This document shows, one piece after another, positions 1 through 64,000 of a stretch of 64,000 bases of DNA (within the stretch, counting starts at the first letter, position 1; the number at the start of each line of letters is the position of its first letter). Under the pieces are notes generated by a model. The model worked only from the letters and a program-made list of their open reading frames with translations. It was not told the DNA's origin and ran no database searches. The stretch comes from Bacillota bacterium (GTDB lineage Bacteria; Bacillota; Sulfobacillia; Symbiobacteriales; ZC4RG38), in the NCBI GenBank assembly GCA_021890795.1, contig JAKKUO010000005.1, positions 1 through 64,000 of the forward strand, given 5' to 3'. The position numbers were made by a program, and so were the translations under genes.

Positions 1-36
1 GCGCCGGAGGTGCTCCGGGCCCAACTCGGCGGGTAG
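1..36 (+). CDS. C-terminal end of an upstream gene, possibly alaS
   Basis: Frame 1 reads eleven residues (APEVLRAQLGG) and then a TAG stop. This looks like the very end of a plus-strand gene cut by the window edge. alaS (alanyl-tRNA synthetase) commonly precedes ireB in Bacillota, and the tail would fit the end of an AlaS DHHA1 region. That identification is inference from gene order only, because eleven residues cannot prove a family. Confidence 0.35.
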   Translation, partial: APEVLRAQLGG

Positions 37-335
37 CGGGGCCCCGGGGCCGGCCCCACCGGCGGGTCCCTATGGACCTCCGGCCGGCGCCACCGGCTGG
101 CTCGACCGGCCGGCCTCGCCGCGCCCGTCGGGCCGGTCCCGCCTGTCCTCCCTGCTCATCCGCACAGTCTCCTCGCACTGTATCCGCAAAAGCCTTCCCG
201 CGCCGGTCCTTTCGCCCACAGGTGATTCCCTGGCCAACGGGAACCTGGCCGGAGCCCGGGCAGTCGGAAAGAAAAATGCCGGCCTTCCCGCCGGCATAGG
301 AAACAGGAAAAGGCCCGGCGCGGGGGGCGAGGCCC
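37..335. other. Non-coding stretch with one hairpin
   Basis: No convincing gene is seen. Near the right end there is an inverted repeat at about 276-297 (arms ATGCCGGC / GCCGGCAT) preceded by five A's on the plus strand. Read on the minus strand this would be a stem followed by a T run, as in an intrinsic terminator, but no minus-strand gene is available to use it. Read on the plus strand it would be a 5' leader hairpin. Confidence 0.4.
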
Positions 336-1313
336 ATGGCCTGGCGGTACACCATCATCAGCGACCTCCACCTGGGCGATCAGAGTGGGGCCGATGACTT
401 CTGGCAGTCGGGTTCGGCCCCGGCCCTCTCGGCCCTCCTGGCCGAGGTGGCGGCGGACCCGGGACACCACCTGGTCCTCCTCGGGGATATCTTTGAGCAG
501 TGGCAGTTTTCCCTGGACGAGATCCTGGGGCGCTACGCCCCGTGGCTCGATCCCATGTTCGCGCTGGCCCGGGAGGGGCGGGTGACCTACGTCCTCGGCA
601 ACCACGACTATGAGCCCTTCAACCTGTTCCTGCCCTTCGGGCGGCTGCTGGGACTGATCCCCCTGGCGGAGGAGTTCCGGATCCCCGAAGTGGGGCTGGT
701 GGCGGTCCACGGCCACCTGCAGGACCCCCACCCGGAGCGGCTGGTGCCCCTCCCCGGCCAGCAGGGGGTCTACCGGGTCTCCCGCCGCCTGGTCTATTAC
801 CTGAAGTACCTCGAGCGGCGTTATCCCAATGTGGACGAGCGGCTGGCCGCCTTCGGCCGGGCCGCCGCCCGGGGATGGCAAAGCGCTCGCGTCCTGTGGC
901 AGTTCCTGCAGCGGCTGGGGCCCTGGGAGGCCCGGTCGACGTTTCTTTGGCTGGAGGAGAACCTCCTCCGGTGGCAGCCGCCGAGCCGGCAGCCGCCGGA
1001 GCCGGTGCCGGACTCGCCCGCTCCCGACCCCTGGGAGCAGGCGGCGGCAGAGATGCTCTTCAGCCCGGATGGGGGCTGCCGCACGGTGGTGATGGGCCAC
1101 ACCCACGTCCCCCGGTGGGTCCGGTGGGGCGACCGGACCTACCTGAACGCCGGCTCCTGGTGTTACGGCAACCGTTACCCGTGTACCTTCGTCCGCATCG
1201 AAGGCGACCCTCCGGAGCCGTCCCTCTGGCAGATCGGTCCCGACGGGTTCGGGGGACTCCGGGCCTGGCCCTGGGAGGGGATCCGGGAGGACCGGGTCCC
1301 CGGGGCAGGGTAG
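336..1313 (+). CDS. Metallophosphoesterase (calcineurin-like)
   Basis: A 325-residue dinuclear metal phosphoesterase. All the metal-ligand blocks are visible in order: SDLHLGD near residues 9-15, GDIFE near 51, GNHD near 88, an HGH near 125 and GHTH near 254. The set resembles the UDP-2,3-diacylglucosamine pyrophosphatase/YbbF-like branch, but the true substrate cannot be read from the sequence and this Gram-positive organism is not expected to make lipid A. No signal peptide or membrane segment is seen, so it is likely cytosolic. The ATG is preceded by a moderate GGGGGCGAGG site. It stands alone between the putative alaS end and ireB, where Bacillus has no such gene. The family is secure; the function is open. 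Confidence 0.85.
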   Translation: MAWRYTIISDLHLGDQSGADDFWQSGSAPALSALLAEVAADPGHHLVLLGDIFEQWQFSLDEILGRYAPWLDPMFALAREGRVTYVLGNHDYEPFNLFLPFGRLLGLIPLAEEFRIPEVGLVAVHGHLQDPHPERLVPLPGQQGVYRVSRRLVYYLKYLERRYPNVDERLAAFGRAAARGWQSARVLWQFLQRLGPWEARSTFLWLEENLLRWQPPSRQPPEPVPDSPAPDPWEQAAAEMLFSPDGGCRTVVMGHTHVPRWVRWGDRTYLNAGSWCYGNRYPCTFVRIEGDPPEPSLWQIGPDGFGGLRAWPWEGIREDRVPGAG

Positions 1314-1533
1314 AAGGGGAGCCCCCGCCGCATACGGCCCTGGTCGCCGGGAATTCTACCGGGCGGCGGGAGGGTTTCCCATTCCCGGCGCCGAATACCC
1401 GTACGGGACCGATGACCCAGACAGGCGATCGGGATGCCACGCCCGGGGGGTGTGTCCCGCCGTGGCTGTGGCCGGCGGAGGTTCCGGGGGGCGGAGCGAC
1501 AGGAACCCTCCGGGCGAAAGCGGGTGATTCACC
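1314..1533 (+). other. Structured 220-base leader upstream of ireB
   Basis: No gene is seen. The stretch is unusually rich in inverted repeats: GCCGGGAAT (1346-1354) pairs with ATTCCCGGC (1381-1389). CCCGTACGGG (1398-1407) is a perfect palindrome. GCCACG (1436-1441) pairs with CGTGGC (1461-1466), and GGAGGTTCC (1477-1485) pairs with GGAACCCTCC (1502-1511) with one bulge. It could be a folded mRNA leader of ireB, but no known riboswitch consensus was matched. Confidence 0.4.
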
Positions 1534-1800
1534 ATGGCTGAGACCAACGACAAGACCCTCATGTGGCGGGGCAGGTCCGAGGATCTGAACCCCGGTGAGG
1601 TGCTGCGTAAGGTCTACGCAGCCCTCAAGGAGAAGGGCTACAGCCCTATCGACCAGATCGTCGGCTACCTGCTGTCCGGGGATCCCACCTATATCACCAG
1701 CCACAACGGGGCCCGGAACTTGATTCGGCGGCTGGAACGGGACGAGCTGCTGGAAGAACTGGTCCGGGCCTATCTGGAAGGGCCGGCCGGCAACCGGTAG
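1534..1800 (+). CDS. ireB: IreB family regulatory phosphoprotein (UPF0297)
   Basis: An 88-residue small cytosolic protein of the IreB/YrzL family, close to full family length. The conserved core is present: an N-terminal segment with threonines (TLMW), the block [20 protein letters not shown], and [17 protein letters not shown]. In Enterococcus, IreB is phosphorylated by the PASTA kinase IreK and dampens cephalosporin resistance; that role is known for the family and is inferred here. The matching kinase (53102-55075) and phosphatase (52336-53100) are in this window but far away. The usual downstream partners (Holliday junction resolvase RuvX, DUF1292) are missing, because an unknown protein and the ribose operon follow. 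The ribosome binding site is weak. Confidence 0.93.
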
Positions 1801-1878
1801 CGGCGACCGGTGGCCGGGTAGGCCCCGGTGGGCCGGCGGTGCGGGCCCACCATCCGGTAGGAACCGCAGCGGCGTTCC

Positions 1879-1907
1879 AAGGGGCGGAAAACCCGCCCCT
1901 TTCGGTT
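1879..1907 (+). terminator. Intrinsic terminator after ireB
   Basis: Arms AAGGGGCGG (1879-1887) and CCGCCCCTT (1893-1901), with a short A-rich loop and a TTT that continues into TTCGGTTT. It is placed 80 bases after the ireB stop. Confidence 0.6.
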
Positions 1908-1982
1908 TGCCGGTGCGGTCTTCTTGTCAGCGGTTGCGGCCTATCACTTCCGGACGCCCTGAATGTGGAAGGAGGCGCACCC

Positions 1983-2495
1983 TTGCCCACAGCAGCGGAA
2001 CTGATGCCACTGGTCCCCGGCAGGCGCTGGCGCTACCGGCTGTCCGTCGGGGGCCGGACGGTGGCCCGGCTGACCCAGGAGGTGCTGTTGGTCGCCCAGG
2101 GCCGGAGCAGCACCCTGGCCCGGCTGCGCCGGCAGGTGGAGGGGGAACCGCCCCAGGTGGTCCCGGTGGTCAGCGGGGCGGGGGAGGTGCGGGTCGACGG
2201 CCAGCCCGTCCTCCGGGATCCCATCGCCCCGGGGAGCACCTGGCCCGGGATGGGGCCGGAGGGTCCCGCACGGTACCGGGTCGCGGCGGTGGCCGAGGCG
2301 GTGGAGGTACCCGCAGGCCGGTTCGAGGGGGCGACGGTGGTCCGGGTGACCGGCCCCGACGATGGGGAGCTGGCGGAGAGCACCTATGTCCCCGGCGTGG
2401 GACTCGTCCGGCACCGGTTCAACGGGCCCCTGGGTTGGGGTCTGCTGGAACTGGAGGCCTGGGAGCCGGGGGATGGGGAAGGGGCGGGCCGGTGA
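1983..2495 (+). CDS. Protein of unknown function with a VPAG...PGVGLV pattern
   Basis: 170 residues from a TTG start at 1983, chosen because GGAAGGAGG sits about 8 bases upstream; longer in-frame starts have no such site. The sequence opens with a PLVPGRRWRY motif, continues as alternating beta-like segments, has VEVPAGRFEGATVV in the middle and YVPGVGLVRHRF near the end. This layout recalls small beta-barrel domains in which a 'well formed, measured, pure' style triad of motifs recurs in many secreted or lipoprotein families, but no signal peptide is present here. The gene lies between ireB and the ribose regulator without being clearly in either operon. I do not recognise a specific function. 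Confidence 0.6.
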   Translation: MPTAAELMPLVPGRRWRYRLSVGGRTVARLTQEVLLVAQGRSSTLARLRRQVEGEPPQVVPVVSGAGEVRVDGQPVLRDPIAPGSTWPGMGPEGPARYRVAAVAEAVEVPAGRFEGATVVRVTGPDDGELAESTYVPGVGLVRHRFNGPLGWGLLELEAWEPGDGEGAGR

Positions 2496-2559
2496 GATTT
2501 TTCATGCTCCGGCAAGCAGGAATTCGGTCGCCGGTGTGGAAAACAAGAATCGTCGGCGG

Positions 2560-2616
2560 ATGAAACCGGTTCCACATGAACCGGTTCCTCTGTGCGCCAT
2601 GTGGAACCGGTTTCAT
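2560..2616 (+). promoter_or_regulatory. Three LacI-type operators before the ribose regulator
   Basis: A perfect 19-base inverted repeat spans 2560-2578 and 2598-2616. Each arm contains a LacI/GalR-type operator with an ACCGGT core: TGAAACCGGTTCCA (2561-2574) and TGGAACCGGTTTCA (2602-2615). A third core, GAACCGGTTC (2578-2587), lies between them. Core centres are 15 and 26 bases apart. The site lies 22 bases before the regulator's TTG start, so autoregulation and control of the whole ribose operon are likely. Confidence 0.82.
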
Positions 2617-2637
2617 ACCGGGGAAGGAGGGCGGGGA

Positions 2638-3660
2638 TTGCCCACAATCCGGGATGTGGCCCGGGCGGCGGGGGTGAGTCCGGCCACGGTCTCCCGGGCC
2701 CTGAACGGCAGCGGCTACGTCAGCCCGGAGACCCGGCAGCGGGTGCTGGACGCGGCAGCCCGGCTCGGCTTTACCCCGAGCTACATCGCCCGCAGCCTGG
2801 TGCGGAAGGCCACCCGCACCCTGGGGCTTTTGGTACCGGACATCACCAACCCGTACTTCCCGGCGATTGCCCGGGGGGTGGAGGATGCCGCCGCCCGGGC
2901 CGGGTACAGCGTGGTCCTGTGCAACACCGACGGCGACCCGGACCACGAGGAGGACTACATCCAGTTCCTGCGGGAGCGGCAGGTAGACGGCCTGGTGCTC
3001 ATCGCTTCCAGCCCCCGGGCCGGGGAGCTGGTAGCCAGGGGCGACGCCCCGCCCGTGGTCTTTGTCGACCGGGTGCCTCCTGGGGCCCGGGCTGACGTGG
3101 TGGTGGTGGACAACCGCCGGGGGATGCTCGAGGCCACCCGGCACCTCCTGGCCCTGGGCCACCGGCGGATCGGCTTTGTGGCCGGGCGGGTCGGGTCCGG
3201 CACCGCGGAGGAGCGGCTGGCCGGGTACCTGGCGGCCCTCGGGGAAGCGGGGATCGCCCCGGATTCCCACTACATCGCCCCCGGGGACTTCACCTTCCAG
3301 GGGGGATACCAGGCGGCCCGAGGGCTTCTCAGCCTGCCGGACCGGCCCACCGCGGTGGTGGCAGCCAACGACCTGATGGCCGTCGGGGTCTGCCGGGCGG
3401 CCCTGGAGGCCGGGCTCCGGATCCCCCAGGACCTGGCGGTGGTGGGCTACGACGACATCCCGATGGCTGAGCTGATCCACCCGCCCCTCACCACCGTGGC
3501 CCAGCCCACCTACCAGATGGGGGAGCTGGCGGCCCGGCTGCTGATGGAGCGGCTGGAGGGCCGGGCGGGCCCGGAGCCCCGGCGGGTGGTGCTGGAGGCG
3601 AGGCTCGTGGTGCGGGAGTCCTGCGGAGCGGCCCTTGCCGCCGGCGGAAGAGGAGGATGA
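2638..3660 (+). CDS. rbsR: LacI/GalR family transcriptional regulator, probable ribose repressor
   Basis: 340 residues from the TTG at 2638, which has GGAAGGAGG about 7 bases upstream; the open frame extends further upstream but without a start signal. The N-terminus is a LacI helix-turn-helix: TIRDVARAAGVSPATVSRALN, then a hinge helix near residues 45-60. The remaining ~280 residues are a periplasmic-binding-protein-like effector domain (LLVPDITNPYFP, VVGYDDIPMAELIHPPLTTV). LacI proteins bind ACCGGT-cored palindromes like those just upstream. It is the first gene of the operon, four bases before rbsK, so the effector is most likely ribose or a phosphorylated derivative. The repressor class is secure; the ligand is inferred from context. 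Confidence 0.93.
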   Translation: MPTIRDVARAAGVSPATVSRALNGSGYVSPETRQRVLDAAARLGFTPSYIARSLVRKATRTLGLLVPDITNPYFPAIARGVEDAAARAGYSVVLCNTDGDPDHEEDYIQFLRERQVDGLVLIASSPRAGELVARGDAPPVVFVDRVPPGARADVVVVDNRRGMLEATRHLLALGHRRIGFVAGRVGSGTAEERLAGYLAALGEAGIAPDSHYIAPGDFTFQGGYQAARGLLSLPDRPTAVVAANDLMAVGVCRAALEAGLRIPQDLAVVGYDDIPMAELIHPPLTTVAQPTYQMGELAARLLMERLEGRAGPEPRRVVLEARLVVRESCGAALAAGGRGG

Positions 3661-3664
3661 GGGG

Positions 3665-4600
3665 ATGCAACCGGAGATCGTAGTGGTGGGCAGCCTCAAC
3701 CTGGACCTGGTGGCCCGGGTGCCCCGGCGGCCCCGGGGGGGCGAGACCCTCCTGGGCTACCGGCTCGACCAGTTCCCCGGCGGCAAGGGGGCCAACCAGG
3801 CGGTGGCCGCCGCCCGGCTGGGAGCCGGGGTGGCCATGGTCGGGGCGGTGGGGGCGGACGGCTTTGGCGAAACCCTCCTCGCCGCCCTCGCCGGGGACGG
3901 GGTGGACACCCGGTGGGTGGAGCGCCGGCCGGGGGTGGGCACCGGGGTGGCGCTCATCACCGTGGACGACCAGGCGGAGAACAGCATCGTGGTTATCCCC
4001 GGGGCGAACGGCGAGGTCACCCCGGAGCAGGTGGCGGCAGCGGAGCCGGCCATCGCCGGGGCCAAGGTGATGCTCCTGCAGCTGGAGATCCCCCTGTCCG
4101 CGGTCCAGGCCGCGGCGGAACTGGGCCGGCGGCACGGGCTCACCGTGATCCTCGACCCCGCCCCGGCGCCCGCGGCGCCCCTGCCCCGGGAGCTGATGGA
4201 GCTGGCGGACTTTGTCACCCCCAACGAGACCGAGGCCGCGGCTCTGACGGGCCTGACGGTGGACCCGGCGGATCCCCGGCCGGTGGCGGAGGCGCTCCTC
4301 GGCCAGGGGGCCCGGCGGGCCCTGGTGAAGCTCGGCGCCCGGGGGGTCTACTGCCTGGGGCCCGAGGGCGAATTCCGGCACCCGGGCTTCCCGGTCGCCG
4401 CCGTGGACACCACCGCCGCGGGGGACGCCTTCGCCGGCGGGTTGGCCGCGGCCCTGGTACAGGGGCTGCCCCTGGCCGAGGCCCTGGCCTGGGGCTGCGC
4501 TGCCGGGGCCCTGGCGGTGACCCGGCCGGGGGCCCAGGCGGCCATGGCGACCCGGGATGAACTGATCGCTTTTCTGCAAGAAAGGAGCCAGGCGCGATGA
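3665..4600 (+). CDS. rbsK: Ribokinase
   Basis: 311 residues. Phosphorylates D-ribose to ribose 5-phosphate with ATP, in the cytosol. PfkB-family signatures are clear: the N-terminal GSLNLDLV and GGKGANQAVAAARLG, the NETEA motif, and the C-terminal DTTAAGDAFAGG that holds the catalytic aspartate. The start at 3665 is preferred over 3635 because AGGAGG lies 8 bases upstream and the family begins with this short beta-strand. The end overlaps rbsD by four bases (ATGA). Translationally coupled to the ribose transport genes downstream, so ribokinase rather than another sugar kinase is the best call. Confidence 0.95.
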   Translation: MQPEIVVVGSLNLDLVARVPRRPRGGETLLGYRLDQFPGGKGANQAVAAARLGAGVAMVGAVGADGFGETLLAALAGDGVDTRWVERRPGVGTGVALITVDDQAENSIVVIPGANGEVTPEQVAAAEPAIAGAKVMLLQLEIPLSAVQAAAELGRRHGLTVILDPAPAPAAPLPRELMELADFVTPNETEAAALTGLTVDPADPRPVAEALLGQGARRALVKLGARGVYCLGPEGEFRHPGFPVAAVDTTAAGDAFAGGLAAALVQGLPLAEALAWGCAAGALAVTRPGAQAAMATRDELIAFLQERSQAR

Positions 4601-4992
4601 AAAAGACCGCCCTTCTCAACCAGCCCCTCTCCGCGGTCATCGCCGGCATGGGCCACGGCGACCTCCTGGTGATCGGCGACGCCGGGCTGCCCATCCCGGC
4701 CGGGATCCCGCGGATCGACCTGGCGGTCACCGCCGGGGTGCCCCGGATGCTGGAGGTGCTCCGGGCGGTGCTGACGGAGCTGCAGGTGGAGGAGGCCCTG
4801 GTGGCCCAGGAGACCTGGGAGGTCAGCCCCCAGGTGGGGGAGGGGATCCGGACGGCCCTGGGCTCGGTGCCGATCCGGACCATCACCCATGCCGAATTGA
4901 AGGAACTTTCTGCCCGAGCGGTGGCCGTGGTCCGCACCGGGGAGTGCACGCCGTACGCCAACGTGGTGCTGAAGGCGGGGGTCACGTTCTGA
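4597..4992 (+). CDS. rbsD: D-ribose pyranase
   Basis: 131 residues, typical RbsD length. It interconverts the pyranose and furanose forms of ribose so that imported sugar can be phosphorylated by RbsK. The conserved start MKKTALLNQPLSAVIAGMGH carries the catalytic histidine, followed by the GDAGLPIP block and the C-terminal RTGECTPYANVVLKAGV. The ATG overlaps the rbsK stop, and rbsA begins one base after its stop, so it is an integral operon member. Confidence 0.95.
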   Translation: MKKTALLNQPLSAVIAGMGHGDLLVIGDAGLPIPAGIPRIDLAVTAGVPRMLEVLRAVLTELQVEEALVAQETWEVSPQVGEGIRTALGSVPIRTITHAELKELSARAVAVVRTGECTPYANVVLKAGVTF

Positions 4993-4993
4993 G

Positions 4994-6508
4994 ATGAAAG
5001 CCGGACATAAGCCGGGTCAAGTCCTGCTCCGGGCGGTGGACCTGCACAAGTCCTTCCCCGGGGTCCGGGCCCTCCAGGGGGTGAGCCTGGAGGTCCGGAG
5101 CGGGGAGATCCACGGCCTCCTGGGGGAGAACGGCGCCGGCAAGTCCACCCTGATCAAGTGCCTGAGCGGACTCTACCGGCCGGACAGCGGCACCATCTGG
5201 CTGGGGGACCGGCCGGTCTCCTGGTCCGGTCCCCGGGACGCCCTCCGGGCGGGGATCGCCACCATCCACCAGGAACTGAGCCTCGCGCCGGACCTGACGG
5301 TGATGGAGAACATCGCCCTGGGCCGGGAGCCGGTCCGGGGGCCGGGGCTCATCGCCTGGCGGGAGATGGAGGCCCTGGCCCGGGAGGCCCTGGGCCGCCT
5401 GGGGGTGGCCATCGACCCCCGGGCCCGGGTGGGGGACCTGGGGGTCGGGGCCCAGCAGATGGTGGAGATCGCCCGGGCCCTCTCCGTCGACGCCCGGGTG
5501 CTGATCCTGGACGAGCCCACAGCGGCCCTCACCCAGGCGGAGGCGGAGCGGCTCTTTGCGGTCCTCGACGGGCTCCGGGCCCGGGGGGTCGGCATCGTCT
5601 ACATCAGCCACCGGTTGGAAGAGCTCTACCGGCTTTGTGACCGGGTGACGGTGATCCGGGACGGTACCTACGTGGGTACCTATCCGATGCCCGAGACCCC
5701 CGAGGCCACCCTGGTCCAGGCGATGGTCGGCCGGCCGCTCCAGGACCGGTTCCCCCGCCGGCAGGCGGCCATCGGCGAGGAGGCCCTCACGGTCCGGGAC
5801 CTGAGCCGTGGGCAGGTGCTTCAGGGGATCTCCCTCACCGTCCGCCGGGGCGAGGTGGTGGGGGTGGCGGGGCTGATGGGGGCCGGCCGGACGGAGCTGG
5901 CCCGGGCCATCCTCGGCCTCGACCCGGTGGACCGGGGCAGCGTCACGGGCCTCGGCCGGCCGGTGCCGCCGGGGAATCCCCGGGCGGCCCTGGCCGCGGG
6001 GCTGGTCTACGTGCCCGAGGACCGCAAGCGCCAGGGGCTCTTTCTCAACCGGAGCGTCCGGGAGAACCTCTCCCTGGCTTCCCTGGGCCGGCTGGGGCGG
6101 CTGGGGTGGATCTCCCCCCGGGCCGAGCGGGAACTCGCCGGCCGTTGGGTTCGGGAGCTGGGGGTGCGCACCCCCAGCCTGGAGATCCAGGTGGCGACCC
6201 TCTCCGGTGGCAACCAGCAGAAGGTGCTCTTCGGCCGCTGGCTGGCCACCGACCCCCAGGTGCTGATCCTGGACGAGCCCACCCGGGGGGTGGACGTGGG
6301 CGCCAAGGCGGAGATCTACCGATTGATCAACCGGCTGGCCGAGGCAGGCAAGGCGATTCTGATGATCTCCTCGGAGCTGCCCGAACTGTTGGGCATGTGC
6401 GACCGGATCCTGGTGATGCGGGCGGGGCGGCTGGTGGGGGAGTTCAGCCGGTCCGAGGCCAGCCAGGAAGCGATCATGCGCTGCGCGGTGGGCGCGGGCG
6501 CCGGATAG
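4994..6508 (+). CDS. rbsA: Ribose ABC transporter, duplicated ATP-binding subunit
   Basis: 504 residues with two ATPase halves, as in all RbsA-type sugar importers. The first half has Walker A GENGAGKST near residue 47 and Walker B ILDEPTAAL near 175, with a degenerate signature LGVGAQQ. The second half has a degenerate Walker A (GLMGAGRTE) and an intact signature LSGGNQQK near 407 with Walker B ILDEPTRGVD. This asymmetry is normal for the family. It works on the cytoplasmic face with RbsC and lipoprotein RbsB. It begins one base after the rbsD stop. Confidence 0.95.
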   Translation: MKAGHKPGQVLLRAVDLHKSFPGVRALQGVSLEVRSGEIHGLLGENGAGKSTLIKCLSGLYRPDSGTIWLGDRPVSWSGPRDALRAGIATIHQELSLAPDLTVMENIALGREPVRGPGLIAWREMEALAREALGRLGVAIDPRARVGDLGVGAQQMVEIARALSVDARVLILDEPTAALTQAEAERLFAVLDGLRARGVGIVYISHRLEELYRLCDRVTVIRDGTYVGTYPMPETPEATLVQAMVGRPLQDRFPRRQAAIGEEALTVRDLSRGQVLQGISLTVRRGEVVGVAGLMGAGRTELARAILGLDPVDRGSVTGLGRPVPPGNPRAALAAGLVYVPEDRKRQGLFLNRSVRENLSLASLGRLGRLGWISPRAERELAGRWVRELGVRTPSLEIQVATLSGGNQQKVLFGRWLATDPQVLILDEPTRGVDVGAKAEIYRLINRLAEAGKAILMISSELPELLGMCDRILVMRAGRLVGEFSRSEASQEAIMRCAVGAGAG

Positions 6509-6521
6509 GAGCGATGGGCAG

Positions 6522-7466
6522 ATGGAGAAGCGGCCTCTTGGCTGGCTTGTTAGCCGGTTTCCCCGGCGGCTGGGCCCCCTGGCCGGGCTCCTGGCCCTGG
6601 CGGTGGCCCTCAGCCTCCTCAGCGACCGGTTCCTCACCCTGACCAACCTGCTCAACGTCACCCGGCAGGTCTCCATCAACGCCATCATCGCCGCGGGCAT
6701 GACCCTGGTGATCCTGACCGGCGGCATCGACCTCTCGGTGGGGTCGATCCTGGCTCTGGCCGGGGCGGTGACCGCCCGGGCGGTGGCCACGGGCCAACCG
6801 GTCCTGGTCGCGGTCGCTTCCGGGCTGGGGGTGGGGCTGGCCGCAGGGCTCGTGAACGGCCTCCTGGTCACCCGGGGGCGGGTCCCGGCCTTCATCGCCA
6901 CCCTGGGCACCATGACCGCCCTCCGGGGGCTGACCCTCACCTACACCGGCGGCCGGCCCATCACCGGCCTCACCGACAGTTTCCGGGCCCTGGGGGGAGG
7001 CTATCTCCTGGGCCTGCCGGTGCCGGTGGTGATCATGGCCCTGGTCTTCGCAGCGGCCTGGGTCTTCCTCACCTACACCCGGCCGGGGCGGTACGTCTAC
7101 GCCCTGGGCAGCAACCGGGAGGCGGTCCGGACCGCCGGGGTGCCCACGGTGCCCTACGAGACCCTGGTCTACGTCCTCTCCGGCCTCACCGCGGCTCTGG
7201 CCGGGGTGATCCTCACCGCCCGGCTCAACTCCGCCCAGCCCACCGCCGGGATGGGGTTTGAGCTGGACGCGATCGCGGCGGTGGTCCTCGGGGGGACCAG
7301 CCTCGCCGGGGGCAGCGGCGGCGTCGGCGGCACCCTGGTGGGGGCGATGATCATCGGCGTGCTGGACAACGGCCTCAACCTGCTGAACGTCTCCTCCTTC
7401 TACCAGCAGGTGGTCAAGGGCCTGGTGATCCTGCTGGCCGTGCTCCTGGACCGGGCCCGGAAGTGA
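6522..7466 (+). CDS. rbsC: Ribose ABC transporter permease
   Basis: 314 residues, almost entirely hydrophobic helices, forming the membrane channel of the ribose importer. Family motifs include AAGMTLVILTGGIDLSVGS near residues 60-75 and the EAA-like loop around GSNREAVRTAGV near 195. The ATG at 6522 follows AGGAG by 10 bases, and the gene lies 13 bases after rbsA. Functions as a dimer with RbsA. Confidence 0.95.
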   Translation: MEKRPLGWLVSRFPRRLGPLAGLLALAVALSLLSDRFLTLTNLLNVTRQVSINAIIAAGMTLVILTGGIDLSVGSILALAGAVTARAVATGQPVLVAVASGLGVGLAAGLVNGLLVTRGRVPAFIATLGTMTALRGLTLTYTGGRPITGLTDSFRALGGGYLLGLPVPVVIMALVFAAAWVFLTYTRPGRYVYALGSNREAVRTAGVPTVPYETLVYVLSGLTAALAGVILTARLNSAQPTAGMGFELDAIAAVVLGGTSLAGGSGGVGGTLVGAMIIGVLDNGLNLLNVSSFYQQVVKGLVILLAVLLDRARK

Positions 7467-7618
7467 GCGGGGACTGAGGCCCCTCCTGAAGGGGGTGATG
7501 CCAGGGCGCAGGCTCCCTACCGGTGCGAGCGGTTCCACAGGGCTGCTCACGTCCGCTCAGCGTGAGCGAATGGCGGCTCAAGGTGCCTCGACCAACCATC
7601 AAGGAGGTACGGTGAACC
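7467..7618 (+). other. rbsC-rbsB spacer with two hairpins
   Basis: Two small stems are visible: CCCCT (7480-7484) with AGGGG (7490-7494), and GCTCACG (7545-7551) with CGTGAGC (7561-7567). Such spacers often stabilise or process the mRNA so the binding protein is made in excess. A strong AAGGAGGT precedes rbsB by about 10 bases. This role is inferred. Confidence 0.35.
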
Positions 7619-8575
7619 ATGTCCGCGATGCGGCGGAAACTCGGCACAGCCCTGGCGGCGGTCCTGGCCCTTGCCCTGGTGGCAGGGTGCGGCCAGAAGC
7701 AGGATGGCGGAGCGGGCCAGAACCAGCCGTCCCAGACCGGCGGTGAGCAGCAGGGTCAGCAGTACACCATCGGCCTCGCCATCAGCACCCTGAACAACCC
7801 CTTCTTTGTGGACCTCCAGAAAGGGGCGGAGGAGGCGGCCAAGGCCGCCGGGGTGAAGCTGGTGGTCTCCGACGCCCAGGATGACACCGCCAAGCAGGTC
7901 TCCGACATCGAGGACCTGATCACCCAGAAGGTCGACGTGCTGATCATCAACCCCACCGACTCCGACGCGGTGGTGCCCGCGGTGGAGGCGGCCAACCAGG
8001 CGGGGATCCCGGTGATCACCGTCGACCGGGGGGCCAATGGCGGCAAGGTGGTCGCCCACGTGGCCTCGGACAACGTGGCCGGCGGCAAGATGGCGGGCGA
8101 GCTCATCGTCCAGCTTCTCGGCGGCAAGGGCAAGGTGATCGAGCTCGAGGGCATCCCCGGCACCTCCGCGGCCCGGGACCGGGGCAAGGGCTTCCACGAG
8201 GCCGTGGACCCCGTCGAGGGGATCGAGGTGGTGGCGAAGCAGCCGGCGGACTTTGACCGGGCCAAGGGGATGCAGGTGATGGAGAACCTGCTCCAGGCCC
8301 ACCCCGATGTCGACGCGGTCTTCGCCCACAACGACGAGATGGCCCTGGGCGCCATCGAGGCCCTGAAGGCCGCGGGCAAGACCGGGGTGATCGTGGTCGG
8401 CTTTGACGCTACCGAGGACGCCCGCAAGGCGGTGGAGGCCGGGGAGATGGCCGCCACCGTCGCCCAGAAGCCGGCGGAGATGGGCAAGATCGCCGTGGAG
8501 ACCGCCCTCAAGGTGCTGAAGGGCGAGCAGGTGCCCGAGTTCATCCCGGTCTCCCTGGAGCTGGTGAAGAAGTAG
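7619..8575 (+). CDS. rbsB: Ribose ABC transporter substrate-binding lipoprotein
   Basis: 318 residues. A lipoprotein signal is obvious: positively charged start (MRRK), hydrophobic stretch and the lipobox LVAGC near residue 23, so the mature protein is anchored outside the membrane. The rest is a periplasmic-binding-protein fold with the ribose-family blocks GLAISTLNNPFF, INPTDSDAVVPAV, VTVDRGANGG, HVASDN and AHNDEMALGAIEAL. It captures ribose and delivers it to RbsC. In many bacteria rbsB is the last operon gene, and here a strong terminator follows directly. Confidence 0.95.
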   Translation: MSAMRRKLGTALAAVLALALVAGCGQKQDGGAGQNQPSQTGGEQQGQQYTIGLAISTLNNPFFVDLQKGAEEAAKAAGVKLVVSDAQDDTAKQVSDIEDLITQKVDVLIINPTDSDAVVPAVEAANQAGIPVITVDRGANGGKVVAHVASDNVAGGKMAGELIVQLLGGKGKVIELEGIPGTSAARDRGKGFHEAVDPVEGIEVVAKQPADFDRAKGMQVMENLLQAHPDVDAVFAHNDEMALGAIEALKAAGKTGVIVVGFDATEDARKAVEAGEMAATVAQKPAEMGKIAVETALKVLKGEQVPEFIPVSLELVKK

Positions 8576-8580
8576 CCCAG

Positions 8581-8614
8581 CGCCCCCGCCTCGGAAGAGG
8601 CGGGGGCGATTGTT
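8581..8614 (+). terminator. Terminator of the ribose operon
   Basis: Perfect 12-base arms CGCCCCCGCCTC (8581-8592) and GAGGCGGGGGCG (8597-8608), a GGAA tetraloop, then ATTGTTCT. It begins six bases after the rbsB stop codon. Confidence 0.85.
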
Positions 8615-8763
8615 CTCTCCGCGGGAACACGCCGGGTCGACAAGAGTCCCATGGGCAAAGCCCTGGCGGACGCAGCGGTAGGCACACGGGAGGCGTTGAC
8701 TTCTCCAACCAGCATCCATCGCCGAGCAGCGCAGGGCAGCGGGAAGGGGTCCGCCGGGCTGTT

Positions 8764-9249
8764 GTGGCTTCCGTGGCGACGAAGGTTTGGGGGGAGCGCC
8801 CCCTCGGCGGCCTGCAGGCCGCCCGTGAGGCGGTGGAGTCGTGGGACGACCTGTTGGCGTCCCCGAGCCGGGGGTTCTTTGTCGGCACCGTGGTGGCACA
8901 GCGGGACCCCATCCCGGTGCGCCACCCCGTCGGGGACAAGACCGGCACGACGGTGTGGACTCCCTATGTCTTCCTTCTGGTCCTGGGCGGTCAGGCTGGC
9001 GAGGTTGCCCAGGTCCAGCGCTTCGGTCATCCCATCCAGGTCGGTGACCGTTTGGCCGTGGCCCTGTCCTTCGAGGGGCGCAAGCCCGAAGGCAACTACC
9101 CCGACGGCTATTTCGTCCTCGAGAGCGCTGTCTACTCCATCGATGACCAGGGCCGGGTAAGGGGCGGCAGCGGCGCGATCGCCGCCCTGGACCTGCCGCT
9201 GAGTGAACTAATCGGCCAGATCCAGGGCAGAGAGGCATCGTCCCGGTAA
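8764..9249 (+). CDS. Hypothetical protein, orphan
   Basis: 161 residues from a GTG at 8764; the start is uncertain because the purine-rich GGGAAGGGG lies about 14 bases upstream and the frame stays open further left. The protein looks like a single soluble domain with short beta-like stretches (FFVGTVVAQRDPIPVRHPVG, VFLLVLGGQAGEVAQVQRF, DRLAVALSFEGRKPEGNYPDGYFVLESAVY). It has no signal peptide, no membrane helix and no motif I recognise. It is isolated between the ribose terminator and a broken livF, so it may be part of an eroded accessory segment. Confidence 0.5.
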   Translation: MASVATKVWGERPLGGLQAAREAVESWDDLLASPSRGFFVGTVVAQRDPIPVRHPVGDKTGTTVWTPYVFLLVLGGQAGEVAQVQRFGHPIQVGDRLAVALSFEGRKPEGNYPDGYFVLESAVYSIDDQGRVRGGSGAIAALDLPLSELIGQIQGREASSR

Positions 9250-9324
9250 CCGGGCGAGGATGACGAGCACAGGTGGGGCCTCTGCGAATCGGCCCTCTTC
9301 GCAACTGGCTGCCAACGCAAGCAA

Positions 9325-9349
9325 GAGCCCCTCCATACCGGAGGGGCTC
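9325..9349. terminator. Hairpin between convergent genes
   Basis: Perfect 10-base arms GAGCCCCTCC (9325-9334) and GGAGGGGCTC (9340-9349) with a 5-base loop. It lies between the orphan gene (plus) and the livF remnant (minus). There is no good T run on either strand, so termination strength is uncertain. Confidence 0.5.
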
Positions 9350-9379
9350 GGCTATTCGGATGACCTGCCCACGGAGGCC

Positions 9380-9972
<593 letters not shown>

Positions 9973-10150
9973 TGGTTGGTCTCCTTCAGCACTTTGTTTC
10001 GGTTGTGCAACAGTAGGACCGAGTGAGAATGTACAAGAGAAGCAAAAATTCTCTTCTCCGCAAGGACGTTGACTCCTGCGCGTGGAATGAGTTTGGTGCG
10101 GGATTTTTTCTGGAAAAATGCGTGCAGTGCTGTGGGAGGGGGCCCCGACG
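9973..10150. other. AT-richer segment at the livF breakpoint
   Basis: Clearly lower in GC than all surroundings. It holds a small inverted repeat, AGAGAA and TTCTCT separated by seven bases, near 10036-10054. A TTGACT lies near 10069, but no matching -10 box is convincing. The aldehyde dehydrogenase ribosome binding site (GGGAGGGGG) is at its right end. No gene is seen. Confidence 0.4.
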
Positions 10151-11665
<1,515 letters not shown>

Positions 11666-11674
11666 CCTGGGGAT

Positions 11675-11705
11675 TGCCGTCGAAAATGTGCCGTCGAAAA
11701 TGTTG
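11675..11705 (+). repeat. Short direct repeat after the aldehyde dehydrogenase gene
   Basis: Two tandem copies of TGCCGTCGAAAATGT lie just after the stop codon. The function, if any, is unknown. Confidence 0.6.
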
Positions 11706-11711
11706 GGGTTC

Positions 11712-11739
11712 TTGACTTTCTGCGCCGCGAAGGTATAAA
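11712..11739 (+). promoter_or_regulatory. Promoter of the c-di-GMP switch and chemoreceptor
   Basis: TTGACT (11712-11717) and TATAAA (11734-11739) separated by 16 bases, a good housekeeping-type promoter. Transcription would start about 20 bases before the riboswitch P1 stem. Confidence 0.7.
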
Positions 11740-11765
11740 TTACAACTTAGATAGCCCTCCTTTGC

Positions 11766-11861
11766 CTTGTCTCACATGGCAAAACCGGCGAAAGCCGGTG
11801 ACGCAAAGCCACGGGCCTACGGCGCCGTTGGGCGCTAGGGCGGCCGGGTTGCTGAGACAAG
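11766..11861 (+). ncRNA. Cyclic di-GMP-I (GEMM-I) riboswitch
   Basis: The aptamer is complete. P1 is formed by CTTGTCTCA (11766-11774) and TGAGACAAG (11853-11861). The P2 hairpin is CCGGC-GAAA-GCCGG, carrying the GNRA tetraloop. The strongly conserved junction GACGCAAAGCCACGGGCCT follows, and the second arm carries the receptor-like side. This is the class that binds the second messenger cyclic di-GMP and commonly controls motility and chemoreceptor genes. Here it precedes a chemoreceptor gene. Confidence 0.93.
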
Positions 11862-11875
11862 CACGGGGACGGATG

Positions 11876-11907
11876 AGGCCGGACCTTGTGCTGGGTCCGG
11901 CCTTTTT
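11876..11907 (+). terminator. Riboswitch expression platform: intrinsic terminator
   Basis: Arms AGGCCGGACC (11876-11885) and GGTCCGGCCT (11894-11903), then five T's. It lies 15 bases after the aptamer and 32 bases before the chemoreceptor start, so ligand binding probably decides read-through. Whether it is an on- or off-switch cannot be told by eye. Confidence 0.88.
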
Positions 11908-11938
11908 CGCTAGAAGCGTTCAGGAGGGTGGCGATGCC

Positions 11939-13903
11939 ATGGGTCGCAAGGCCAGAGTGGTGCCGTCGTGGCGTCTTCAGCGGCCCCGGTGGCTGAGCTT
12001 CCGGGTCCGCATGGGGATCGGGGCCAAACTCCTGGCCGGCTTCCTTCTCATCTCCGCCGTCGGAGGCAGCACCAACATCCTGGCCTGGTGGGCTCTCCGG
12101 GAGGTCAGCCGGACCTACCAGGAGCAGGTGACCACCGCCGCCGCGGCTCGCACCCAGGCCATCGAGGCGCAACTCGCCCTCACCAGCGCGGCGGCTCACA
12201 TCCGGAACTTCATCCTGGGGGATGCCCGGGCCGGGGAAGAGGCCCGGAGGGCTGCGGAACGGGCCCGGGAACTGCTCGCTGCCCTGGAGGCTGACCATCG
12301 CTTTGACGATGAGAACGGGGACATCGGGTGGCAACTGAGCGAGCTACGCCAGCAGGTGAATGCGGTCGGCCACCGGATCGAAAGCATCGCAAAGGAGATG
12401 GGGGCCATCACGGACTCCACCGACCAGGGCGCCACGGCGTTCCTCGTCAACACCCAGATTTCCCCGCTGCTGCAGAAGGTCGGCGAGGATGCCCAGCGCC
12501 TCGCGAAGCTGTACCAGGAGGAGGCCGAGGCGGCCCACCAGCGGGCCCATGACCTCGCCGTCCGAGCCGAGCGCTTCCTGTTCGGAGCGATGGCCGCCGC
12601 CCTGGGGGTGGGCATCGGCCTCATGGCGCTCATGGCCTCCCGGATCAGCCGGCCGCTCCGGAGCCTGACCCGGGTTGCCATCCGGGTGGCGGAAGGGGAC
12701 CTCACCCAGGCCCTGCCCCGGGTGCAGACGGGGGATGAGGTGGAGGACCTCGGCCGGGCCTTTGCCGCCATGGTGGAGAGCCTGCGGACCCTGGTCCGGC
12801 AGGTCTCGGAGATGGCCCGGCAGGTGACCGACGCCGCCGGGCAGCTCCGGGAGGCCTCCCAGCGGTCCGCCGGGATCGCCGAGGAGACCGCCCGGGCCAT
12901 CGCCGCAGTGGCCGCGGGCGCGGCGGACCAGAGCCGGGTGAGCGAGTCCAGCCGGATGGCCGTCCAGCAGCTCGGCGAGGCGATCCAGCAGATCGCCGCG
13001 GGCGCCCAGCAGGTGGCCATGGAAGTCCAGCGGGCGAGCGAACAGGTAGCGGCCATGGCGCAGTCCGCGGACCGGATGGTAGAGCGGGCCGAGGCGGTGG
13101 CCGCGGCCACCCGGGAGGCGGCGGAGACCGCCCAGGGGGGTGCCCGGGTGGTGGGCCGCTCCCTGGATGCCATGGCCCAGGTCCGGGAAGTGGCAGACCA
13201 GGCGGCCCGTGAGCTGGAGTCCCTCGCGGCGCTCTCCGGGCGAATCGGCGAGATCACCGCGGCCATCACCGCCCTGGCCGGTCAGACCAATCTGCTGGCC
13301 CTGAACGCGGCCATTGAGGCCGCCCGGGCCGGGGAGCACGGCCGGGGCTTCGCGGTGGTGGCCGACGAGGTGCGCAAGCTGGCCGAAGCCTCCGCCCGGT
13401 CCGCGGGGGAGATCGACCGGATGGTTCAGGAGATCCAGCAGCGGACCCAGGCCTCGGCCCAGGCAATGGCGGCCACGGTCCAGGCGGTAGCCGAGGGCAG
13501 CCGGCTGGCCGGGGAGGCGGGGGAGAGCCTGCAGGCGATCCTGGCCGCGGTGGAGCGGGCGGCAGCGGAGGTCCAGGGCATCCGGGGCGACGTGGCGGGG
13601 CTCCAGGCCCGGGCCCAGGACGTGGTGGCCGCGATCGACGCGGTGGCCGCGGTGACCGAGGAGACCACCGCCGCCACCGAGGAGATGTCGGCCGGGACTG
13701 ACCAGGTGACGGGCCAGGCGGCGGAGGTGGCCCGCATCGCCGAGGCCAACGTCGGCGCCACCCAGCAGGTCTCCGCGTCGGTGGAAGAGCTCAGCGCCAC
13801 CGCCGAGGAGGTGGCCGGCGCGGCCCGGAACCTGGCAGCTTTGGCCCAGGACCTTCTGGCCGCGGTGGCCCGGTTCCAGGTGGGATCGACGCCGGGGTCT
13901 TGA
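11939..13903 (+). CDS. Methyl-accepting chemotaxis protein
   Basis: 654 residues from the ATG at 11939, with AGGAGGG about 10 bases upstream. Layout: a basic start, membrane helix 1 near 28-50, a helical extracytoplasmic sensor of about 160 residues (four-helix-bundle type), membrane helix 2 near 211-231, a HAMP domain to about 285, then a long coiled-coil signalling domain. The hairpin tip is canonical ([23 protein letters not shown] near 447), so it should dock CheW and CheA. The stimulus is unknown. Expression is controlled by the c-di-GMP riboswitch upstream. No che or flagellar genes are in the window. The stop codon lies inside the first of three tandem TTGAC repeats. Confidence 0.95.
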
Positions 13904-13969
13904 CGGCAGCATGAACCCCGGGGCCTTGACAGTGGCATGAACACTCGAGGCCTTGACGGCGGTGAGACC
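13893..13969 (+). repeat. Three tandem imperfect ~26-base repeats with TTGAC
   Basis: Copies begin with TTGACGGCAGCATGAAC (13900-13916), TTGACAGTGGCATGAAC (13926-13942) and TTGACGGCGGTGAGACC (13953-13969). Each is preceded by a GGGG/GAGG-C block. The period is 26-27 bases. The last copy supplies the likely -35 box of the pyr promoter, and the first contains the chemoreceptor stop codon. Confidence 0.75.
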
Positions 13970-13982
13970 TGTCTGGTAATGT
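13953..13982 (+). promoter_or_regulatory. Probable pyr operon promoter
   Basis: TTGACG (13953-13958) and TAATGT (13977-13982) with an 18-base spacer, placed directly before the PyrR-binding element. The -10 box is imperfect. Confidence 0.55.
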
Positions 13983-13997
13983 CACCCCGAGGGCACC

Positions 13998-14875
<878 letters not shown>

Positions 14876-14895
14876 AAAAGGAGGCGGCCGGAGCG

Positions 14896-15828
14896 GTGAG
14901 CCTCAGGCGCAAGGACCTCCTCGGGCTGGAAGACCTTTCCCGGAAGGAGATCGACCGGATCCTGGATACCGCGGAGCGGATGCGGGGGATCGTCGACGGG
15001 CCGGTGAAAAAGCTCCCGGCCCTCCGGGGCAAGGCGGTGGTCACCCTCTTCTTCGAGCCCTCCACCCGCACCCGGAACTCCTTTGAACTGGCGGCCAAGT
15101 ACCTGGGGGCCGACACGGTGAGCGTCGCCGCCCAGGCCTCCTCGGTCCAGAAGGGGGAGACCCTCCTGGACACCGCCCGGAACCTGGAGGCCATGGGCAT
15201 CGACGCGGTGGTGATCCGCCACAGCCAGAGCGGCGCCCCCCACCTCCTGGCCCGGGCCCTCTCCGCCTCCGTTATCAACGCCGGCGACGGCATCCACGAG
15301 CACCCAACCCAGGCCCTTCTGGACCTTTTCACCATCCGGCGGCACAAGGGCCGGCTCGAGGGGCTGAAGGTGGTCATCGTCGGGGACATCTGGCACAGCC
15401 GGGTGGCCCGGTCCAACATCTTCGGCCTCAGCAAGTACGGGGCGGAGATCTGGGTCACCGGCCCGGCGACCCTGCTGCCCCCGGAGATCGAGGCCCTGGG
15501 GGTCCGGGCGACGGACCGGCTGGAAGAGGCCCTGGAGGGGGCGGACGTGGTCAATGTCCTGCGGATTCAGCTCGAGCGCCAGGCCGGGGGCTACTTCCCC
15601 TCCCTCCGGGAGTACAGCCGGTTCTGGGGGATCACCCGGGAGAAGCTCGCCCTCTGCCGGGAGGACGTGCTGGTCCTCCACCCGGGGCCGATGAACCGGG
15701 GCGTGGAGATCACGTCGGAGGTGGCCGAGAGCGACCGGTCGGTCGTCCTGGACCAGGTGAGAAACGGTGTCGCGGTGCGGATGGCGGTGCTCTACCTGCT
15801 CCTGGGGGGAGGGATCGCCGTTGGCTAG
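14896..15828 (+). CDS. pyrB: Aspartate carbamoyltransferase, catalytic subunit
   Basis: 310 residues. Condenses carbamoyl phosphate with aspartate, the committed step of UMP synthesis. The carbamoyl-phosphate loop [13 protein letters not shown] is near residue 53, [11 protein letters not shown] near 135 and the aspartate-loop region HPGPMNRG near 260. The GTG start is 20 bases after pyrR with AAAGGAGG between them. No regulatory subunit (pyrI) is present, as usual in Bacillota. Its end overlaps pyrC by eight bases. Confidence 0.96.
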
Positions 15829-17128
15829 GCTCCTGCTCAAGGGCGGCCGGCTCCTGGACCCCCGGTTGGGGCTCGACCGGGAGGCGGACCTCTTGATCAC
15901 CGGGAGCGTCATCGCCCGGATCGGCCCGGACCTGGAGCCGGAGCCGGGCACCCGGGTCCTGGACTGCCGGGGCCGGGTGGTGGCTCCGGGGTTCATCGAC
16001 CTCCACGTCCACCTCCGGGACCCGGGGTTTGAGTGGAAGGAGGACATCGCCTCGGGTACCCGGGCTGCGGCCCGGGGGGGCTTTACCGCGGTGGTGGCGG
16101 TGCCGAACACCCGGCCGGTGATCGACAACGCCCAGATGGTTGCCTATGTCCTGGAGAAGGCCCGGCGGGAGGCGGTGGTCAAGGTCCTGCCCATGGGGGC
16201 GGTGACCAAGGGGCAGGAAGGGAAGGAGCTGGCGGAACTGGGGGAGATGGCCGCGGCCGGCGCGGTGGCCTTCTCCGACGACGGCAACCCGGTGGAGAAC
16301 GCAGAACTGATGCGCCTTGCCCTCCTCTACGCCCGGCAGTTCGGCCGGCCGGTGATGGACCACTGCGAGGACCGGACCCTCTCCCGGGGCGGGGCGATGC
16401 ACCCTGGGCCCTGGTGCACCCGGATGGGGCTGCCGCCCTGCGATCCCCTGGCGGAGGAGGTCCACGTGGCCCGGGACATCCTCCTGGCCGAGGCCACCGG
16501 CGGTCATGTGCACATCATGCACGTCTCCACCGCCCGGTCGGTGGAGCTGATCCGCTGGGCCAAGGCCCGGGGGGTCCCGGTCACCGCGGAGGCGACGCCC
16601 CACCACTTCACCCTGACCGACGAGGACCTCTACCGGGCCGGGTACGACACCAACTACAAGATGTCCCCGCCGCTGCGGTCCGCCCGGGACCGGGAGGCGA
16701 TCATCAGCGGGCTGGCGGACGGCACCATTGACGCCATCGCCACCGACCACGCCCCCCACCACCGGGATGACAAAGAGGTCGAGTTCGCCCTGGCCGCCAA
16801 CGGCGTGACGGGCCTCGAGACCGCGGTCAGCCTCACCCTGGACCGGCTGGTCCGGCCGGGCCGCCTCTCCCTGGAGCGGGCGATCCTCGCCCTCTCCACC
16901 CGGCCGGCGGAGATCCTGGGGATCCGGCCGCCGACGCTCCAGGTGGGGGCCGAGGCGGACATCACCGTCCTGGACCTGGAGCGCCGGGTGACCGTCCGGC
17001 CGGAGGAGATGGCCTCGAAGAGCCGGAACACTCCGTTCCTCGGCTGGGACCTGGTAGGCGCCCCGGTGGCCACCATCGTCTCCGGCCGGCTGGTGATGGA
17101 GGAGGGACGGATCGTTGCGGGCCAGTAG
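15821..17128 (+). CDS. pyrC: Dihydroorotase
   Basis: 435 residues from a TTG at 15821, chosen because GGGGGAGGG ends 7 bases before it and the family starts with a [11 protein letters not shown] strand. It closes carbamoyl aspartate to dihydroorotate. The zinc ligands appear as DLHVHLRD near residue 60, further histidines in HCED and HIMHVS, and the catalytic aspartate in ATDHAPHH near 308, typical of type I dihydroorotases. It overlaps pyrB by eight bases and pyrK by 14, so the operon is tightly coupled. Confidence 0.95.
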
Positions 17129-17987
17129 GCCGATGCTGCCCGGGGGCGGCGCGCCGGGCACCCCCGACCCCCGGTATCGGGCGGAGTGGGTCCAGATGGA
17201 GGCCCGGGTCGTCGCGCACCGCCCCGGGGGGCTGGACTGGTACAAGCTGGTGCTCGAGGCGCCGGCCATCGCTGCCCGGGCCCGGGCCGGTCAGTTCGTG
17301 GAGCTGGCGGTCCAGCCCTCCGGACGGCGGGGGCTGGTCCTGGACCCCCTCCTCAAGCGCCCCTTCAGCCTCTGCGAGATCCGGCCCGAGGCCGGGACCG
17401 TCTCGGTGATCTACCGGGCGGCGGGCCGGGGCACCCGGCTCCTGGCCCAGGTGCCGCCCGGGGAGCGGCTGGAGGTGCTGGGCCCCCTGGGCCACAGCTT
17501 CCCGGACCCGGCCCGGGGGGAGGGGCTTCTCGTGCTGGTGGGGGGCGGCATCGGTATCCCGCCCATGGCTGCGGCCGCGGCGTGGGCGGCGGCCGCCGGC
17601 CGGCCGGTCCGGGCCATCGCGGCGGCCCGGAGCCGGGAGGGGCTGGCGGCCCTGGACGAACTGGCGGCCACCGGGGCGGCGGTCACCGTCTGCACCGACG
17701 ACGGCTCCGCCGGCCGCCGGGGGCTGGCCACCGACCCCCTGGCGGAGTGGCTCAAGGCCGGCGCGGTGGCCGAGGTCTGGGCCTGCGGCCCCGAGGCGAT
17801 GCTCCGGGGGGTCCAGGGCCTCTGCCGGGTCGCAGGGGTGCCGGCGTGGCTCAGCCTGGAGCGGCCCATGGCCTGCGGCTTCGGGGTCTGCATGACCTGC
17901 ACCGTGCCCCGGGCGGACGGCGCGGGGTACTTCAAGTGCTGTACCGACGGGCCGGTCTTCCGGGCGGAGGAGGTGCGGCTGGGATGA
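17115..17987 (+). CDS. pyrK: Dihydroorotate dehydrogenase B, electron-transfer subunit
   Basis: 290 residues. It carries electrons from PyrD to NAD+. The FAD-binding RPFSLCE block is near residue 85, the NAD-binding GGGIGIPP near 142 and a [2Fe-2S] cysteine cluster near the end (C-x4-C-x2-C, then CC about 15 residues later). The TTG at 17115 has AGGAGGG 8 bases upstream; the ATG at 17133 is an alternative that would drop six residues. The N-terminus has a short glycine/proline-rich extension. Its presence shows that the PyrD here is the NAD-linked class 1B type. Confidence 0.93.
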   Translation: MRASRPMLPGGGAPGTPDPRYRAEWVQMEARVVAHRPGGLDWYKLVLEAPAIAARARAGQFVELAVQPSGRRGLVLDPLLKRPFSLCEIRPEAGTVSVIYRAAGRGTRLLAQVPPGERLEVLGPLGHSFPDPARGEGLLVLVGGGIGIPPMAAAAAWAAAAGRPVRAIAAARSREGLAALDELAATGAAVTVCTDDGSAGRRGLATDPLAEWLKAGAVAEVWACGPEAMLRGVQGLCRVAGVPAWLSLERPMACGFGVCMTCTVPRADGAGYFKCCTDGPVFRAEEVRLG

Positions 17988-19120
17988 TGGGTGAACTCGA
18001 CCTGTCCGTGGAGATCGCCGGGATCCGGTTCCCCAACCCGGTCTGGGTCGCCTCGGGGTGTTTCAACTACGGCCGGGAGTTCGCCCACCTCTACCCCCTC
18101 CGGGAACTGGGGGCCATCTGCACCAAGGGCACCGCCCCGGAGCCGTGGGTGGGCAACCCCGGGGTGCGGATGGCCGAGACCCCCGCGGGGATGCTGAACG
18201 CCATCGGCCTGATGAACCCCGGGGTCGACCACTACCTCCGGGTGGACGGGCCGTGGCTCAGGGCCCAGGGCGTGAAGATCGTGGTGAACATCGTGGGCCG
18301 CACGGTGGAGGAGTACGTCCGGGTGGCGGAGCGGCTCACCCCGGAAGTGGCCGACGCGGTGGAGCTGAACATCTCCTGCCCCAACGTGAAGGAAGGGGGA
18401 CTGGCCTTCGGCACCAGTCCCCGGGCGACCTACGGGGTCACCGCTGCGGTCCGCCGGGCCACCTCCCTGCCCCTTTTCGTGAAGCTCTCCCCCAACGTCA
18501 CCGATATCACCGAACTCGCCCGGGCCGCGGAGGCCGCCGGCGCGGACGGCCTCACCCTGATCAACACCCTGCTGGGGATGGCCATCGACATCCGGCGCCG
18601 GCGGCCGGTGCTGGACAACGTCTTCGGGGGCCTCTCGGGTCCTGCCATCAAGCCCATTGCCCTCCGGATGGTCTGGCAGGTGGTGGGCGCGGTCCGGATC
18701 CCGGTGGTGGGGATCGGCGGCATCGCCACCGCCCAGGACGCCCTGGAGTTCCTGATGGCAGGGGCCCGGGCGGTCCAGGTGGGCACCGCCTGCTTTGCCA
18801 ACCCCCGGGCGCCCCTGGAGATCATCGCCGGGATCCGGCAGTTCATGGCGGAGAACGGCATCCGCCGGGTGACGGAACTGATCGGCGCCGCCCGGCCGGC
18901 GGGGGAGGCGGCCCTGGGCAACCTGCCGCCTCTGGGGGCCGGCGGGGCGGACGGCGGCCACGGGCCATTCCCGGGGTACGGCCCCGGGGGCGACCTGCCG
19001 GCCCGGAGTGACAGCCCGGCGCCGACCCCGTTACGCCGGCCTGAGGCGCGGCACCCGGACCCCGGCCCCCGGGCCGGGGAGGCCCTGCGGCAGTGGCTGA
19101 AGGATGCGGACCGGGCGTGA
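17984..19120 (+). CDS. pyrD: Dihydroorotate dehydrogenase B, catalytic subunit, with a C-terminal tail
   Basis: 378 residues from the ATG overlapping the pyrK stop (GGAGGAGG ten bases upstream). It oxidises dihydroorotate to orotate with FMN. Class 1 features: the catalytic cysteine in ELNISCPN, KLSPNVTDI, and the FMN-phosphate loop GIGGIATAQDA with GARAVQVGT. The enzyme proper ends near residue 305. About 70 further residues are rich in glycine, proline, alanine and arginine and look disordered. Such a tail is not usual for the family. It may be a real extension or reading into formerly non-coding GC-rich DNA. Confidence 0.93.
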   Translation: MMGELDLSVEIAGIRFPNPVWVASGCFNYGREFAHLYPLRELGAICTKGTAPEPWVGNPGVRMAETPAGMLNAIGLMNPGVDHYLRVDGPWLRAQGVKIVVNIVGRTVEEYVRVAERLTPEVADAVELNISCPNVKEGGLAFGTSPRATYGVTAAVRRATSLPLFVKLSPNVTDITELARAAEAAGADGLTLINTLLGMAIDIRRRRPVLDNVFGGLSGPAIKPIALRMVWQVVGAVRIPVVGIGGIATAQDALEFLMAGARAVQVGTACFANPRAPLEIIAGIRQFMAENGIRRVTELIGAARPAGEAALGNLPPLGAGGADGGHGPFPGYGPGGDLPARSDSPAPTPLRRPEARHPDPGPRAGEALRQWLKDADRA

Positions 19121-19198
19121 GGCGGTGGCGGCGGAGGTCGCCCACCGCGCCGGCGGAGGCCGCCTAGCTTGGTACGAAGGCGGAGGAGGTACCCCATC

Positions 19199-19771
19199 AT
19201 GGCGATGCAGCCCGACGAGGTGCTGGCGATCCTGCGGGAGACCGGGGTGATCCGGGAGGGGCATTTCCTCCTCACCTCGGGGATGCACTCCGACCGGTTC
19301 CTGCTCCTCGCCCAGGTGCTCCAGTACCCCCGGCACGCAGAGCGGCTCTGCCGGGAGATGGCCGAGCCCTTCCGGGAGGCCGGGGTGGAGGTGGTGGTGG
19401 GGCCCGCGGTGGGGGGCATCATCCTGGCCTACGAAGTCGCCCGGGCCCTGGGGGCCCGGGCGATCTTTGCAGAAAAGGTCGAGGGCGGCGGCATGGCCCT
19501 CCGCCGGGGCTTTCAGCTCCGGCCCGGGGAGCGGGTGCTGGTGGTGGAAGATGCCATCAGCACCGGCGGGTCCGTACGGAAGGTCCTGGACGCCATCGCC
19601 CCCTTCGGGCCGGAGGTGGTGGGGGTGAGCGCCCTGGTGGACCGGACCGGCGGTCAGGTGGACTTCGGCGTCCCCACCCGGGCGGTGCTAACCCTCTCCG
19701 TCCCCGCCTGGCCGCCGGAGGCGTGTCCCCTCTGCCGGGCCGGGGTGGAGCTGGTCCGGCCCAAGGGGTGA
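19199..19771 (+). CDS. pyrE: Orotate phosphoribosyltransferase
   Basis: 190 residues. Joins orotate to PRPP giving OMP. The PRPP motif VLVVEDAISTGGSVRK is near residue 118, and the orotate-side TSGMHSDRF near residue 27. The ATG at 19199 has GGAGGAGGT 8 bases upstream, 78 bases after pyrD. It is the last gene of the operon; OMP decarboxylase (pyrF) and carbamoyl phosphate synthase (carAB) must lie elsewhere. Its stop is only seven bases from the convergent DUF342 gene. Confidence 0.95.
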   Translation: MAMQPDEVLAILRETGVIREGHFLLTSGMHSDRFLLLAQVLQYPRHAERLCREMAEPFREAGVEVVVGPAVGGIILAYEVARALGARAIFAEKVEGGGMALRRGFQLRPGERVLVVEDAISTGGSVRKVLDAIAPFGPEVVGVSALVDRTGGQVDFGVPTRAVLTLSVPAWPPEACPLCRAGVELVRPKG

Positions 19772-19778
19772 TGCCCGG

Positions 19779-21503
19779 TCACTCCTGACCTTCCGGCCGG
19801 GTGTCCTGCCGGATCTGGAGTTCGTACCGGGCGGTGAGGCCGGCGGTGACCCGGAACATCTCGGCCCGGAACTCGTAGAATTGCCCGCCCATCTCGAACC
19901 GGGTCCCGGGGACCACCTCCTCCGCGTAGATCCGGGTGCCGGCCCGGGCGGTCATCGGGGCGCCGGCCTGGCTGGCGGTTCCCTGGATGATCACCTGCTG
20001 GGCAGCGGTGAGCTCGGACCGGGCGACGGAGCCCTTCAGGCACCGGATCTCCCGGCCGGCGTAGATCTCGGAGGCGAAGACCCGGCTGCCGCCGATGACC
20101 ACGTCCTGGGCGGACCAGACCTGGCACCGGAAAGCGTCCTCCCGAAGCTCGATGCTGCCCCGCTGGTCCAGGGCCTGCTGGCAGCGGGTGATCCACCCGT
20201 TCAGCTCTGCGACCAACCCAGCGGCCCGGGCCGGGGTGACGGCCTCCGGGCTGTCGAAAAGCATCCGTCCGCACTCGGTCAGGAGGTTCTGCAGGTCCGG
20301 TTCCAGCTTGACGTGCCGGCGGATCAGCTCCATCATCTGCCGGAAGGTGGTCTGGGCCCGGCGGAAGGCAGGGACCGGGTCCGGGCCGGTGGCCAGTTCC
20401 GCCAGTTGCCGGATCAGAATCCGGAGGTGGCCGAGGAAGGGACCCGGATGCCCCGGAGGGATGGTGTGGAGCCGGCAGGCCTCCGCGGGTCCGTGGACCT
20501 CGATGGCGGACGCCGTTACCTCGCAGCCCGTGGCCGGCCCGGCGATGATCACCGTCCCGGCGGTCTGGATCCGGAGTTCCCGGGCCTCCCCCTGGACCAC
20601 CACATCCTCCTGGCACTCCAAGGTGGTTCCCGGGGGAATCTCCCCTGTCAGCACCCGGCACGGCACCACGTCCGCCCGGGTGCCCTGAGGGGTTGCCTGC
20701 ACCTGCAGCCGGCCGGTGCGGGTCGCGACCACCTGGCCGCCGGGGAGCCGGCGGAGGCCGGGTCCCAGCTCTACCTGGGGGCTCGCCACCTCGGTGTGGA
20801 CCCAGGTCTCGGTGCCGGTGACGTCGATCCGGGGCCGGTTGGGCTGGCCAGGTCGGACAGTGCCGACCACCTGGCCGGCCTCCACCAGGCCCAGGGGCGG
20901 CTCCTCCCAGGCCCACTCGTCCGGGGTGGGCGCCTGGGCCTCCTGGCCCCGGGCGACCACCTCGGTGCCCCGCCAGCCCTTGGCGGCGGCCTCTACCAGC
21001 CGGCCCACGGCGGTCTCGTCCACCCCGAAGGTGACCCCCGCGGCCTGAAGAGCCGACCGGATAGCAGCCACCGGGTCCTCGGGCCGGCGGCGGTGCCGGC
21101 TGCGGACCACCGGGACGAGGGTCACCTCCCCGTCTCCCCGGGGCTCCACCCCGTCGGGGTACCAGAAGGGGTCTTGCAGAATCTCCACCGAGGCGGACAT
21201 CCGGTCCGGCGCTACCTCAATGCGGAAGAAGGGCTGCTGGTCATCCGGGGCCAACTCCCACTCCACGTTGTCCGCGGCGGAGACGGGCATCGGCTCCGCA
21301 AGGGGGGTGCCGTTTACCCGGACGATGACCCCCGGCCCGGGCACCAGGACCGGAAACCGGCCCCCCGGACCGGGATCGGTGACGATCACCCGCCGGCCTT
21401 CCACCGCCACCCGCCCGTCCCGGGCGCCCTTCTCACCAGCACCGGCCGGGGACTTAAGAGGCGCGGGGTGGCTGGTCAGTCGGCGGAGGAAATCCTTCCA
21501 CAT
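19779..21503 (-). CDS. FapA/DUF342 family protein
   Basis: 574 residues from the ATG at 21503, with GGGAGGAGGA seven bases upstream; the longer open frame has no such site. The N-terminal third resembles the FapA N-domain (repeated short beta segments, PDRMSASVEILQDP). The middle carries the repeated beta-helix-like hydrophobic pattern typical of DUF342 (GEIPPGTTLECQEDVVVQGEARE, AGTVIIAGPATGCEVTASAIEVHG). A helical hairpin follows, then a second beta-repeat block (CQVWSAQDVVIGGSRVFASEIYAG). Such proteins are polymer-like scaffolds found in spore formers and flagellated bacteria; the role is not established. Single-gene unit convergent with pyrE. Confidence 0.8.
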   Translation of the reverse strand: MWKDFLRRLTSHPAPLKSPAGAGEKGARDGRVAVEGRRVIVTDPGPGGRFPVLVPGPGVIVRVNGTPLAEPMPVSAADNVEWELAPDDQQPFFRIEVAPDRMSASVEILQDPFWYPDGVEPRGDGEVTLVPVVRSRHRRRPEDPVAAIRSALQAAGVTFGVDETAVGRLVEAAAKGWRGTEVVARGQEAQAPTPDEWAWEEPPLGLVEAGQVVGTVRPGQPNRPRIDVTGTETWVHTEVASPQVELGPGLRRLPGGQVVATRTGRLQVQATPQGTRADVVPCRVLTGEIPPGTTLECQEDVVVQGEARELRIQTAGTVIIAGPATGCEVTASAIEVHGPAEACRLHTIPPGHPGPFLGHLRILIRQLAELATGPDPVPAFRRAQTTFRQMMELIRRHVKLEPDLQNLLTECGRMLFDSPEAVTPARAAGLVAELNGWITRCQQALDQRGSIELREDAFRCQVWSAQDVVIGGSRVFASEIYAGREIRCLKGSVARSELTAAQQVIIQGTASQAGAPMTARAGTRIYAEEVVPGTRFEMGGQFYEFRAEMFRVTAGLTARYELQIRQDTRPEGQE

Positions 21504-21810
21504 GGGTCGGTCCTCCTCCCGGTTCGCTCTGCTGGCTTCGGGGCCACCGGCAGCCTCTGGCGCCGCAGCCTGCCACACTGAAGCCAGGGTTGGCAAGATT
21601 CGCGTTGCGGAACATCCATATCGATACAGGTCGACTAAACAAAGGATACGGCAGCCAGGACCGCTTTTCCTGTCACCGCTGGCATGATCTGCCTCCGGAC
21701 AAGCGATCCGCCAGGGGAGGAGCCCCCGCCCGGGGGTACCCAGCTGGCACGGAACTCTCCGGGCCGGGCGGGATGTCCAAAGAGTGAAGAAAATGGGAGG
21801 GCGAAACGGT
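21504..21810. other. Divergent intergenic region
   Basis: This is the upstream region of both the DUF342 gene (minus) and the deaminase gene (plus). The centre (about 21600-21660) is somewhat AT-richer and includes ATATCGATA, but no clear promoter pair was found. A G/C-rich patch near 21716-21740 can form a GGGGAGGAGCCCCC-type hairpin. Nothing else is seen. Confidence 0.4.
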
Positions 21811-23574
21811 ATGGACCTGGCGGACCGGCGGGCGCTGATGGCCGTAGCCCGGGGGGAGCGGCCGGCGGACCTGTTTATCGCCGGGGCGACCCTGGTGAAC
21901 GTCTACACCGGCGAGCTTCACCCGGCCAACGTGGCCGTCTACCGGGGACGAATCGCCTACGTGGGTGAGCGGCAGACCGGGCTGGGGGAGGGGACCGAAG
22001 TGATCGACGCCCGGGGGCTGTACCTTGCCCCCGGGCTGGTGGAGCCCCACGCCCACCCCTTCATCCTCTTCAACCCGACCAGTTACGCGGAAGCGGCCCT
22101 CTGCACAGGGCAGACGGCCGCCTTTGCCGATGACGTGCCCTGGAACCTCCTGGGTGCGCCCGGGCTGCATACGGCTGCCCGGGCGACCGAAGCGCTGCCC
22201 TTCTTTTTCCGGTTCCTCGCCCGGCCGGAGCGGGCAACGGAGGGGCTGCCGCCGGTCCCCCTGGCGGACACGGAGGAGCGGCTGGCGCTCCCGGCGGTGG
22301 CGGGGATGATGGAGTACGGCCGCTGGCCCCGGCAGTACCGGGGGGAGGCCCCGTATCTGGAGGCCATCGACGCCGCCCTGCGGCTGGGGAAGCGGGCGGA
22401 AGGGCACCTGGCCGGCGCCTCGGCGGAGCGGCTCTCCGCCCTGGTCGCGGCCGGGCTCACCTCTGACCACGAGCCCATCACCGCCCGGGAGGCCCTGGAG
22501 CGGCTCCGCTTGGGGCTCTGGGTGATGCTCCGGCACAGCTCCCTCCGGCCGGACCTGCCGGCGCTGCTGCCGCTTCTCACTGAGCACCGGGTGGACACCG
22601 CCCGGCTGATGCTGACCACCGACGGGGCCACTCCGGCCTGGGCGGCGGAGCACGGCCTCCTGGACGAGATGCTCCGGATCCTGGTCCGGGCGGGGGTGCC
22701 GCCGGTCCAGGCCTTGCAGATGGCCACCCGGAACCCCGCCACCTACTACGGCCTGGAGGGGGAGATCGGCGGGGTGGCGCCCGGCCGCCGGGCGGACCTG
22801 GTCCTCTACCCGGACCTCAGGGAGTTCCGGCCCCAGCGGGTGCTGGCGGCGGGGAAGACCGTGGTCCTGGAGGGGCGGCTCACTGCCCCCCTGCCCCGGC
22901 CGGACTGGCCTTCTCTGGCCCCGGTCCCGGTGCTGCCGGACCCCGGGGTCGCGGCGAACCCGGCCCTCTACCTGCCGCCGGCGGCCGCCGGGGAGGCCGT
23001 CACCTTGCCAGTGATGGCCTACGAGAACCCGGTGATCGCCCGGCGGCGGGACGTGACCTTGCCGGTCCGGAACGGCCGGCCCGATCTGGCCGGGGGGCCG
23101 CCGGACCTCTTACTGGCGGCCCTGGTCCTGGCGCCGGAGCCGGGAGGGAAGCCCCGCCGGGTCCGGGTGGCCCGGGCTCTGGTGACGGGCCTTGGCTTCG
23201 GGCCGCCGGGGCTGGCCACCACCCTCCACGTCGCGGCCGGGATCCTGGCGGTGGGCCGGGATCCGGACCAGATGGCCCTCGCGGCCCGGCGGGTCGCCGA
23301 GATGGGCGGGGGCATCGCGGTGGCCTGGGACGGAGCGGTGCAGTGGGAGTGGCCCCTGCCGGTGGCGGGGCTGGGCGGAGGGGAGGACTTCCCCGGAACC
23401 GCAGCCCGGGAGCAGGAGTTCCGGGCGATCCTCCGGCGCTGGGGCTACCCCCACCACGAGCCGGTCTACACCTACCTTTTCTTTACCGGCGATCTGCTGC
23501 CCCGGATGCGGCTGACTCCCGCCGGCCTCTTCGATGTCCTGGCGGAGGCGGTGCTGATGCCAGCGGAGGGGTGA
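21811..23574 (+). CDS. Adenine deaminase-like amidohydrolase (YerA type)
   Basis: 587 residues from the ATG at 21811 with GGGAGGG about 9 bases upstream. Two domains are seen: an amidohydrolase barrel with the metal motif EPHAHPF near residue 85 (the ordinary adenine deaminases have a D-x-HxH-x-E version), EGHLAGAS near 204, TSDHE near 223 and TTDGATP near 277, and then the adenine-deaminase C-terminal domain with MGGGIAVAWDG near 500. The EPHxHPF and FADD pattern matches the Bacillus YerA subgroup, whose exact substrate is not firmly established. The gene ends eight bases before the DinB-like gene. Confidence 0.85.
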   Translation: MDLADRRALMAVARGERPADLFIAGATLVNVYTGELHPANVAVYRGRIAYVGERQTGLGEGTEVIDARGLYLAPGLVEPHAHPFILFNPTSYAEAALCTGQTAAFADDVPWNLLGAPGLHTAARATEALPFFFRFLARPERATEGLPPVPLADTEERLALPAVAGMMEYGRWPRQYRGEAPYLEAIDAALRLGKRAEGHLAGASAERLSALVAAGLTSDHEPITAREALERLRLGLWVMLRHSSLRPDLPALLPLLTEHRVDTARLMLTTDGATPAWAAEHGLLDEMLRILVRAGVPPVQALQMATRNPATYYGLEGEIGGVAPGRRADLVLYPDLREFRPQRVLAAGKTVVLEGRLTAPLPRPDWPSLAPVPVLPDPGVAANPALYLPPAAAGEAVTLPVMAYENPVIARRRDVTLPVRNGRPDLAGGPPDLLLAALVLAPEPGGKPRRVRVARALVTGLGFGPPGLATTLHVAAGILAVGRDPDQMALAARRVAEMGGGIAVAWDGAVQWEWPLPVAGLGGGEDFPGTAAREQEFRAILRRWGYPHHEPVYTYLFFTGDLLPRMRLTPAGLFDVLAEAVLMPAEG

Positions 23575-23582
23575 GAGCGGCG

Positions 23583-24101
23583 ATGAAGATGGCCCGTCAG
23601 CGGGTAGAAAGGTTGCTCACCCAGATGGATGCGGTCTGGGGCCGGGAGGGATGGGTGGTGGGGGCGGAGATCGCCCTGGCCGGGCTCGGGGCAACCCAGG
23701 CGGCTTGGGTGCCCGGACCCGGCCGGCACACCATCTGGCAGACGGTGAGCCACCTGGCCTTCTGGAAGGAGGTTTGCGCGGGCGCGCTGACCGGGGCCCC
23801 CCGGCGGCCGGGGCCCATCGTCAACTCCGAGACCTTCGGGCTGCCGGGGGACCCGGCTGACGAGGCGGCCTGGCAGGGAGCCCTGGCCCGGTTGCGGGCG
23901 GCCCACGGCGCCCTCCGGGCCGCGGTGGCCAGACTTACCGACGCAGATCGAGGCCGCCGCCGGCAAGGCCGGGCCGTAGCACCCCGGGGCTCCCGCCAGG
24001 GGACGGGTCACGAAGCCATCGGCACCGGCGGCGTGGTGGGCTGGGAAGGGGAGGGCTCCCCGGGCCGGCCGGAATCCTCGGCCTCCTGGGCCTTCAGGTA
24101 G
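23583..24101 (+). CDS. DinB-like protein, probably truncated at the C-terminus
   Basis: 172 residues from the ATG at 23583. Residues 1-120 fit a DinB/YfiT four-helix bundle: the first metal-type histidine in TIWQTVSHLAFWKEV and the second-helix pattern ARLRAAHGALRAAVARLTDAD. The domain should continue with a third helix carrying HDAYHAGQ-like metal histidines, but after TDAD (near 23945) the sequence becomes arginine/glycine-rich and unlike the family. The frame then runs 94 bases into the opposite-strand ATP-grasp gene. Either a frameshift or a rearrangement has removed the last quarter. The true coding end may be near 23945-24000. It follows the YerA-like gene closely. Confidence 0.6.
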   Translation: MKMARQRVERLLTQMDAVWGREGWVVGAEIALAGLGATQAAWVPGPGRHTIWQTVSHLAFWKEVCAGALTGAPRRPGPIVNSETFGLPGDPADEAAWQGALARLRAAHGALRAAVARLTDADRGRRRQGRAVAPRGSRQGTGHEAIGTGGVVGWEGEGSPGRPESSASWAFR

Positions 24102-24844
24102 GCCAGGATCGCCGGCCCGACGGCGATCCCCAGTTCCCTGAGGCCCAGGTTGCCGAACTTGACGTTGAACTCCAGGATGTAGGGCTCGCCGTCTACCACC
24201 GCTACGTCGAACCCCGCGTGGTCGATGCCCAGGGTCCGGGCCACGTGCTCCACCAGCTCCAGGGCGGCCCGGGGGGCCGGGCTGTGGTCGATGCGGCCCC
24301 CCCGGGCCACGTTGTTGTGGAAGGCCCCCGGCCGTCCGACCCGCCAGTAGTGGGCCAGGATCTGGTCCCCCACCCAGACCACCCGGAGATCCCGGTCGAT
24401 GGGCAGGTACTCCTGGACGTAGAGGACGTCGGTCGCGGCGCAGTAGGCCTGCCAATCCGCCATGTTCTCGATCCGGAAAACCCCCTGCCCCATGCTGGCC
24501 CGGGGGATCTTGGCGACGAAGGGGAAGGAGAAGTGGGCCAGAGCCTCCTCCTGCCCCGCGGGACTGTTGGGCAGAATGAGGGTGTCGGGGACCGCCTCGG
24601 GGGCGACGGCCCAGAGGGCCCGGGTCTGCTCCACCTTGTCCCGGCCCAGGTGGTAGGAGGCCGGGGAGGGGAAGATCCGCTTGTGCCAGCCGTAGACCAG
24701 GAAGTTGACCTGCCATTCCTCGGGAAAGAGGAGCCAGTCGGCGGCCAGCACGTCCGCCCGGTACCGGAAGACCAACTCCGGCTTGATGTAGCGGGCCCCG
24801 GGGATGGCCACCGCCCGCAGGGGGTCAAAGGTGATGAGTCGCAT
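24008..24844 (-). CDS. ATP-grasp ligase, RimK-like
   Basis: 278 residues. The ATP-grasp fold is visible: the first lysine region FVAKIPRASMGQGV with its glycine-rich loop near residues 130-145, VQEYLPIDRDLRVVWVGD near 165, and the metal-binding end GFDVAVVDGEPYILEFNVKFG near 240. This layout resembles RimK/LysX-type carboxylate-amine ligases, which add an amino acid to a carboxylate; substrate and product are unknown. The last ~20 residues (serine/proline-rich) may be a tail added by the junction with the DinB-like gene. No obvious partner gene is adjacent. A weak G-rich site precedes the ATG. Confidence 0.8.
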   Translation of the reverse strand: MRLITFDPLRAVAIPGARYIKPELVFRYRADVLAADWLLFPEEWQVNFLVYGWHKRIFPSPASYHLGRDKVEQTRALWAVAPEAVPDTLILPNSPAGQEEALAHFSFPFVAKIPRASMGQGVFRIENMADWQAYCAATDVLYVQEYLPIDRDLRVVWVGDQILAHYWRVGRPGAFHNNVARGGRIDHSPAPRAALELVEHVARTLGIDHAGFDVAVVDGEPYILEFNVKFGNLGLRELGIAVGPAILAYLKAQEAEDSGRPGEPSPSQPTTPPVPMAS

Positions 24845-25028
24845 GGTGTCTTCACTCCGTGGACCGGGTCTGAGGCCGGAAGGCGGTGTGGGTTCTCAAG
24901 GGGTGGTCCGGGCGCAAGAGCCGATCTCCCAAGGCATCGGCTTGGACGCCGGATCCGATGGCCGGTGGGTTCCAGAAATAGACTAACACAGCCGGCGGCG
25001 GGTGGGGCAAGGGGGAAGGCGCTCCTTT
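24845..25028. other. Intergenic region before the CIRCE promoter
   Basis: No gene is seen. One hairpin is visible: AGCCGAT and ATCGGCT near 24918-24941. The last 40 bases become purine-rich and then T-rich just before the CIRCE element. Confidence 0.4.
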
Positions 25029-25066
25029 TTAGCACTCTTGACAGTTGAGTGCTAACACCCTAGGAT
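25029..25066 (+). promoter_or_regulatory. CIRCE (HrcA operator) overlapping a promoter
   Basis: TTAGCACTC (25029-25037), nine bases, then GAGTGCTAA (25047-25055): an exact match to the CIRCE consensus, the operator of the heat-shock repressor HrcA. Inside the spacer sits TTGACA (25038-25043), and 17 bases later TAGGAT (25061-25066), so the operator covers the -35 box. The next gene is the FmdB-like zinc ribbon gene at 25164, not groES/groEL or hrcA. Confidence 0.93.
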
Positions 25067-25163
25067 TGCGTATTAGAGACCTTGGGGGCGGGGACCGGGG
25101 GCAGGGCCGGATCCCTCGCCTCACCGAGCTTTTTGCGGCGGAAACCAGGGAGGTTGCAGGACC

Positions 25164-25418
25164 GTGCCGATCTACGAATTCCGGTGCAACGCCTGTGATC
25201 ACAAGTTTGAGGAGCTTTGCCCCTTTGACGACGACGGCTCCCAGCGCAAGTGCCCCAAGTGCGGCCATGTGGGGGCCCGCCGGCTGGTCTCCGTCTTTGC
25301 CGCCCACGGCCTGGAGAACGGCCACCACGGGGTGGGCAAGCGCTGGGGGAACAACTCGGGTTCTGGCAGCGGCGACAAGGGCAGCGGCTCGGATTCCGGC
25401 AGCAAGTCCGAGGACTAA
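25164..25418 (+). CDS. FmdB-type zinc ribbon protein
   Basis: 84 residues from a GTG with GGGAGG about 11 bases upstream. The first 40 residues are the FmdB zinc ribbon: [16 protein letters not shown] with C-x2-C near residues 8-11 and CPKCGH with C-x2-C near 30-33. The C-terminal half is a low-complexity glycine/serine/aspartate tail. Such proteins are widespread and poorly characterised; some were named for a formamidase-linked regulator, which does not define a function here. The gene lies 98 bases after a CIRCE-controlled promoter, which suggests heat-shock induction and a role in protein or RNA quality control (inference). Confidence 0.85.
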
Positions 25419-25535
25419 AGGGTCGTCGCTCGGGCGCCCGGGGAGCGGCCACCCTGGGGCCTCAGCCCGGGTCTCCGGACCCGGCGCCCGATCCGGCGCC
25501 CACTGCCGCAGGTCTGGAACCCGCATACCCGTTTT

Positions 25536-25571
25536 GCCGACCGCCCGGCCCTACCAGGGCCGGGCGGTTTC
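25536..25571 (+). terminator. Terminator after the FmdB-type gene
   Basis: CCGCCCGGCCC and GGGCCGGGCGG with a TACCA loop, followed by TTTCTG. Good stem and a short T run. Confidence 0.75.
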
Positions 25572-25753
25572 TGATTTCCGGCGTGATTCCCGGCGGCCAG
25601 GCGGGAACAGAACCCGCAGGGCCGGCGCCCCACGAGACCCTGCGGTTCTGGGAGAAGGGGTACGCCGTGTTCAGCGGTACGGCGGGGCAGGCGGCCCGGC
25701 GAGAGAGGCGGCATGCCGGGGACGCGACTGGACGGCGAGGCGACACCATTCGC

Positions 25754-25782
25754 TTCCTCAACCTGTCACAGTCGCGTATAAT
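25754..25782 (+). promoter_or_regulatory. Candidate leuB promoter
   Basis: A perfect TATAAT lies at 25777-25782, 32 bases before the leuB start. The sequence 17 bases further up is TTCCTC, a poor -35 box, so an activator may be needed. Confidence 0.5.
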
Positions 25783-25813
25783 TGTCCCCAAACACTCCGA
25801 GGGAGGCTTAACC

Positions 25814-26881
25814 GTGAGCTACCGCATCGCCGTGCTGCCCGGAGACGGCATCGGCCCCGAGGTGACCCGGGAGGCGGTGAAGGTGCTGGAGGCCGTGGGC
25901 CGGCGCTTCGGCATCCCCCTGGAGTTTGAATGGGGGCTGGTAGGGGGCGCCGCTTACGAGGCCACCGGCCATCCCCTGCCCCCGGAGACCCTGGAACTGG
26001 CCCGGCGGGCCGACGCGATCCTCTTCGGCGCGGTGGGGGGCGACCAGTGGGACCAGCTCCCCCTCGAACTCCGGCCGGAGCAGGGCATCCTGGGGCTCCG
26101 GAAAGAGCTGGATCTCTACGCCAACCTCCGGCCGGTGATCACGTACAAGCCCCTTCTCCACACCTCGCCCCTGAGGCCCGAGATCCTCGGGGACGGGGTG
26201 GACATCCTCATCGTCCGGGAGCTGACCGGCGGCCTCTACTTTGGCCAGCCCAAGGGGCAGGTGGCCCCGGGGCTGACGGTGGACACCTGCGCCTACACCG
26301 ACGACCAGATCCGCCGGGTACTCCATGTGGCCTTCCAAGCCGCCCGGAAGCGCCGCCGGCAGGTGGTCTCCGCGGACAAGGCCAACGTCATGGCCACCTC
26401 CCGGCGCTGGCGGGAGCTGGCGGAGGAGGTGGCCCGGGAGTACCCGGACGTGGAGCTCCGGCACATGTACGCGGACAACTGCGCCATGCAGCTGATCCGC
26501 AACCCCCGGCAGTTCGACGTGATCGTCACCGAGAACACCTTCGGCGACATCCTGACCGACGAGGGGGCGACCCTGGCCGGCTCCATTGGCCTGCTCCCCT
26601 CCGCGAGCCTCGGCAGCGGCCGGGCGGCGCTCTACGAGCCGATCCACGGCAGCGCCCCGGACATCGCCGGCAAGGGGATCGCCAACCCCCTGGCGGCGAT
26701 CCTCTGCGGGGCGATGCTGCTCCGGTACTCCCTGGACCGGCCCGATGCCGCGGCCGCGGTGGAGGCGGCGGTCCAGGAGGTCCTCGCCCGGGGGCTCCGG
26801 ACCCCGGACCTCCGGCAGGAGGGCTGCCGGATCGTCGGCACCCAGGAGATGGGCGATGCGGTGGTGGCCGCCCTGGGCTAG
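25814..26881 (+). CDS. leuB: 3-isopropylmalate dehydrogenase
   Basis: 355 residues from a GTG with GGGAGG 7 bases upstream. Oxidatively decarboxylates 3-isopropylmalate in leucine synthesis with NAD+. The start [10 protein letters not shown], the leucine-type [11 protein letters not shown] near residue 140, YADNCAMQL near 217 and the NAD loop [15 protein letters not shown] near 278 separate it from isocitrate dehydrogenase. No leuA, leuC or leuD is nearby, so the gene stands alone, which is unusual for leucine genes. Confidence 0.94.
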
Positions 26882-26928
26882 GAGGGCCGGGGCCGCCGGG
26901 CGGGTGCGTACCGGTCGGCCGCCCCTGG

Positions 26929-28044
26929 CTAACGCCGCCGGCGCCCGGCCCGGGGGGCGTGGATCGCCCGGCGGCGGAAGGCGTAGACCAGCCAGAGCAG
27001 GGGATAGACCGTGAAGAGATAGATGGCGGTGCCGATGATGATCCAGGCCACCGCGGCCTCCCCGGGCTGCTCCTGGGCGATCCATCCGCTCGGGATCAGG
27101 GAGATGGCGGCCACGGCCAGCATAAACGGCCGGCTCCGGGTGGTGCCGAAGACCTCGGCGGCGACCCGGCCGCCGAGATTCAATGCGATGCCCACCGCGT
27201 AAAAGACGCCGACGTTGAACACCAGCCGGGCCAGCATCTCCACCCGCTCGAAGGGGAAGTTCGGCAGCCGGATGATAGCGATGACGTAAGGAAAGGGCTG
27301 GGACAGGCCCCGGGCTCCCTCCGGGCCAAAGACCATGATCGGGCAGATCACCGCCAGGAAGTTGCCGAGCCACCCCAGGAGGTAGCCCGCGCTGGCGGCC
27401 CGCAAGGCCCGGCGCCGGTCGTCGATGTAGGGCGTCATGGCCGCGAGAAGCGCGCCGACCCGGAGGCCGAAGACCGCGACCCAGAAGGGCCGGCTGCGGA
27501 ACTGGATCTCGGAGAACTCCCAGAGGGGGATCAGGTACCCGGGCTGCATCCACCGCCAGAGTAGAGGAAAGGTCAGGAAAAAGACCACGAAGGTACTGCC
27601 GACCAGGAGCGGCCCCAGCCGGGAGGCCGTCACCACCCCGTGCCAGCCGACCATCAGGGCGGTGAGGGTCATCAGGACCGCGATGACCAGAGTGGGGGTG
27701 GTGATAAAGAAGACCCCCACCGCACTCTTGATGGCCATCCGGATCTCGGCCCCCGAGTTCAGGGCGAAGACGAGGACCAGGATCAGGCCCAGCAGCTTTC
27801 CTGCCGGCCGTCCCAGGATCCGGCTGGCGTAGCCGACGAGGGTCTCATCCGGAAACCGGAGGCCGAGCCGGCCCACCAGGTGGATGATAAGAAGCCCGGC
27901 CGCGCCGGACAGCACCGACACGGCCCAGGCCATCCGGCCGGCCGATTCCACCGCGACGGTGGGCTGGTGGAGAAGGCCGGTCAGGGTGACCGTGACGAAC
28001 AGGGTGCCCAGGTGAAAGGGGCTGATCCGGGCCTTCTCGTCCAT
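26929..28044 (-). CDS. gerAB: Spore germination protein, GerAB type
   Basis: 371 residues with about ten membrane helices and no soluble domain; a member of the amino acid-permease-like GerAB/YndE family that forms the germinant-binding subunit in the inner spore membrane. Family wording is seen in the N-terminal helix (SPFHLGTLFVTVTLTGLL), GWHGVVTASRLGPLL and FPFERVEMLARLVFN. GGGGAGGG precedes the ATG. It is the last gene of the A-C-B operon, 33 bases after gerAC, and convergent with leuB. Confidence 0.9.
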   Translation of the reverse strand: MDEKARISPFHLGTLFVTVTLTGLLHQPTVAVESAGRMAWAVSVLSGAAGLLIIHLVGRLGLRFPDETLVGYASRILGRPAGKLLGLILVLVFALNSGAEIRMAIKSAVGVFFITTPTLVIAVLMTLTALMVGWHGVVTASRLGPLLVGSTFVVFFLTFPLLWRWMQPGYLIPLWEFSEIQFRSRPFWVAVFGLRVGALLAAMTPYIDDRRRALRAASAGYLLGWLGNFLAVICPIMVFGPEGARGLSQPFPYVIAIIRLPNFPFERVEMLARLVFNVGVFYAVGIALNLGGRVAAEVFGTTRSRPFMLAVAAISLIPSGWIAQEQPGEAAVAWIIIGTAIYLFTVYPLLWLVYAFRRRAIHAPRAGRRRR

Positions 28045-28077
28045 CGCAAGCCCTCCCCGGGTCCCGGACGCTCCTGC

Positions 28078-29211
28078 CTACCGCAGGTAGCCGGTGGAGA
28101 TGATGTGGACGGTGACGGTGACCATCACCCGGGCCCCCTGGTAGGCGGCCTGCCAGGCGTCCCGGCCCTGTACCTCCGACCGGTAGGGGGCGGCCCGCCG
28201 GGCCAGCTCCCCGAAGCCCACCGGGTCGGAGCCGAGGGCCTGCAGCTCCTGGATCAGCCCGGTCACCTGCCGGGCGAGCTGGTCGGCCAGGGCCCGCTCC
28301 ACCTCGGCCTGGGTGGCCGAATCCTGGAGTTCGAGGCCGGTCATCTCCCGCAGATCGCCGTACGCCGTGATGTGGACCGTCAGGACCGGCTTCCCGTTCT
28401 CCCAGACCACCCGCCGCCGGACCCGGCCCCGCTGGATATAGATGGCCGCCCGGACCCCGGGCCGCCCGGGCACTTCCGCATCGATGGTATACTCGAACCG
28501 ATTGCCCCGGACGATGTTGATGAGGGCCGCGGACTCCTCCCCCACCATCCCCGCCAGGGCCGGCCCCTGGAACACCGCTACCCCGTGCCAGTTGAGGCCG
28601 TACTCGTCCGGCACCAGCACCGGAACGTACGGATCCTCCAGCGGGCTGAAGAGGTCCCGGTTGAAGAGCGTCCACAGGAAGGTCCGGACTGCCGCTGGGC
28701 TCCGGGTCCAGGCCCCGCTGAAGCCGCGGGTGGCGTAGATGGCCGGCAGGGGAAAGCCCGGGGTCTGGGCCCGGACCACCGGCTCGGCCTCGCCCCGGGC
28801 GACGGCGACATTGGAGGTGACCGGGATCCGCAGGTTGCGGACGATCCAGTCCAGGTCCCACAGGTCCCGGGCCGCGGCCTCCCCGATGACCAGGACGTCC
28901 AGGAAGGAGAGGTCCAGTTCCCGGGAGAGGTCCGCCCGCGCGTTCTCAAAGGCCCGCTGGAGGGTAGGGCCTTCCCCCACCATCACCCGGGAGGCGGCCC
29001 CCTCCGGGGTGCGGCCTTCCTGAAAAGCGCCGCCCTGGGTGGCCGGCGCCCCCACCTGGTGCATCTGCACACTCACCCGCCAGCGGTCGTCGGGCAGCCG
29101 GTCGATGCCGATCATGATGGCAAAGGCCCGCTGGTCCAGCCCCCGGAAATCCCAGCAGCCCGTCAGGCCCACCAGCCCCAGGAGCAGGAGGGCCAGCCGG
29201 CGGCGGCTCAT
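28078..29211 (-). CDS. gerAC: Spore germination lipoprotein, GerAC type
   Basis: 377 residues. The start MSRRRLALLLLGLVGLTGCWD is a lipoprotein signal with lipobox LTGC and the family's C-W dipeptide right after the cysteine. Family blocks follow: AIMIGIDR, SFLDVLVIGEAAARD, and a C-terminal domain ending ARVMVTVTVHI. It is anchored outside the inner spore membrane and needed for germinant response. The start at 29211 overlaps the gerAA stop (ATGA). The long open frame further upstream is antisense noise in gerAA. Confidence 0.92.
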   Translation of the reverse strand: MSRRRLALLLLGLVGLTGCWDFRGLDQRAFAIMIGIDRLPDDRWRVSVQMHQVGAPATQGGAFQEGRTPEGAASRVMVGEGPTLQRAFENARADLSRELDLSFLDVLVIGEAAARDLWDLDWIVRNLRIPVTSNVAVARGEAEPVVRAQTPGFPLPAIYATRGFSGAWTRSPAAVRTFLWTLFNRDLFSPLEDPYVPVLVPDEYGLNWHGVAVFQGPALAGMVGEESAALINIVRGNRFEYTIDAEVPGRPGVRAAIYIQRGRVRRRVVWENGKPVLTVHITAYGDLREMTGLELQDSATQAEVERALADQLARQVTGLIQELQALGSDPVGFGELARRAAPYRSEVQGRDAWQAAYQGARVMVTVTVHIISTGYLR

Positions 29212-30734
29212 CGCTCCCCCTGGTTCTGGTACTTCCGGTTCTGCCGCCGGCCGGTCCGGTCCGGGTCCTGGGCCCGGTAGGTCCGGGGCCGCCCCTTCAT
29301 CTCCCCCACGGGCTTGCGCCAGAGGGAGTCCCGCTTCAGGTCCTGGAAGATGAAGGGGGCCAGGGGGGCGAGGTACGGGGTCCCGAAGGAGTCCTGGGAG
29401 GCGAGCCAGACCACCAGGGCGAAGCCGGCGGCAAAGAGGCCGTACACCCCGAAGAAGGAGGCGGCCACCATCAGCACCCACTTGGTGGCCCGCCAGGTCT
29501 GGCCGATCTCCGGCCCGGGCAGGGTGAAGGAGCCGATGGCGGAGATGGCCGCCACCACCAGGGCGGTGCCGGAGATGAACCGGGCCTGGACGGCTGCCTG
29601 GCCGACGATCACGCCGCCGACCACCGTGGCGGTGGCGGAGACCTTGGCCGGCAGCCGGATGGTTGCTTCGTAGATCATCTCCATCACGACCTCGAGGAAG
29701 TAGACCTCCATCGCTGCGGTGAGGGGGATCCCCGACCGCTCCTGGGCCAGGTACAGGGCCAGCTCCGTCCGGACGATGTCCGGGTTGTACATCTCGATCG
29801 CGATGTAGAGCGGAGGGGCCAGCACCATGACCATCCAGCCCGCCAGCCGCACCAGCCGCACGAAGAGGGTCAGGAGCGGCGTGGAGTAGTAGTCGTCCGG
29901 GGCCAGGATCGAGTCGATCAGGGTGGAGGGCGCCACCAGGGCGAAGGGGGAGGTGTCCATGATCACCGCCACCTTGCCCGAAAGCAGCGCCGCGGCCACC
30001 TTGTCCGGCCGCTCGGTGCCCTCGATCCGGGGGAACGGGGAGAGCACCGGGCCGGCCAGCAGTTCCCGGAGCTGGAAGCTGTCCAGCACCGCGTCGTACT
30101 CCACGCTCCGGATGCGGCCGATGATCTCCTGGACCAGCCGCCTGGGGGCCAGGTCCTGGATGTAGAGCACCGCCACCCGGGTCCGGCCCCGGCGGCCCAC
30201 CCGGAAGTGCCGGACCACCAGGCCGGGGCCGCCCAGCCGCCGGCGGACCATGGCCACGTTGGTGGTGACGTTCTCCACAAAGCCGTCCCGGGGGCCCTTG
30301 AGAAGCGTCTCCGAGGGCGGCGACTGGACCGGCCGCTCCTCCCACCCCTGGGTGTCCAGGATCAGCGCCCCCGAGTAGCCGTCCACCAGGAGGGCGCTCT
30401 TGCCCCGGCAGACCTCCTCCCGCACCCGGGCCGGGTCCCGGGTGACCAGGGCGACCCCGGTGTTGAGGAGCTGGGCGGCCAGGTCTGCCAGGTCCCCGGG
30501 CGGTTCCCGGGAGGGCAGGTTCCGCCGCAGGGGCTCCAACACGTCGCCGTGGAGGGAGTCGGTGCTGGTCAGGCCGTCCAGGTAGACCACCAGCGCCGGG
30601 GTGTTGCGCCACCGGAGCCGGAGCGGGAGGTAGTGGATGTCGTCGCTGGTCCCCATCGCCTCCTGCACCAGCCGGCGGCTTTCCGCCAACTCCGGCGGCA
30701 GAAGCGGCCGGGGTGCGGCGCGGCTGCCTGGCAC
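29208..30734 (-). CDS. gerAA: Spore germination protein, GerAA type
   Basis: 508 residues from a GTG with AAGGGGGGAG about 6 bases upstream. The first ~290 residues are the soluble GerA domain (LYIQDLAPRRLVQEIIGRI, DSFQLRELLAGPVLSPFPRIEGTERPD). The rest contains about five membrane helices ending near residue 460 and a basic tail. It is the large subunit of the nutrient germinant receptor, sitting in the inner spore membrane with GerAB and GerAC. It is the first gene of the operon; expression in the forespore under sigma G is expected, but no clear sigma G promoter was found. Confidence 0.93.
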   Translation of the reverse strand: MPGSRAAPRPLLPPELAESRRLVQEAMGTSDDIHYLPLRLRWRNTPALVVYLDGLTSTDSLHGDVLEPLRRNLPSREPPGDLADLAAQLLNTGVALVTRDPARVREEVCRGKSALLVDGYSGALILDTQGWEERPVQSPPSETLLKGPRDGFVENVTTNVAMVRRRLGGPGLVVRHFRVGRRGRTRVAVLYIQDLAPRRLVQEIIGRIRSVEYDAVLDSFQLRELLAGPVLSPFPRIEGTERPDKVAAALLSGKVAVIMDTSPFALVAPSTLIDSILAPDDYYSTPLLTLFVRLVRLAGWMVMVLAPPLYIAIEMYNPDIVRTELALYLAQERSGIPLTAAMEVYFLEVVMEMIYEATIRLPAKVSATATVVGGVIVGQAAVQARFISGTALVVAAISAIGSFTLPGPEIGQTWRATKWVLMVAASFFGVYGLFAAGFALVVWLASQDSFGTPYLAPLAPFIFQDLKRDSLWRKPVGEMKGRPRTYRAQDPDRTGRRQNRKYQNQGER

Positions 30735-30994
30735 CGGGCTCCCCCCTTGCTGCGGGCGGTCTTCGGATCAGTCTGGCCCGGACCCCGGCCGGGGTATGTG
30801 GAGGAGTCTGGCCCGCCACTGGCCTGCCACTGACCCGCCGCCCGACCTGGCGCCGGGGTAGTAGGGGAGGGCGCCGATGTGTTAGAATCTGTTCGTTAGC
30901 TGTGACTGTGAGTGTTGAGGCATGATACGACCCATACCCGGTCCCTGTCCGTAGGATGGACGGCCCAGGGTTGTTGGGAAGGAGGCGGCCCCAC
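30735..30994. other. Divergent region between gerAA and the malic enzyme gene
   Basis: No gene is seen. An AT-richer patch at 30880-30950 contains TTAGAAT and CATGATAC, possible -10 boxes for the rightward gene, without clear -35 partners. GGAAGGAGG at 30977-30985 is the malic enzyme ribosome binding site. Confidence 0.35.
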
Positions 30995-32446
30995 TTGGCA
31001 GTGACCCGACCCGGATCCGTCCGGTTGATCCTGCGACTGGAGATCCGGAATGCCCGTTCGGTCTTCGGCTCCCTGGCCGCGGCCATCGGCGCCGCGGGGG
31101 GCGACATCATGGCGGTGGACCTGATCCGGGCCGGCAAGGAGTCGGTCATCCGGGACGTCACCGTTGGGGTGGAGAGCCCGGACCATGGCGAGCGGGTCAT
31201 CGCCGCGGTCTCGGCCCTGCCGGGGGTCCGGGTGATCAACGTCTCGGACCGGGTCTTCCTGGCTCACCTAGGGGGCAAGATCGAGGTCAACCCCCGGATC
31301 CCGATCAAGAACCGGGACGACCTTTCCATGGTCTACACCCCCGGGGTGGCCCGGGTCTGCACCGCCATCCACCAGGATCCCGCCAAGGTCTTCCAGCTCA
31401 CAATGAAGCGGAACACCGTGGCGGTGGTGACCGACGGCACCGCGGTCCTGGGGCTGGGGGACATCGGCCCGGCGGCCGCGCTGCCGGTGATGGAAGGCAA
31501 GTGCATGCTCTTCAAGCAGTTTGCCGGGGTGGACGCCTTCCCCATCTGCCTGGACACCAAGGACCCGGACGAGATCGTGGAGATCATCAAGAAGATCTCC
31601 CCGGGCTTTGGCGGCATCAACCTGGAGGACATCTCCTCGCCCCGGTGCTTCTACATCGAGGAGCGGCTGCGGGAGGAGCTGGATATCCCGGTCTTCCACG
31701 ACGATCAGCACGGCACCGCGGTGGTGGTCCTCGCCGGGCTGATCAACGCCCTCAAGGTGGTGGGCAAGAGGCTCGACGAGGTCAAAGTGGTGCTGGTGGG
31801 CTGCGGCGCCGCCGGGGTGGCGATCATCAAGCTCCTGCTCCGGGCCGGGGTCCGCAACCTGATCGGGGTGGACCGGGTCGGCATCATCGAACGGGGCCGG
31901 GAGTACCCGGAGAACCCCATGTGGACCTGGCTCGCGCAGCACACCAACCCCGAGGGGCTCCGGGGGACCCTGGACGACGCGATCGCCGGGGCCGACGTCT
32001 TCATCGGCGTCTCCGGCCCCGGGGTGCTGAAGGTGGAGCACATCCGGCGGATGGCCCGGGATCCCATCGTCTTTGCCATGGCCAACCCGGTGCCGGAGAT
32101 CGAGCCCGAGGAGGCGGCCCCCTACGTCCGGGTGCTGGCCACGGGACGGAGCGACTACCCCAACCAGATCAACAATCTGCTCTGCTTCCCCGGCATCTTC
32201 CGGGGCGCCCTGGATTGCCGGGCCCGGGAGATCAACGACGAGATGAAGCTGGCGGCGGCCCGGGCCATCGCCGGGGTGGTGAGCGACGAGGAGCTCTCCG
32301 AGGAGTACATCATCCCCAGCGTCTTCAACCGCCGGGTGGTCGATGCCGTCTCCCGGGCGGTGATCGAGGCGGCCTACGCCACCGGGGTGGCCCGCCGGGA
32401 ACGCCGGGAGCCGCCCCGGGGCGGGGAGGACCGGTTCGGATACTAG
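30995..32446 (+). CDS. NAD(P)-dependent malic enzyme with N-terminal ACT domain
   Basis: 483 residues from a TTG with GGAAGGAGG 9 bases upstream. It decarboxylates malate to pyruvate. Residues 1-80 form an ACT-like regulatory domain (VRLILRLEIRNARSVFGSLAAAIG, GVRVINVSDRVF), after which the malic enzyme begins: YTPGVARVC, the lysine-bearing KRNTVAVVTDGTAVLGLGDIGP, FHDDQHGTA and the NAD loop VGCGAAGVAIIKLL. ACT fusion suggests control by a small ligand, often an amino acid, not yet identified. Single-gene unit ending at a strong two-way terminator. Confidence 0.92.
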   Translation: MAVTRPGSVRLILRLEIRNARSVFGSLAAAIGAAGGDIMAVDLIRAGKESVIRDVTVGVESPDHGERVIAAVSALPGVRVINVSDRVFLAHLGGKIEVNPRIPIKNRDDLSMVYTPGVARVCTAIHQDPAKVFQLTMKRNTVAVVTDGTAVLGLGDIGPAAALPVMEGKCMLFKQFAGVDAFPICLDTKDPDEIVEIIKKISPGFGGINLEDISSPRCFYIEERLREELDIPVFHDDQHGTAVVVLAGLINALKVVGKRLDEVKVVLVGCGAAGVAIIKLLLRAGVRNLIGVDRVGIIERGREYPENPMWTWLAQHTNPEGLRGTLDDAIAGADVFIGVSGPGVLKVEHIRRMARDPIVFAMANPVPEIEPEEAAPYVRVLATGRSDYPNQINNLLCFPGIFRGALDCRAREINDEMKLAAARAIAGVVSDEELSEEYIIPSVFNRRVVDAVSRAVIEAAYATGVARRERREPPRGGEDRFGY

Positions 32447-32481
32447 GGTCTGCGAACGGCGACTGCAGAAGAAAAAAGGTA

Positions 32482-32533
32482 GGCCGGAGGCATCCCTGCC
32501 GGCAGCGGAGCAGGGATGCCTCCGGCCTTCTCC
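32482..32533. terminator. Two-way terminator between malic enzyme and rqcH
   Basis: Eighteen-base arms GGCCGGAGGCATCCCTGC and GCAGGGATGCCTCCGGCC with a short loop, preceded by an A run and followed by TTCTCCTTC, so it can serve both convergent genes. Confidence 0.85.
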
Positions 32534-32582
32534 TTCAGCCCTCCGGTCCGCCCGCGGGGCCGGCGGCGCCGGCCGTGGCGGG

Positions 32583-34454
32583 TCAGCCCTCCGGCGGGGC
32601 GGTGCCGGACACGCCGGCCGCAGCCAGGGCCTGCCGCAGGAAGGGCTCCCGCTCCGGGTCCGGGGTGACGTGGAGGGTGCGGTGATGGTCGTAGATTACC
32701 ATCCCCGGCCGGGCCCCCGGGGGTTTGCGGACATGCCGGCGCAAGGTGTAATCCACCGGCACGTTGGCCGAGAGCCGGGCCTTGGAGAAGTACGCGGCCA
32801 AAAGCGCCGCCTCCCGGAGGCTGGCCTCTGGCGGCTCGACCCCCGGGGGGAGCCGCAGGATGACGTGGGCGCCGGGGATCTCCTTGGCGTGGAGCCAGAG
32901 GTCCGTGGGGGCGGCGAGCTTGAAGGTAAGGGTCTCGTTCTGCCGGTTGTTCCGCCCCACCCAAATCTCCAGGCCGTCGCTGGAGCGGACCACCAGGGGC
33001 CGGGAGGGCTGGCCGGACCCCCGGGCGCCCTCCCCGACCCGGTTCCCGGCAGCTCCGGGCTCTCCCCCGGCCCGGCCGCGCTTCTCCCGGGCCGGGCCCT
33101 TCCCCTCGTCCAGGTAGCCCTCCGCGGCGAGCTCGGCCCGGATCTCTTCGAGTTCCGGCAGGGATGCCGCGGCGGCGAGGGTGGCCTCCACCTGCTCCAG
33201 GTACCGGAGCTCCGCCTGGCTGCGCTCCACCTGCTCCCGGATGGCCTGGAGGCCCGACCGGGCCTTCTGGTACCGGCGGAAGTAGGCCTGGGCGTTCTCC
33301 GCCGGGCTGAGGGCCGGGTCGAGTTCGATCACCACCGGCCGCTGCTCCGGGTCGTAGAAGTTGGGGAGTTCCACCCGGTCGGCGCCCCGGGGAACCTGCC
33401 AGAGATAGGCCATGAGGAGTTCGCCTTTCTGCCGGAGGGGCTCGGCCTCTTCTGCCCGGCGCAGGTCTTCCAGTTGGGCCTGGAGCTTCCGCCGGACCCG
33501 GCCGAGTTCCTGGGCCAGCACCCGCCGGAGTTCGGCCCGGAGGGCCGTGGTGCGCTGCCGCTCCTCCTGGGCGGCGTAGAACCGGTCCAGGAGGGCTGAG
33601 ACCGACTCGACAGGCAGGGTGGCGCCGGCCCAGTGCCGGGGCTCCACCACCGCGAAGTCCTTTGGCTCCCCGGATTCATCCAGGAGGAGGGTGGGGGCAA
33701 AAGAACCGCTGTCCACCAGGGCGTAGAGCTCCCGGCAGGCCTGGGCCAGCCGGTCCAGTTCCGCCGGCCCCAGGTCGCCCGCGACTCCCCCGACCCCGGC
33801 CCGGTGGGCGATCTCCCGGGCCACCAGGGGCCCCAGACCGTCCACCGCGTCCAGGACCAGCTGCCAGGCCGGACGGCCCATGGCTTCTGCCCCGGCCCGG
33901 GCGAGCCACTGGCCCAGGTCCGCCCCGGTGACCGCCCCGGGGTCCAGTTTGCCCGTGGGGGGCGGCGGCACGTAGGGGAGCCCCGGGAGCACCTCCCGGT
34001 ACCGGTTCTGCTCCTCCGTCGCCCGCCGGGCGGCGTCGATGATCCGGCCGCCGGGGGCCAGGAGCAGCAGGTTGGAGTGTTTGCCCATCACCTCGGCCAC
34101 CAGGGTGTAGGTGACGGGGTTGCCCAGTTCGTCCAGGGCGCCCACCTCCAGGTGGGCGATCCGCTCCCGGCCCACCTGCCGCACCGCCAGGATCCGGCCC
34201 CCCTCCAGGTGCTTGCGCAGGAGCATACAGAAGGTCGGCGGGTGGGGGGGATTGGGCCGGACCACCTGGGTGAGGTGCAGCCGGGCCCCCTGGGGATGGC
34301 AGGAGAGCAGGAGCCGCAGGTGCTCCCGCCCGGCGTAGACCAGCAGGTGCAGTTCCCAGGGGGTGGGCTGGTAGATCTTGTGGATCCGGCCGCCCCGGAG
34401 GCGCCGGTCCAGTTCCTGCACGACAGCTGCGAGGACGGTGGCATCAAAGCCCAT
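32583..34454 (-). CDS. rqcH: Ribosome quality-control protein RqcH (NFACT family)
   Basis: 623 residues. In Bacillus, RqcH (YloA, once called fibronectin-binding) binds stalled 50S subunits and adds C-terminal alanine tails to trapped chains. Domains in order: NFACT-N with MGKHSNLLLL near residue 125, a helix-hairpin-helix part, a long coiled coil (residues 290-420 rich in E, R, L, A) and an NFACT-R domain near the end (GLEIWVGRNNRQNETLTFKLA, DLWLHAKEIPGAHVI). A 40-residue glycine/arginine-rich insertion separates the last two. It starts 8 bases from a strong RBS and has its own promoter. Confidence 0.92.
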   Translation of the reverse strand: MGFDATVLAAVVQELDRRLRGGRIHKIYQPTPWELHLLVYAGREHLRLLLSCHPQGARLHLTQVVRPNPPHPPTFCMLLRKHLEGGRILAVRQVGRERIAHLEVGALDELGNPVTYTLVAEVMGKHSNLLLLAPGGRIIDAARRATEEQNRYREVLPGLPYVPPPPTGKLDPGAVTGADLGQWLARAGAEAMGRPAWQLVLDAVDGLGPLVAREIAHRAGVGGVAGDLGPAELDRLAQACRELYALVDSGSFAPTLLLDESGEPKDFAVVEPRHWAGATLPVESVSALLDRFYAAQEERQRTTALRAELRRVLAQELGRVRRKLQAQLEDLRRAEEAEPLRQKGELLMAYLWQVPRGADRVELPNFYDPEQRPVVIELDPALSPAENAQAYFRRYQKARSGLQAIREQVERSQAELRYLEQVEATLAAAASLPELEEIRAELAAEGYLDEGKGPAREKRGRAGGEPGAAGNRVGEGARGSGQPSRPLVVRSSDGLEIWVGRNNRQNETLTFKLAAPTDLWLHAKEIPGAHVILRLPPGVEPPEASLREAALLAAYFSKARLSANVPVDYTLRRHVRKPPGARPGMVIYDHHRTLHVTPDPEREPFLRQALAAAGVSGTAPPEG

Positions 34455-34519
34455 GGGGGTTCCTCCTCGTGCTCCGGTCCCCGCGCGGGCTGAGCCGCCG
34501 GCGCGGGGTCAGCAGTTGC

Positions 34520-34548
34520 AGTGTACCAGCGGTGCGGTGCCGTGGCAA
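34520..34548 (-). promoter_or_regulatory. rqcH promoter
   Basis: On the minus strand TTGCCA (34548-34543) and TACACT (34525-34520) with a 17-base spacer, 66 bases before the rqcH start. It overlaps a G/C inverted repeat shared with the rightward promoter. Confidence 0.65.
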
Positions 34549-34556
34549 TGCCGCGC

Positions 34557-34586
34557 TTGCACCGCCGCACCGTGTGCCGGTATCAT
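34557..34586 (+). promoter_or_regulatory. Promoter of the VOC-family gene
   Basis: TTGCAC (34557-34562) and TATCAT (34581-34586) with an 18-base spacer, back to back with the rqcH promoter. Confidence 0.65.
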
Positions 34587-34628
34587 GGAAGGCAATCCGC
34601 ACCGAATAGGACAAAGGAGTGATCGGGA

Positions 34629-35051
34629 GTGCCCCTGCGCCTGAATCCCTACATCGTGTTGAACGGGTATGCCAGGGAGGCCATCGCCTTCTACCAGCAG
34701 GCCCTGGGCGCCCAGGTGGTCGGCGTCATGACTTTCGGCGAGATGCCCGGCGCCGATTCGCACATCCCGGCGGAGGCGAAGGATCGGGTCATGCACGCCC
34801 ACCTGAAGGTCGGCGATGCGGACCTCATGTTCTCCGACACCTTCCCCGGGCAGCCTTATCAAGTCGGCAACCAGGTGACCATCGCGCTGCACACCAGCTC
34901 CGTCGAGGAGTCCGAACGCATCTTCGCGGCCCTCGCAGAGGGCGGCCGGGTGGAGGTGCCGCTTCAGAAGACCGACTGGAGCCCTGCCTACGGGTCCCTT
35001 GTGGACAAGTTCGGTGTTCCGTGGCAGATCAACACCGCCGCCGAGGGCTAG
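34629..35051 (+). CDS. VOC/PhnB-like glyoxalase-fold protein
   Basis: 140 residues from a GTG. The PhnB/YjdN-type vicinal oxygen chelate pattern is clear: LNPYIVLNGYAREAIAFYQQALGA at the start, HAHLKVGDADLMFSDTFPG in the middle and SLVDKFGVPWQIN at the end. These proteins form small metal-binding dimers; most have no assigned substrate. A short purine-rich ribosome binding site and its own promoter precede it. It is probably a single-gene unit. Confidence 0.85.
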   Translation: MPLRLNPYIVLNGYAREAIAFYQQALGAQVVGVMTFGEMPGADSHIPAEAKDRVMHAHLKVGDADLMFSDTFPGQPYQVGNQVTIALHTSSVEESERIFAALAEGGRVEVPLQKTDWSPAYGSLVDKFGVPWQINTAAEG

Positions 35052-35160
35052 ATTGGACTGCGAACCAGGGCTAGATTGGGCTGCAAGGAGATGGACCACC
35101 GGTCGGGCCGGTGGTCCATCGGTCACATAGGGGGCGGATCTCAGTGCCGCCTAGCCTCTG

Positions 35161-35189
35161 TTGACGCTGGGAAAGTTTGTGTGTAGAAT
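35161..35189 (+). promoter_or_regulatory. Promoter of the second chemoreceptor gene
   Basis: TTGACG (35161-35166) and TAGAAT (35184-35189) with a 17-base spacer; transcription would start about 90 bases before the gene. No c-di-GMP aptamer is seen in this leader. Confidence 0.75.
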
Positions 35190-35286
35190 TGATGCGATGA
35201 ATCATTATTTCCATGAAATCCGGGAGCTCGGGATGGCGCGGAGATCGAGATTCCCGTGACCCGGTGGACAGGAGGGCAGAGGCCAC

Positions 35287-37278
35287 TTGGCGCGGATCCG
35301 CCTGCCGGGACTTGGGCAGCAGCAGAAAGGCCCGGAGCAGCAGCCCCGGGAAGGGACCCCCTCCCGGGGGCCAGAGGGGAAGCGGCGCCTGCAGGGGCTG
35401 GTGGACCTGCCCGGGGGCCGGCTGCGGCTCGCCGGCATCGGTTTTCGGCTGATGGCCGGGTACCTCGGGTTGGCAGGGTTGATGGGCCTCACCACCGCCC
35501 TGGCGACGAGCAGCCTGAACCGGCTCTCCGATGGCTACCGGCAGTCCTACGAGGAGTATGTCCGCTACGGCCGCATGGCCTCGGACCTGGAGGCCTGGGT
35601 GCTGGCCTCGGGCCGGGCCGTCACCGCCTACGCACTGTCCGGTGACTTTGCCTACCGAAATGAGTATAACGACGCCATGCGCCAGGCCCGGCTCGTTCTC
35701 CACGGGCTCGTGGACCAGGCGCCGGACGCCGAGGCCGGAGCCCGGGTCGTGGCGGTGGGCGAGGCCCTGGAGGCCTACGCCCTCAAGACCGGGGAGAGCT
35801 GGCGGTACGCCACCGCCTCCCCGGAAGAGCAGCGTCGCTTTACCGCCGAACTGGTGGCGGCCCAGCAGGGGCTCCAGGAGGCCGTCGAGGACCTGAAGCG
35901 ACACCTCGAGGAACGGAGCCAGGCCCAGCAGAAGGCGATGGAAGACCGGCGCCGGGCCACCGAGCGGTTCCTCTATGGGTTTACCGGCGGGGCGGTGGTG
36001 GCCGGAAGCCTGCTGGCCCTTCGCACCTCCCGGCAGGTGGCCCGGCAGGCCGCGGAGGTCTCCCGGGCCGCAGCCCAGGTGGCGGGCGGCGACCTCCGGC
36101 TGCCGCCCCTGGGTCGGCGGGGGGTGGCGGAGCTGACCGACCTCGCCCGGTCTGTGGAAGAGATGGCCTTCCGGTTGGCCGGGCTGCTGGCGGGGATGAA
36201 GGACTCGGCTGCCCGGCTGACGGGGGCGGTACAGAAGCTGGAGGACTCTGCCCAGCGGTCCGCAGGGGCCGCGGCCGGGATGAGCAGGGCGGTGGAGGAC
36301 CTGGCCGGGGGCGCGGGCCAGCAGATGGCCGCGGCCAGGGCGGTGCGGCAGCACCTCCTGGACCTGGAGCAGGGGATCGGCCAGATCGCCACCGGGGCCA
36401 GCCGGGTCTCGGCGGAAGTGCAGGAGGTGAGCCGCCGGCTGGCGGAGGTCGCAGAGGCCGCGGCCCGAATGGCGGAGAGCAGCCGGCGAATGGCCCAGGC
36501 CGCGGCGGAAGGGGCCGTGGACGCCCGGGAGGGGGCGGCGGTGGTCCGGCGGGCCGTGGAGCAGATCGGCCAGATCCGGGCGGCGGTGGAGCAGGCCGCG
36601 GCCACCGCGGGGGAGCTGAGCCGGCTCTCCCGGGAGATTGGTTCCATCACCGGCGCGATCACCGGGATCGCGGACCAGACCAGCCTCCTGGCCTTAAACG
36701 CGGCCATCGAGGCCGCCCGGGCCGGTGAACACGGCCGGGGGTTTGCCGTGGTGGCGGAGGAGGTCCGGAAGCTGGCGGAAAGCTCCCGGCACTCGGCGGC
36801 GGAGATTGCCGGCCTGGTGGCCCGGATCCAGGAGGAGATCCAGCGGGTGGACCGGGCGATGGCGGCCAGCACCCGGGCGGCGGAGGAGGGCGCCGAACTG
36901 GCCAGCGGCGTCGGGGCAGGCCTCGACCGGATCCTGACCACGGCCCAGGCCCTGGCCGCGGAGCTGGGCGAGGTGGCCGCCGCGGCGGAGGCGGTGCGGG
37001 AAGAGGTGCAGGCCGCGTCGGCCGCGGTGGCCAACGTGGCCGCGCTGGCGGAGGAGAGCACCGCGGCGACGGAAGAGATGGCCGCGGGGGTCGGGGAGGT
37101 GGCCCGGAGCGTGGCCGAGGTGGCCGCGGTCGCGGAGGCCAACGCCGCCGCGGTGGAAGGGGTGGCGGCCGCAGCCCGGGAGGTGACCGGCGCGACGGAG
37201 CAGGTCTCTGCCGCGGCCCGGGAGCTGGGGGCCGTCTCCCGGCAGCTGGAGCAGGCGGCGGGGGCGTTCAAGGTGTAG
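35287..37278 (+). CDS. Methyl-accepting chemotaxis protein
   Basis: 663 residues from a TTG with AGGAGGG about 11 bases upstream. The first ~50 residues are basic, proline- and glutamine-rich and unusual for a chemoreceptor. Then come membrane helix 1 near 50-75, a helical outer domain with a CHASE3-like look (residues 80-225), membrane helix 2 near 228-245, HAMP and a long coiled-coil signalling domain with the conserved tip [23 protein letters not shown] near 463. It resembles the first chemoreceptor (11939-13903) only in the signalling half. The ligand is unknown. It ends before a two-way terminator. Confidence 0.94.
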
Positions 37279-37312
37279 TTCGCACGTTCAAGGTGCGGTT
37301 CAAGACAGGAAC

Positions 37313-37351
37313 GGGGCGACCTCCGGGCCCGGGCGGCCCGGAGGTCGCCCC
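37313..37351. terminator. Two-way terminator between chemoreceptor and EVE gene
   Basis: Seventeen-base complementary arms starting GGGGCGACCTCC (37313) and ending GGAGGTCGCCCC (37351), with TTCGCCTT after it. A short duplication of the chemoreceptor 3' end (CGTTCAAGGTG) lies just before it. Confidence 0.8.
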
Positions 37352-37376
37352 TTCGCCTTAGTCTCTGCTCTTCGCA

Positions 37377-37784
37377 TTAGCCCCCGGCCAGGGCCAGGAT
37401 CCGCTGCCACAGGGGCTCCGGTACCGGCATCACGGAGAGCCGGGGCAGCCGGACCAGCTCCCACCCGGCAAAGGCCGGATCGGCCTTGATCGCCGCCAGG
37501 GTTACCTTCCGGGGCAGCCGGCCCGCGGGCTCCACGTCCACCACCACGAAGCGGCCGGCGGGGTCCTGGGGGTCCGGGTACGGGGCCGTCGCCACCCGGG
37601 CGATCCCCACCACCGCCCGTTCCGTCCCGGTGTGGTAGATGAAGGCCAGGTCCCCCGGCTGCATGGCCCGGAGGTGCCGCTGGGCGGTGGGGTTCCGCAC
37701 CCCGTCCCACACGTCCCGGCCCGCCCGCTCCAGGTCCTCGTAGCTGTACTCCTCCGGTTCGGTCTTCAAGAGCCAGTAAGCCAA
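37377..37784 (-). CDS. EVE domain protein
   Basis: 135 residues from a TTG at 37784 (GGGAGG about 8 bases upstream), giving the usual family start MAYWLLKTEPEEYSYEDL. Other EVE blocks: WDGVRNPTAQRHLRAMQPGDLAFIYHTG and GIARVATAPYPDP. EVE domains belong to the PUA-like fold and are proposed to bind modified bases in RNA or DNA; the precise role is unknown. The longer open frame upstream is not supported by homology. Convergent with the chemoreceptor gene. Confidence 0.9.
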   Translation of the reverse strand: MAYWLLKTEPEEYSYEDLERAGRDVWDGVRNPTAQRHLRAMQPGDLAFIYHTGTERAVVGIARVATAPYPDPQDPAGRFVVVDVEPAGRLPRKVTLAAIKADPAFAGWELVRLPRLSVMPVPEPLWQRILALAGG

Positions 37785-38034
37785 CGGTTTCGCCTCCCTG
37801 GCCCGGCAGCAGGTGCCCCCGCCCCCGGGGCCCGTTTTTGTCCCATCTGTCTGTCGCCTTCTCATTTTGAGCCCCGGGGCCCTTTCTCCTCCCGGCGTCT
37901 TCCTGCGGGGTCCATTCCCCTCCTCTCCACGGCTTCCTGCTGGACCCACCCCCCGGCGCCGGCACCGGCGTCTACTTCTGGGCCCCGGGACGTAGGAGTG
38001 GGGGTGAGACTCCCAGCCTGAGGGAGGGAACCCG
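37785..38034. other. Divergent region between EVE and calcium ATPase genes
   Basis: No gene, clear promoter or RNA structure was recognised. GAGGGAGGG near 38022 is the calcium ATPase ribosome binding site. Confidence 0.35.
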
Positions 38035-40866
38035 GTGGCTGCGACCGATCGGAAACCCTGGCACGCCCTGGCCCCGGAGGAGGCCCTGGCCGCCCTGGCG
38101 ACCGGCCCCGGCGGCCTCTCTCACCGGGAGGCCCGGAGGCGCCTCGAGTCGGTGGGCCCCAACCTTCTCCGGGAGGCGCCCCAGGCTCCCTGGTGGGCGA
38201 TCCTGCTGTCCCAGTTCCAGGACTTCATGGTCCTGGTTCTCCTGGTGGCAACCGGGGTCTCCTACGCCCTGGGGGAGCGGGCCGACGCCCTGACCATCGT
38301 GGCCATCGTCGTGCTGAACGCCCTCCTGGGGTTTGTCCAGGAGTACCGGGCGGAACGCTCCCTCGCGGCCCTTAAGCAGCTCGCGGCCCCCACCGCCCGG
38401 GTTCGCCGGGAGGGCCGGGTGGAGGAGGTACCCGCCGCGGCGGTGGTCCCGGGGGACCTCCTGCTCCTGGAGGCCGGGGACCGGGTGCCCGCGGACGCCC
38501 GGCTGCTGGAGGCCCATAGCCTCCTGGCGGAGGAGGCGGCGCTCACGGGCGAGTCGGTGCCGGTGACCAAGGCTGCGGCCTGGGTGGGGGAGCCCGACAC
38601 CCCCCTGGGGGACCGGCGGAACATGGTCTACCTGGGCACCGTGCTCCGGGGCGGCCGGGGGGAGGCGGTGGTGGTGGCCACGGGGATGGCCACCGAGGTA
38701 GGTCGGATTGCCGGGATGATCCAGGAGGCCGGAGAGGAGCCGACCCCCCTCCAGCGCCGGCTGGACCAGCTCGGCCGGTGGCTGGTCCTGGCCTGCCTGG
38801 GGGTCTGCGCCCTGGTGGTGATGGCCGGAACCCTCCGGGGCGAGCCGGCCACCCGGATGTTTCTCACCGGTGTCTCCCTGGCGGTGGCGGCCATCCCCGA
38901 GGGGCTGCCGGCCATCGTCACCGTCGCCCTCGCCCTGGGGGTGCAGCGGATGATCCGGCGAAACGCCATCGTCCGCCGGCTCCAGGCGGTGGAGACCCTG
39001 GGGTGCGCCACCGCGATCCTCTCGGACAAGACCGGGACCCTGACCCGCAACGAGATGATGGTCCGGGCGGTCTGGACCCCGGGCCGGAGCTACCGGGTGA
39101 CCGGGGACGGCTACCGGCCGGCCGGGGAGTTCTACGCCGAGGGGAGCGACCGGCCCTGCCCGGTGGCGGAGGACTGGGCCCTGGTCCAGACCCTGCGGAG
39201 CGGGGTGCTCTGCAACAACGCCGAATGGGTGCCGCCCCGGAAGGGGGACCGGGCCGGGGTCTGGGGGATCCAGGGGGATCCGACGGAAGGGGCTCTCCTG
39301 GTCGCCGCGGCCAAGGCCGGGGAAGCGCCGGACCGGCTGCTCCTGAGCTGCCGCCGGCTGGGGGAGGCCCCCTTCAGCCCCGAGCGCCGGCGGATGGCGG
39401 TGCTGGTGGCCGGGCCCGGCGGGGAGCGGGTCCTGCACGCCAAAGGCGCGCCGGACACCATCCTCGCTCTGACCACCCGGGTGCTCGAGCCCGACGGCCG
39501 GGTCCGGCCCCTCACCGAGGCCGACCGGCAGGCGGCCCTGGCCGCGGCGGAGGCGATGGCCGGTGAGGCGCTCCGGGTGCTGGCCGTCGCCTTCCGCCCC
39601 CTCGGCCCGGCGGAGCCCGGCCAGGCGGCCGACCCCAGCCCAGAGGCGGACGGGGTGGAGGCCCTGGAGGGGGATCTGATCCTCACCGGGCTGGTGGGGC
39701 TCATCGACCCGCCCCGGCCCGAGGTGCGCCAGGCGGTCCGGGCGGCGGCCCGGGCCGGGATCCGGACGGTGATGGTGACCGGCGACCACCCGGCCACCGC
39801 CCTGGCGGTGGCCCGGGAGCTGGGCATCGCCGGCCCCGGGGACCGGGCCGTCACCGGCGCCGAGGTGGAGGAGATGTCGGACGAGGAGCTCGTGGCCGCA
39901 GCGGCCACCGCCCGGGTCTTCGCCCGGGTGGCCCCCCAGCACAAGCTCCGGATCGTCCGGGCCTTCAAGGCCCGGGGGGAGATTGTCGCCATGACCGGGG
40001 ACGGGGTGAACGACGCGCCGGCGGTGAAGGAAGCGGACATCGGGATCGCCATGGGCCGGGGCGGCACCGACGTCACCCGGGAGGCGAGCCAGCTGGTGCT
40101 GGCGGACGACAACTACGCCACCATCGTCGCCGCGGTGGAAGAGGGCCGGGGGATCTACGACAACATCCGGAAGTTCATCCGCTACCTCCTCGCCTGCAAC
40201 ACCGGCGAGGTGCTGACCATGTTCCTGGCTGCGGCGGCCCGGTTGCCCCTGCCCCTTCTGCCCATCCAGATCCTGTGGGTCAACCTGGTGACCGACGGCC
40301 TGCCGGCCATGGCCCTCGGGATGGACCCGCCGGAGCCTGATGTCATGAGCCGGCCCCCCCGGCGGCCGGACGAGGGGGTCTTCTCCCGGGGCCTGGGCGG
40401 GAAGATCCTCGGCCGGGGGCTCCTCATCGGCCTGGGCACCCTGGCCCTCTTCCTCTGGGGGCTCCTGGGCGGAGCCGGGGCCCTGGGGCCGGGGCCTGGG
40501 CCCGGGGGCATCGCCGAGGGCGGGCAGGTCCTGGCCCGAGCCCGGACCCTGGCCTTTGCCGGCCTGGTGATGGCCCAGCTCTTCCACGTCTTTGACTGCC
40601 GGTCCGAACGCCGGACCATCTGGGAGGTGGGGCTCTTCACCAACCCCTGGCTGGTGGCCGCGGCGGCCACCTCCTTCGGGATGCTGTTGGCCGCGGTCTA
40701 CTGGCCGCCCCTCGCCGGGGTGATGGGGACCTTCCCCCTCTCCTTCCGGGACTGGCTGGGGGTGCTGGCGGTGGCCGGGGCGGGCCAGGGGCTGGTGGCC
40801 CTGCAGCGGCTCCTCCTGGGCGGGCGGGCCGGCGCGCCCTGGGGGCGGCCGGTCCCGGGCCGGTGA
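38035..40866 (+). CDS. P-type cation ATPase, SERCA-like calcium pump
   Basis: 943 residues from a GTG. It exports cations, most likely Ca2+, using ATP. In order: the N-terminal actuator, TGES near residue 178, PEGLP in helix M4, the phosphorylated aspartate in DKTGTLT near 337, the nucleotide-binding KGAPD, TGDHPATALAVA and the hinge MTGDGVNDAPAVK. The P2A calcium-site residues are present: CNTGE in M5 (matching N768/E771 of SERCA) and NLVTDGLPA in M6 (matching N796/T799/D800). Ten membrane helices are expected. A hairpin spans its stop codon. Single-gene unit. Confidence 0.92.
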   Translation: MAATDRKPWHALAPEEALAALATGPGGLSHREARRRLESVGPNLLREAPQAPWWAILLSQFQDFMVLVLLVATGVSYALGERADALTIVAIVVLNALLGFVQEYRAERSLAALKQLAAPTARVRREGRVEEVPAAAVVPGDLLLLEAGDRVPADARLLEAHSLLAEEAALTGESVPVTKAAAWVGEPDTPLGDRRNMVYLGTVLRGGRGEAVVVATGMATEVGRIAGMIQEAGEEPTPLQRRLDQLGRWLVLACLGVCALVVMAGTLRGEPATRMFLTGVSLAVAAIPEGLPAIVTVALALGVQRMIRRNAIVRRLQAVETLGCATAILSDKTGTLTRNEMMVRAVWTPGRSYRVTGDGYRPAGEFYAEGSDRPCPVAEDWALVQTLRSGVLCNNAEWVPPRKGDRAGVWGIQGDPTEGALLVAAAKAGEAPDRLLLSCRRLGEAPFSPERRRMAVLVAGPGGERVLHAKGAPDTILALTTRVLEPDGRVRPLTEADRQAALAAAEAMAGEALRVLAVAFRPLGPAEPGQAADPSPEADGVEALEGDLILTGLVGLIDPPRPEVRQAVRAAARAGIRTVMVTGDHPATALAVARELGIAGPGDRAVTGAEVEEMSDEELVAAAATARVFARVAPQHKLRIVRAFKARGEIVAMTGDGVNDAPAVKEADIGIAMGRGGTDVTREASQLVLADDNYATIVAAVEEGRGIYDNIRKFIRYLLACNTGEVLTMFLAAAARLPLPLLPIQILWVNLVTDGLPAMALGMDPPEPDVMSRPPRRPDEGVFSRGLGGKILGRGLLIGLGTLALFLWGLLGGAGALGPGPGPGGIAEGGQVLARARTLAFAGLVMAQLFHVFDCRSERRTIWEVGLFTNPWLVAAAATSFGMLLAAVYWPPLAGVMGTFPLSFRDWLGVLAVAGAGQGLVALQRLLLGGRAGAPWGRPVPGR

Positions 40867-40877
40867 CCGGCCGCCCC
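40842..40877 (+). other. Hairpin spanning the calcium ATPase stop codon
   Basis: GGGGCGGCCGGTC (40842-40854) pairs with GACCGGCCGCCCC (40865-40877). There is no T run, so it may protect the 3' end rather than terminate transcription. Confidence 0.5.
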
Positions 40878-40946
40878 GCTCCCCGGTGCGGCTCCCTTCC
40901 GCCCAAGGGCCGCCTCCGTGATGCACGGGCCATCCTGCACGCGTGA

Positions 40947-40975
40947 TGCCGTCATGCACGCGTTATCGTTATAAT
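40947..40975 (+). promoter_or_regulatory. Candidate promoter of the yicC-priA block
   Basis: A perfect TATAAT at 40970-40975, 36 bases before yicC. The -35 position (TGCCGT) is poor. The region repeats ATGCACG and GCGTGATGC elements. Confidence 0.5.
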
Positions 40976-41010
40976 GGAAGCGCAGCACCTGCCACGGGGG
41001 ATGATACGGC

Positions 41011-41910
41011 TTGATCCGAAGCATGACCGGTTACGGCCGGGGCGAGGCGGCTGGCCCCGACGGCCGGCTGGTGGCGGAGGTCCGCGCGGTCAACCACCGG
41101 TTTGCCGAGGTGGTGGTGCGCCTTCCCCGGTCCCTCACGGCCCTGGAGGACCGGGTCCGCCGGGTGGTCCAGCAGCAGGTCGCCCGGGGCCGGGTGGAGG
41201 TGACCGTCACCTGGGAAGAGGGGGGCGAGCGGCCTCGCCGGGTGAAGGTTGACAAGGATCTTGCGTTGGCGTATTATAATGCGCTGAGGGAGATAGCAGC
41301 CGTAACGGGGAGCAAGATCGAGATAACCAGCGATAGCCTGGCGAGATGGCCGGATGTGCTGACTGTCGAGGAGGCAGAGGTCGACCCGGAGAGCCAGTGG
41401 CCTGTCCTCGAGGAGGCTCTCGCCGGGGCGCTGGCCGGACTGGTCGCCATGCGGGAGCGGGAGGGCGAGGCCCTGGCCGCGGACCTGCGGGCTCGCCTCG
41501 ACCGGGTGGCCGAGCTGGTCGCTGCCATCGGTGACCGGGCGCCGCTGGTGGTCCAGGAGTACCGGCAGCGGCTTTCCCGCCGGCTGGACGAGCTCCTGGG
41601 GCCGGGTGTGGTGGACCCGGCCCGCCTCGCCCAGGAGGTGGCCATCTTCGCGGACCGGTGCGACATCACCGAGGAGCTGAAGCGGCTCCAGAGCCACCTG
41701 AGCCAGTTCCGGGCCGAGCTGGACGGTGAGTCCCCGCCCGGCGGCGGCCCCCGTCCCGTGGGGCGGAAGCTCGACTTCCTCGTCCAGGAGATGGGGCGGG
41801 AGATCAACACCGTCGGCGCCAAGGCCCAGGACCTGGCGATCGCGGCAGCGGTGGTCGAGGTCAAGACCGAACTGGAGAAGATCCGGGAACAGGTTCAGAA
41901 CATCGAGTAA
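41011..41910 (+). CDS. yicC: YicC family endoribonuclease
   Basis: 299 residues from a TTG. The start MIRSMTGYGRGE and the block VEVRAVNHRF-like VRAVNHRFAEVVVRLPR are the family's hallmark, and the C-terminal DUF1732 end GRKLDFLVQEMGREINTVGAKAQD is complete. In other bacteria YicC/YloC is an RNA-degrading enzyme acting on small RNAs; the role here is inferred. In Bacillus it also precedes remA and gmk. Confidence 0.94.
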   Translation: MIRSMTGYGRGEAAGPDGRLVAEVRAVNHRFAEVVVRLPRSLTALEDRVRRVVQQQVARGRVEVTVTWEEGGERPRRVKVDKDLALAYYNALREIAAVTGSKIEITSDSLARWPDVLTVEEAEVDPESQWPVLEEALAGALAGLVAMREREGEALAADLRARLDRVAELVAAIGDRAPLVVQEYRQRLSRRLDELLGPGVVDPARLAQEVAIFADRCDITEELKRLQSHLSQFRAELDGESPPGGGPRPVGRKLDFLVQEMGREINTVGAKAQDLAIAAAVVEVKTELEKIREQVQNIE

Positions 41911-41967
41911 GCGCCGTGGGCGAAGGTCAACCCGACCGGCTGATCGGAGAAGGGGAGGGCACCTGCG

Positions 41968-42255
41968 GTGTCGGAGATCAAGCTCGTCAACATCGGCTTC
42001 GGGAACATCGTCTCCGCTAACCGGATTGTGGCCATCGTCAGCCCGGAGTCGGCGCCGATCAAGCGGATCATCACCGAAGCCCGGGACAAGGGTGTGCTGA
42101 TCGATGCCACCTACGGCCGGCGCACCCGGGCGGTGGTGATCACCGACTCGGACCACGTGATCCTCTCCGCGGTCCAGCCGGAGACGGTGGCCCATCGGCT
42201 GACCAGCAAGGAAGCCGCTGCTGCGGACGAGCCTGAAGAGATCGACACCAAGTAG
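41968..42255 (+). CDS. remA: Extracellular matrix regulator RemA (DUF370)
   Basis: 95 residues from a GTG. The conserved DNA-binding core [30 protein letters not shown] and [25 protein letters not shown] are intact. In Bacillus RemA activates biofilm matrix and osmoprotection genes by binding repeated sites. A 15-residue acidic tail is unique. It lies between yicC and gmk, its usual place. Confidence 0.94.
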
Positions 42256-42272
42256 ACGAGGAGCGTACATCT

Positions 42273-42923
42273 TTGCAACGGTCGCGGGGATTGTTGGTGA
42301 TTGTCACCGGTCCGTCCGCGGTGGGCAAGGGGGCCATCTGTCGCGCACTCCTGGAGCGGACCCCTGGAGTGCGGTTTTCCGTTTCCATGACCACCCGGCC
42401 CCCTCGGCCCGGTGAGCGGCACGGCGTCGAGTACTATTTCGTCACCAAGGAAGAGTTCGAGCGGGAGATCCAGAGCGGCGGACTCCTGGAGTGGGCCGAG
42501 GTCTACGGCAACTACTACGGGACCCCCCGCCGCCAGGTGGAAGAGGCCCTGGAGCGGGGCGAGGACATCATCCTGGACATCGACCTGGTCGGGGCCAACA
42601 CCGTCAAAGCCAAGTACCCCGACGCGGTCTCGGTCTTCGTCATCCCGCCCAGCATGGCCGAACTCCACGCCCGCATCCGCAAGCGGGGCAGCGAGTCGGA
42701 GGAGGCTGTGCAGCGGCGCCTGCAGGAGGCCCCCCGGTGGGTGGAGCAGGGGCTCACCTACCAGTACGTCGTGGTCAACGACGACCTGGACAAGGCGGTG
42801 GCCCAACTGCAGGCGATCCTCATCGCGGAGAAATGCCGGACCTCCCGGCAGGGTGGACAGCTGATCCGCCGGCTGCTCGAAAGGGGGAGTATCGAAGATG
42901 ATGAACCGTCCGACCATCGATGA
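42273..42923 (+). CDS. gmk: Guanylate kinase
   Basis: 216 residues from a TTG, 17 bases after remA. Phosphorylates GMP to GDP. The P-loop GPSAVGKGAI is near residue 12 (usual GPSGVGKGT, so the glycine and threonine are altered to alanine and alanine), the GMP-binding STTRPPRPGE is near 38 and FEREIQSGGLLEWAEVYGNYYGTP near 65. It is full length, and active-site residues are otherwise kept. It overlaps rpoZ by 26 bases. Confidence 0.95.
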   Translation: MQRSRGLLVIVTGPSAVGKGAICRALLERTPGVRFSVSMTTRPPRPGERHGVEYYFVTKEEFEREIQSGGLLEWAEVYGNYYGTPRRQVEEALERGEDIILDIDLVGANTVKAKYPDAVSVFVIPPSMAELHARIRKRGSESEEAVQRRLQEAPRWVEQGLTYQYVVVNDDLDKAVAQLQAILIAEKCRTSRQGGQLIRRLLERGSIEDDEPSDHR

Positions 42924-43107
42924 GCTTTTGGAGAAGGTGGACTCCAAGTACACCCTGGTGGTGGCGGCGGCCAAGCGCGCCCGGGAGCTGGTGGACGGCA
43001 AGCCTCCACAGATCCAGTGCGAGTCCAACAAGCCGGTGACCATCGCCCTGATGGAACTGGCCGCCGGCAAGCTCCTATACGAACGGACCAAGGAAGGCAT
43101 CAAGTAG
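42898..43107 (+). CDS. rpoZ: RNA polymerase omega subunit
   Basis: 69 residues. The omega core DSKYTLVVAAAKRARELVDG and KPVTIALMELAAGKL is intact. It stabilises the beta-prime subunit. It starts inside the gmk end with GGGGGAG upstream of the ATG at 42898. Standard neighbour of gmk and coaBC. Confidence 0.95.
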   Translation: MMNRPTIDELLEKVDSKYTLVVAAAKRARELVDGKPPQIQCESNKPVTIALMELAAGKLLYERTKEGIK

Positions 43108-43117
43108 GTCGCCATGC

Positions 43118-43147
43118 GATCGGGGCGCCCCCCGGGGCGCCCCGATC
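43118..43147 (+). other. Perfect 14-base-arm palindrome between rpoZ and coaBC
   Basis: GATCGGGGCGCCCC (43118-43131) and GGGGCGCCCCGATC (43134-43147) are separated by two bases. There is no T run. It could be an attenuator or an mRNA-stabilising hairpin that uncouples coaBC from rpoZ. Confidence 0.55.
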
Positions 43148-43173
43148 CGGTGTTTGCAAGGGAGGAACCGTCG

Positions 43174-44379
43174 GTGCTCGCCGGCAAGACCGTGCTGCTG
43201 GGGGTGTCGGGCGGCATCGCCGCTTACAAGGCGGTGGCGGTCTGCTCCCAGCTGGTGCAGCGGGGGGCGGAGGTCCACGTCCTCATGACCTCCGCCGCCA
43301 CCCGTTTCGTCACCCCCCTTACCTTCCAGGCCATCTCCGGGCACCCGGTGCTGACGGACCTGCTGACCGAGCAGCACTACGGCCACGTGGACCATGTGCA
43401 CCTTGCCCACCGGGCCGACCTGATGGTCATCGCCCCGGCCACCGCCAACCTCCTGGCTCGCCTCGCCGCCGGCCAGGCCGACGACCCGGTCACCGCCCTG
43501 GCCCTTGCGGTCCGCTGCCCGGTGCTGGTCGCCCCGGCGATGGAGCCGAACATGTACGCCCACCCCGCCACCCAGGCCAACATCGCCCGGCTCCGGCAGT
43601 ACGGCTACCACATCCTGGAGCCGGCGGAGGGCCGGATGGCCTCGGGGCGGTATGGCAAGGGGCGGCTCCCGGAGCCCGAGGCGATTGTCGCCGCGGCCAT
43701 GGACCTCCTCCGGCCCCGGGACCTGGAGGGCCGCCGGGTGCTGGTCACCGCCGGCCCCACCCGGGAGCCCCTGGACCCGGTCCGGTTCCTCTCCAACCGC
43801 TCCACCGGGAAGATGGGCTACGCGATCGCCCGGGCGGCGGCGGCCCGGGGGGCGGAGGTGGTGCTGGTCTCCGGTCCCACGGCCCTGCCGGATCCCCCGG
43901 GGGTGGAGATCGTGCGGGTGGAGTCGGCCCTGGAGATGCACCGGGAGGTGATGGCCCGGGCCGACTGGCTCGAGGTGGCGGTGGGGGCCGCCGCGGTCGC
44001 GGACTGGCGGCCGGCGGTCTACCATGAACAGAAAATGAAGAAACAAGACGGCCCCCTGGTGGTGGAGCTGGTCCGGAACCCGGACATCATGGCGGACCTG
44101 GGGGCCCGGAAGCGCCCGGGCCAGGTGCTGGTGGCCTTCGCGGCGGAGACCACGGACCTTGACTCCCACGCCCGGCAAAAGCTCACGAGCAAGAACGCCG
44201 ACCTGGTGGTGGCCAACGACGTCACCGAGCCCGGCTCCGGCTTCGGCACCGACACCAACCGGGTCCGGATCTACCACCGGGACGGCCGGGAGGAGGCCCT
44301 GCCTCTTCTCACCAAGGACGAGGTGGCCGACGCGATCCTGGACCGGGTGGCGGCCCTCCTCGCCGGTGGGAACCGATGA
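43174..44379 (+). CDS. coaBC: Coenzyme A biosynthesis bifunctional protein CoaBC
   Basis: 401 residues from a GTG with AGGGAGG 8 bases upstream. The N-terminal half decarboxylates phosphopantothenoylcysteine with FMN (GVSGGIAAYK, the histidine in HVDHVHLAHRAD, PAMEPNMYAHPAT), and the C-terminal half joins phosphopantothenate to cysteine (TAGPTREPLDPVRFLSNRSTGKMG, KKQDGPLVVELVRNPDI). Both active sites look complete. It overlaps priA by four bases. Confidence 0.95.
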   Translation: MLAGKTVLLGVSGGIAAYKAVAVCSQLVQRGAEVHVLMTSAATRFVTPLTFQAISGHPVLTDLLTEQHYGHVDHVHLAHRADLMVIAPATANLLARLAAGQADDPVTALALAVRCPVLVAPAMEPNMYAHPATQANIARLRQYGYHILEPAEGRMASGRYGKGRLPEPEAIVAAAMDLLRPRDLEGRRVLVTAGPTREPLDPVRFLSNRSTGKMGYAIARAAAARGAEVVLVSGPTALPDPPGVEIVRVESALEMHREVMARADWLEVAVGAAAVADWRPAVYHEQKMKKQDGPLVVELVRNPDIMADLGARKRPGQVLVAFAAETTDLDSHARQKLTSKNADLVVANDVTEPGSGFGTDTNRVRIYHRDGREEALPLLTKDEVADAILDRVAALLAGGNR

Positions 44380-46688
44380 GCCAGCGGCCGCAGGCAGTGC
44401 AGGCCCGGCTCTGGTCCGAGGAGGAGGTCCGGTACGGCGAGGTGGCGGTGGACCTGGCCGCGGCGGGGGCGGACCGGCTCTTCACCTACGCCTTCCCGCC
44501 GGACCTGGACCTGGTCCCGGGCACCTGGGTGGAGGTGCCCTTCCACTCCCGGAAGCTGATCGGCTGTTACATCGGGCCGGCCCCGGCGCCGCCCCCGGGG
44601 GTCCAGGTCCGGCCCATCGCCGGGGTGGTGAGGGAGCTGCCCCCCTTGCCCCAGGACCTCATCGACCTCGCCCGGTGGGTGGCGGACCGGTACCTCTGCA
44701 CCTTCGCTGCGGCCCTCCGGCTCTGCATCCCCGCTGGCGCCCGGCGGCGCCAGGTCCGGGAGCGGGAGGTGGCGGCGGTGGCCCTGGCCGCGCCCCGGGC
44801 CGAGGTCGCAGCGGCCATGGAAGCCGCCGAGCGCCGCCGGGCCCACCTCCAGGCCCGGGTGCTGGCGATGCTCCTGGAGCGCCCCGGCCCGGTGCCTCTG
44901 GCGGAGATTGCCGCCCGGCTGGGGGACCACGCCCGGGCCGCCCTCCGGCCGCTTTTGGACCGGGGGCTGATCCGCCGGGTCACCCTGACCGCCCGGCGGG
45001 ACCCCTTCGGCGGCCGGGCGGCCCTGCCGGATGCGGAGCGGTCTCTTACCCCGGCCCAGCGGGAGGCCCTGGCCGCGGTGGAGCGGGCCCTGGCCGATGA
45101 CAACCCCTTCGCCCCCCGACGGCCGATCCTGATCCACGGGGTGACGGGGTCGGGGAAGACCGAGGTCTACCTCCAGGCCATCGCCCGGGTTCTGGCCCGG
45201 GGGCAGCAGGCCATCGTCCTGGTGCCGGAGATCAGCCTCACCCCCCAGACCGTGGGCCGGTTCCGGGCCCGGTTCGGCGACCGGGTGGCGGTGCTCCACT
45301 CGGCCCTCTCCGAGGGGGAGCGGTGGGACGAGTGGCTCCGGATCCGCCGGGGCGAGGTGGACATCGTCGTCGGCGCCCGCTCCGCGGTCTTCGCCCCGGT
45401 GGAGCGGCTGGGGATGATCATCGTCGACGAGGAGCACGAGAGCACCTACAAGCAGGAGACCACCCCGCCGTACCACGCCCGGGAGGTGGCGGAGGAGCGC
45501 TGCCGACGGGCCGGCGCGGTGCTGGTCCTGGGCAGCGCCACCCCTGCGGTGGAGACCTACTGGCGGGCCGAGCGGGGGGAGATCGAGCGGGTGGTGCTCC
45601 CCGAGCGGGTGGACGGCCGCCCCCTGCCGCCGGTGGAACTGGTGGACATGCGGGAGGAGCTGAGGGCCTTCAACCGGTCCATCTTCTCCCGGCGGCTCCA
45701 GGAGGCCCTGGACGAGACCCTGGGCCGGGGGGAGCAGGCGATCCTCTTCCTTAACCGCCGGGGTTACAATACCTTTGTCCTCTGCCGGGCCTGCGGCGAG
45801 GCCATCGCCTGCCCCAACTGTGCGGTGGCCCTCACCTACCATCTCCCCGGCCCCGGCCAGCCCCATCCCCGCCGGCTGGAGTGCCACTACTGCGGCCACA
45901 CGGAGCCGGTGCCCAGCACTTGCCCCCGGTGCGGCTCCGACAAGATCCGGTACCTGGGGGCCGGCACCGAGCGGGTGGAGGCGGAACTCCGGGAACTCTT
46001 CCCCCGGGCCCGGGTGCTCCGGCTGGACGTGGACACCACCCGGCGCAAGGGCGCCCACGGGGAGATCCTGGGGGCCTTCAGCCGGGGGGAGGCGGACGTG
46101 CTCATCGGTACCCAGATGGTGGCCAAGGGGCTGGACTTCGGCCGGGTCACCCTGGTGGGGGTGGTGCTGGCGGATACCACCGCCAACCTGCCGGACTTCC
46201 GGGCGGCGGAGCGGACCTTCCAGCTCATCACCCAGGTGGCCGGCCGGGCCGGCCGGGGGGACCGGCCGGGCCGGGCCGTGGTCCAGACCTACATGCCCCA
46301 TCACCCCGCCATCGCCGCCGCAGCCCGGGGGGACATCGCGGGGTTCTACGCCCGGGAACTCGCCTGGCGGAAGGTCCAGGGCTACCCGCCCTTTGCCGAT
46401 TTCGTCCGGCTACTTTTTACCGGCCCCGAGGAGGGGGAGGTGGCCCTGGCGGCCCGGGCAGCCTACCAGGCCCTCCTGCCTTACGGAAAGGACGGGGCGA
46501 TGGAGGTCCGGGAGCCCGGCCCGGCGCCCCTCGTTCGGCTCCGGGGACAGTGGCGGTATCACCTGCTGCTCCACGGCCCGGACCGGCAGGCGATGGTGGC
46601 CGCCGTCCGCGCGGCCCTCGGCGGCCGCCGGCTGCCGGGCAAGGGGGTCCGGATGAGCGTCGACGTCGGACCGTATACAATTCTTTAG
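44376..46688 (+). CDS. priA: Primosomal protein PriA (replication restart helicase)
   Basis: 770 residues. Loads the replicative helicase at stalled forks. In order: the 3'-DNA-binding domain, a winged-helix part, Walker A GVTGSGKTE near residue 252, the DEEH box near 349, GSATP near 387, then the zinc-binding insert with eight cysteines (CRACGEAIACPNC, CHYCG, CPRCG) near 465-525, and the helicase end GTQMVAKGLDFGRVTLV and QVAGRAGR. It follows coaBC with an ATGA overlap. Confidence 0.95.
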   Translation: MSQRPQAVQARLWSEEEVRYGEVAVDLAAAGADRLFTYAFPPDLDLVPGTWVEVPFHSRKLIGCYIGPAPAPPPGVQVRPIAGVVRELPPLPQDLIDLARWVADRYLCTFAAALRLCIPAGARRRQVREREVAAVALAAPRAEVAAAMEAAERRRAHLQARVLAMLLERPGPVPLAEIAARLGDHARAALRPLLDRGLIRRVTLTARRDPFGGRAALPDAERSLTPAQREALAAVERALADDNPFAPRRPILIHGVTGSGKTEVYLQAIARVLARGQQAIVLVPEISLTPQTVGRFRARFGDRVAVLHSALSEGERWDEWLRIRRGEVDIVVGARSAVFAPVERLGMIIVDEEHESTYKQETTPPYHAREVAEERCRRAGAVLVLGSATPAVETYWRAERGEIERVVLPERVDGRPLPPVELVDMREELRAFNRSIFSRRLQEALDETLGRGEQAILFLNRRGYNTFVLCRACGEAIACPNCAVALTYHLPGPGQPHPRRLECHYCGHTEPVPSTCPRCGSDKIRYLGAGTERVEAELRELFPRARVLRLDVDTTRRKGAHGEILGAFSRGEADVLIGTQMVAKGLDFGRVTLVGVVLADTTANLPDFRAAERTFQLITQVAGRAGRGDRPGRAVVQTYMPHHPAIAAAARGDIAGFYARELAWRKVQGYPPFADFVRLLFTGPEEGEVALAARAAYQALLPYGKDGAMEVREPGPAPLVRLRGQWRYHLLLHGPDRQAMVAAVRAALGGRRLPGKGVRMSVDVGPYTIL

Positions 46689-46816
46689 AGGAAGTGTCAT
46701 CTGCCGAGGACGTGTCGGTCGAGGGCGTGCCGCGGGGAGGACGCGGCAGCCTTCCGTCGTCTATTGCCCCCGCCGGCGGGGCAGGTCCCGGCGGCGGAGA
46801 GAGGGAGTGAGAGGCA
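46689..46816 (+). other. priA-def spacer
   Basis: 128 bases without a gene. GAGAGAGGGAG near 46798 provides the def ribosome binding site. No terminator or promoter is clear. Confidence 0.3.
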
Positions 46817-47449
46817 TTGGCGATTCTGCCCATCGTCACCCATCCGCACCCGGTGCTGCGGAAGAAGGCCAAGCCGGTGCAGAAGATCAACGCCAGCATC
46901 CGCAAGCTCATCGATGACATGACCGAGACGATGTACGCCGCCCCCGGGGTGGGGCTGGCGGCCCCCCAGGTGGGAGTCTCCAAGCGGATCATCGTGGTGG
47001 ACGCCCAGGACGGCAGCGGCCTCTTCCAGGTGATCAACCCGGAGATCGTCGCGGCCGAGGACTTCGGCGTCATGGGCACCGAGGGGTGCCTTTCCATCCC
47101 CGGCCTCGTGGGGGATGTGCCCCGGTACCGGAAGGTGCGGGTGACGGGGCTGAACCGGGACGGCCACCGGATCTGGATCGACGCGGAGGGGTGGCTTGCC
47201 CGGATCTTCCAGCACGAGATCGATCACCTGGACGGGATCCTCTACATCGACAAGGCGACCAATATCCGGGAGGTCAAGGAGGAGGAAGAGGAGGCCGCGG
47301 AAGCCGGGGAAGCCGAAGAGGCTGGCGAGGCCGGAGAATCCCGGGCGGCCGGCAGGACGGAGGCGGCCCAGGCCGGCGCGGGTGCTTCCCCGACCGGGGC
47401 CGGGGCCGCTGGGACCAGCCTGGAGGCGGAAGCCGGGGGAGGGGAGTAG
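46817..47449 (+). CDS. def: Peptide deformylase with a long acidic/alanine tail
   Basis: 210 residues from a TTG. Removes the formyl group from new proteins. All three metal motifs are present: GVGLAAPQVG near residue 45, EGCLS near 91 and QHEIDHLDG near 134. The enzyme ends near residue 155; the remaining ~55 residues are first glutamate-rich, then alanine/glycine-rich and probably disordered. Family members are usually 150-180 residues, so the tail is an oddity. It lies three bases before fmt, its functional partner. Confidence 0.95.
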   Translation: MAILPIVTHPHPVLRKKAKPVQKINASIRKLIDDMTETMYAAPGVGLAAPQVGVSKRIIVVDAQDGSGLFQVINPEIVAAEDFGVMGTEGCLSIPGLVGDVPRYRKVRVTGLNRDGHRIWIDAEGWLARIFQHEIDHLDGILYIDKATNIREVKEEEEEAAEAGEAEEAGEAGESRAAGRTEAAQAGAGASPTGAGAAGTSLEAEAGGGE

Positions 47450-47452
47450 CCG

Positions 47453-48445
47453 GTGGTGCTGCGGATCCTCTTCATGGGCACCCCGGAGTTCGCCTGCCCC
47501 ACCCTCGAGGCCCTGATCCGGGCTGGGTACCCGGTGGTCGCGGTGGTGACCCAGCCCGACCGGCCCGCGGGCCGGGGCGGTAAGCTCCAGGCACCGCCGG
47601 TCAAGCGGCTGGCGGAGGCCCACGGCATCCCGGTCCTCCAGCCCCGGCGGGTCCGGCATCCCGACGCGGTGGCCCAGCTCCGGGCCCTGGCCCCGGACCT
47701 GGTGGTCACCGCGGCCTTCGGCCAGATCCTCTCGGCCGAGGTGCTCGCTGTGCCCCGGCTGGGCTGCCTCAACGTCCACGCCTCCCTCCTCCCCCGGTGG
47801 CGGGGCGCGGCCCCCATCCACCGGGCGGTGATGGCCGGGGACACGGAGACGGGAATTACCATTATGTGGATGGACGAGGGGCTGGACACCGGCGACATCC
47901 TGCTGCAGCGGGCCATCCCCATCGGCCCCCTGGAGACCGCCGGGGAGGTCCACGACCGGTTGGCGGCCCTGGGGGCGGAACTGGCCGTCGAAGCGGTCCG
48001 GCTGGTGGAAGAGGGCCGGGCCCCCCGGATCCCCCAGGACCACGCCCGGGCCACCTACGCGGCCAAGCTGACCCCGGAGGATGAGCGGATCGACTGGCGG
48101 GAGAGCGCCACCCAGGTGGTCAACCGGATCCGGGGGCTGAACCCCTGGCCGGTGGCCCATACTACCTGGCAAGGGCAGATCCTCAAGGTCTGGATGGCAG
48201 AGCCCTGGCCGGAGCCCGTGCCCGCCGCTCCGCCGGGCACCGTGGTGGCGGTGGTCCGGGACAAGGGGCCGGTGGTGGCCTGCGGGGAAGGCGCGGTGCT
48301 CCTCACCCGGCTGCAGCCGGCGGGCAAGCGCCCGATGGAGGCTGCGGCCTTCCTGGCCGGCCACCGGATGGCCCCAGGGGAAGTGCTGGGGGCGGAGCAG
48401 CCGCCGGCGGAACAGCCAGCGAAGGAGCAGCCGGCGAAGGAGTAA
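47453..48445 (+). CDS. fmt: Methionyl-tRNA formyltransferase
   Basis: 330 residues from a GTG with GGGGAGGGGAG upstream. Formylates initiator methionyl-tRNA. Motifs: FMGTPEFA at the start, the catalytic NVHASLLPRWRGAAPIHRAV with asparagine and histidine near residue 108, and WMDEGLDTGDI near 138. The last 20 residues are a tandem repeat (EQPPAEQPAKEQPAKE) encoded by a 15-base minisatellite that continues beyond the stop. Confidence 0.95.
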   Translation: MVLRILFMGTPEFACPTLEALIRAGYPVVAVVTQPDRPAGRGGKLQAPPVKRLAEAHGIPVLQPRRVRHPDAVAQLRALAPDLVVTAAFGQILSAEVLAVPRLGCLNVHASLLPRWRGAAPIHRAVMAGDTETGITIMWMDEGLDTGDILLQRAIPIGPLETAGEVHDRLAALGAELAVEAVRLVEEGRAPRIPQDHARATYAAKLTPEDERIDWRESATQVVNRIRGLNPWPVAHTTWQGQILKVWMAEPWPEPVPAAPPGTVVAVVRDKGPVVACGEGAVLLTRLQPAGKRPMEAAAFLAGHRMAPGEVLGAEQPPAEQPAKEQPAKE

Positions 48446-48464
48446 CCGGCAACGGAGCAGCCGG
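48394..48464 (+). repeat. 15-base minisatellite across the fmt stop
   Basis: About four to five imperfect copies of a GAGCAGCCGGCGAAG unit begin in the fmt end and pass the TAA stop at 48443-48445. The first copies code for EQPAK repeats; the last lie in non-coding DNA. Confidence 0.7.
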
Positions 48465-48566
48465 GGCCGCCACCGCGGGTCCGGCGCGAACCTTTCTCCC
48501 GCCCCGGCCGTCACGATCTGGGGAGCCCTCGGGGCCGCGCGGGGCGGCCCGCGGGGGCCATGGCAG

Positions 48567-48596
48567 TTGTTCCGGTGCCGCCCCGGTTGTTACAAT
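48567..48596 (+). promoter_or_regulatory. Candidate promoter of the zinc peptidase gene
   Basis: TTGTTC (48567-48572) and TACAAT (48591-48596), 18-base spacer. The 120-base leader that follows has several GC-rich repeats but no recognised riboswitch. Confidence 0.5.
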
Positions 48597-48717
48597 GTTG
48601 CATACCGGCAAGCCTGCGAGGAAATCCCGGTCGAGCACCGGCAACGGCTGCCCGCATCCGATGCGGGGAGCATGCGGAAAGCTGGATGATGTCGGGTAGC
48701 CAGGGAGGTCATCCGAC

Positions 48718-49428
48718 ATGCCCTTTTTCGGCTGGTACTGGGATCCGACTTACATCATTGTGTTACCGGCGCTGCTACTGGTCATGTGGGCCCAGTGGCG
48801 GGTCCAGGCTACCTTCCAGGAGTGGAGCCGCCGCTGGTCCTCCCGGGGGCTGACCGGGGCCCAGGTGGCCCGGGCCATTCTGGACCGGGCAGGCCTCCAT
48901 GATGTGGATGTGGAGCCCATCCCCGGCCACCTGACGGACCACTACGATCCCCGGGCTCGGGTGCTGCGCCTCAGCCAGAGCGTCTACAACAGCTCCTCGG
49001 TGGCGGCCATCGGGGTGGCGGCCCACGAGGCCGGCCACGCGATCCAGCACGATGTGGGTTACGTGCCGCTCATGATGCGCAGCGCCTTTGTGCCTTTGGC
49101 TAACCTGGGCAGCACCGGCGGTCCGCTTCTCTTCTTCCTCGGCCTCCTCTTCCCCCGGGGCATCGGCGACTGGATGATGCAGACCGGCATCCTGCTCTTC
49201 GGCCTGGCGGTGCTCTTCTACGTCATCACCCTGCCGGTGGAGTTCAACGCCTCCAGCCGGGCTCTGGCGATCCTGGAGGGCCAGGGTTACCTGGTGGGGG
49301 AGGAGCTCCGGGGCGCCCGGGCGGTGCTCTGGGCGGCAGCCATGACCTACGTGGCCTCGGCGGCCATGGCCATCTCCCAGCTGCTGCGGCTTCTGGCGAT
49401 CCGCGGCTTGTACCGGGATGAGGAGTAG
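48718..49428 (+). CDS. Membrane zinc metallopeptidase (YugP/DUF232 type)
   Basis: 236 residues. A zinc site is clear in AAHEAGHAIQH near residue 100 (HExxH). Membrane helices lie near residues 8-25, 135-150, 155-175 and 200-225; the active site probably faces the cytoplasm. VEFNASSRAL near 183, where the glutamate would complete the site, is a family hallmark. The Bacillus homologue YugP is poorly characterised. A weak hairpin-rich leader precedes it. Confidence 0.9.
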   Translation: MPFFGWYWDPTYIIVLPALLLVMWAQWRVQATFQEWSRRWSSRGLTGAQVARAILDRAGLHDVDVEPIPGHLTDHYDPRARVLRLSQSVYNSSSVAAIGVAAHEAGHAIQHDVGYVPLMMRSAFVPLANLGSTGGPLLFFLGLLFPRGIGDWMMQTGILLFGLAVLFYVITLPVEFNASSRALAILEGQGYLVGEELRGARAVLWAAAMTYVASAAMAISQLLRLLAIRGLYRDEE

Positions 49429-49503
49429 CAGGCGCCGGTGGCCGCCGGCGCGGCTTCTCCGTGCCGGCCGCAGAGCACGCCGCAGGCGGACTGCATACGA
49501 GCC

Positions 49504-49531
49504 GGGGTGCGGGTTTTCCGCACCCTTTTTC
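49504..49531 (+). terminator. Terminator before rsmB
   Basis: GGGTGCGG and CCGCACCC with a TTTT-containing loop, then TTTTT. It ends the peptidase transcript, or attenuates rsmB if transcription reads on. Confidence 0.75.
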
Positions 49532-49596
49532 GCGAGGAAAGCAACGGGTACGATCCGCGCGGGAAGTCCCGCACACCCTTCGAGGAGGTGTTTCCG

Positions 49597-50997
49597 CTGG
49601 CTCACCGCCGCAGCCCCGGCCCTCGGGGGCCGGTCCGGGGCGCCCGGGAGGTGGCCCTCCGGGCCCTGGTCCGGATCGAGGTGGACGGGGCATACGCCAA
49701 TCTAGCCCTGGACCAGGCCCTGAGCCGCTGGCCCCTGCCGGATCCCCGGGATCGGGCCCTGGCCACGGAACTGGTCTACGGCGTCACCCGCCGCCGGGGG
49801 ACCCTGGACTGGGCCCTGGCGCAAGTGGCCTCCCGGCCGCTTGCGGACCTCACCCCCTGGATCCGAAACATCCTCCGGCAGGGGGCGTACCAACTTCTCT
49901 ACCTCGACCGGGTCCCGGCTCCGGCCGTGATCCACGAAGCGGTGGAACTGGCCAAACGGTACGGCCATCCGGGGGTGGCCGGCTTTGTCAACGGCGTGCT
50001 CCGGGGGCTTCAGCGCCGGCTCCAAGAACTCCCCTTCCCGGACCCGGAGCGGGACCCCGCCGGCTACCTGGAGGTGGCCGAGTCGGCCCCCCGGTGGCTG
50101 GTGGAGCGGTGGCTCGGGGAGTACGGCCCGGAGGAGGCCCGGGCCCTCTTGGCGGCGATGAACCAGCCGCCGCCCCTGACGGCCCGGGTGAACCGGCTCC
50201 GCACCGACCGGGAGCGGCTGCTCCAGCGGCTGGCGGCGGAGGGGGTGACCGCGGCCCCAACCCGCTACTCCCCTGACGGGGTCGTGCTCACCGGTGTGGC
50301 CTCGGCCAGTTCCCTGGAGGCGCTGCCCGCCCACCGGGAGGGGCTGTTCACGGTGCAGGACGAGTCGTCGATGCTGGTGGCCCCGGTGGTGGACCCCCAG
50401 CCGGGGGAGACGGTGCTGGACATCGCCGCGGCGCCGGGTGGGAAATCCACCCACCTGGCGGAGCGGATGGGGGATCGGGGCCGGGTGTTGGCCGTGGACC
50501 TGCACCCCCACAAGATCGCCCTCATCCAGGCTGCGGCGGAGCGTCTGGGCCTGCGGAGCGTCGAGCCGGTCTGCGCCGACGGCCGGACCGTGGGCCGGCT
50601 CTTCGCCGGCCGGGCGGACCGGGTCCTGTGCGACCTCCCCTGCTCCGGCCTGGGCACCCTGGGCCGCCGGCCCGACGCCCGCTGGCGGAAGCGCCCCGAG
50701 GACATCCCGGCCCTTGCCGCTTTGCAGCTTGAACTCCTCCGGGCCGCGGCCCAGGCCCTGAGGCCCGGAGGGGTGCTGGTTTACAGCACCTGCACCATCA
50801 CCCGGGAGGAAAACCTGGCGGTGGTGGAGGCCTTTCTGGCTGAGCACCCGGACTTCCGCCCCGACGACCTGACCCCTTACCTGCCCGAGGCCCTCCGGGG
50901 GGAGCCGGGGGTCCGGGAGGGGTGGATCCAGCTCCTGCCCCACCGGCACGGAACCGACGGCTTTTTCATCGCCCGGCTGGTGCGCCGGGAGGGTTAG
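49597..50997 (+). CDS. rsmB: 16S rRNA (cytosine-967-C5)-methyltransferase
   Basis: 466 residues if translation begins at the CTG at 49597, chosen because GAGGAGG (49582-49588) lies 8 bases upstream and the residues that follow (AHRR) fit the family start. The GTG at 49588 overlaps the ribosome binding site itself. The N-terminal NusB-like domain has EVALRALVRIEVDGAYANLALDQAL; the C-terminal methyltransferase has DIAAAPGGKSTHLAERM, the catalytic cysteine region DLPCSGLGTLGRRPD and YSTCTITREEN. Usual neighbour of fmt and rlmN. Confidence 0.92.
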   Translation: MAHRRSPGPRGPVRGAREVALRALVRIEVDGAYANLALDQALSRWPLPDPRDRALATELVYGVTRRRGTLDWALAQVASRPLADLTPWIRNILRQGAYQLLYLDRVPAPAVIHEAVELAKRYGHPGVAGFVNGVLRGLQRRLQELPFPDPERDPAGYLEVAESAPRWLVERWLGEYGPEEARALLAAMNQPPPLTARVNRLRTDRERLLQRLAAEGVTAAPTRYSPDGVVLTGVASASSLEALPAHREGLFTVQDESSMLVAPVVDPQPGETVLDIAAAPGGKSTHLAERMGDRGRVLAVDLHPHKIALIQAAAERLGLRSVEPVCADGRTVGRLFAGRADRVLCDLPCSGLGTLGRRPDARWRKRPEDIPALAALQLELLRAAAQALRPGGVLVYSTCTITREENLAVVEAFLAEHPDFRPDDLTPYLPEALRGEPGVREGWIQLLPHRHGTDGFFIARLVRREG

Positions 50998-51164
50998 GCC
51001 GCGCCGGGCTCGTGCGCCGGCGCCGGGCCCTGGGGCGGGCCGGGGGTGGAGCCGCCGGGCCGGTCTTCTCCCGGGAGCAGGAGAAGGTGCGGGCGCAGCC
51101 GAAATCACGATGGGGCGGTCCGCGGATTGCCGGGGCCGCCCCGGGGAAAGGAAGCAAGATCGCC

Positions 51165-52286
51165 ATGCCCCAGACGCGCATGGAGCTACCGGTGCTCCCT
51201 GCCAGCCGCAATCCCCGCGAACTGCCCGTGGATGGCAAGGTGCCCCTGGTAGGCAAGACCCGGGAGGAGCTGGCCGCCCTGCTGACCGAGTGGGGGGAGC
51301 CGGCCTACCGGGCAACCCAGCTCTTCCAGTGGATCTACCAGAAGGGCGCCCGGGAGTTTAGCGGGATGACCAACCTCCCCCTGGCGCTTCGCCAGCGGCT
51401 GGCGGAGGTGGCGGTGCCCGGGTGTGCGGCGGAGGAGATGCGGCAGCGCGCCGCCACCACCCGGACCACCAAGTTCCTCTTCCGGCTCCTGGCGGACGGC
51501 GCCCTGGTGGAGTCCGTGCTCATGGGCCACAACTACGGCTGGTCTGCCTGCCTCAGCACCCAGGTCGGGTGCCGGATGGGCTGTGCCTTCTGCGCTTCCA
51601 CCCTGGGCGGGCTGGTCCGGAACCTGACCCCGGGGGAGATCGTGGATCAGGCGATTCTGATGCAGAAGGAACTCCCCCCGGGGCAGCGCATCGGCCACGT
51701 GGTGCTGATGGGCTCCGGGGAACCCCTGGAGAACTACGACAACGTGCTCAAGGCCATCCGGCTTCTCCACGACCCCGGCGGGCTCAACATCGGCTACCGG
51801 CACATCACCCTCTCCACCGCGGGGCTGGTGCCGGGGATCCGCCGGCTGGCGGCGGAGGGGCTGCCCATCACCCTGGCGGTCTCCCTCCACGCACCCAACG
51901 ACGAGCTGCGCAGCCGGCTGATGCCGGTCAACCGCCTCTGGCCGGTGGCGGAGGTGGTCGCTGCGGTCCGGGAGTACGCCGAGCGCACGGGTCGGCGGGT
52001 GACCATCGAATATATCTTGATTGAGGCGGTCAACGACACCCCGGAGTTGGCTGCCGAACTGGCCCGGCTCCTCGCCGGGATGCTGGTGCACGTCAACCTG
52101 ATCCCGATGAACCCCGTGGCCGAGCGGCCCCAGTTCCGCCGGCCCGGGCCGGAGCGGGTGCGGCGGTTCGCCGAGGTGCTGGAGCGGTATGGCATCAGCA
52201 CCACCGTCCGCCGGGAGATGGGCGGCGAGATCGAGGCGGCCTGCGGCCAGCTCCGCAACCGGGTGGTCCGCCGGCACCGGGGGTGA
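51165..52286 (+). CDS. rlmN: 23S rRNA (adenine-2503-C2)-methyltransferase
   Basis: 373 residues from the ATG at 51165; the ATG at 51180 is an alternative. A radical-SAM enzyme that also acts on some tRNAs. The iron-sulfur cysteines C-x3-C-x2-C appear in QVGCRMGCAFCAS near residue 137. The resolving cysteines are the one in GWSACLSTQVGC and the late AACGQL near 363. GSGEPLENYDNVL and HITLSTAGLVPGI are family blocks. Located between rsmB and stp as in Bacillus. Confidence 0.95.
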   Translation: MPQTRMELPVLPASRNPRELPVDGKVPLVGKTREELAALLTEWGEPAYRATQLFQWIYQKGAREFSGMTNLPLALRQRLAEVAVPGCAAEEMRQRAATTRTTKFLFRLLADGALVESVLMGHNYGWSACLSTQVGCRMGCAFCASTLGGLVRNLTPGEIVDQAILMQKELPPGQRIGHVVLMGSGEPLENYDNVLKAIRLLHDPGGLNIGYRHITLSTAGLVPGIRRLAAEGLPITLAVSLHAPNDELRSRLMPVNRLWPVAEVVAAVREYAERTGRRVTIEYILIEAVNDTPELAAELARLLAGMLVHVNLIPMNPVAERPQFRRPGPERVRRFAEVLERYGISTTVRREMGGEIEAACGQLRNRVVRRHRG

Positions 52287-52335
52287 CGGTGCGGGTAGAC
52301 CGGTGCGGACCTGGAGAGGCGGGGAGAGGAGAGGC

Positions 52336-53100
52336 GTGAAGTTCTCAGCACAGACCGACCGTGGGCGGGTCCGGCCTTCCAACGAGGACGCTTACTGCCT
52401 TGAGGTCCTCGACGCCGGAGCCGGCCGGGCCCTGTTGGCGGTGGCGGACGGCATGGGCGGACATGCCGCCGGGGAGGTGGCCTCGGCCCTGGCCATCGCG
52501 ACCCTGCGGGAGCGGGTGCTGACCCAGGCCCTTCACTGGACCGGCGACGACGAGCGGCTCCTGGGGCTGGGGGATGCCATGGTGGCGGCCCATGCGGCCA
52601 TTCTGGCGGCCCAGGGCCAGGACCCCCGGCGGGCCGGCATGGGCACCACCCTTACAGCGGTGCTGATCTGGGGCGAATACCTTTATATCGGCCACACCGG
52701 GGACAGCCGGGCCTACCTGGTTGGGGCCGAAGGCGGCATCCGGCAGCTGACCGACGACCACTCGGTGGTCGGTGAGCTGGTTCGGGGCGGGAGCCTTACG
52801 GAGCTGGAGGCGATGCAGCATCCCCAGCGGCACGTCCTGACCAGCGCGCTGGGAACCCAGGGCCGGCTGCGGGTCGACCTCCAGGCTACCCTCTGGCACC
52901 CGGGGGACGTGGTGATCCTGTGCTCCGACGGCCTGACCAACCTGGTCACCGCCGCGGAGATCGCGGAGCGGGTCCGGCTGGCAGCGGTGGATCATTTTGA
53001 CAGTCTGGCCCGGGAACTGGTGGAACTCGCCAATGCCCGGGGCGGGCATGATAACATTACGGTGGTGGCGGCCCGGCGCGGGGAAGAGGTGAGGGCGTAG
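52336..53100 (+). CDS. stp: PP2C-type serine/threonine phosphatase
   Basis: 254 residues from a GTG after GGAGAGGAGAGG. Removes phosphate from PrkC targets. The metal aspartates are seen in RPSNEDAY, ADGMGGHAAGE, GDSRAYLV, CSDGLTN and GGHDNITV, so the enzyme should be active. It lies one base before prkC and is surely co-translated with it. Called PrpC in Bacillus and IreP in enterococci. Confidence 0.95.
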   Translation: MKFSAQTDRGRVRPSNEDAYCLEVLDAGAGRALLAVADGMGGHAAGEVASALAIATLRERVLTQALHWTGDDERLLGLGDAMVAAHAAILAAQGQDPRRAGMGTTLTAVLIWGEYLYIGHTGDSRAYLVGAEGGIRQLTDDHSVVGELVRGGSLTELEAMQHPQRHVLTSALGTQGRLRVDLQATLWHPGDVVILCSDGLTNLVTAAEIAERVRLAAVDHFDSLARELVELANARGGHDNITVVAARRGEEVRA

Positions 53101-53101
53101 G

Positions 53102-55075
53102 ATGCAACCCGGCACCGTTCTCGGACAGCGTTACCGTATTCTGGATCGCATCGGCGGTGGTGGGATGGCCTTGGTCTACCGGGCCGAGGACACCGCCCTG
53201 GGCCGCCCCGTGGCGCTCAAGGTGCTCCGCAGCCAGTTTGCCGCGGACCCGGAGTTTGTCCGCCGGTTCCGGCGGGAAGCACAGGCGGCGGCCAGCCTCT
53301 CCCACCCCAACATCGTCTCCATTTACGATGTGGGGCAGGAGGGGGAGCACCACTACATCGTCATGGAACTGGTGGAGGGGGAGACCCTCAAGAGCCGGAT
53401 CCAGCGGCAGGGGCCCCTTTCGGTGGAGGAGACGACCCGGATCGGACTGGAGATCCTGGCGGCCCTGGAGCACGCCCACAGCCACAAGATCGTCCACCGG
53501 GATATTAAACCCCACAACATCCTCCTCTCCCGGGACGGCCGGGTGAAGGTGACGGACTTCGGCATCGCCCGGGCGGTCACCACGGACACGGTGACGAACA
53601 CCGGCTCCATCCTGGGCTCGGCCCACTACTTTTCGCCCGAGATGGCCAAGGGACAGGGGGCCACGGAGCAGTCTGACCTCTATAGCCTAGGGGTTGTCCT
53701 GTACGAAATGGTCACCGGCCGGGTGCCCTTCCAGGGGGAATCGCCGATCACCGTCGCCCTCAAGCACGTCCAGGAAGAGGTGTTGCCCCCCGGGGTGCTC
53801 AACCCGCAGCTGCCGGCGGAGCTGGAGGCCATCATCCTCCGGGCCCTGGCCAAGGACCCGGCCCAGCGCTTTTCCTCCGCGGCGGAGATGCGCCAGACCC
53901 TCGAGCAGTTCCTGGAGGACCACCGGGCCGGCCGTACCCGGCTGGTGGACCGGGACTACCCCACCCTGGACCTCCGGGCCATCCGGCAGCGGCAGCACCG
54001 GGAGCCGGCCCTGGCGGAGGCGGACCTGGAGCAGGATTGGGAAGAGGACGGGGTGTCCCGCCCGGTGGCCCGGCGCCGCCGCCGCTGGGGGCTCTACCTT
54101 TTGATCAGCTTCGCCGCCCTCTTTCTCGGCGGCCTGGCCTACGGGGGGTACGTCCTGAGCCGGCTCCTGGAGGTGCCGGAGGTCCCGGTGCCGGACGTGG
54201 TCGGCCGGTCGGCCCAGGAAGCGGAGCAGATCCTCCGGGCCGCCGGGTTGCAGATGCAGGTCAAGGGCCAGGAGTACTCCACGGAGATTCCCGTCGGCCA
54301 CGTCACCCGGCAAGAGTACGAGCCCGGGTACATCAAGAAGCAGGGCTCGGTGGTGGGGGTCTGGCTCAGCCTTGGGCCCCGGACGGTGACGGTGCCTGAC
54401 GTGCGGCGGCTGACCCGGGCGGAAGCGGAGAACCAGTTGCTGCAAGTGGGGCTCCGGGTCGGGGCGGTGACGGAAGTCTTCGCCCAGGATGTGGAAGCCG
54501 GCCGGGTCGCGGAGCAGAGCCCGCCCCCTGGCACCCAGGTCCAGGAAGGGGCTGTGGTCGACCTGAAGATCAGCCGGGGGACCCGGAGGGTGCCCAACCT
54601 GGTGGGCCGGTCCCTCGGGGAGGCTCCCACTCACTTGGCGAATGCGGGCCTGACCCTGGGCGAGGTCTCCCGGGTGCAGAGCCCGCAGCCCAAGGACACG
54701 GTCATCGGCCAGGACCCGAAGCCCGACGCGGAGGTGCCCCCGGGAACCCGGGTCAACGTGACGGTCTCCGACGGGGTCCCGCCCCCGCCGGTGAAGGAGA
54801 CCACTGTCACCATCCACCTCCAGCCCGGGAGCCCCGAGGACCGGGGGTACGTCAACGTCCGGGTGCTGAAGTTCGACGCGGCGGGGACCGAGGTCTTGCA
54901 TGAAGCCCCCCACCTGATTGGCGACTCCTTTGTGCTGCCGGTCCGGTGGGTGGGGGACCAAGCCAAGCTGGAGGTCTACATCAACGGCCAGCTTCGGGAG
55001 ACCATTCCCCTGGGCACCCCGCCCACCGCTGAGGCGGGGGAGACTTCGAAACAGTCAGAGGGAGGTGGCGGCTAG
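53102..55075 (+). CDS. prkC: PASTA-domain serine/threonine protein kinase
   Basis: 657 residues. The cytosolic kinase occupies residues 10-275, with the glycine loop RIGGGGMALVYRAED, VALKVL lysine, HRDIKPHN and DFGIARA. A membrane helix lies near 330-352, then three PASTA domains outside the cell (starting near 362, 429 and 496) that sense peptidoglycan fragments, and a 90-residue C-terminal beta-like domain. In Bacillus PrkC triggers spore germination in response to muropeptides and controls stress and wall functions. Its known partner IreB is at 1534-1800. Confidence 0.95.
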   Translation: MQPGTVLGQRYRILDRIGGGGMALVYRAEDTALGRPVALKVLRSQFAADPEFVRRFRREAQAAASLSHPNIVSIYDVGQEGEHHYIVMELVEGETLKSRIQRQGPLSVEETTRIGLEILAALEHAHSHKIVHRDIKPHNILLSRDGRVKVTDFGIARAVTTDTVTNTGSILGSAHYFSPEMAKGQGATEQSDLYSLGVVLYEMVTGRVPFQGESPITVALKHVQEEVLPPGVLNPQLPAELEAIILRALAKDPAQRFSSAAEMRQTLEQFLEDHRAGRTRLVDRDYPTLDLRAIRQRQHREPALAEADLEQDWEEDGVSRPVARRRRRWGLYLLISFAALFLGGLAYGGYVLSRLLEVPEVPVPDVVGRSAQEAEQILRAAGLQMQVKGQEYSTEIPVGHVTRQEYEPGYIKKQGSVVGVWLSLGPRTVTVPDVRRLTRAEAENQLLQVGLRVGAVTEVFAQDVEAGRVAEQSPPPGTQVQEGAVVDLKISRGTRRVPNLVGRSLGEAPTHLANAGLTLGEVSRVQSPQPKDTVIGQDPKPDAEVPPGTRVNVTVSDGVPPPPVKETTVTIHLQPGSPEDRGYVNVRVLKFDAAGTEVLHEAPHLIGDSFVLPVRWVGDQAKLEVYINGQLRETIPLGTPPTAEAGETSKQSEGGGG

Positions 55076-55078
55076 TCC

Positions 55079-55957
55079 GTGGCATCCGGGCAGGTGATTC
55101 GCTCCCACAGCAACATCTACTACGTGCTGGTGGACGGGCAGGAGGTGGAGTGTCGCCCCCGGGGCAAGTTCCGGCTCGAGGACCAGCAGGTGCTGGCCGG
55201 GGACCGGGTGGAGGTCACCCTGCTGGCCGACGGCGAGGGGCGCATCGACCGGATCCTGCCCAGGCAGAGCGAACTCAGCCGGCCCCGGGTGGCCAACGTG
55301 GATCGGTGCGTAGTGGTCTTCACCCTCCATGAGCCCGACGCGGACTTCCGGTTTCTCGACCGGGTGCTGGTCCATACGGAGCAGGCCGGGGTCGAGGCGG
55401 TGATCGCCCTGAACAAGGTGGACCTTTGCACCGCCGAGGAGGTGGAGGCCTTCGTCGCCACCTACGGCCCGGCAGGGATCGGCTACCCGGTGGTCCCCAT
55501 CAGCGCGGCCACCGGGGCGGGGCTGGACCAGCTGATCCCGTACCTTGCCGGCCGGACCTCGGTGCTGGCCGGGCAGAGCGGCGTCGGCAAGTCCCGGCTC
55601 ATCTCCGCCCTGGTCCCCGGCCGGGAGATCCGGGTCGGGGAACTCTCCCGGAAGCTGGGGCGGGGCCGGCACACCACCCGGCACGTGGAGCTCATCCCGC
55701 TGCCCTTCGGCGGGGTGGTGGCCGACGCCCCGGGGTTCACCCATCTGGAGTTTGCGGGCATGGAACCCCGGGACCTGGCGGACTGTTTCCGGGAGTTCCG
55801 GGAGCCGGCGGCGGCGTGCCGGTTTGACGACTGCTTGCACCGGGCCGAGCCGGACTGCGGGGTGAAGGCCGCGGTGGCCGAGGGCCGGATTCCCCGGCAC
55901 CGGTATGAGCATTACCTGGCCTTCTTGGAAGAGATCGAAGAGGCCAGGGAGTGGTAG
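55079..55957 (+). CDS. rsgA: Ribosome small-subunit GTPase RsgA
   Basis: 292 residues from a GTG, three bases after prkC. It helps mature the 30S subunit. The circularly permuted GTPase is clear: NKVD (G4) near residue 120 comes before GQSGVGKS (G1) near 165 and DAPGF (G3) near 218. An OB fold precedes it and a zinc knuckle (C-x4-C-x-H-x5-C) follows near 265. A stem-loop (56002-56028) after the gene may terminate the stp-prkC-rsgA unit. Confidence 0.95.
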   Translation: MASGQVIRSHSNIYYVLVDGQEVECRPRGKFRLEDQQVLAGDRVEVTLLADGEGRIDRILPRQSELSRPRVANVDRCVVVFTLHEPDADFRFLDRVLVHTEQAGVEAVIALNKVDLCTAEEVEAFVATYGPAGIGYPVVPISAATGAGLDQLIPYLAGRTSVLAGQSGVGKSRLISALVPGREIRVGELSRKLGRGRHTTRHVELIPLPFGGVVADAPGFTHLEFAGMEPRDLADCFREFREPAAACRFDDCLHRAEPDCGVKAAVAEGRIPRHRYEHYLAFLEEIEEAREW

Positions 55958-56001
55958 GCTGCCCTGGGATCTCCCGCGCCCAGCGCTGGAAGCCACACGG
56001 A

Positions 56002-56035
56002 GTCCCCCGGCCATCGCCGCCGGGGGACGCCGTCT
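56002..56035 (+). terminator. Possible terminator after rsgA
   Basis: Arms GTCCCCCGGC (56002-56011) and GCCGGGGGAC (56019-56028), seven-base loop. The downstream GCCGTCTTC is a poor T run. Confidence 0.45.
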
Positions 56036-56081
56036 TCGTAGCGGCGAATCGGTGGATGCCGGCTAGAAGGGAAAGGGGTCC

Positions 56082-56924
56082 GTGCAGATGTGGCGGGTGC
56101 GGAGAATCGTCCGGTCCTTACTCGGGTGGATCCTCCGGCAAGCGCTCGCTGTCCTGCTGGTCCTGGCCGCGGTTAGCTGGCTCACCGTGGACGGCACCTG
56201 GGCGGACCGGGCGGCGACCGTGTGGGGATGGGTCCGGCAAGCCCCGGATACGATTGACAAGGTCAAGAGGGAAGTCCGGCAGGTGGCGCGGGAACTGGAA
56301 ACCGTTGTCAACGAGATCCAGACCGGGAAGACGGTTGCCGTTCCCAACCCCCGATCCTCGGGCCAGGGCACGGGTGAGCCCTCCAGCCGCCCCAGCGCAC
56401 CCCCTGCGGATGCTCCTTCCTTCGTTCAGCCCGCCCTGTCGCCCTCCGAGGTTACCATCACCACGGGAGACCCTTGGGCCGCAGCCCAGGAGCGGCGAAC
56501 CCTGGAGGAGATCAACCGGATCCGCCAGGAACATGGTCTGAAGCCGCTCCGGTGGGATGACGCAGTGGTGCCGGTCGCCCGGTCTCGGGCAAGGGAGATT
56601 TTCGAGACGCAGTACGTGTCGTCTGACCACAAACTGAAGCGTTCTGGGGAGCCCTGGGAGGCTACCGCAAGGGCGGGGATTCCGTTCTCGGCGCTGGGTG
56701 AGACGATCTACCTTGACGGTGAGAGGCAGAACGTGGCCTCGCGGGCTGCCGCCGGCTGGTACAACAGCCCGCCGCATCGGGAGATTATGCTCCATCCTGA
56801 CCTTGACCGGGTTGGGATTGGCATCGCCTACACCGGTCGCCCGCTGCGGGTGTACAGTAACGGCCAGCCCTATGATTTCTCCGCCGTCGTCGTTGCCATC
56901 TACCGCCGCGAGGCAGCCCGCTGA
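56082..56924 (+). CDS. Secreted or membrane-anchored CAP-domain protein
   Basis: 280 residues from a GTG (ATG two codons later). A single membrane helix near residues 15-32 could be an anchor or signal peptide. Residues 40-85 look like a helical stalk, then a proline/serine-rich linker. The CAP (SCP/PR1-like) domain fills the rest: TLEEINRIRQEHGLKPLRWDDAVVPVARSRAREI with the helix-1 glutamate and histidine-rich DHKL, GETIYL, and WYNSPPHREIMLHPDLDRVGIG. Such proteins in spore formers (YkwD-like) are mostly uncharacterised. It interrupts the rsgA-rpe order normally seen. Codon use looks slightly less GC-rich than neighbours. Confidence 0.88.
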   Translation: MQMWRVRRIVRSLLGWILRQALAVLLVLAAVSWLTVDGTWADRAATVWGWVRQAPDTIDKVKREVRQVARELETVVNEIQTGKTVAVPNPRSSGQGTGEPSSRPSAPPADAPSFVQPALSPSEVTITTGDPWAAAQERRTLEEINRIRQEHGLKPLRWDDAVVPVARSRAREIFETQYVSSDHKLKRSGEPWEATARAGIPFSALGETIYLDGERQNVASRAAAGWYNSPPHREIMLHPDLDRVGIGIAYTGRPLRVYSNGQPYDFSAVVVAIYRREAAR

Positions 56925-56996
56925 CCCCGGCTCGGGCTCTCCCTGTCGCTGGGGCCAACGGGCCGGGCCGGCGGTCCCCCGCTGGAGCGCGGGACC

Positions 56997-57878
56997 TCAG
57001 TCCTCGTAGACCGGGTAGACCGCGCCTTCGTAGGTCTCCTCAAGCCAGGCCCGCAGCTCCTGAGACTTGAGGGCCTGGAGGAAGACCTGCACCTCCCGCC
57101 GGTCCTCCTCGCCCTCCCGGGTGGCGACGATGTTGGCCCAGGTCTTCAGATCCCGCTCCACGAAGAGGGCCTCCTTCTTGGGGGAGAGGCCGGCCCCCAG
57201 GGCGACGTTCCCCGGGATCACGGCCAGGTGGACGTCGTCGAGGCTCCGGGGGAGCTGGAAGGCCTCCAGTTCCCGGAACTGGAGCTTCCGGGGGTTGTCG
57301 GCGATCTCCCGGACCGTCGCCTCTGCCCCCAGGCCCTCGGGGAGCCGGATCAGCCCCGCGTCCGCGAGGATGAGGAGCGCCCGACCCTGGTTGACCGGGT
57401 CGTTGGGGACGGCCACCTGCGCCCCCTTGGGCACCTGGTCCAGGCTCTGGACCTTCCGGCTGTAAACGGCCATGGGCACGATGTAGAGGGGGCCGCTGGC
57501 CGGGGCGATCTTAAGCCCCCGGGTCGCCTTGAAGTTATCGAAGTACGGCCGGTGCTGGAAGAGGTTGGCATCGATCTCGCCGTCAGCCAGGGCCAGGTTG
57601 GGCTTGACGTAGTCGTTGAACTCCACCAGCTCGATGGTGACCCCCTCCCGGGCGGCGATCTCCGCCGCCTTCTTCACGATGGGGGCCCAGGGCTCCGGGG
57701 TCGCCCCGACCCGGAGCACCGCGGACTCAGGCTGGGGCTCCGGGCCGGAGCCGCCGGGGCTCGTGGCGGGGGCCGGTCCCGGGGTGCGGCTGGCGCAGCC
57801 GGAGAGAATCAGCACGAGGAGCGCAAGGGCGGCCGGCAGGATCCGCCGCCCGCGGGAACAGGGCAGGAAGGTCGCCAT
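56997..57878 (-). CDS. metQ: Methionine-binding lipoprotein (MetQ/NlpA family)
   Basis: 293 residues from the ATG at 57878 with GGAGAGGAG upstream. Lipobox LILSGCAS near residue 25 anchors it outside the membrane; a 25-residue proline/glycine linker follows. The NlpA fold begins at LRVGATPEPWAPIVK, then VEFNDYVKPNLALADGEIDANLFQHRPYFD. It captures methionine for the MetNI importer. No metN or metI is beside it, so it must work with a transporter encoded elsewhere. It is controlled by the SAM-I riboswitch upstream (58122-58233), which confirms the methionine link. Confidence 0.93.
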   Translation of the reverse strand: MATFLPCSRGRRILPAALALLVLILSGCASRTPGPAPATSPGGSGPEPQPESAVLRVGATPEPWAPIVKKAAEIAAREGVTIELVEFNDYVKPNLALADGEIDANLFQHRPYFDNFKATRGLKIAPASGPLYIVPMAVYSRKVQSLDQVPKGAQVAVPNDPVNQGRALLILADAGLIRLPEGLGAEATVREIADNPRKLQFRELEAFQLPRSLDDVHLAVIPGNVALGAGLSPKKEALFVERDLKTWANIVATREGEEDRREVQVFLQALKSQELRAWLEETYEGAVYPVYED

Positions 57879-58063
57879 GGTCAGTTCTCCTCTCCAAAGG
57901 GGTGTTCGTTTCCGGCAACGGGCTGTTCGTTCCCGGCGCGGGAGCGGCGGGGCGGAGCCGGTCCCCGGGCGCGCCGCCCGGCGGCGCCGACCGGGCGGCG
58001 GGTCCCTCCGGCCCCGGGGCTGGCCCAGCGGCGGCGCTGTCCGGCGGGAGCCTCCCGAAGGCA

Positions 58064-58095
58064 CAAAAGGAGCCTCCCCCGGCTGAGGGGAGGCT
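58064..58095 (-). terminator. Expression-platform terminator of the SAM switch
   Basis: On the minus strand AGCCTCCCC (58095-58087) pairs with GGGGAGGCT (58079-58071), then CCTTTTGT. It lies between the aptamer and metQ, so it would stop transcription when SAM is bound. Confidence 0.88.
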
Positions 58096-58121
58096 GCAAA
58101 AAGTGCTGGGCAGACCTCACC

Positions 58122-58233
58122 CTCTTATCTGCCGGTTGACCGTGCGGTCACCGCTGGAATTGGCACCTTCGAGCGCCTGGGCACTCGGGTTGCCGGGCTT
58201 CATCGGGCCAGTCCCTCCGCCGCTCTCGATAAG
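58122..58233 (-). ncRNA. SAM-I riboswitch (S box)
   Basis: On the minus strand the complete aptamer is present: P1 strand CTTATCGAGAG, the conserved GGCGGAGGGACTGGCCC, then GATGAAGCCCGGCAACC, GGTGCCAATTCC and the closing GATAAGAG. The order and spacing match the S box that binds S-adenosylmethionine and switches off methionine genes. It controls metQ at 56997-57878. Confidence 0.96.
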
Positions 58234-58259
58234 GGGTGGTCCCTATGCACTTGTCACTC

Positions 58260-58273
58260 CTCGCTGCAGCGAG
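58260..58273 (-). other. Perfect palindrome just after the metQ transcription start
   Basis: CTCGCTGCAGCGAG, 14 bases, lies between the -10 box and the riboswitch. It could be a 5' hairpin or an operator. Confidence 0.55.
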
Positions 58274-58285
58274 TAACAGTATCGA

Positions 58286-58314
58286 ATTATAGGTCCACTT
58301 GGAACCGTTGTCAA
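58286..58314 (-). promoter_or_regulatory. metQ promoter, consensus quality
   Basis: On the minus strand TTGACA (58314-58309), 17 bases, TATAAT (58291-58286): both boxes are perfect. Control therefore rests mainly on the SAM switch. Confidence 0.88.
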
Positions 58315-58407
58315 TTCCTGCGCCGCCGGTTACCATGAAAGAGGCTAAGTTCCGGCCGGCTGGCCGCCGGCCGGGGAAGGATGGATCGGCACGAGGAGGC
58401 GGCTCCC

Positions 58408-59082
58408 TTGGCCATCGTCATCGAACCGCAACGGGTGAAGGTCGCACCCTCCCTCCTGAGCGCGGACTTTGCCGAACTGGGGGCGGAGCTGCAGCGAATC
58501 GAGGCCGCGGGGGCGGACTGGGCCCACCTGGACGTGATGGACGGCCACTTCGTCCCCAACCTGACCTTTGGGCCGCCGGTGATCGCCCGGCTCCGGGAAC
58601 GGACCCGGCTAGCCCTGGACACTCACCTGATGATCGCCGAGCCCGGGCGGTACATCGGCGACTTTGTCCGGGCGGGTTCCGACCTGATCACCGTCCATGT
58701 GGAGGCGTGTACCCATCTCCACCGGGTGCTCACCCAGATCAAGGACGCAGGGGTGAAGGCCGGGGTGGCCCTGAACCCCCACACCCCCCTGGCGATGATC
58801 GAGCACGTGCTGGGGCTGGTGGACCTGGTGCTGATCATGACCGTCAACCCCGGGTTCGGCGGCCAGCGGTTCATTCCCGAGGTGCTGCCCAAGCTCCGGC
58901 GGCTGAAGGCCATGCTGGCGGAGGCGGGCCTCGAGGACCGGGTGGAGGTGGAGGTGGACGGCGGCATCACCCCCGAGACAGCGGCCCTCTGCCGGGAGGC
59001 CGGCGCCACGGTGCTGGTGGCCGGAACCGCGGTCTTCGGCCAGCCCGACCTGGCCAGGGCCATCGCCGCCCTCCGGGGCTGA
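58408..59082 (+). CDS. rpe: Ribulose-phosphate 3-epimerase
   Basis: 224 residues from a TTG at 58408 with GAGGAGGCGG about 6-8 bases upstream. Interconverts ribulose 5-phosphate and xylulose 5-phosphate. Motifs: VAPSLLSADFAELG, the metal site HLDVMDGHFVPNLTFGP near residue 40, HLMIAEP near 75, MTVNPGFGGQRFIPEV near 145 and the phosphate-binding VDGGI and AGTAVFG. It is a natural outlet for ribose taken in by the rbs operon. Position between rsgA and spoVM matches Bacillus. Confidence 0.96.
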   Translation: MAIVIEPQRVKVAPSLLSADFAELGAELQRIEAAGADWAHLDVMDGHFVPNLTFGPPVIARLRERTRLALDTHLMIAEPGRYIGDFVRAGSDLITVHVEACTHLHRVLTQIKDAGVKAGVALNPHTPLAMIEHVLGLVDLVLIMTVNPGFGGQRFIPEVLPKLRRLKAMLAEAGLEDRVEVEVDGGITPETAALCREAGATVLVAGTAVFGQPDLARAIAALRG

Positions 59083-59174
59083 GAACTGCCTGCACCGGGC
59101 ACACCGGTGGATCCGCCGGCATAAGGTAGCGGTGACACCGGTCTTCCGCGGCCGGGAGAGGGGAGGGATGCCCC

Positions 59175-59342
59175 ATGCGCCTGGGCCGGAGGAGGATCGG
59201 CCGCCCGACGGCGTGGGCCGGGTACGGCCTGATGGCCCTGGGGGGAATCATCCTGCTGCTCTCCCTGCCCCTTCAGGTGTGGGGCGCGGCGGCGGGCGGA
59301 TTGCTCACATATCTCGGCTATTCCGTGCGAACCCTCCGCTAG
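59175..59342 (+). CDS. Small membrane protein of 55 residues
   Basis: ATG at 59175 with GGGAGGG 7 bases upstream, TAG stop at 59340. A basic start (MRLGRRRIGR) is followed by one or two hydrophobic stretches (WAGYGLMALGGIILLLSLPLQVWG and AAAGGLLTYLGYSV), so it should sit in the membrane with its N-terminus inside. No family is recognised. It occupies the place of thiN in Bacillus, directly before spoVM, and could share its sporulation expression (inference). Confidence 0.65.
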   Translation: MRLGRRRIGRPTAWAGYGLMALGGIILLLSLPLQVWGAAAGGLLTYLGYSVRTLR

Positions 59343-59383
59343 GCGGCCGGCCTGCACAGAGCAGGGGAAGGGGGTAGGAGCGG

Positions 59384-59479
59384 TTGCGCATCAAGGTGAT
59401 CCGACTGCCGCGCCCTTTGGGAAAGATGGTGCTGGCGATTCTCTCGGTCTTTTCCCGGCGGGCCGAGGGGGCCGGGTAG
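59384..59479 (+). CDS. spoVM: Stage V sporulation protein SpoVM
   Basis: A 31-residue micro-gene from a TTG with GGGGGTAGGAG upstream. The product reads MRIKVIRLPRPLGKMVLAI and LSVFSRRAEGAG. It aligns with Bacillus SpoVM (pattern IKLPKFLGGIVRAML then basic end): same short beta/turn start, the turn-forming proline in RLP, and an amphipathic helix with basic residues. In Bacillus SpoVM recognises the curved forespore membrane and anchors the coat ATPase SpoIVA. Its position after rpe matches Bacillus. About five extra residues at the end are unusual. Confidence 0.88.
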   Translation: MRIKVIRLPRPLGKMVLAILSVFSRRAEGAG

Positions 59480-59671
59480 CCGCCTGGGGAGGGCGGCGGA
59501 AGCCGGGCGGGGCCGCTGGCGCAGATTTTTCTCCGCGCCGGCGGTTCGCTACAATAAGGGCAGCAAAGGATACAAAGAGCAGCCTCTGGCAGCCGCCCCG
59601 GGGCTGCCGTCTGCAGGCAGCCAGCGGGCGGCTGCCGAACTCGGCATGCCTCCGTGAGGAGATGGACAACC
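59480..59671 (+). other. hslO leader with alternating hairpins
   Basis: TACAAT at 59550-59555 is a likely -10 box (poor -35). The leader then holds GGCAGCC twice (59588-59594, 59616-59622) and GGCTGCC twice (59602-59608, 59630-59636), so either two small hairpins or one long one can form, the long one with arms GGCAGCCGCCC (59588-59598) and GGGCGGCTGCC (59626-59636). GGCATGCC follows at 59643-59650. Confidence 0.55.
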
Positions 59672-60577
59672 ATGGCCGACTACCTGGTGCGGGCTCTCAG
59701 CGAGGACGGCCTGATTCGCCTTTTGGCCGCGGTGACCACGGAAACGGTGGAGGAGGCCCGGCGGCGGCACGACACGTGGCCCGTGGCCACCGCCGCCCTC
59801 GGCCGGGCGCTGACGGCTGCCGCCTTGCTGGGGGCGAACCTCAAGGGACGGGAGACCCTGGTCCTGCGAATCGCCGGCGGCGGTCCCCTCGGCACCATCA
59901 CCGCGGAGACCGATGGGGAGGGGAACCTCCGGGGTTATGTCCACCATCCCCACGTGGACCTGCCCCTCAGCGCCCAGGGCAAGCTGGATGTGGGCGCTGC
60001 GGTGGGCCGGCAGGGGCAGCTGGTGGTGATCCGGGACATGGGGCTGAAGGAACCCTACGTCGGCTCTGCGCCCCTGGTCAGCGGCGAGATCGCGGAGGAC
60101 CTGACCCGGTACCTCTGGACCTCGGAGCAGACCCCTTCGGCGGTGGCCCTGGGGGTGCTGGTGGCCCCGGACGGCCGGGTGCAGGCCGCGGGCGGCTACC
60201 TGCTCCAGCTGATGCCGGCTACCCGGGAGGAGCACCGGGAACAGCTTGAGGAGAACATCCGGAACCTCGGCGCCGTGAGCGCCGCCATCGACGCGGGGAT
60301 GAGCCCGGAGGAGATGGCGGGGCGGGTGCTCGCCGGTTTCGCTTACCGGATCCTGGACAAGCAGCCCCTCCGGTTCCGGTGCCGGTGCAGCCGGGAGCGG
60401 GTCGCCGGGGTGCTGGTCAGCCTCGGGGCGGACGAACTCCGGCGGATGGAGCAGGAGGACGGCGGCGCCGAGGTCACCTGCGAGTTTTGCGGCGAGCGTT
60501 ACCACTTCACCGGGGCTGAACTCGCGGCCCTCCGGGAGGAGGCGGCCCAGCCGCCGAAGCCGGCCCGGGAGGAGTAA
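59672..60577 (+). CDS. hslO: Redox-regulated chaperone Hsp33
   Basis: 301 residues; the ATG at 59672 follows GAGGAG by about 10 bases. A chaperone that becomes active on oxidation and heat. The N-terminal part shows ADYLVRALSEDGLIRLLAAVTTE and TGLLGA-like AALLGANLKGRETL; the C-terminal redox switch has the zinc cysteines C-x-C in RCRCS near residue 236 and C-x2-C in CEFCGERY near 270. Both pairs are intact. Confidence 0.95.
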   Translation: MADYLVRALSEDGLIRLLAAVTTETVEEARRRHDTWPVATAALGRALTAAALLGANLKGRETLVLRIAGGGPLGTITAETDGEGNLRGYVHHPHVDLPLSAQGKLDVGAAVGRQGQLVVIRDMGLKEPYVGSAPLVSGEIAEDLTRYLWTSEQTPSAVALGVLVAPDGRVQAAGGYLLQLMPATREEHREQLEENIRNLGAVSAAIDAGMSPEEMAGRVLAGFAYRILDKQPLRFRCRCSRERVAGVLVSLGADELRRMEQEDGGAEVTCEFCGERYHFTGAELAALREEAAQPPKPAREE

Positions 60578-60635
60578 GGCCTCCCGGGAAAGGGGCCACC
60601 GGCCCGGGAAAGGTGGCAGGGGGAGAAAAACGAAA

Positions 60636-60668
60636 AAGCCGCCCCGCAAATCGGGTCGGCTTCTTTCC
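60636..60668. terminator. Two-way terminator between hslO and rpmB
   Basis: AAGCCGCCCCG and CGGGTCGGCTT with an AAAT loop, A's before and TTCTTT after, so it can serve both convergent genes. Confidence 0.7.
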
Positions 60669-60724
60669 GGGCGCCTTCTGCCCGGTCCTGGACCGGTCCT
60701 GGCCCCGCCGGGCCAGCCGGCGTC

Positions 60725-60916
60725 TTAGACCGCCCGCTGGACCTTGCCGGCCTTCAGGCAGGAGGTGCAGACGTACAGGCGGACCTTCTTCCCGCCCACC
60801 AGGGCCCGGACCCGCTGGATGTTCGGCGACCAGGTGCGGTTGGTCCGGATGTTGGAGTGGGAGACCTGCTTGCCCCGCCACCACTTCTTGCCGCAGACTT
60901 CGCAGAGCCGTGCCAT
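60725..60916 (-). CDS. rpmB: 50S ribosomal protein L28
   Basis: 63 residues from the ATG at 60916 with a GGGGGTG site upstream. Typical L28 pattern: MARLCEVCGKKWWRGKQVSHSN, then RTWSPNIQRVRALVGGKKVRLYVCTSCLKAGKV. It has two C-x2-C pairs, so it is the zinc-binding form (most L28 paralogues without zinc lack them). It lies opposite to its neighbours, divergent from yloU as in Bacillus. Confidence 0.94.
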   Translation of the reverse strand: MARLCEVCGKKWWRGKQVSHSNIRTNRTWSPNIQRVRALVGGKKVRLYVCTSCLKAGKVQRAV

Positions 60917-61096
60917 GAGCGTACACCCCCTTCCCGGGCCGTGCCACAGGCACAAGGCACACACGATATGTTAGCACAGCCGGTACAGGGTGACAAGGGC
61001 CGCGGCTTACGGGGTGGGAAACAGGGGCGGCAGGAGTTTTCCCCGCGGGGGCAGAAAGAAATGGGGCTGAGCGCGGCAAGAGGGGGACGGTCAGCC

Positions 61097-61453
61097 GTGG
61101 AACGGGTCACGGAACTGGGCCGGATCACCCTGTCCGGTGAGGTGGTGGCCACCCTGGCAGGGATGGCGGCCACCGAGTGCTACGGCATCGTGGGCATGGC
61201 CTCCACCCGGTTGAAGGACGGGATTGCGGAGCTCCTGGGCCGGGAGAACCTGGCCCGGGGGGTGGAGGTCCATGTGGACGGCAACGAGTTGGAGATCCAT
61301 CTTTATATTGTGGTGGGTTATGGGACCCGAATCAGCGAGATTGCCCGCAACGTGACGGAAAAGGTCCGATACGTGGTGGAGAGCATGACGGGCCTGAAGG
61401 TGCGGGCGGTGCGCATCCACGTCCAGGGCGTCAAGGTCGGCTACCAGCCCTGA
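61097..61453 (+). CDS. yloU: Asp23/Gls24 family envelope stress protein (YloU)
   Basis: 118 residues from a GTG at 61097 with AGAGGGGG 10 bases upstream; the ATG at 61061 lacks a good site. The DUF322 core is complete: GRITLSGEVVATLAGMAATECYGIVGMA, then VEVHVDGNELEIHLYIVVGYGTRISEIARNV and VRIHVQGVKV. Staphylococcal Asp23 members bind the membrane or stress systems; the Bacillus homologue is of unclear role. It lies before yloV, its constant neighbour. Confidence 0.92.
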   Translation: MERVTELGRITLSGEVVATLAGMAATECYGIVGMASTRLKDGIAELLGRENLARGVEVHVDGNELEIHLYIVVGYGTRISEIARNVTEKVRYVVESMTGLKVRAVRIHVQGVKVGYQP

Positions 61454-61503
61454 GACGGTCCTGCGCTTCTGTCCCAGCCCCCGGTTGCGAGGGAGGAAGT
61501 CGG

Positions 61504-63270
61504 TTGCCCATCAAACAGGTTGACGGCCCGCTCTTGAAGGCCATGGTCCTGGAAGCGACCCGTACGCTGGACGCCAACAAGGAAGCGGTCAACGCCCTGA
61601 ACGTCTTCCCGGTGCCCGACGGGGATACCGGCTCCAACATGTCCCTGACCATGCTCTCCGCGGCCCGGGAGGTGGAGCGGGCCCCGGACCGGACTGTGGG
61701 GGCAGTGGCTCAGGCCCTCGCCCAGGGTTCCCTGATGGGAGCCCGGGGCAATTCCGGCGTCATCCTCTCCCAGCTCTTCCGCGGTTTTGCCCGTTACGCG
61801 GCGGACCGGACCGCTCTCGACGCCCGGGACCTGGCCCGGGCTCTACAGGCGGGAGTGGAGACCGCCTACAAGGCGGTCATGAAGCCCGTGGAGGGCACCA
61901 TCCTCACGGTGGCCCGGGAGGCGGCCCAGGCAGCGGTCCAGGCGGCCCGGAGCACCGGGGATGTGATCGAGGTAATCGAGGCCGCCCACCGGGCGGCCCT
62001 GGCTGCCCTGGAGCGGACCCCGGAACTGCTGCCGGTGCTGAAGAAGGCCGGGGTGGTGGACTCCGGCGGCAAGGGGTATACCTTCATCCTGGCGGGTTAC
62101 CTTGCGGCCCTCCGGGCCCGGGAGAGCCAGGGCCCGGAGGCACCGGTGGCCGGTGCGCCGGCGGTCCCGGCCCGGGAGGCCGGGCGGGACGCCTCCCCTG
62201 CCACCACCGTGGCCTTCCGGGTCGACGAGGAGATCTCCGACATCCGGTACCCGTACGACACCGAGTTCTTCATCCGAGGCCGGGAGATCCCCCTGCAGGC
62301 CATCGCCGAGCAGCTGAACCAGATGGGGGACTCGGTGTACGTGGTGGGGTCTCCGGAACTGGCCAAGGTTCACATCCACACCGACAACCCCGGCCGGGTG
62401 CTGGACTTCTGCCTCCGCTTCGGTGAACTCATCCGGATCGAGATCCACAACATGCGGGAGCAGCACGCTGACCTCCTGGCCCGGGCCGGTGCGGCTGCCG
62501 CAGACCCGCCGGCGGCTTCCGCCGCTGCCGACCCTGTCCCCGCCCCGTCCTCCGACCCCGCCGCATCCCCTGCCCCGGCCCCCAACCCGGTCCCGGACCC
62601 GCCGGAAGCGGCGGCCAGCGCCGTCGTGGCGGTGGCGGCCGGGGACGGGCTGGAGGCGATCCTGAAGAGCCTGGGGGTTGCCCAGGTGGTCCGGGGCGGC
62701 CAGACCATGAACCCCAGCACCCAGGACCTCCTGGAGGCCATCGAGGCCTGCCCGGCGGACCGGGTCTTCGTGCTGCCCAACAACAAGAACGTGATCCTGG
62801 CGGCGGAGCAGGCGGCGACCCTCTCCCGGAAGGAGGTCCACGTCATCCCGACCCGGTCCATCCCCCAAGGCATCGCCGCCCTCCTGGCCTGGCAGCCCGA
62901 CGGCGACCCCGAGAAGACCCGGCAGGCGATGCTCCGGACCCTGGAGGAGGTCCAGACCGGCGAGGTCACCTACGCCGTCCGGGACACCACCTTCGGGGAG
63001 ATGGCCATCCGGGAGGGGGATATCCTCGGCATCTGGAACGGCCAGATCGTCGCCACCGGGGCGACGCCGGAAGAGATGGTGAAGGCGGTCCTAGAGCGGA
63101 TGATGGCGGAGCGCCCCGGCGAGGTGATCACCCTCTACTGGGGCGAGGGCGTCGACCAGCAGCGGGCCGAGGCCCTGGCCGAGGAACTCCGCCGGCTCTA
63201 CCCCCAGTGCGAGGTGGAGGTCCAGTACGGCGGGCAACCCCTGTATTTCTACATCTTCAGCCTGGAGTAG
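61504..63270 (+). CDS. yloV: DAK2/DegV-linked kinase domain protein (FakA/YloV type)
   Basis: 588 residues from a TTG with GGGAGGAAG 6-8 bases upstream. The N-terminal DhaL-like ATP-binding domain has LNVFPVPDGDTGSNMSLTM and GARGNSGVILSQLFRG, with the magnesium aspartates present. Residues 205-330 hold a linker and the FakA middle domain; a proline/alanine-rich stretch (330-375) separates them from a C-terminal DegV-like part (VFVLPNNKNVILAAEQA). FakA phosphorylates fatty acids held by FakB proteins; no fakB is in view. The proline/alanine insert is unusual in length. Confidence 0.9.
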   Translation: MPIKQVDGPLLKAMVLEATRTLDANKEAVNALNVFPVPDGDTGSNMSLTMLSAAREVERAPDRTVGAVAQALAQGSLMGARGNSGVILSQLFRGFARYAADRTALDARDLARALQAGVETAYKAVMKPVEGTILTVAREAAQAAVQAARSTGDVIEVIEAAHRAALAALERTPELLPVLKKAGVVDSGGKGYTFILAGYLAALRARESQGPEAPVAGAPAVPAREAGRDASPATTVAFRVDEEISDIRYPYDTEFFIRGREIPLQAIAEQLNQMGDSVYVVGSPELAKVHIHTDNPGRVLDFCLRFGELIRIEIHNMREQHADLLARAGAAAADPPAASAAADPVPAPSSDPAASPAPAPNPVPDPPEAAASAVVAVAAGDGLEAILKSLGVAQVVRGGQTMNPSTQDLLEAIEACPADRVFVLPNNKNVILAAEQAATLSRKEVHVIPTRSIPQGIAALLAWQPDGDPEKTRQAMLRTLEEVQTGEVTYAVRDTTFGEMAIREGDILGIWNGQIVATGATPEEMVKAVLERMMAERPGEVITLYWGEGVDQQRAEALAEELRRLYPQCEVEVQYGGQPLYFYIFSLE

Positions 63271-63395
63271 GTTGTACGGCGTCTTGTGCAGGTCTGTCGG
63301 CCGCGGCCCCGGGGGCGCTGCCCGGGGCCCGGTGCGATCGGCAACCGGAGGGGAGGGACGGCCTCCCCTCCGCCTGTGTCGAGGAGGGAGAACCG

Positions 63396-64000
63396 GTGCA
63401 GGGGGAGGACCCCATCCTGAGCCGGGATGTGCAATACGTCAAGGGGGTCGGCGCCGCCCGGGCCAAACTCCTGTACAAGATGGGGCTTAGGACCGTCCGG
63501 GACCTGGTGCAGCACCTGCCCCGGTACCACCTGGACCGGACCCAGTTCCGGAGCCTCCGGGAGGTCCGGCCCGGGGAGACCGCGACGGTCGAGGTCCGGA
63601 TCCAGAGCATCGCCGAGCACCAGGGCAGGCGGGTGCCGGTGGTGGCGGCGCTCATCACCGACGGCACCGCTTACGGCCAGGCGATCTGGTTCGGCCAGCC
63701 CTGGATCGCCAAGTCCCTCCCGCCGGGGACCACGGTGGTCTTGAGCGGCAAGGTGGAGCGGGAGCGGGGCCAGCCCAAGTTCGTCAGCCCCGAGTGGGAA
63801 GTGGTCCAGGACGACGAGGCGGAGCTCCTCCACGCCGGCCGGCTGGTGCCGGTCTACCCCCTCACCGAAGGGCTCCGGCCCCGGGAGATGCGCCGGCTGA
63901 TGCGGGAGGCGGTGCTCCTCGGGGCGCCCCGGATGCCGGACCGGATCCCGCCGGAGGTGGCCCGGCGGCAAAACCTCCTCCCCGCGCCGGTGGCGTGGCA
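63396..64000 (+). CDS. recG: ATP-dependent DNA helicase RecG, N-terminal part
   Basis: 201 codons to the window end, from a GTG with GAGGAGGGAG about 6 bases upstream. The start SRDVQYVKGVGAARAKLLYKMGLRTVRDLVQHLPRYH is typical for the RecG wedge/OB region, and GRLVPVYPLTEGLRPREMRRLM confirms it. RecG reverses stalled forks. The helicase motifs lie outside the window. It follows yloV as in Bacillus. Confidence 0.93.
   Translation, partial: MQGEDPILSRDVQYVKGVGAARAKLLYKMGLRTVRDLVQHLPRYHLDRTQFRSLREVRPGETATVEVRIQSIAEHQGRRVPVVAALITDGTAYGQAIWFGQPWIAKSLPPGTTVVLSGKVERERGQPKFVSPEWEVVQDDEAELLHAGRLVPVYPLTEGLRPREMRRLMREAVLLGAPRMPDRIPPEVARRQNLLPAPVAW

Follow-up and report, generated by a model that had tools for sequence, protein, structure and literature searches.

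Within the order Symbiobacteriales, an operator of the heat-shock repressor HrcA lies in front of a gene for a small FmdB-type zinc ribbon protein, which raises the question which gene the operator controls and what the protein contributes to the response. The operator has the same consensus as the sites of the HrcA/CIRCE regulon (groESL, hrcA-grpE-dnaK), namely, TTAGCACTC-N9-GAGTGCTAA. In contrast to that regulon, the target here is a zinc ribbon gene and not a classical chaperone gene. The stretch of 64,000 nucleotides that was analysed is called the window in the following. It contains these features around the operator:

24008-24844, minus strand: RimK-like ATP-grasp gene, a divergent neighbour that is not kept beside CIRCE in relatives
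25029-25055, plus strand: CIRCE operator (predicted HrcA site), palindromic, perfect 9-9-9 consensus with 0 mismatches
25038-25043, plus strand: -35 hexamer TTGACA, within the CIRCE spacer
25061-25066, plus strand: -10 hexamer TAGGAT, 17-nt spacing, 10 of 12 consensus matches over both hexamers
25148-25153, plus strand: Shine-Dalgarno-like GGGAGG, 10 nt before the GTG, read directly from the sequence
25164-25418, plus strand: fmdB-like gene, 84 amino acids, GTG start, first gene downstream of CIRCE
25539-25569, plus strand: intrinsic terminator-like hairpin of 14 pairs, between fmdB and leuB
25814-26881, plus strand: leuB (3-isopropylmalate dehydrogenase), a neighbour not considered part of the unit

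The operator reads TTAGCACTC-TTGACAGTT-GAGTGCTAA and its spacer contains the -35 box of a promoter that fits the sigma-70 type well. The preliminary description of an exact CIRCE covering a consensus -35 box was therefore correct, including the position. Between 24800 and 25900, this was the sole promoter-like site on both strands and no minus-strand promoter was found. G006, a genome of the same family, carries TTGACG at the equivalent position of its CIRCE spacer. In dinucleotide shuffles of the window, 0 CIRCE matches are expected even when 3 mismatches are allowed, and exact sites are expected by chance approx. 4e-6 times per 2.8 Mb at 70% GC. The distance between CIRCE and the GTG of fmdB is 108 nt. 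This start codon is backed by a six-way alignment of MPIYEF at ATG or GTG together with GGGAGG. The hairpin behind the gene suggests a monocistronic fmdB transcript.

The conservation of this arrangement was studied in the eight genomes of the order in the collection, six of which (G000, G001 and G003-G006) have an fmdB gene of the same type, marked by the motif AAHGLENGH. A scan for CIRCE before fmdB-like genes of related genomes had been proposed as a check, and the operator was found in all six, 67-108 nt upstream of the gene. It had no mismatch in G000, G003, G004 and G005, one in G006 and two in G001. In every relative with this type of fmdB, the gene was the first one after CIRCE, and the pairing spans two families. 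The promoter has shifted between them: in the family of the window, the CIRCE spacer contains the -35 box, whereas in the other family this box follows just downstream of CIRCE. Among these loci, identity was 93-96% in the arms compared to 24% in the spacer and 33-35% in the flanks, which argues that the arms are under selection. Three kinds of gene neighbourhoods were observed, namely, adenine deaminase/leuB, a pyrE-like phosphoribosyltransferase upstream and a metallo-beta-lactamase gene upstream. The first one is that of the window and is common only to G006. Operator and fmdB have thus stayed together in changing surroundings, and this is strong evidence for fmdB as the target.

The two order genomes without this fmdB are G002, a 77%-complete draft, and G007, a draft of 630 contigs from the same genus as the window. 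The gene is either dispensable in G007 or missing from its fragmented draft. A search for leuB gave no match in G002 and only weak, distant ones in G007. The shorter fmdB paralogues in G003-G006 carry no CIRCE, and none was seen near the gene at the other fmdB loci examined from the class. The flanks of the 80 best-scoring relatives kept from the GTDB scan were also free of CIRCE at up to 4 mismatches. A strict phylum-wide DNA pattern (half CIRCE, gap and fmdB start) matched only G005 among 398 genomes; it was too strict to inform, as it missed the window itself, where its GG-spacing constraint fails at the 108-nt gap.

These data bear on the readings in which the operator has nothing to do with fmdB. 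A palindrome arisen by chance, or left behind as a functionless relic, has a negligible probability: approx. 2e-10 exact sites are expected per 150 nt, and it is refuted by the conservation of the arms over two families and three gene neighbourhoods in which spacer and flanks diverged. It is very improbable, too, that CIRCE mainly serves a neighbouring gene. The site is palindromic and only 184 nt away from the start of the ATP-grasp gene, and leuB is located on the same strand as the CIRCE promoter; still, the missing minus-strand promoter and the terminator-like hairpin between fmdB and leuB speak against both genes. Moreover, the ATP-grasp gene is absent from the CIRCE sites of the relatives and the adenine deaminase/leuB pair recurs only in G006, whereas fmdB always follows first. 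Both neighbours were consequently rejected as targets. The conservation of the site, together with what is established about CIRCE, makes it almost certain that HrcA controls fmdB.

The genome also encodes the repressor. Its hrcA gene (L007) matched PF01628 with 217 bits and has a CIRCE of its own with one mismatch. Genome-wide, five CIRCE-like sites were detected, at fmdB, groESL, grpE, hrcA and a glycosyltransferase gene. With hrcA present and CIRCE at groESL, grpE and hrcA, the gene content indicates a functional HrcA system to which the fmdB site belongs. Membership of fmdB in the HrcA-controlled response, as suggested beforehand, is hence strongly supported by the hrcA gene and by the operator kept in six of six genomes. 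Within the δ-proteobacteria, predicted CIRCE targets comprise only groESL, hrcA-grpE-dnaKJ and rpoH (PMC545781).

The fifth site is an exact CIRCE directly before a family-4/group-1 glycosyltransferase gene (L006:2026-2052, C31:13025-13051). It also occurs in G007 (L026:978-1004) and thus in both genomes of the genus, where it is another non-chaperone target. On its other side, it is flanked by a divergent gene for an FAD-dependent oxidoreductase-like protein. In G005, a sugar nucleotidyltransferase gene has a CIRCE with one mismatch in the region of its start (L041:2542-2568, C1:1248241-1248267), perhaps a second envelope or sugar link of HrcA in the order.

The 84-residue protein was correctly described as an FmdB-type zinc ribbon, since it exceeded the curated cut-offs of both Pfam Zn_ribbon_8 (PF09723; 57.4 bits, cut-off 34.4) and NCBIfam TIGR02605 FmdB (63.6 bits, cut-off 31.3). 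The zinc ribbon occupies residues 1-45 with the pattern C8-x2-C11-N18-C30-x2-C33. In the AlphaFold model, block mean pLDDT values were 86-92 over residues 1-40 and 45-55 from residue 41 onward. Nearly all residues between 46 and 84 had values below 50-55 and the only secondary structure there is the end of a helix at residue 46. This part is predicted to be a disordered tail of Gly, Ser, Asp and Lys. The tails of the order relatives are hydrophilic, rich in Ser, Gly, Lys and Glu and variable in sequence. The relative in G001 (L042:1055-1333), whose CIRCE has two mismatches, stands apart: its tail is rich in Cys and His (CCGGACAGHSH), whereas those of the others are rich in Ser and Lys. A conserved segment of 15 residues with the core AAHGLENGH lies between ribbon and tail. 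As a DNA pattern, this core was found only in the same six genomes among 151 class genomes sampled. A PDB sequence search with the protein gave no credible relative.

Compared to typical FmdB zinc ribbons of the Bacillota (e.g. the Desulfotomaculum relatives L051-L088), the protein shares the MPIYEFRC...CPxCG ribbon with 42-57% identity in that region. It differs in the segment behind, as these proteins are without AAHGLENGH and most of those retrieved end in a Cys-rich CSxCSSxxCxxC tail. No CIRCE was present within the flanks fetched for them.

A closer functional precedent is Rv0991c (Ruc) of M. tuberculosis, which is repressed by HrcA along with the groES/groEL genes and induced by heat (PMC7448276). 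Ruc binds a single zinc, its C-terminus is disordered, and oxidation activates it; in its oxidised form it prevents aggregation, and it promotes refolding by DnaKJE (PMC7448276). Its N-terminal residues, taken from published primers with four positions as X, scored 50.4 bits against PF09723 (cut-off 34.4). None of the papers searched named FmdB together with CIRCE or with HrcA; the link surfaced under the name Rv0991c/Ruc. The claim of the preliminary description that the link is not standard was thus half right, given that an HrcA-repressed FmdB-type zinc ribbon has been published and that CIRCE stands at several actinobacterial fmdB genes. On the side of the Actinobacteriota (the phylum of the actinomycete G449), 5 out of 27 sampled fmdB loci (L178, L181, L185, L187 and L196) were preceded by a CIRCE at a distance of 23-81 nt, with 1-3 mismatches, which extends the HrcA-fmdB link beyond M. 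tuberculosis.

The protein of the window and Ruc have the PF09723 family, two CxxC pairs in the zinc ribbon and a hydrophilic disordered tail in common. Both are encoded by a small separate gene in the regulon of groESL with an HrcA operator overlapping the promoter. The N-terminal ribbon of the Ruc family (∼50 amino acids, CxxC-N17-CxxC) is present here, although one residue longer, as 18 residues separate the pairs against 17 in Ruc, and the variable hydrophilic C-terminus without secondary structure corresponds to the predicted tail (residues 46-84). The differences concern the phylum and the segment after the ribbon, where AAHGLENGH replaces the FKGSGFY-like segment of many sampled actinobacterial members; the protein is therefore not a close orthologue of Ruc-type proteins. 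The FKGSGFY-like segment as a mark of Ruc was derived from these sampled members and is not called defining in the paper. Furthermore, Rv0991c heads an operon with Rv0990c and has a SigH promoter, in contrast to the apparently monocistronic fmdB with its sigma-70-type promoter. The arrangement looks like a sequence-divergent relative of the known HrcA-Ruc arrangement.

The genome of the window differs in one more respect, as it also encodes Hsp33:

59678-60511, plus strand: full-length Hsp33 gene, within the window

Ruc and Hsp33 are anticorrelated in some lineages (PMC7448276). Hsp33 was present in all eight order genomes, which counts against the Ruc analogy, and its absence was thus rejected as the reason for a Ruc-like protein.

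In unstressed cells, HrcA would occupy CIRCE at 25029-25055 and keep RNA polymerase from the -35/-10 promoter, which overlaps this site. Heat or unfolded proteins would draw GroEL away from HrcA, and repression would be lifted; both the repression and its release follow established knowledge of the system. fmdB would then be transcribed alongside groESL, grpE-dnaK and hrcA. By family, architecture and regulation, its product is probably an accessory chaperone similar to Ruc. As a holdase, it would keep unfolded proteins soluble and hand its clients to DnaK/DnaJ/GrpE, as modelled on Ruc. The holdase may be activated by oxidation of the zinc-binding cysteines. This redox switching is less certain, since the cysteines in common with Ruc are only the four that bind zinc and the genome also encodes Hsp33. 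The whole account, in which HrcA controls a holdase or DnaK helper that resembles Ruc but differs in the middle segment, is given a probability of roughly 0.6.

The operator may be a true HrcA site for fmdB and the protein nevertheless act elsewhere in the stress response, for instance as a zinc ribbon bound to ribosomes or RNA or by regulating transcription or metabolism. FmdB carries an older annotation as a regulatory family, the functions of zinc ribbons are very diverse (PMC7448276), and the conserved AAHGLENGH, unlike the segment of Ruc, could have a partner of its own. Such a role is nonetheless rather unlikely, as Ruc, the only experimentally characterised family member found, is a chaperone with the same regulation and its tail is matched by the low-complexity hydrophilic tail here. 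Concerning the suggested action with chaperones or stalled ribosomes, the chaperone part is supported by the analogy with Ruc and nothing in the sequence points to ribosomes, stalled or otherwise. More tentatively, the proteins marked by AAHGLENGH might be an order-specific sub-family of HrcA-controlled zinc ribbons with a partner or client specificity unlike that of Ruc, working alongside Hsp33 and not replacing it. The segment could, for example, dock directly to DnaK, GroEL or the ribosome.

HrcA control of FmdB/Ruc zinc ribbons is thus no mycobacterial oddity, as it is found in two phyla whose proteins belong to different sub-types. This recurrence strengthens the case that the large and mostly unstudied FmdB/Ruc family belongs to proteostasis, and the locus lends itself to a clear-cut test in bacteria that include many thermophiles and have Hsp33 as well.
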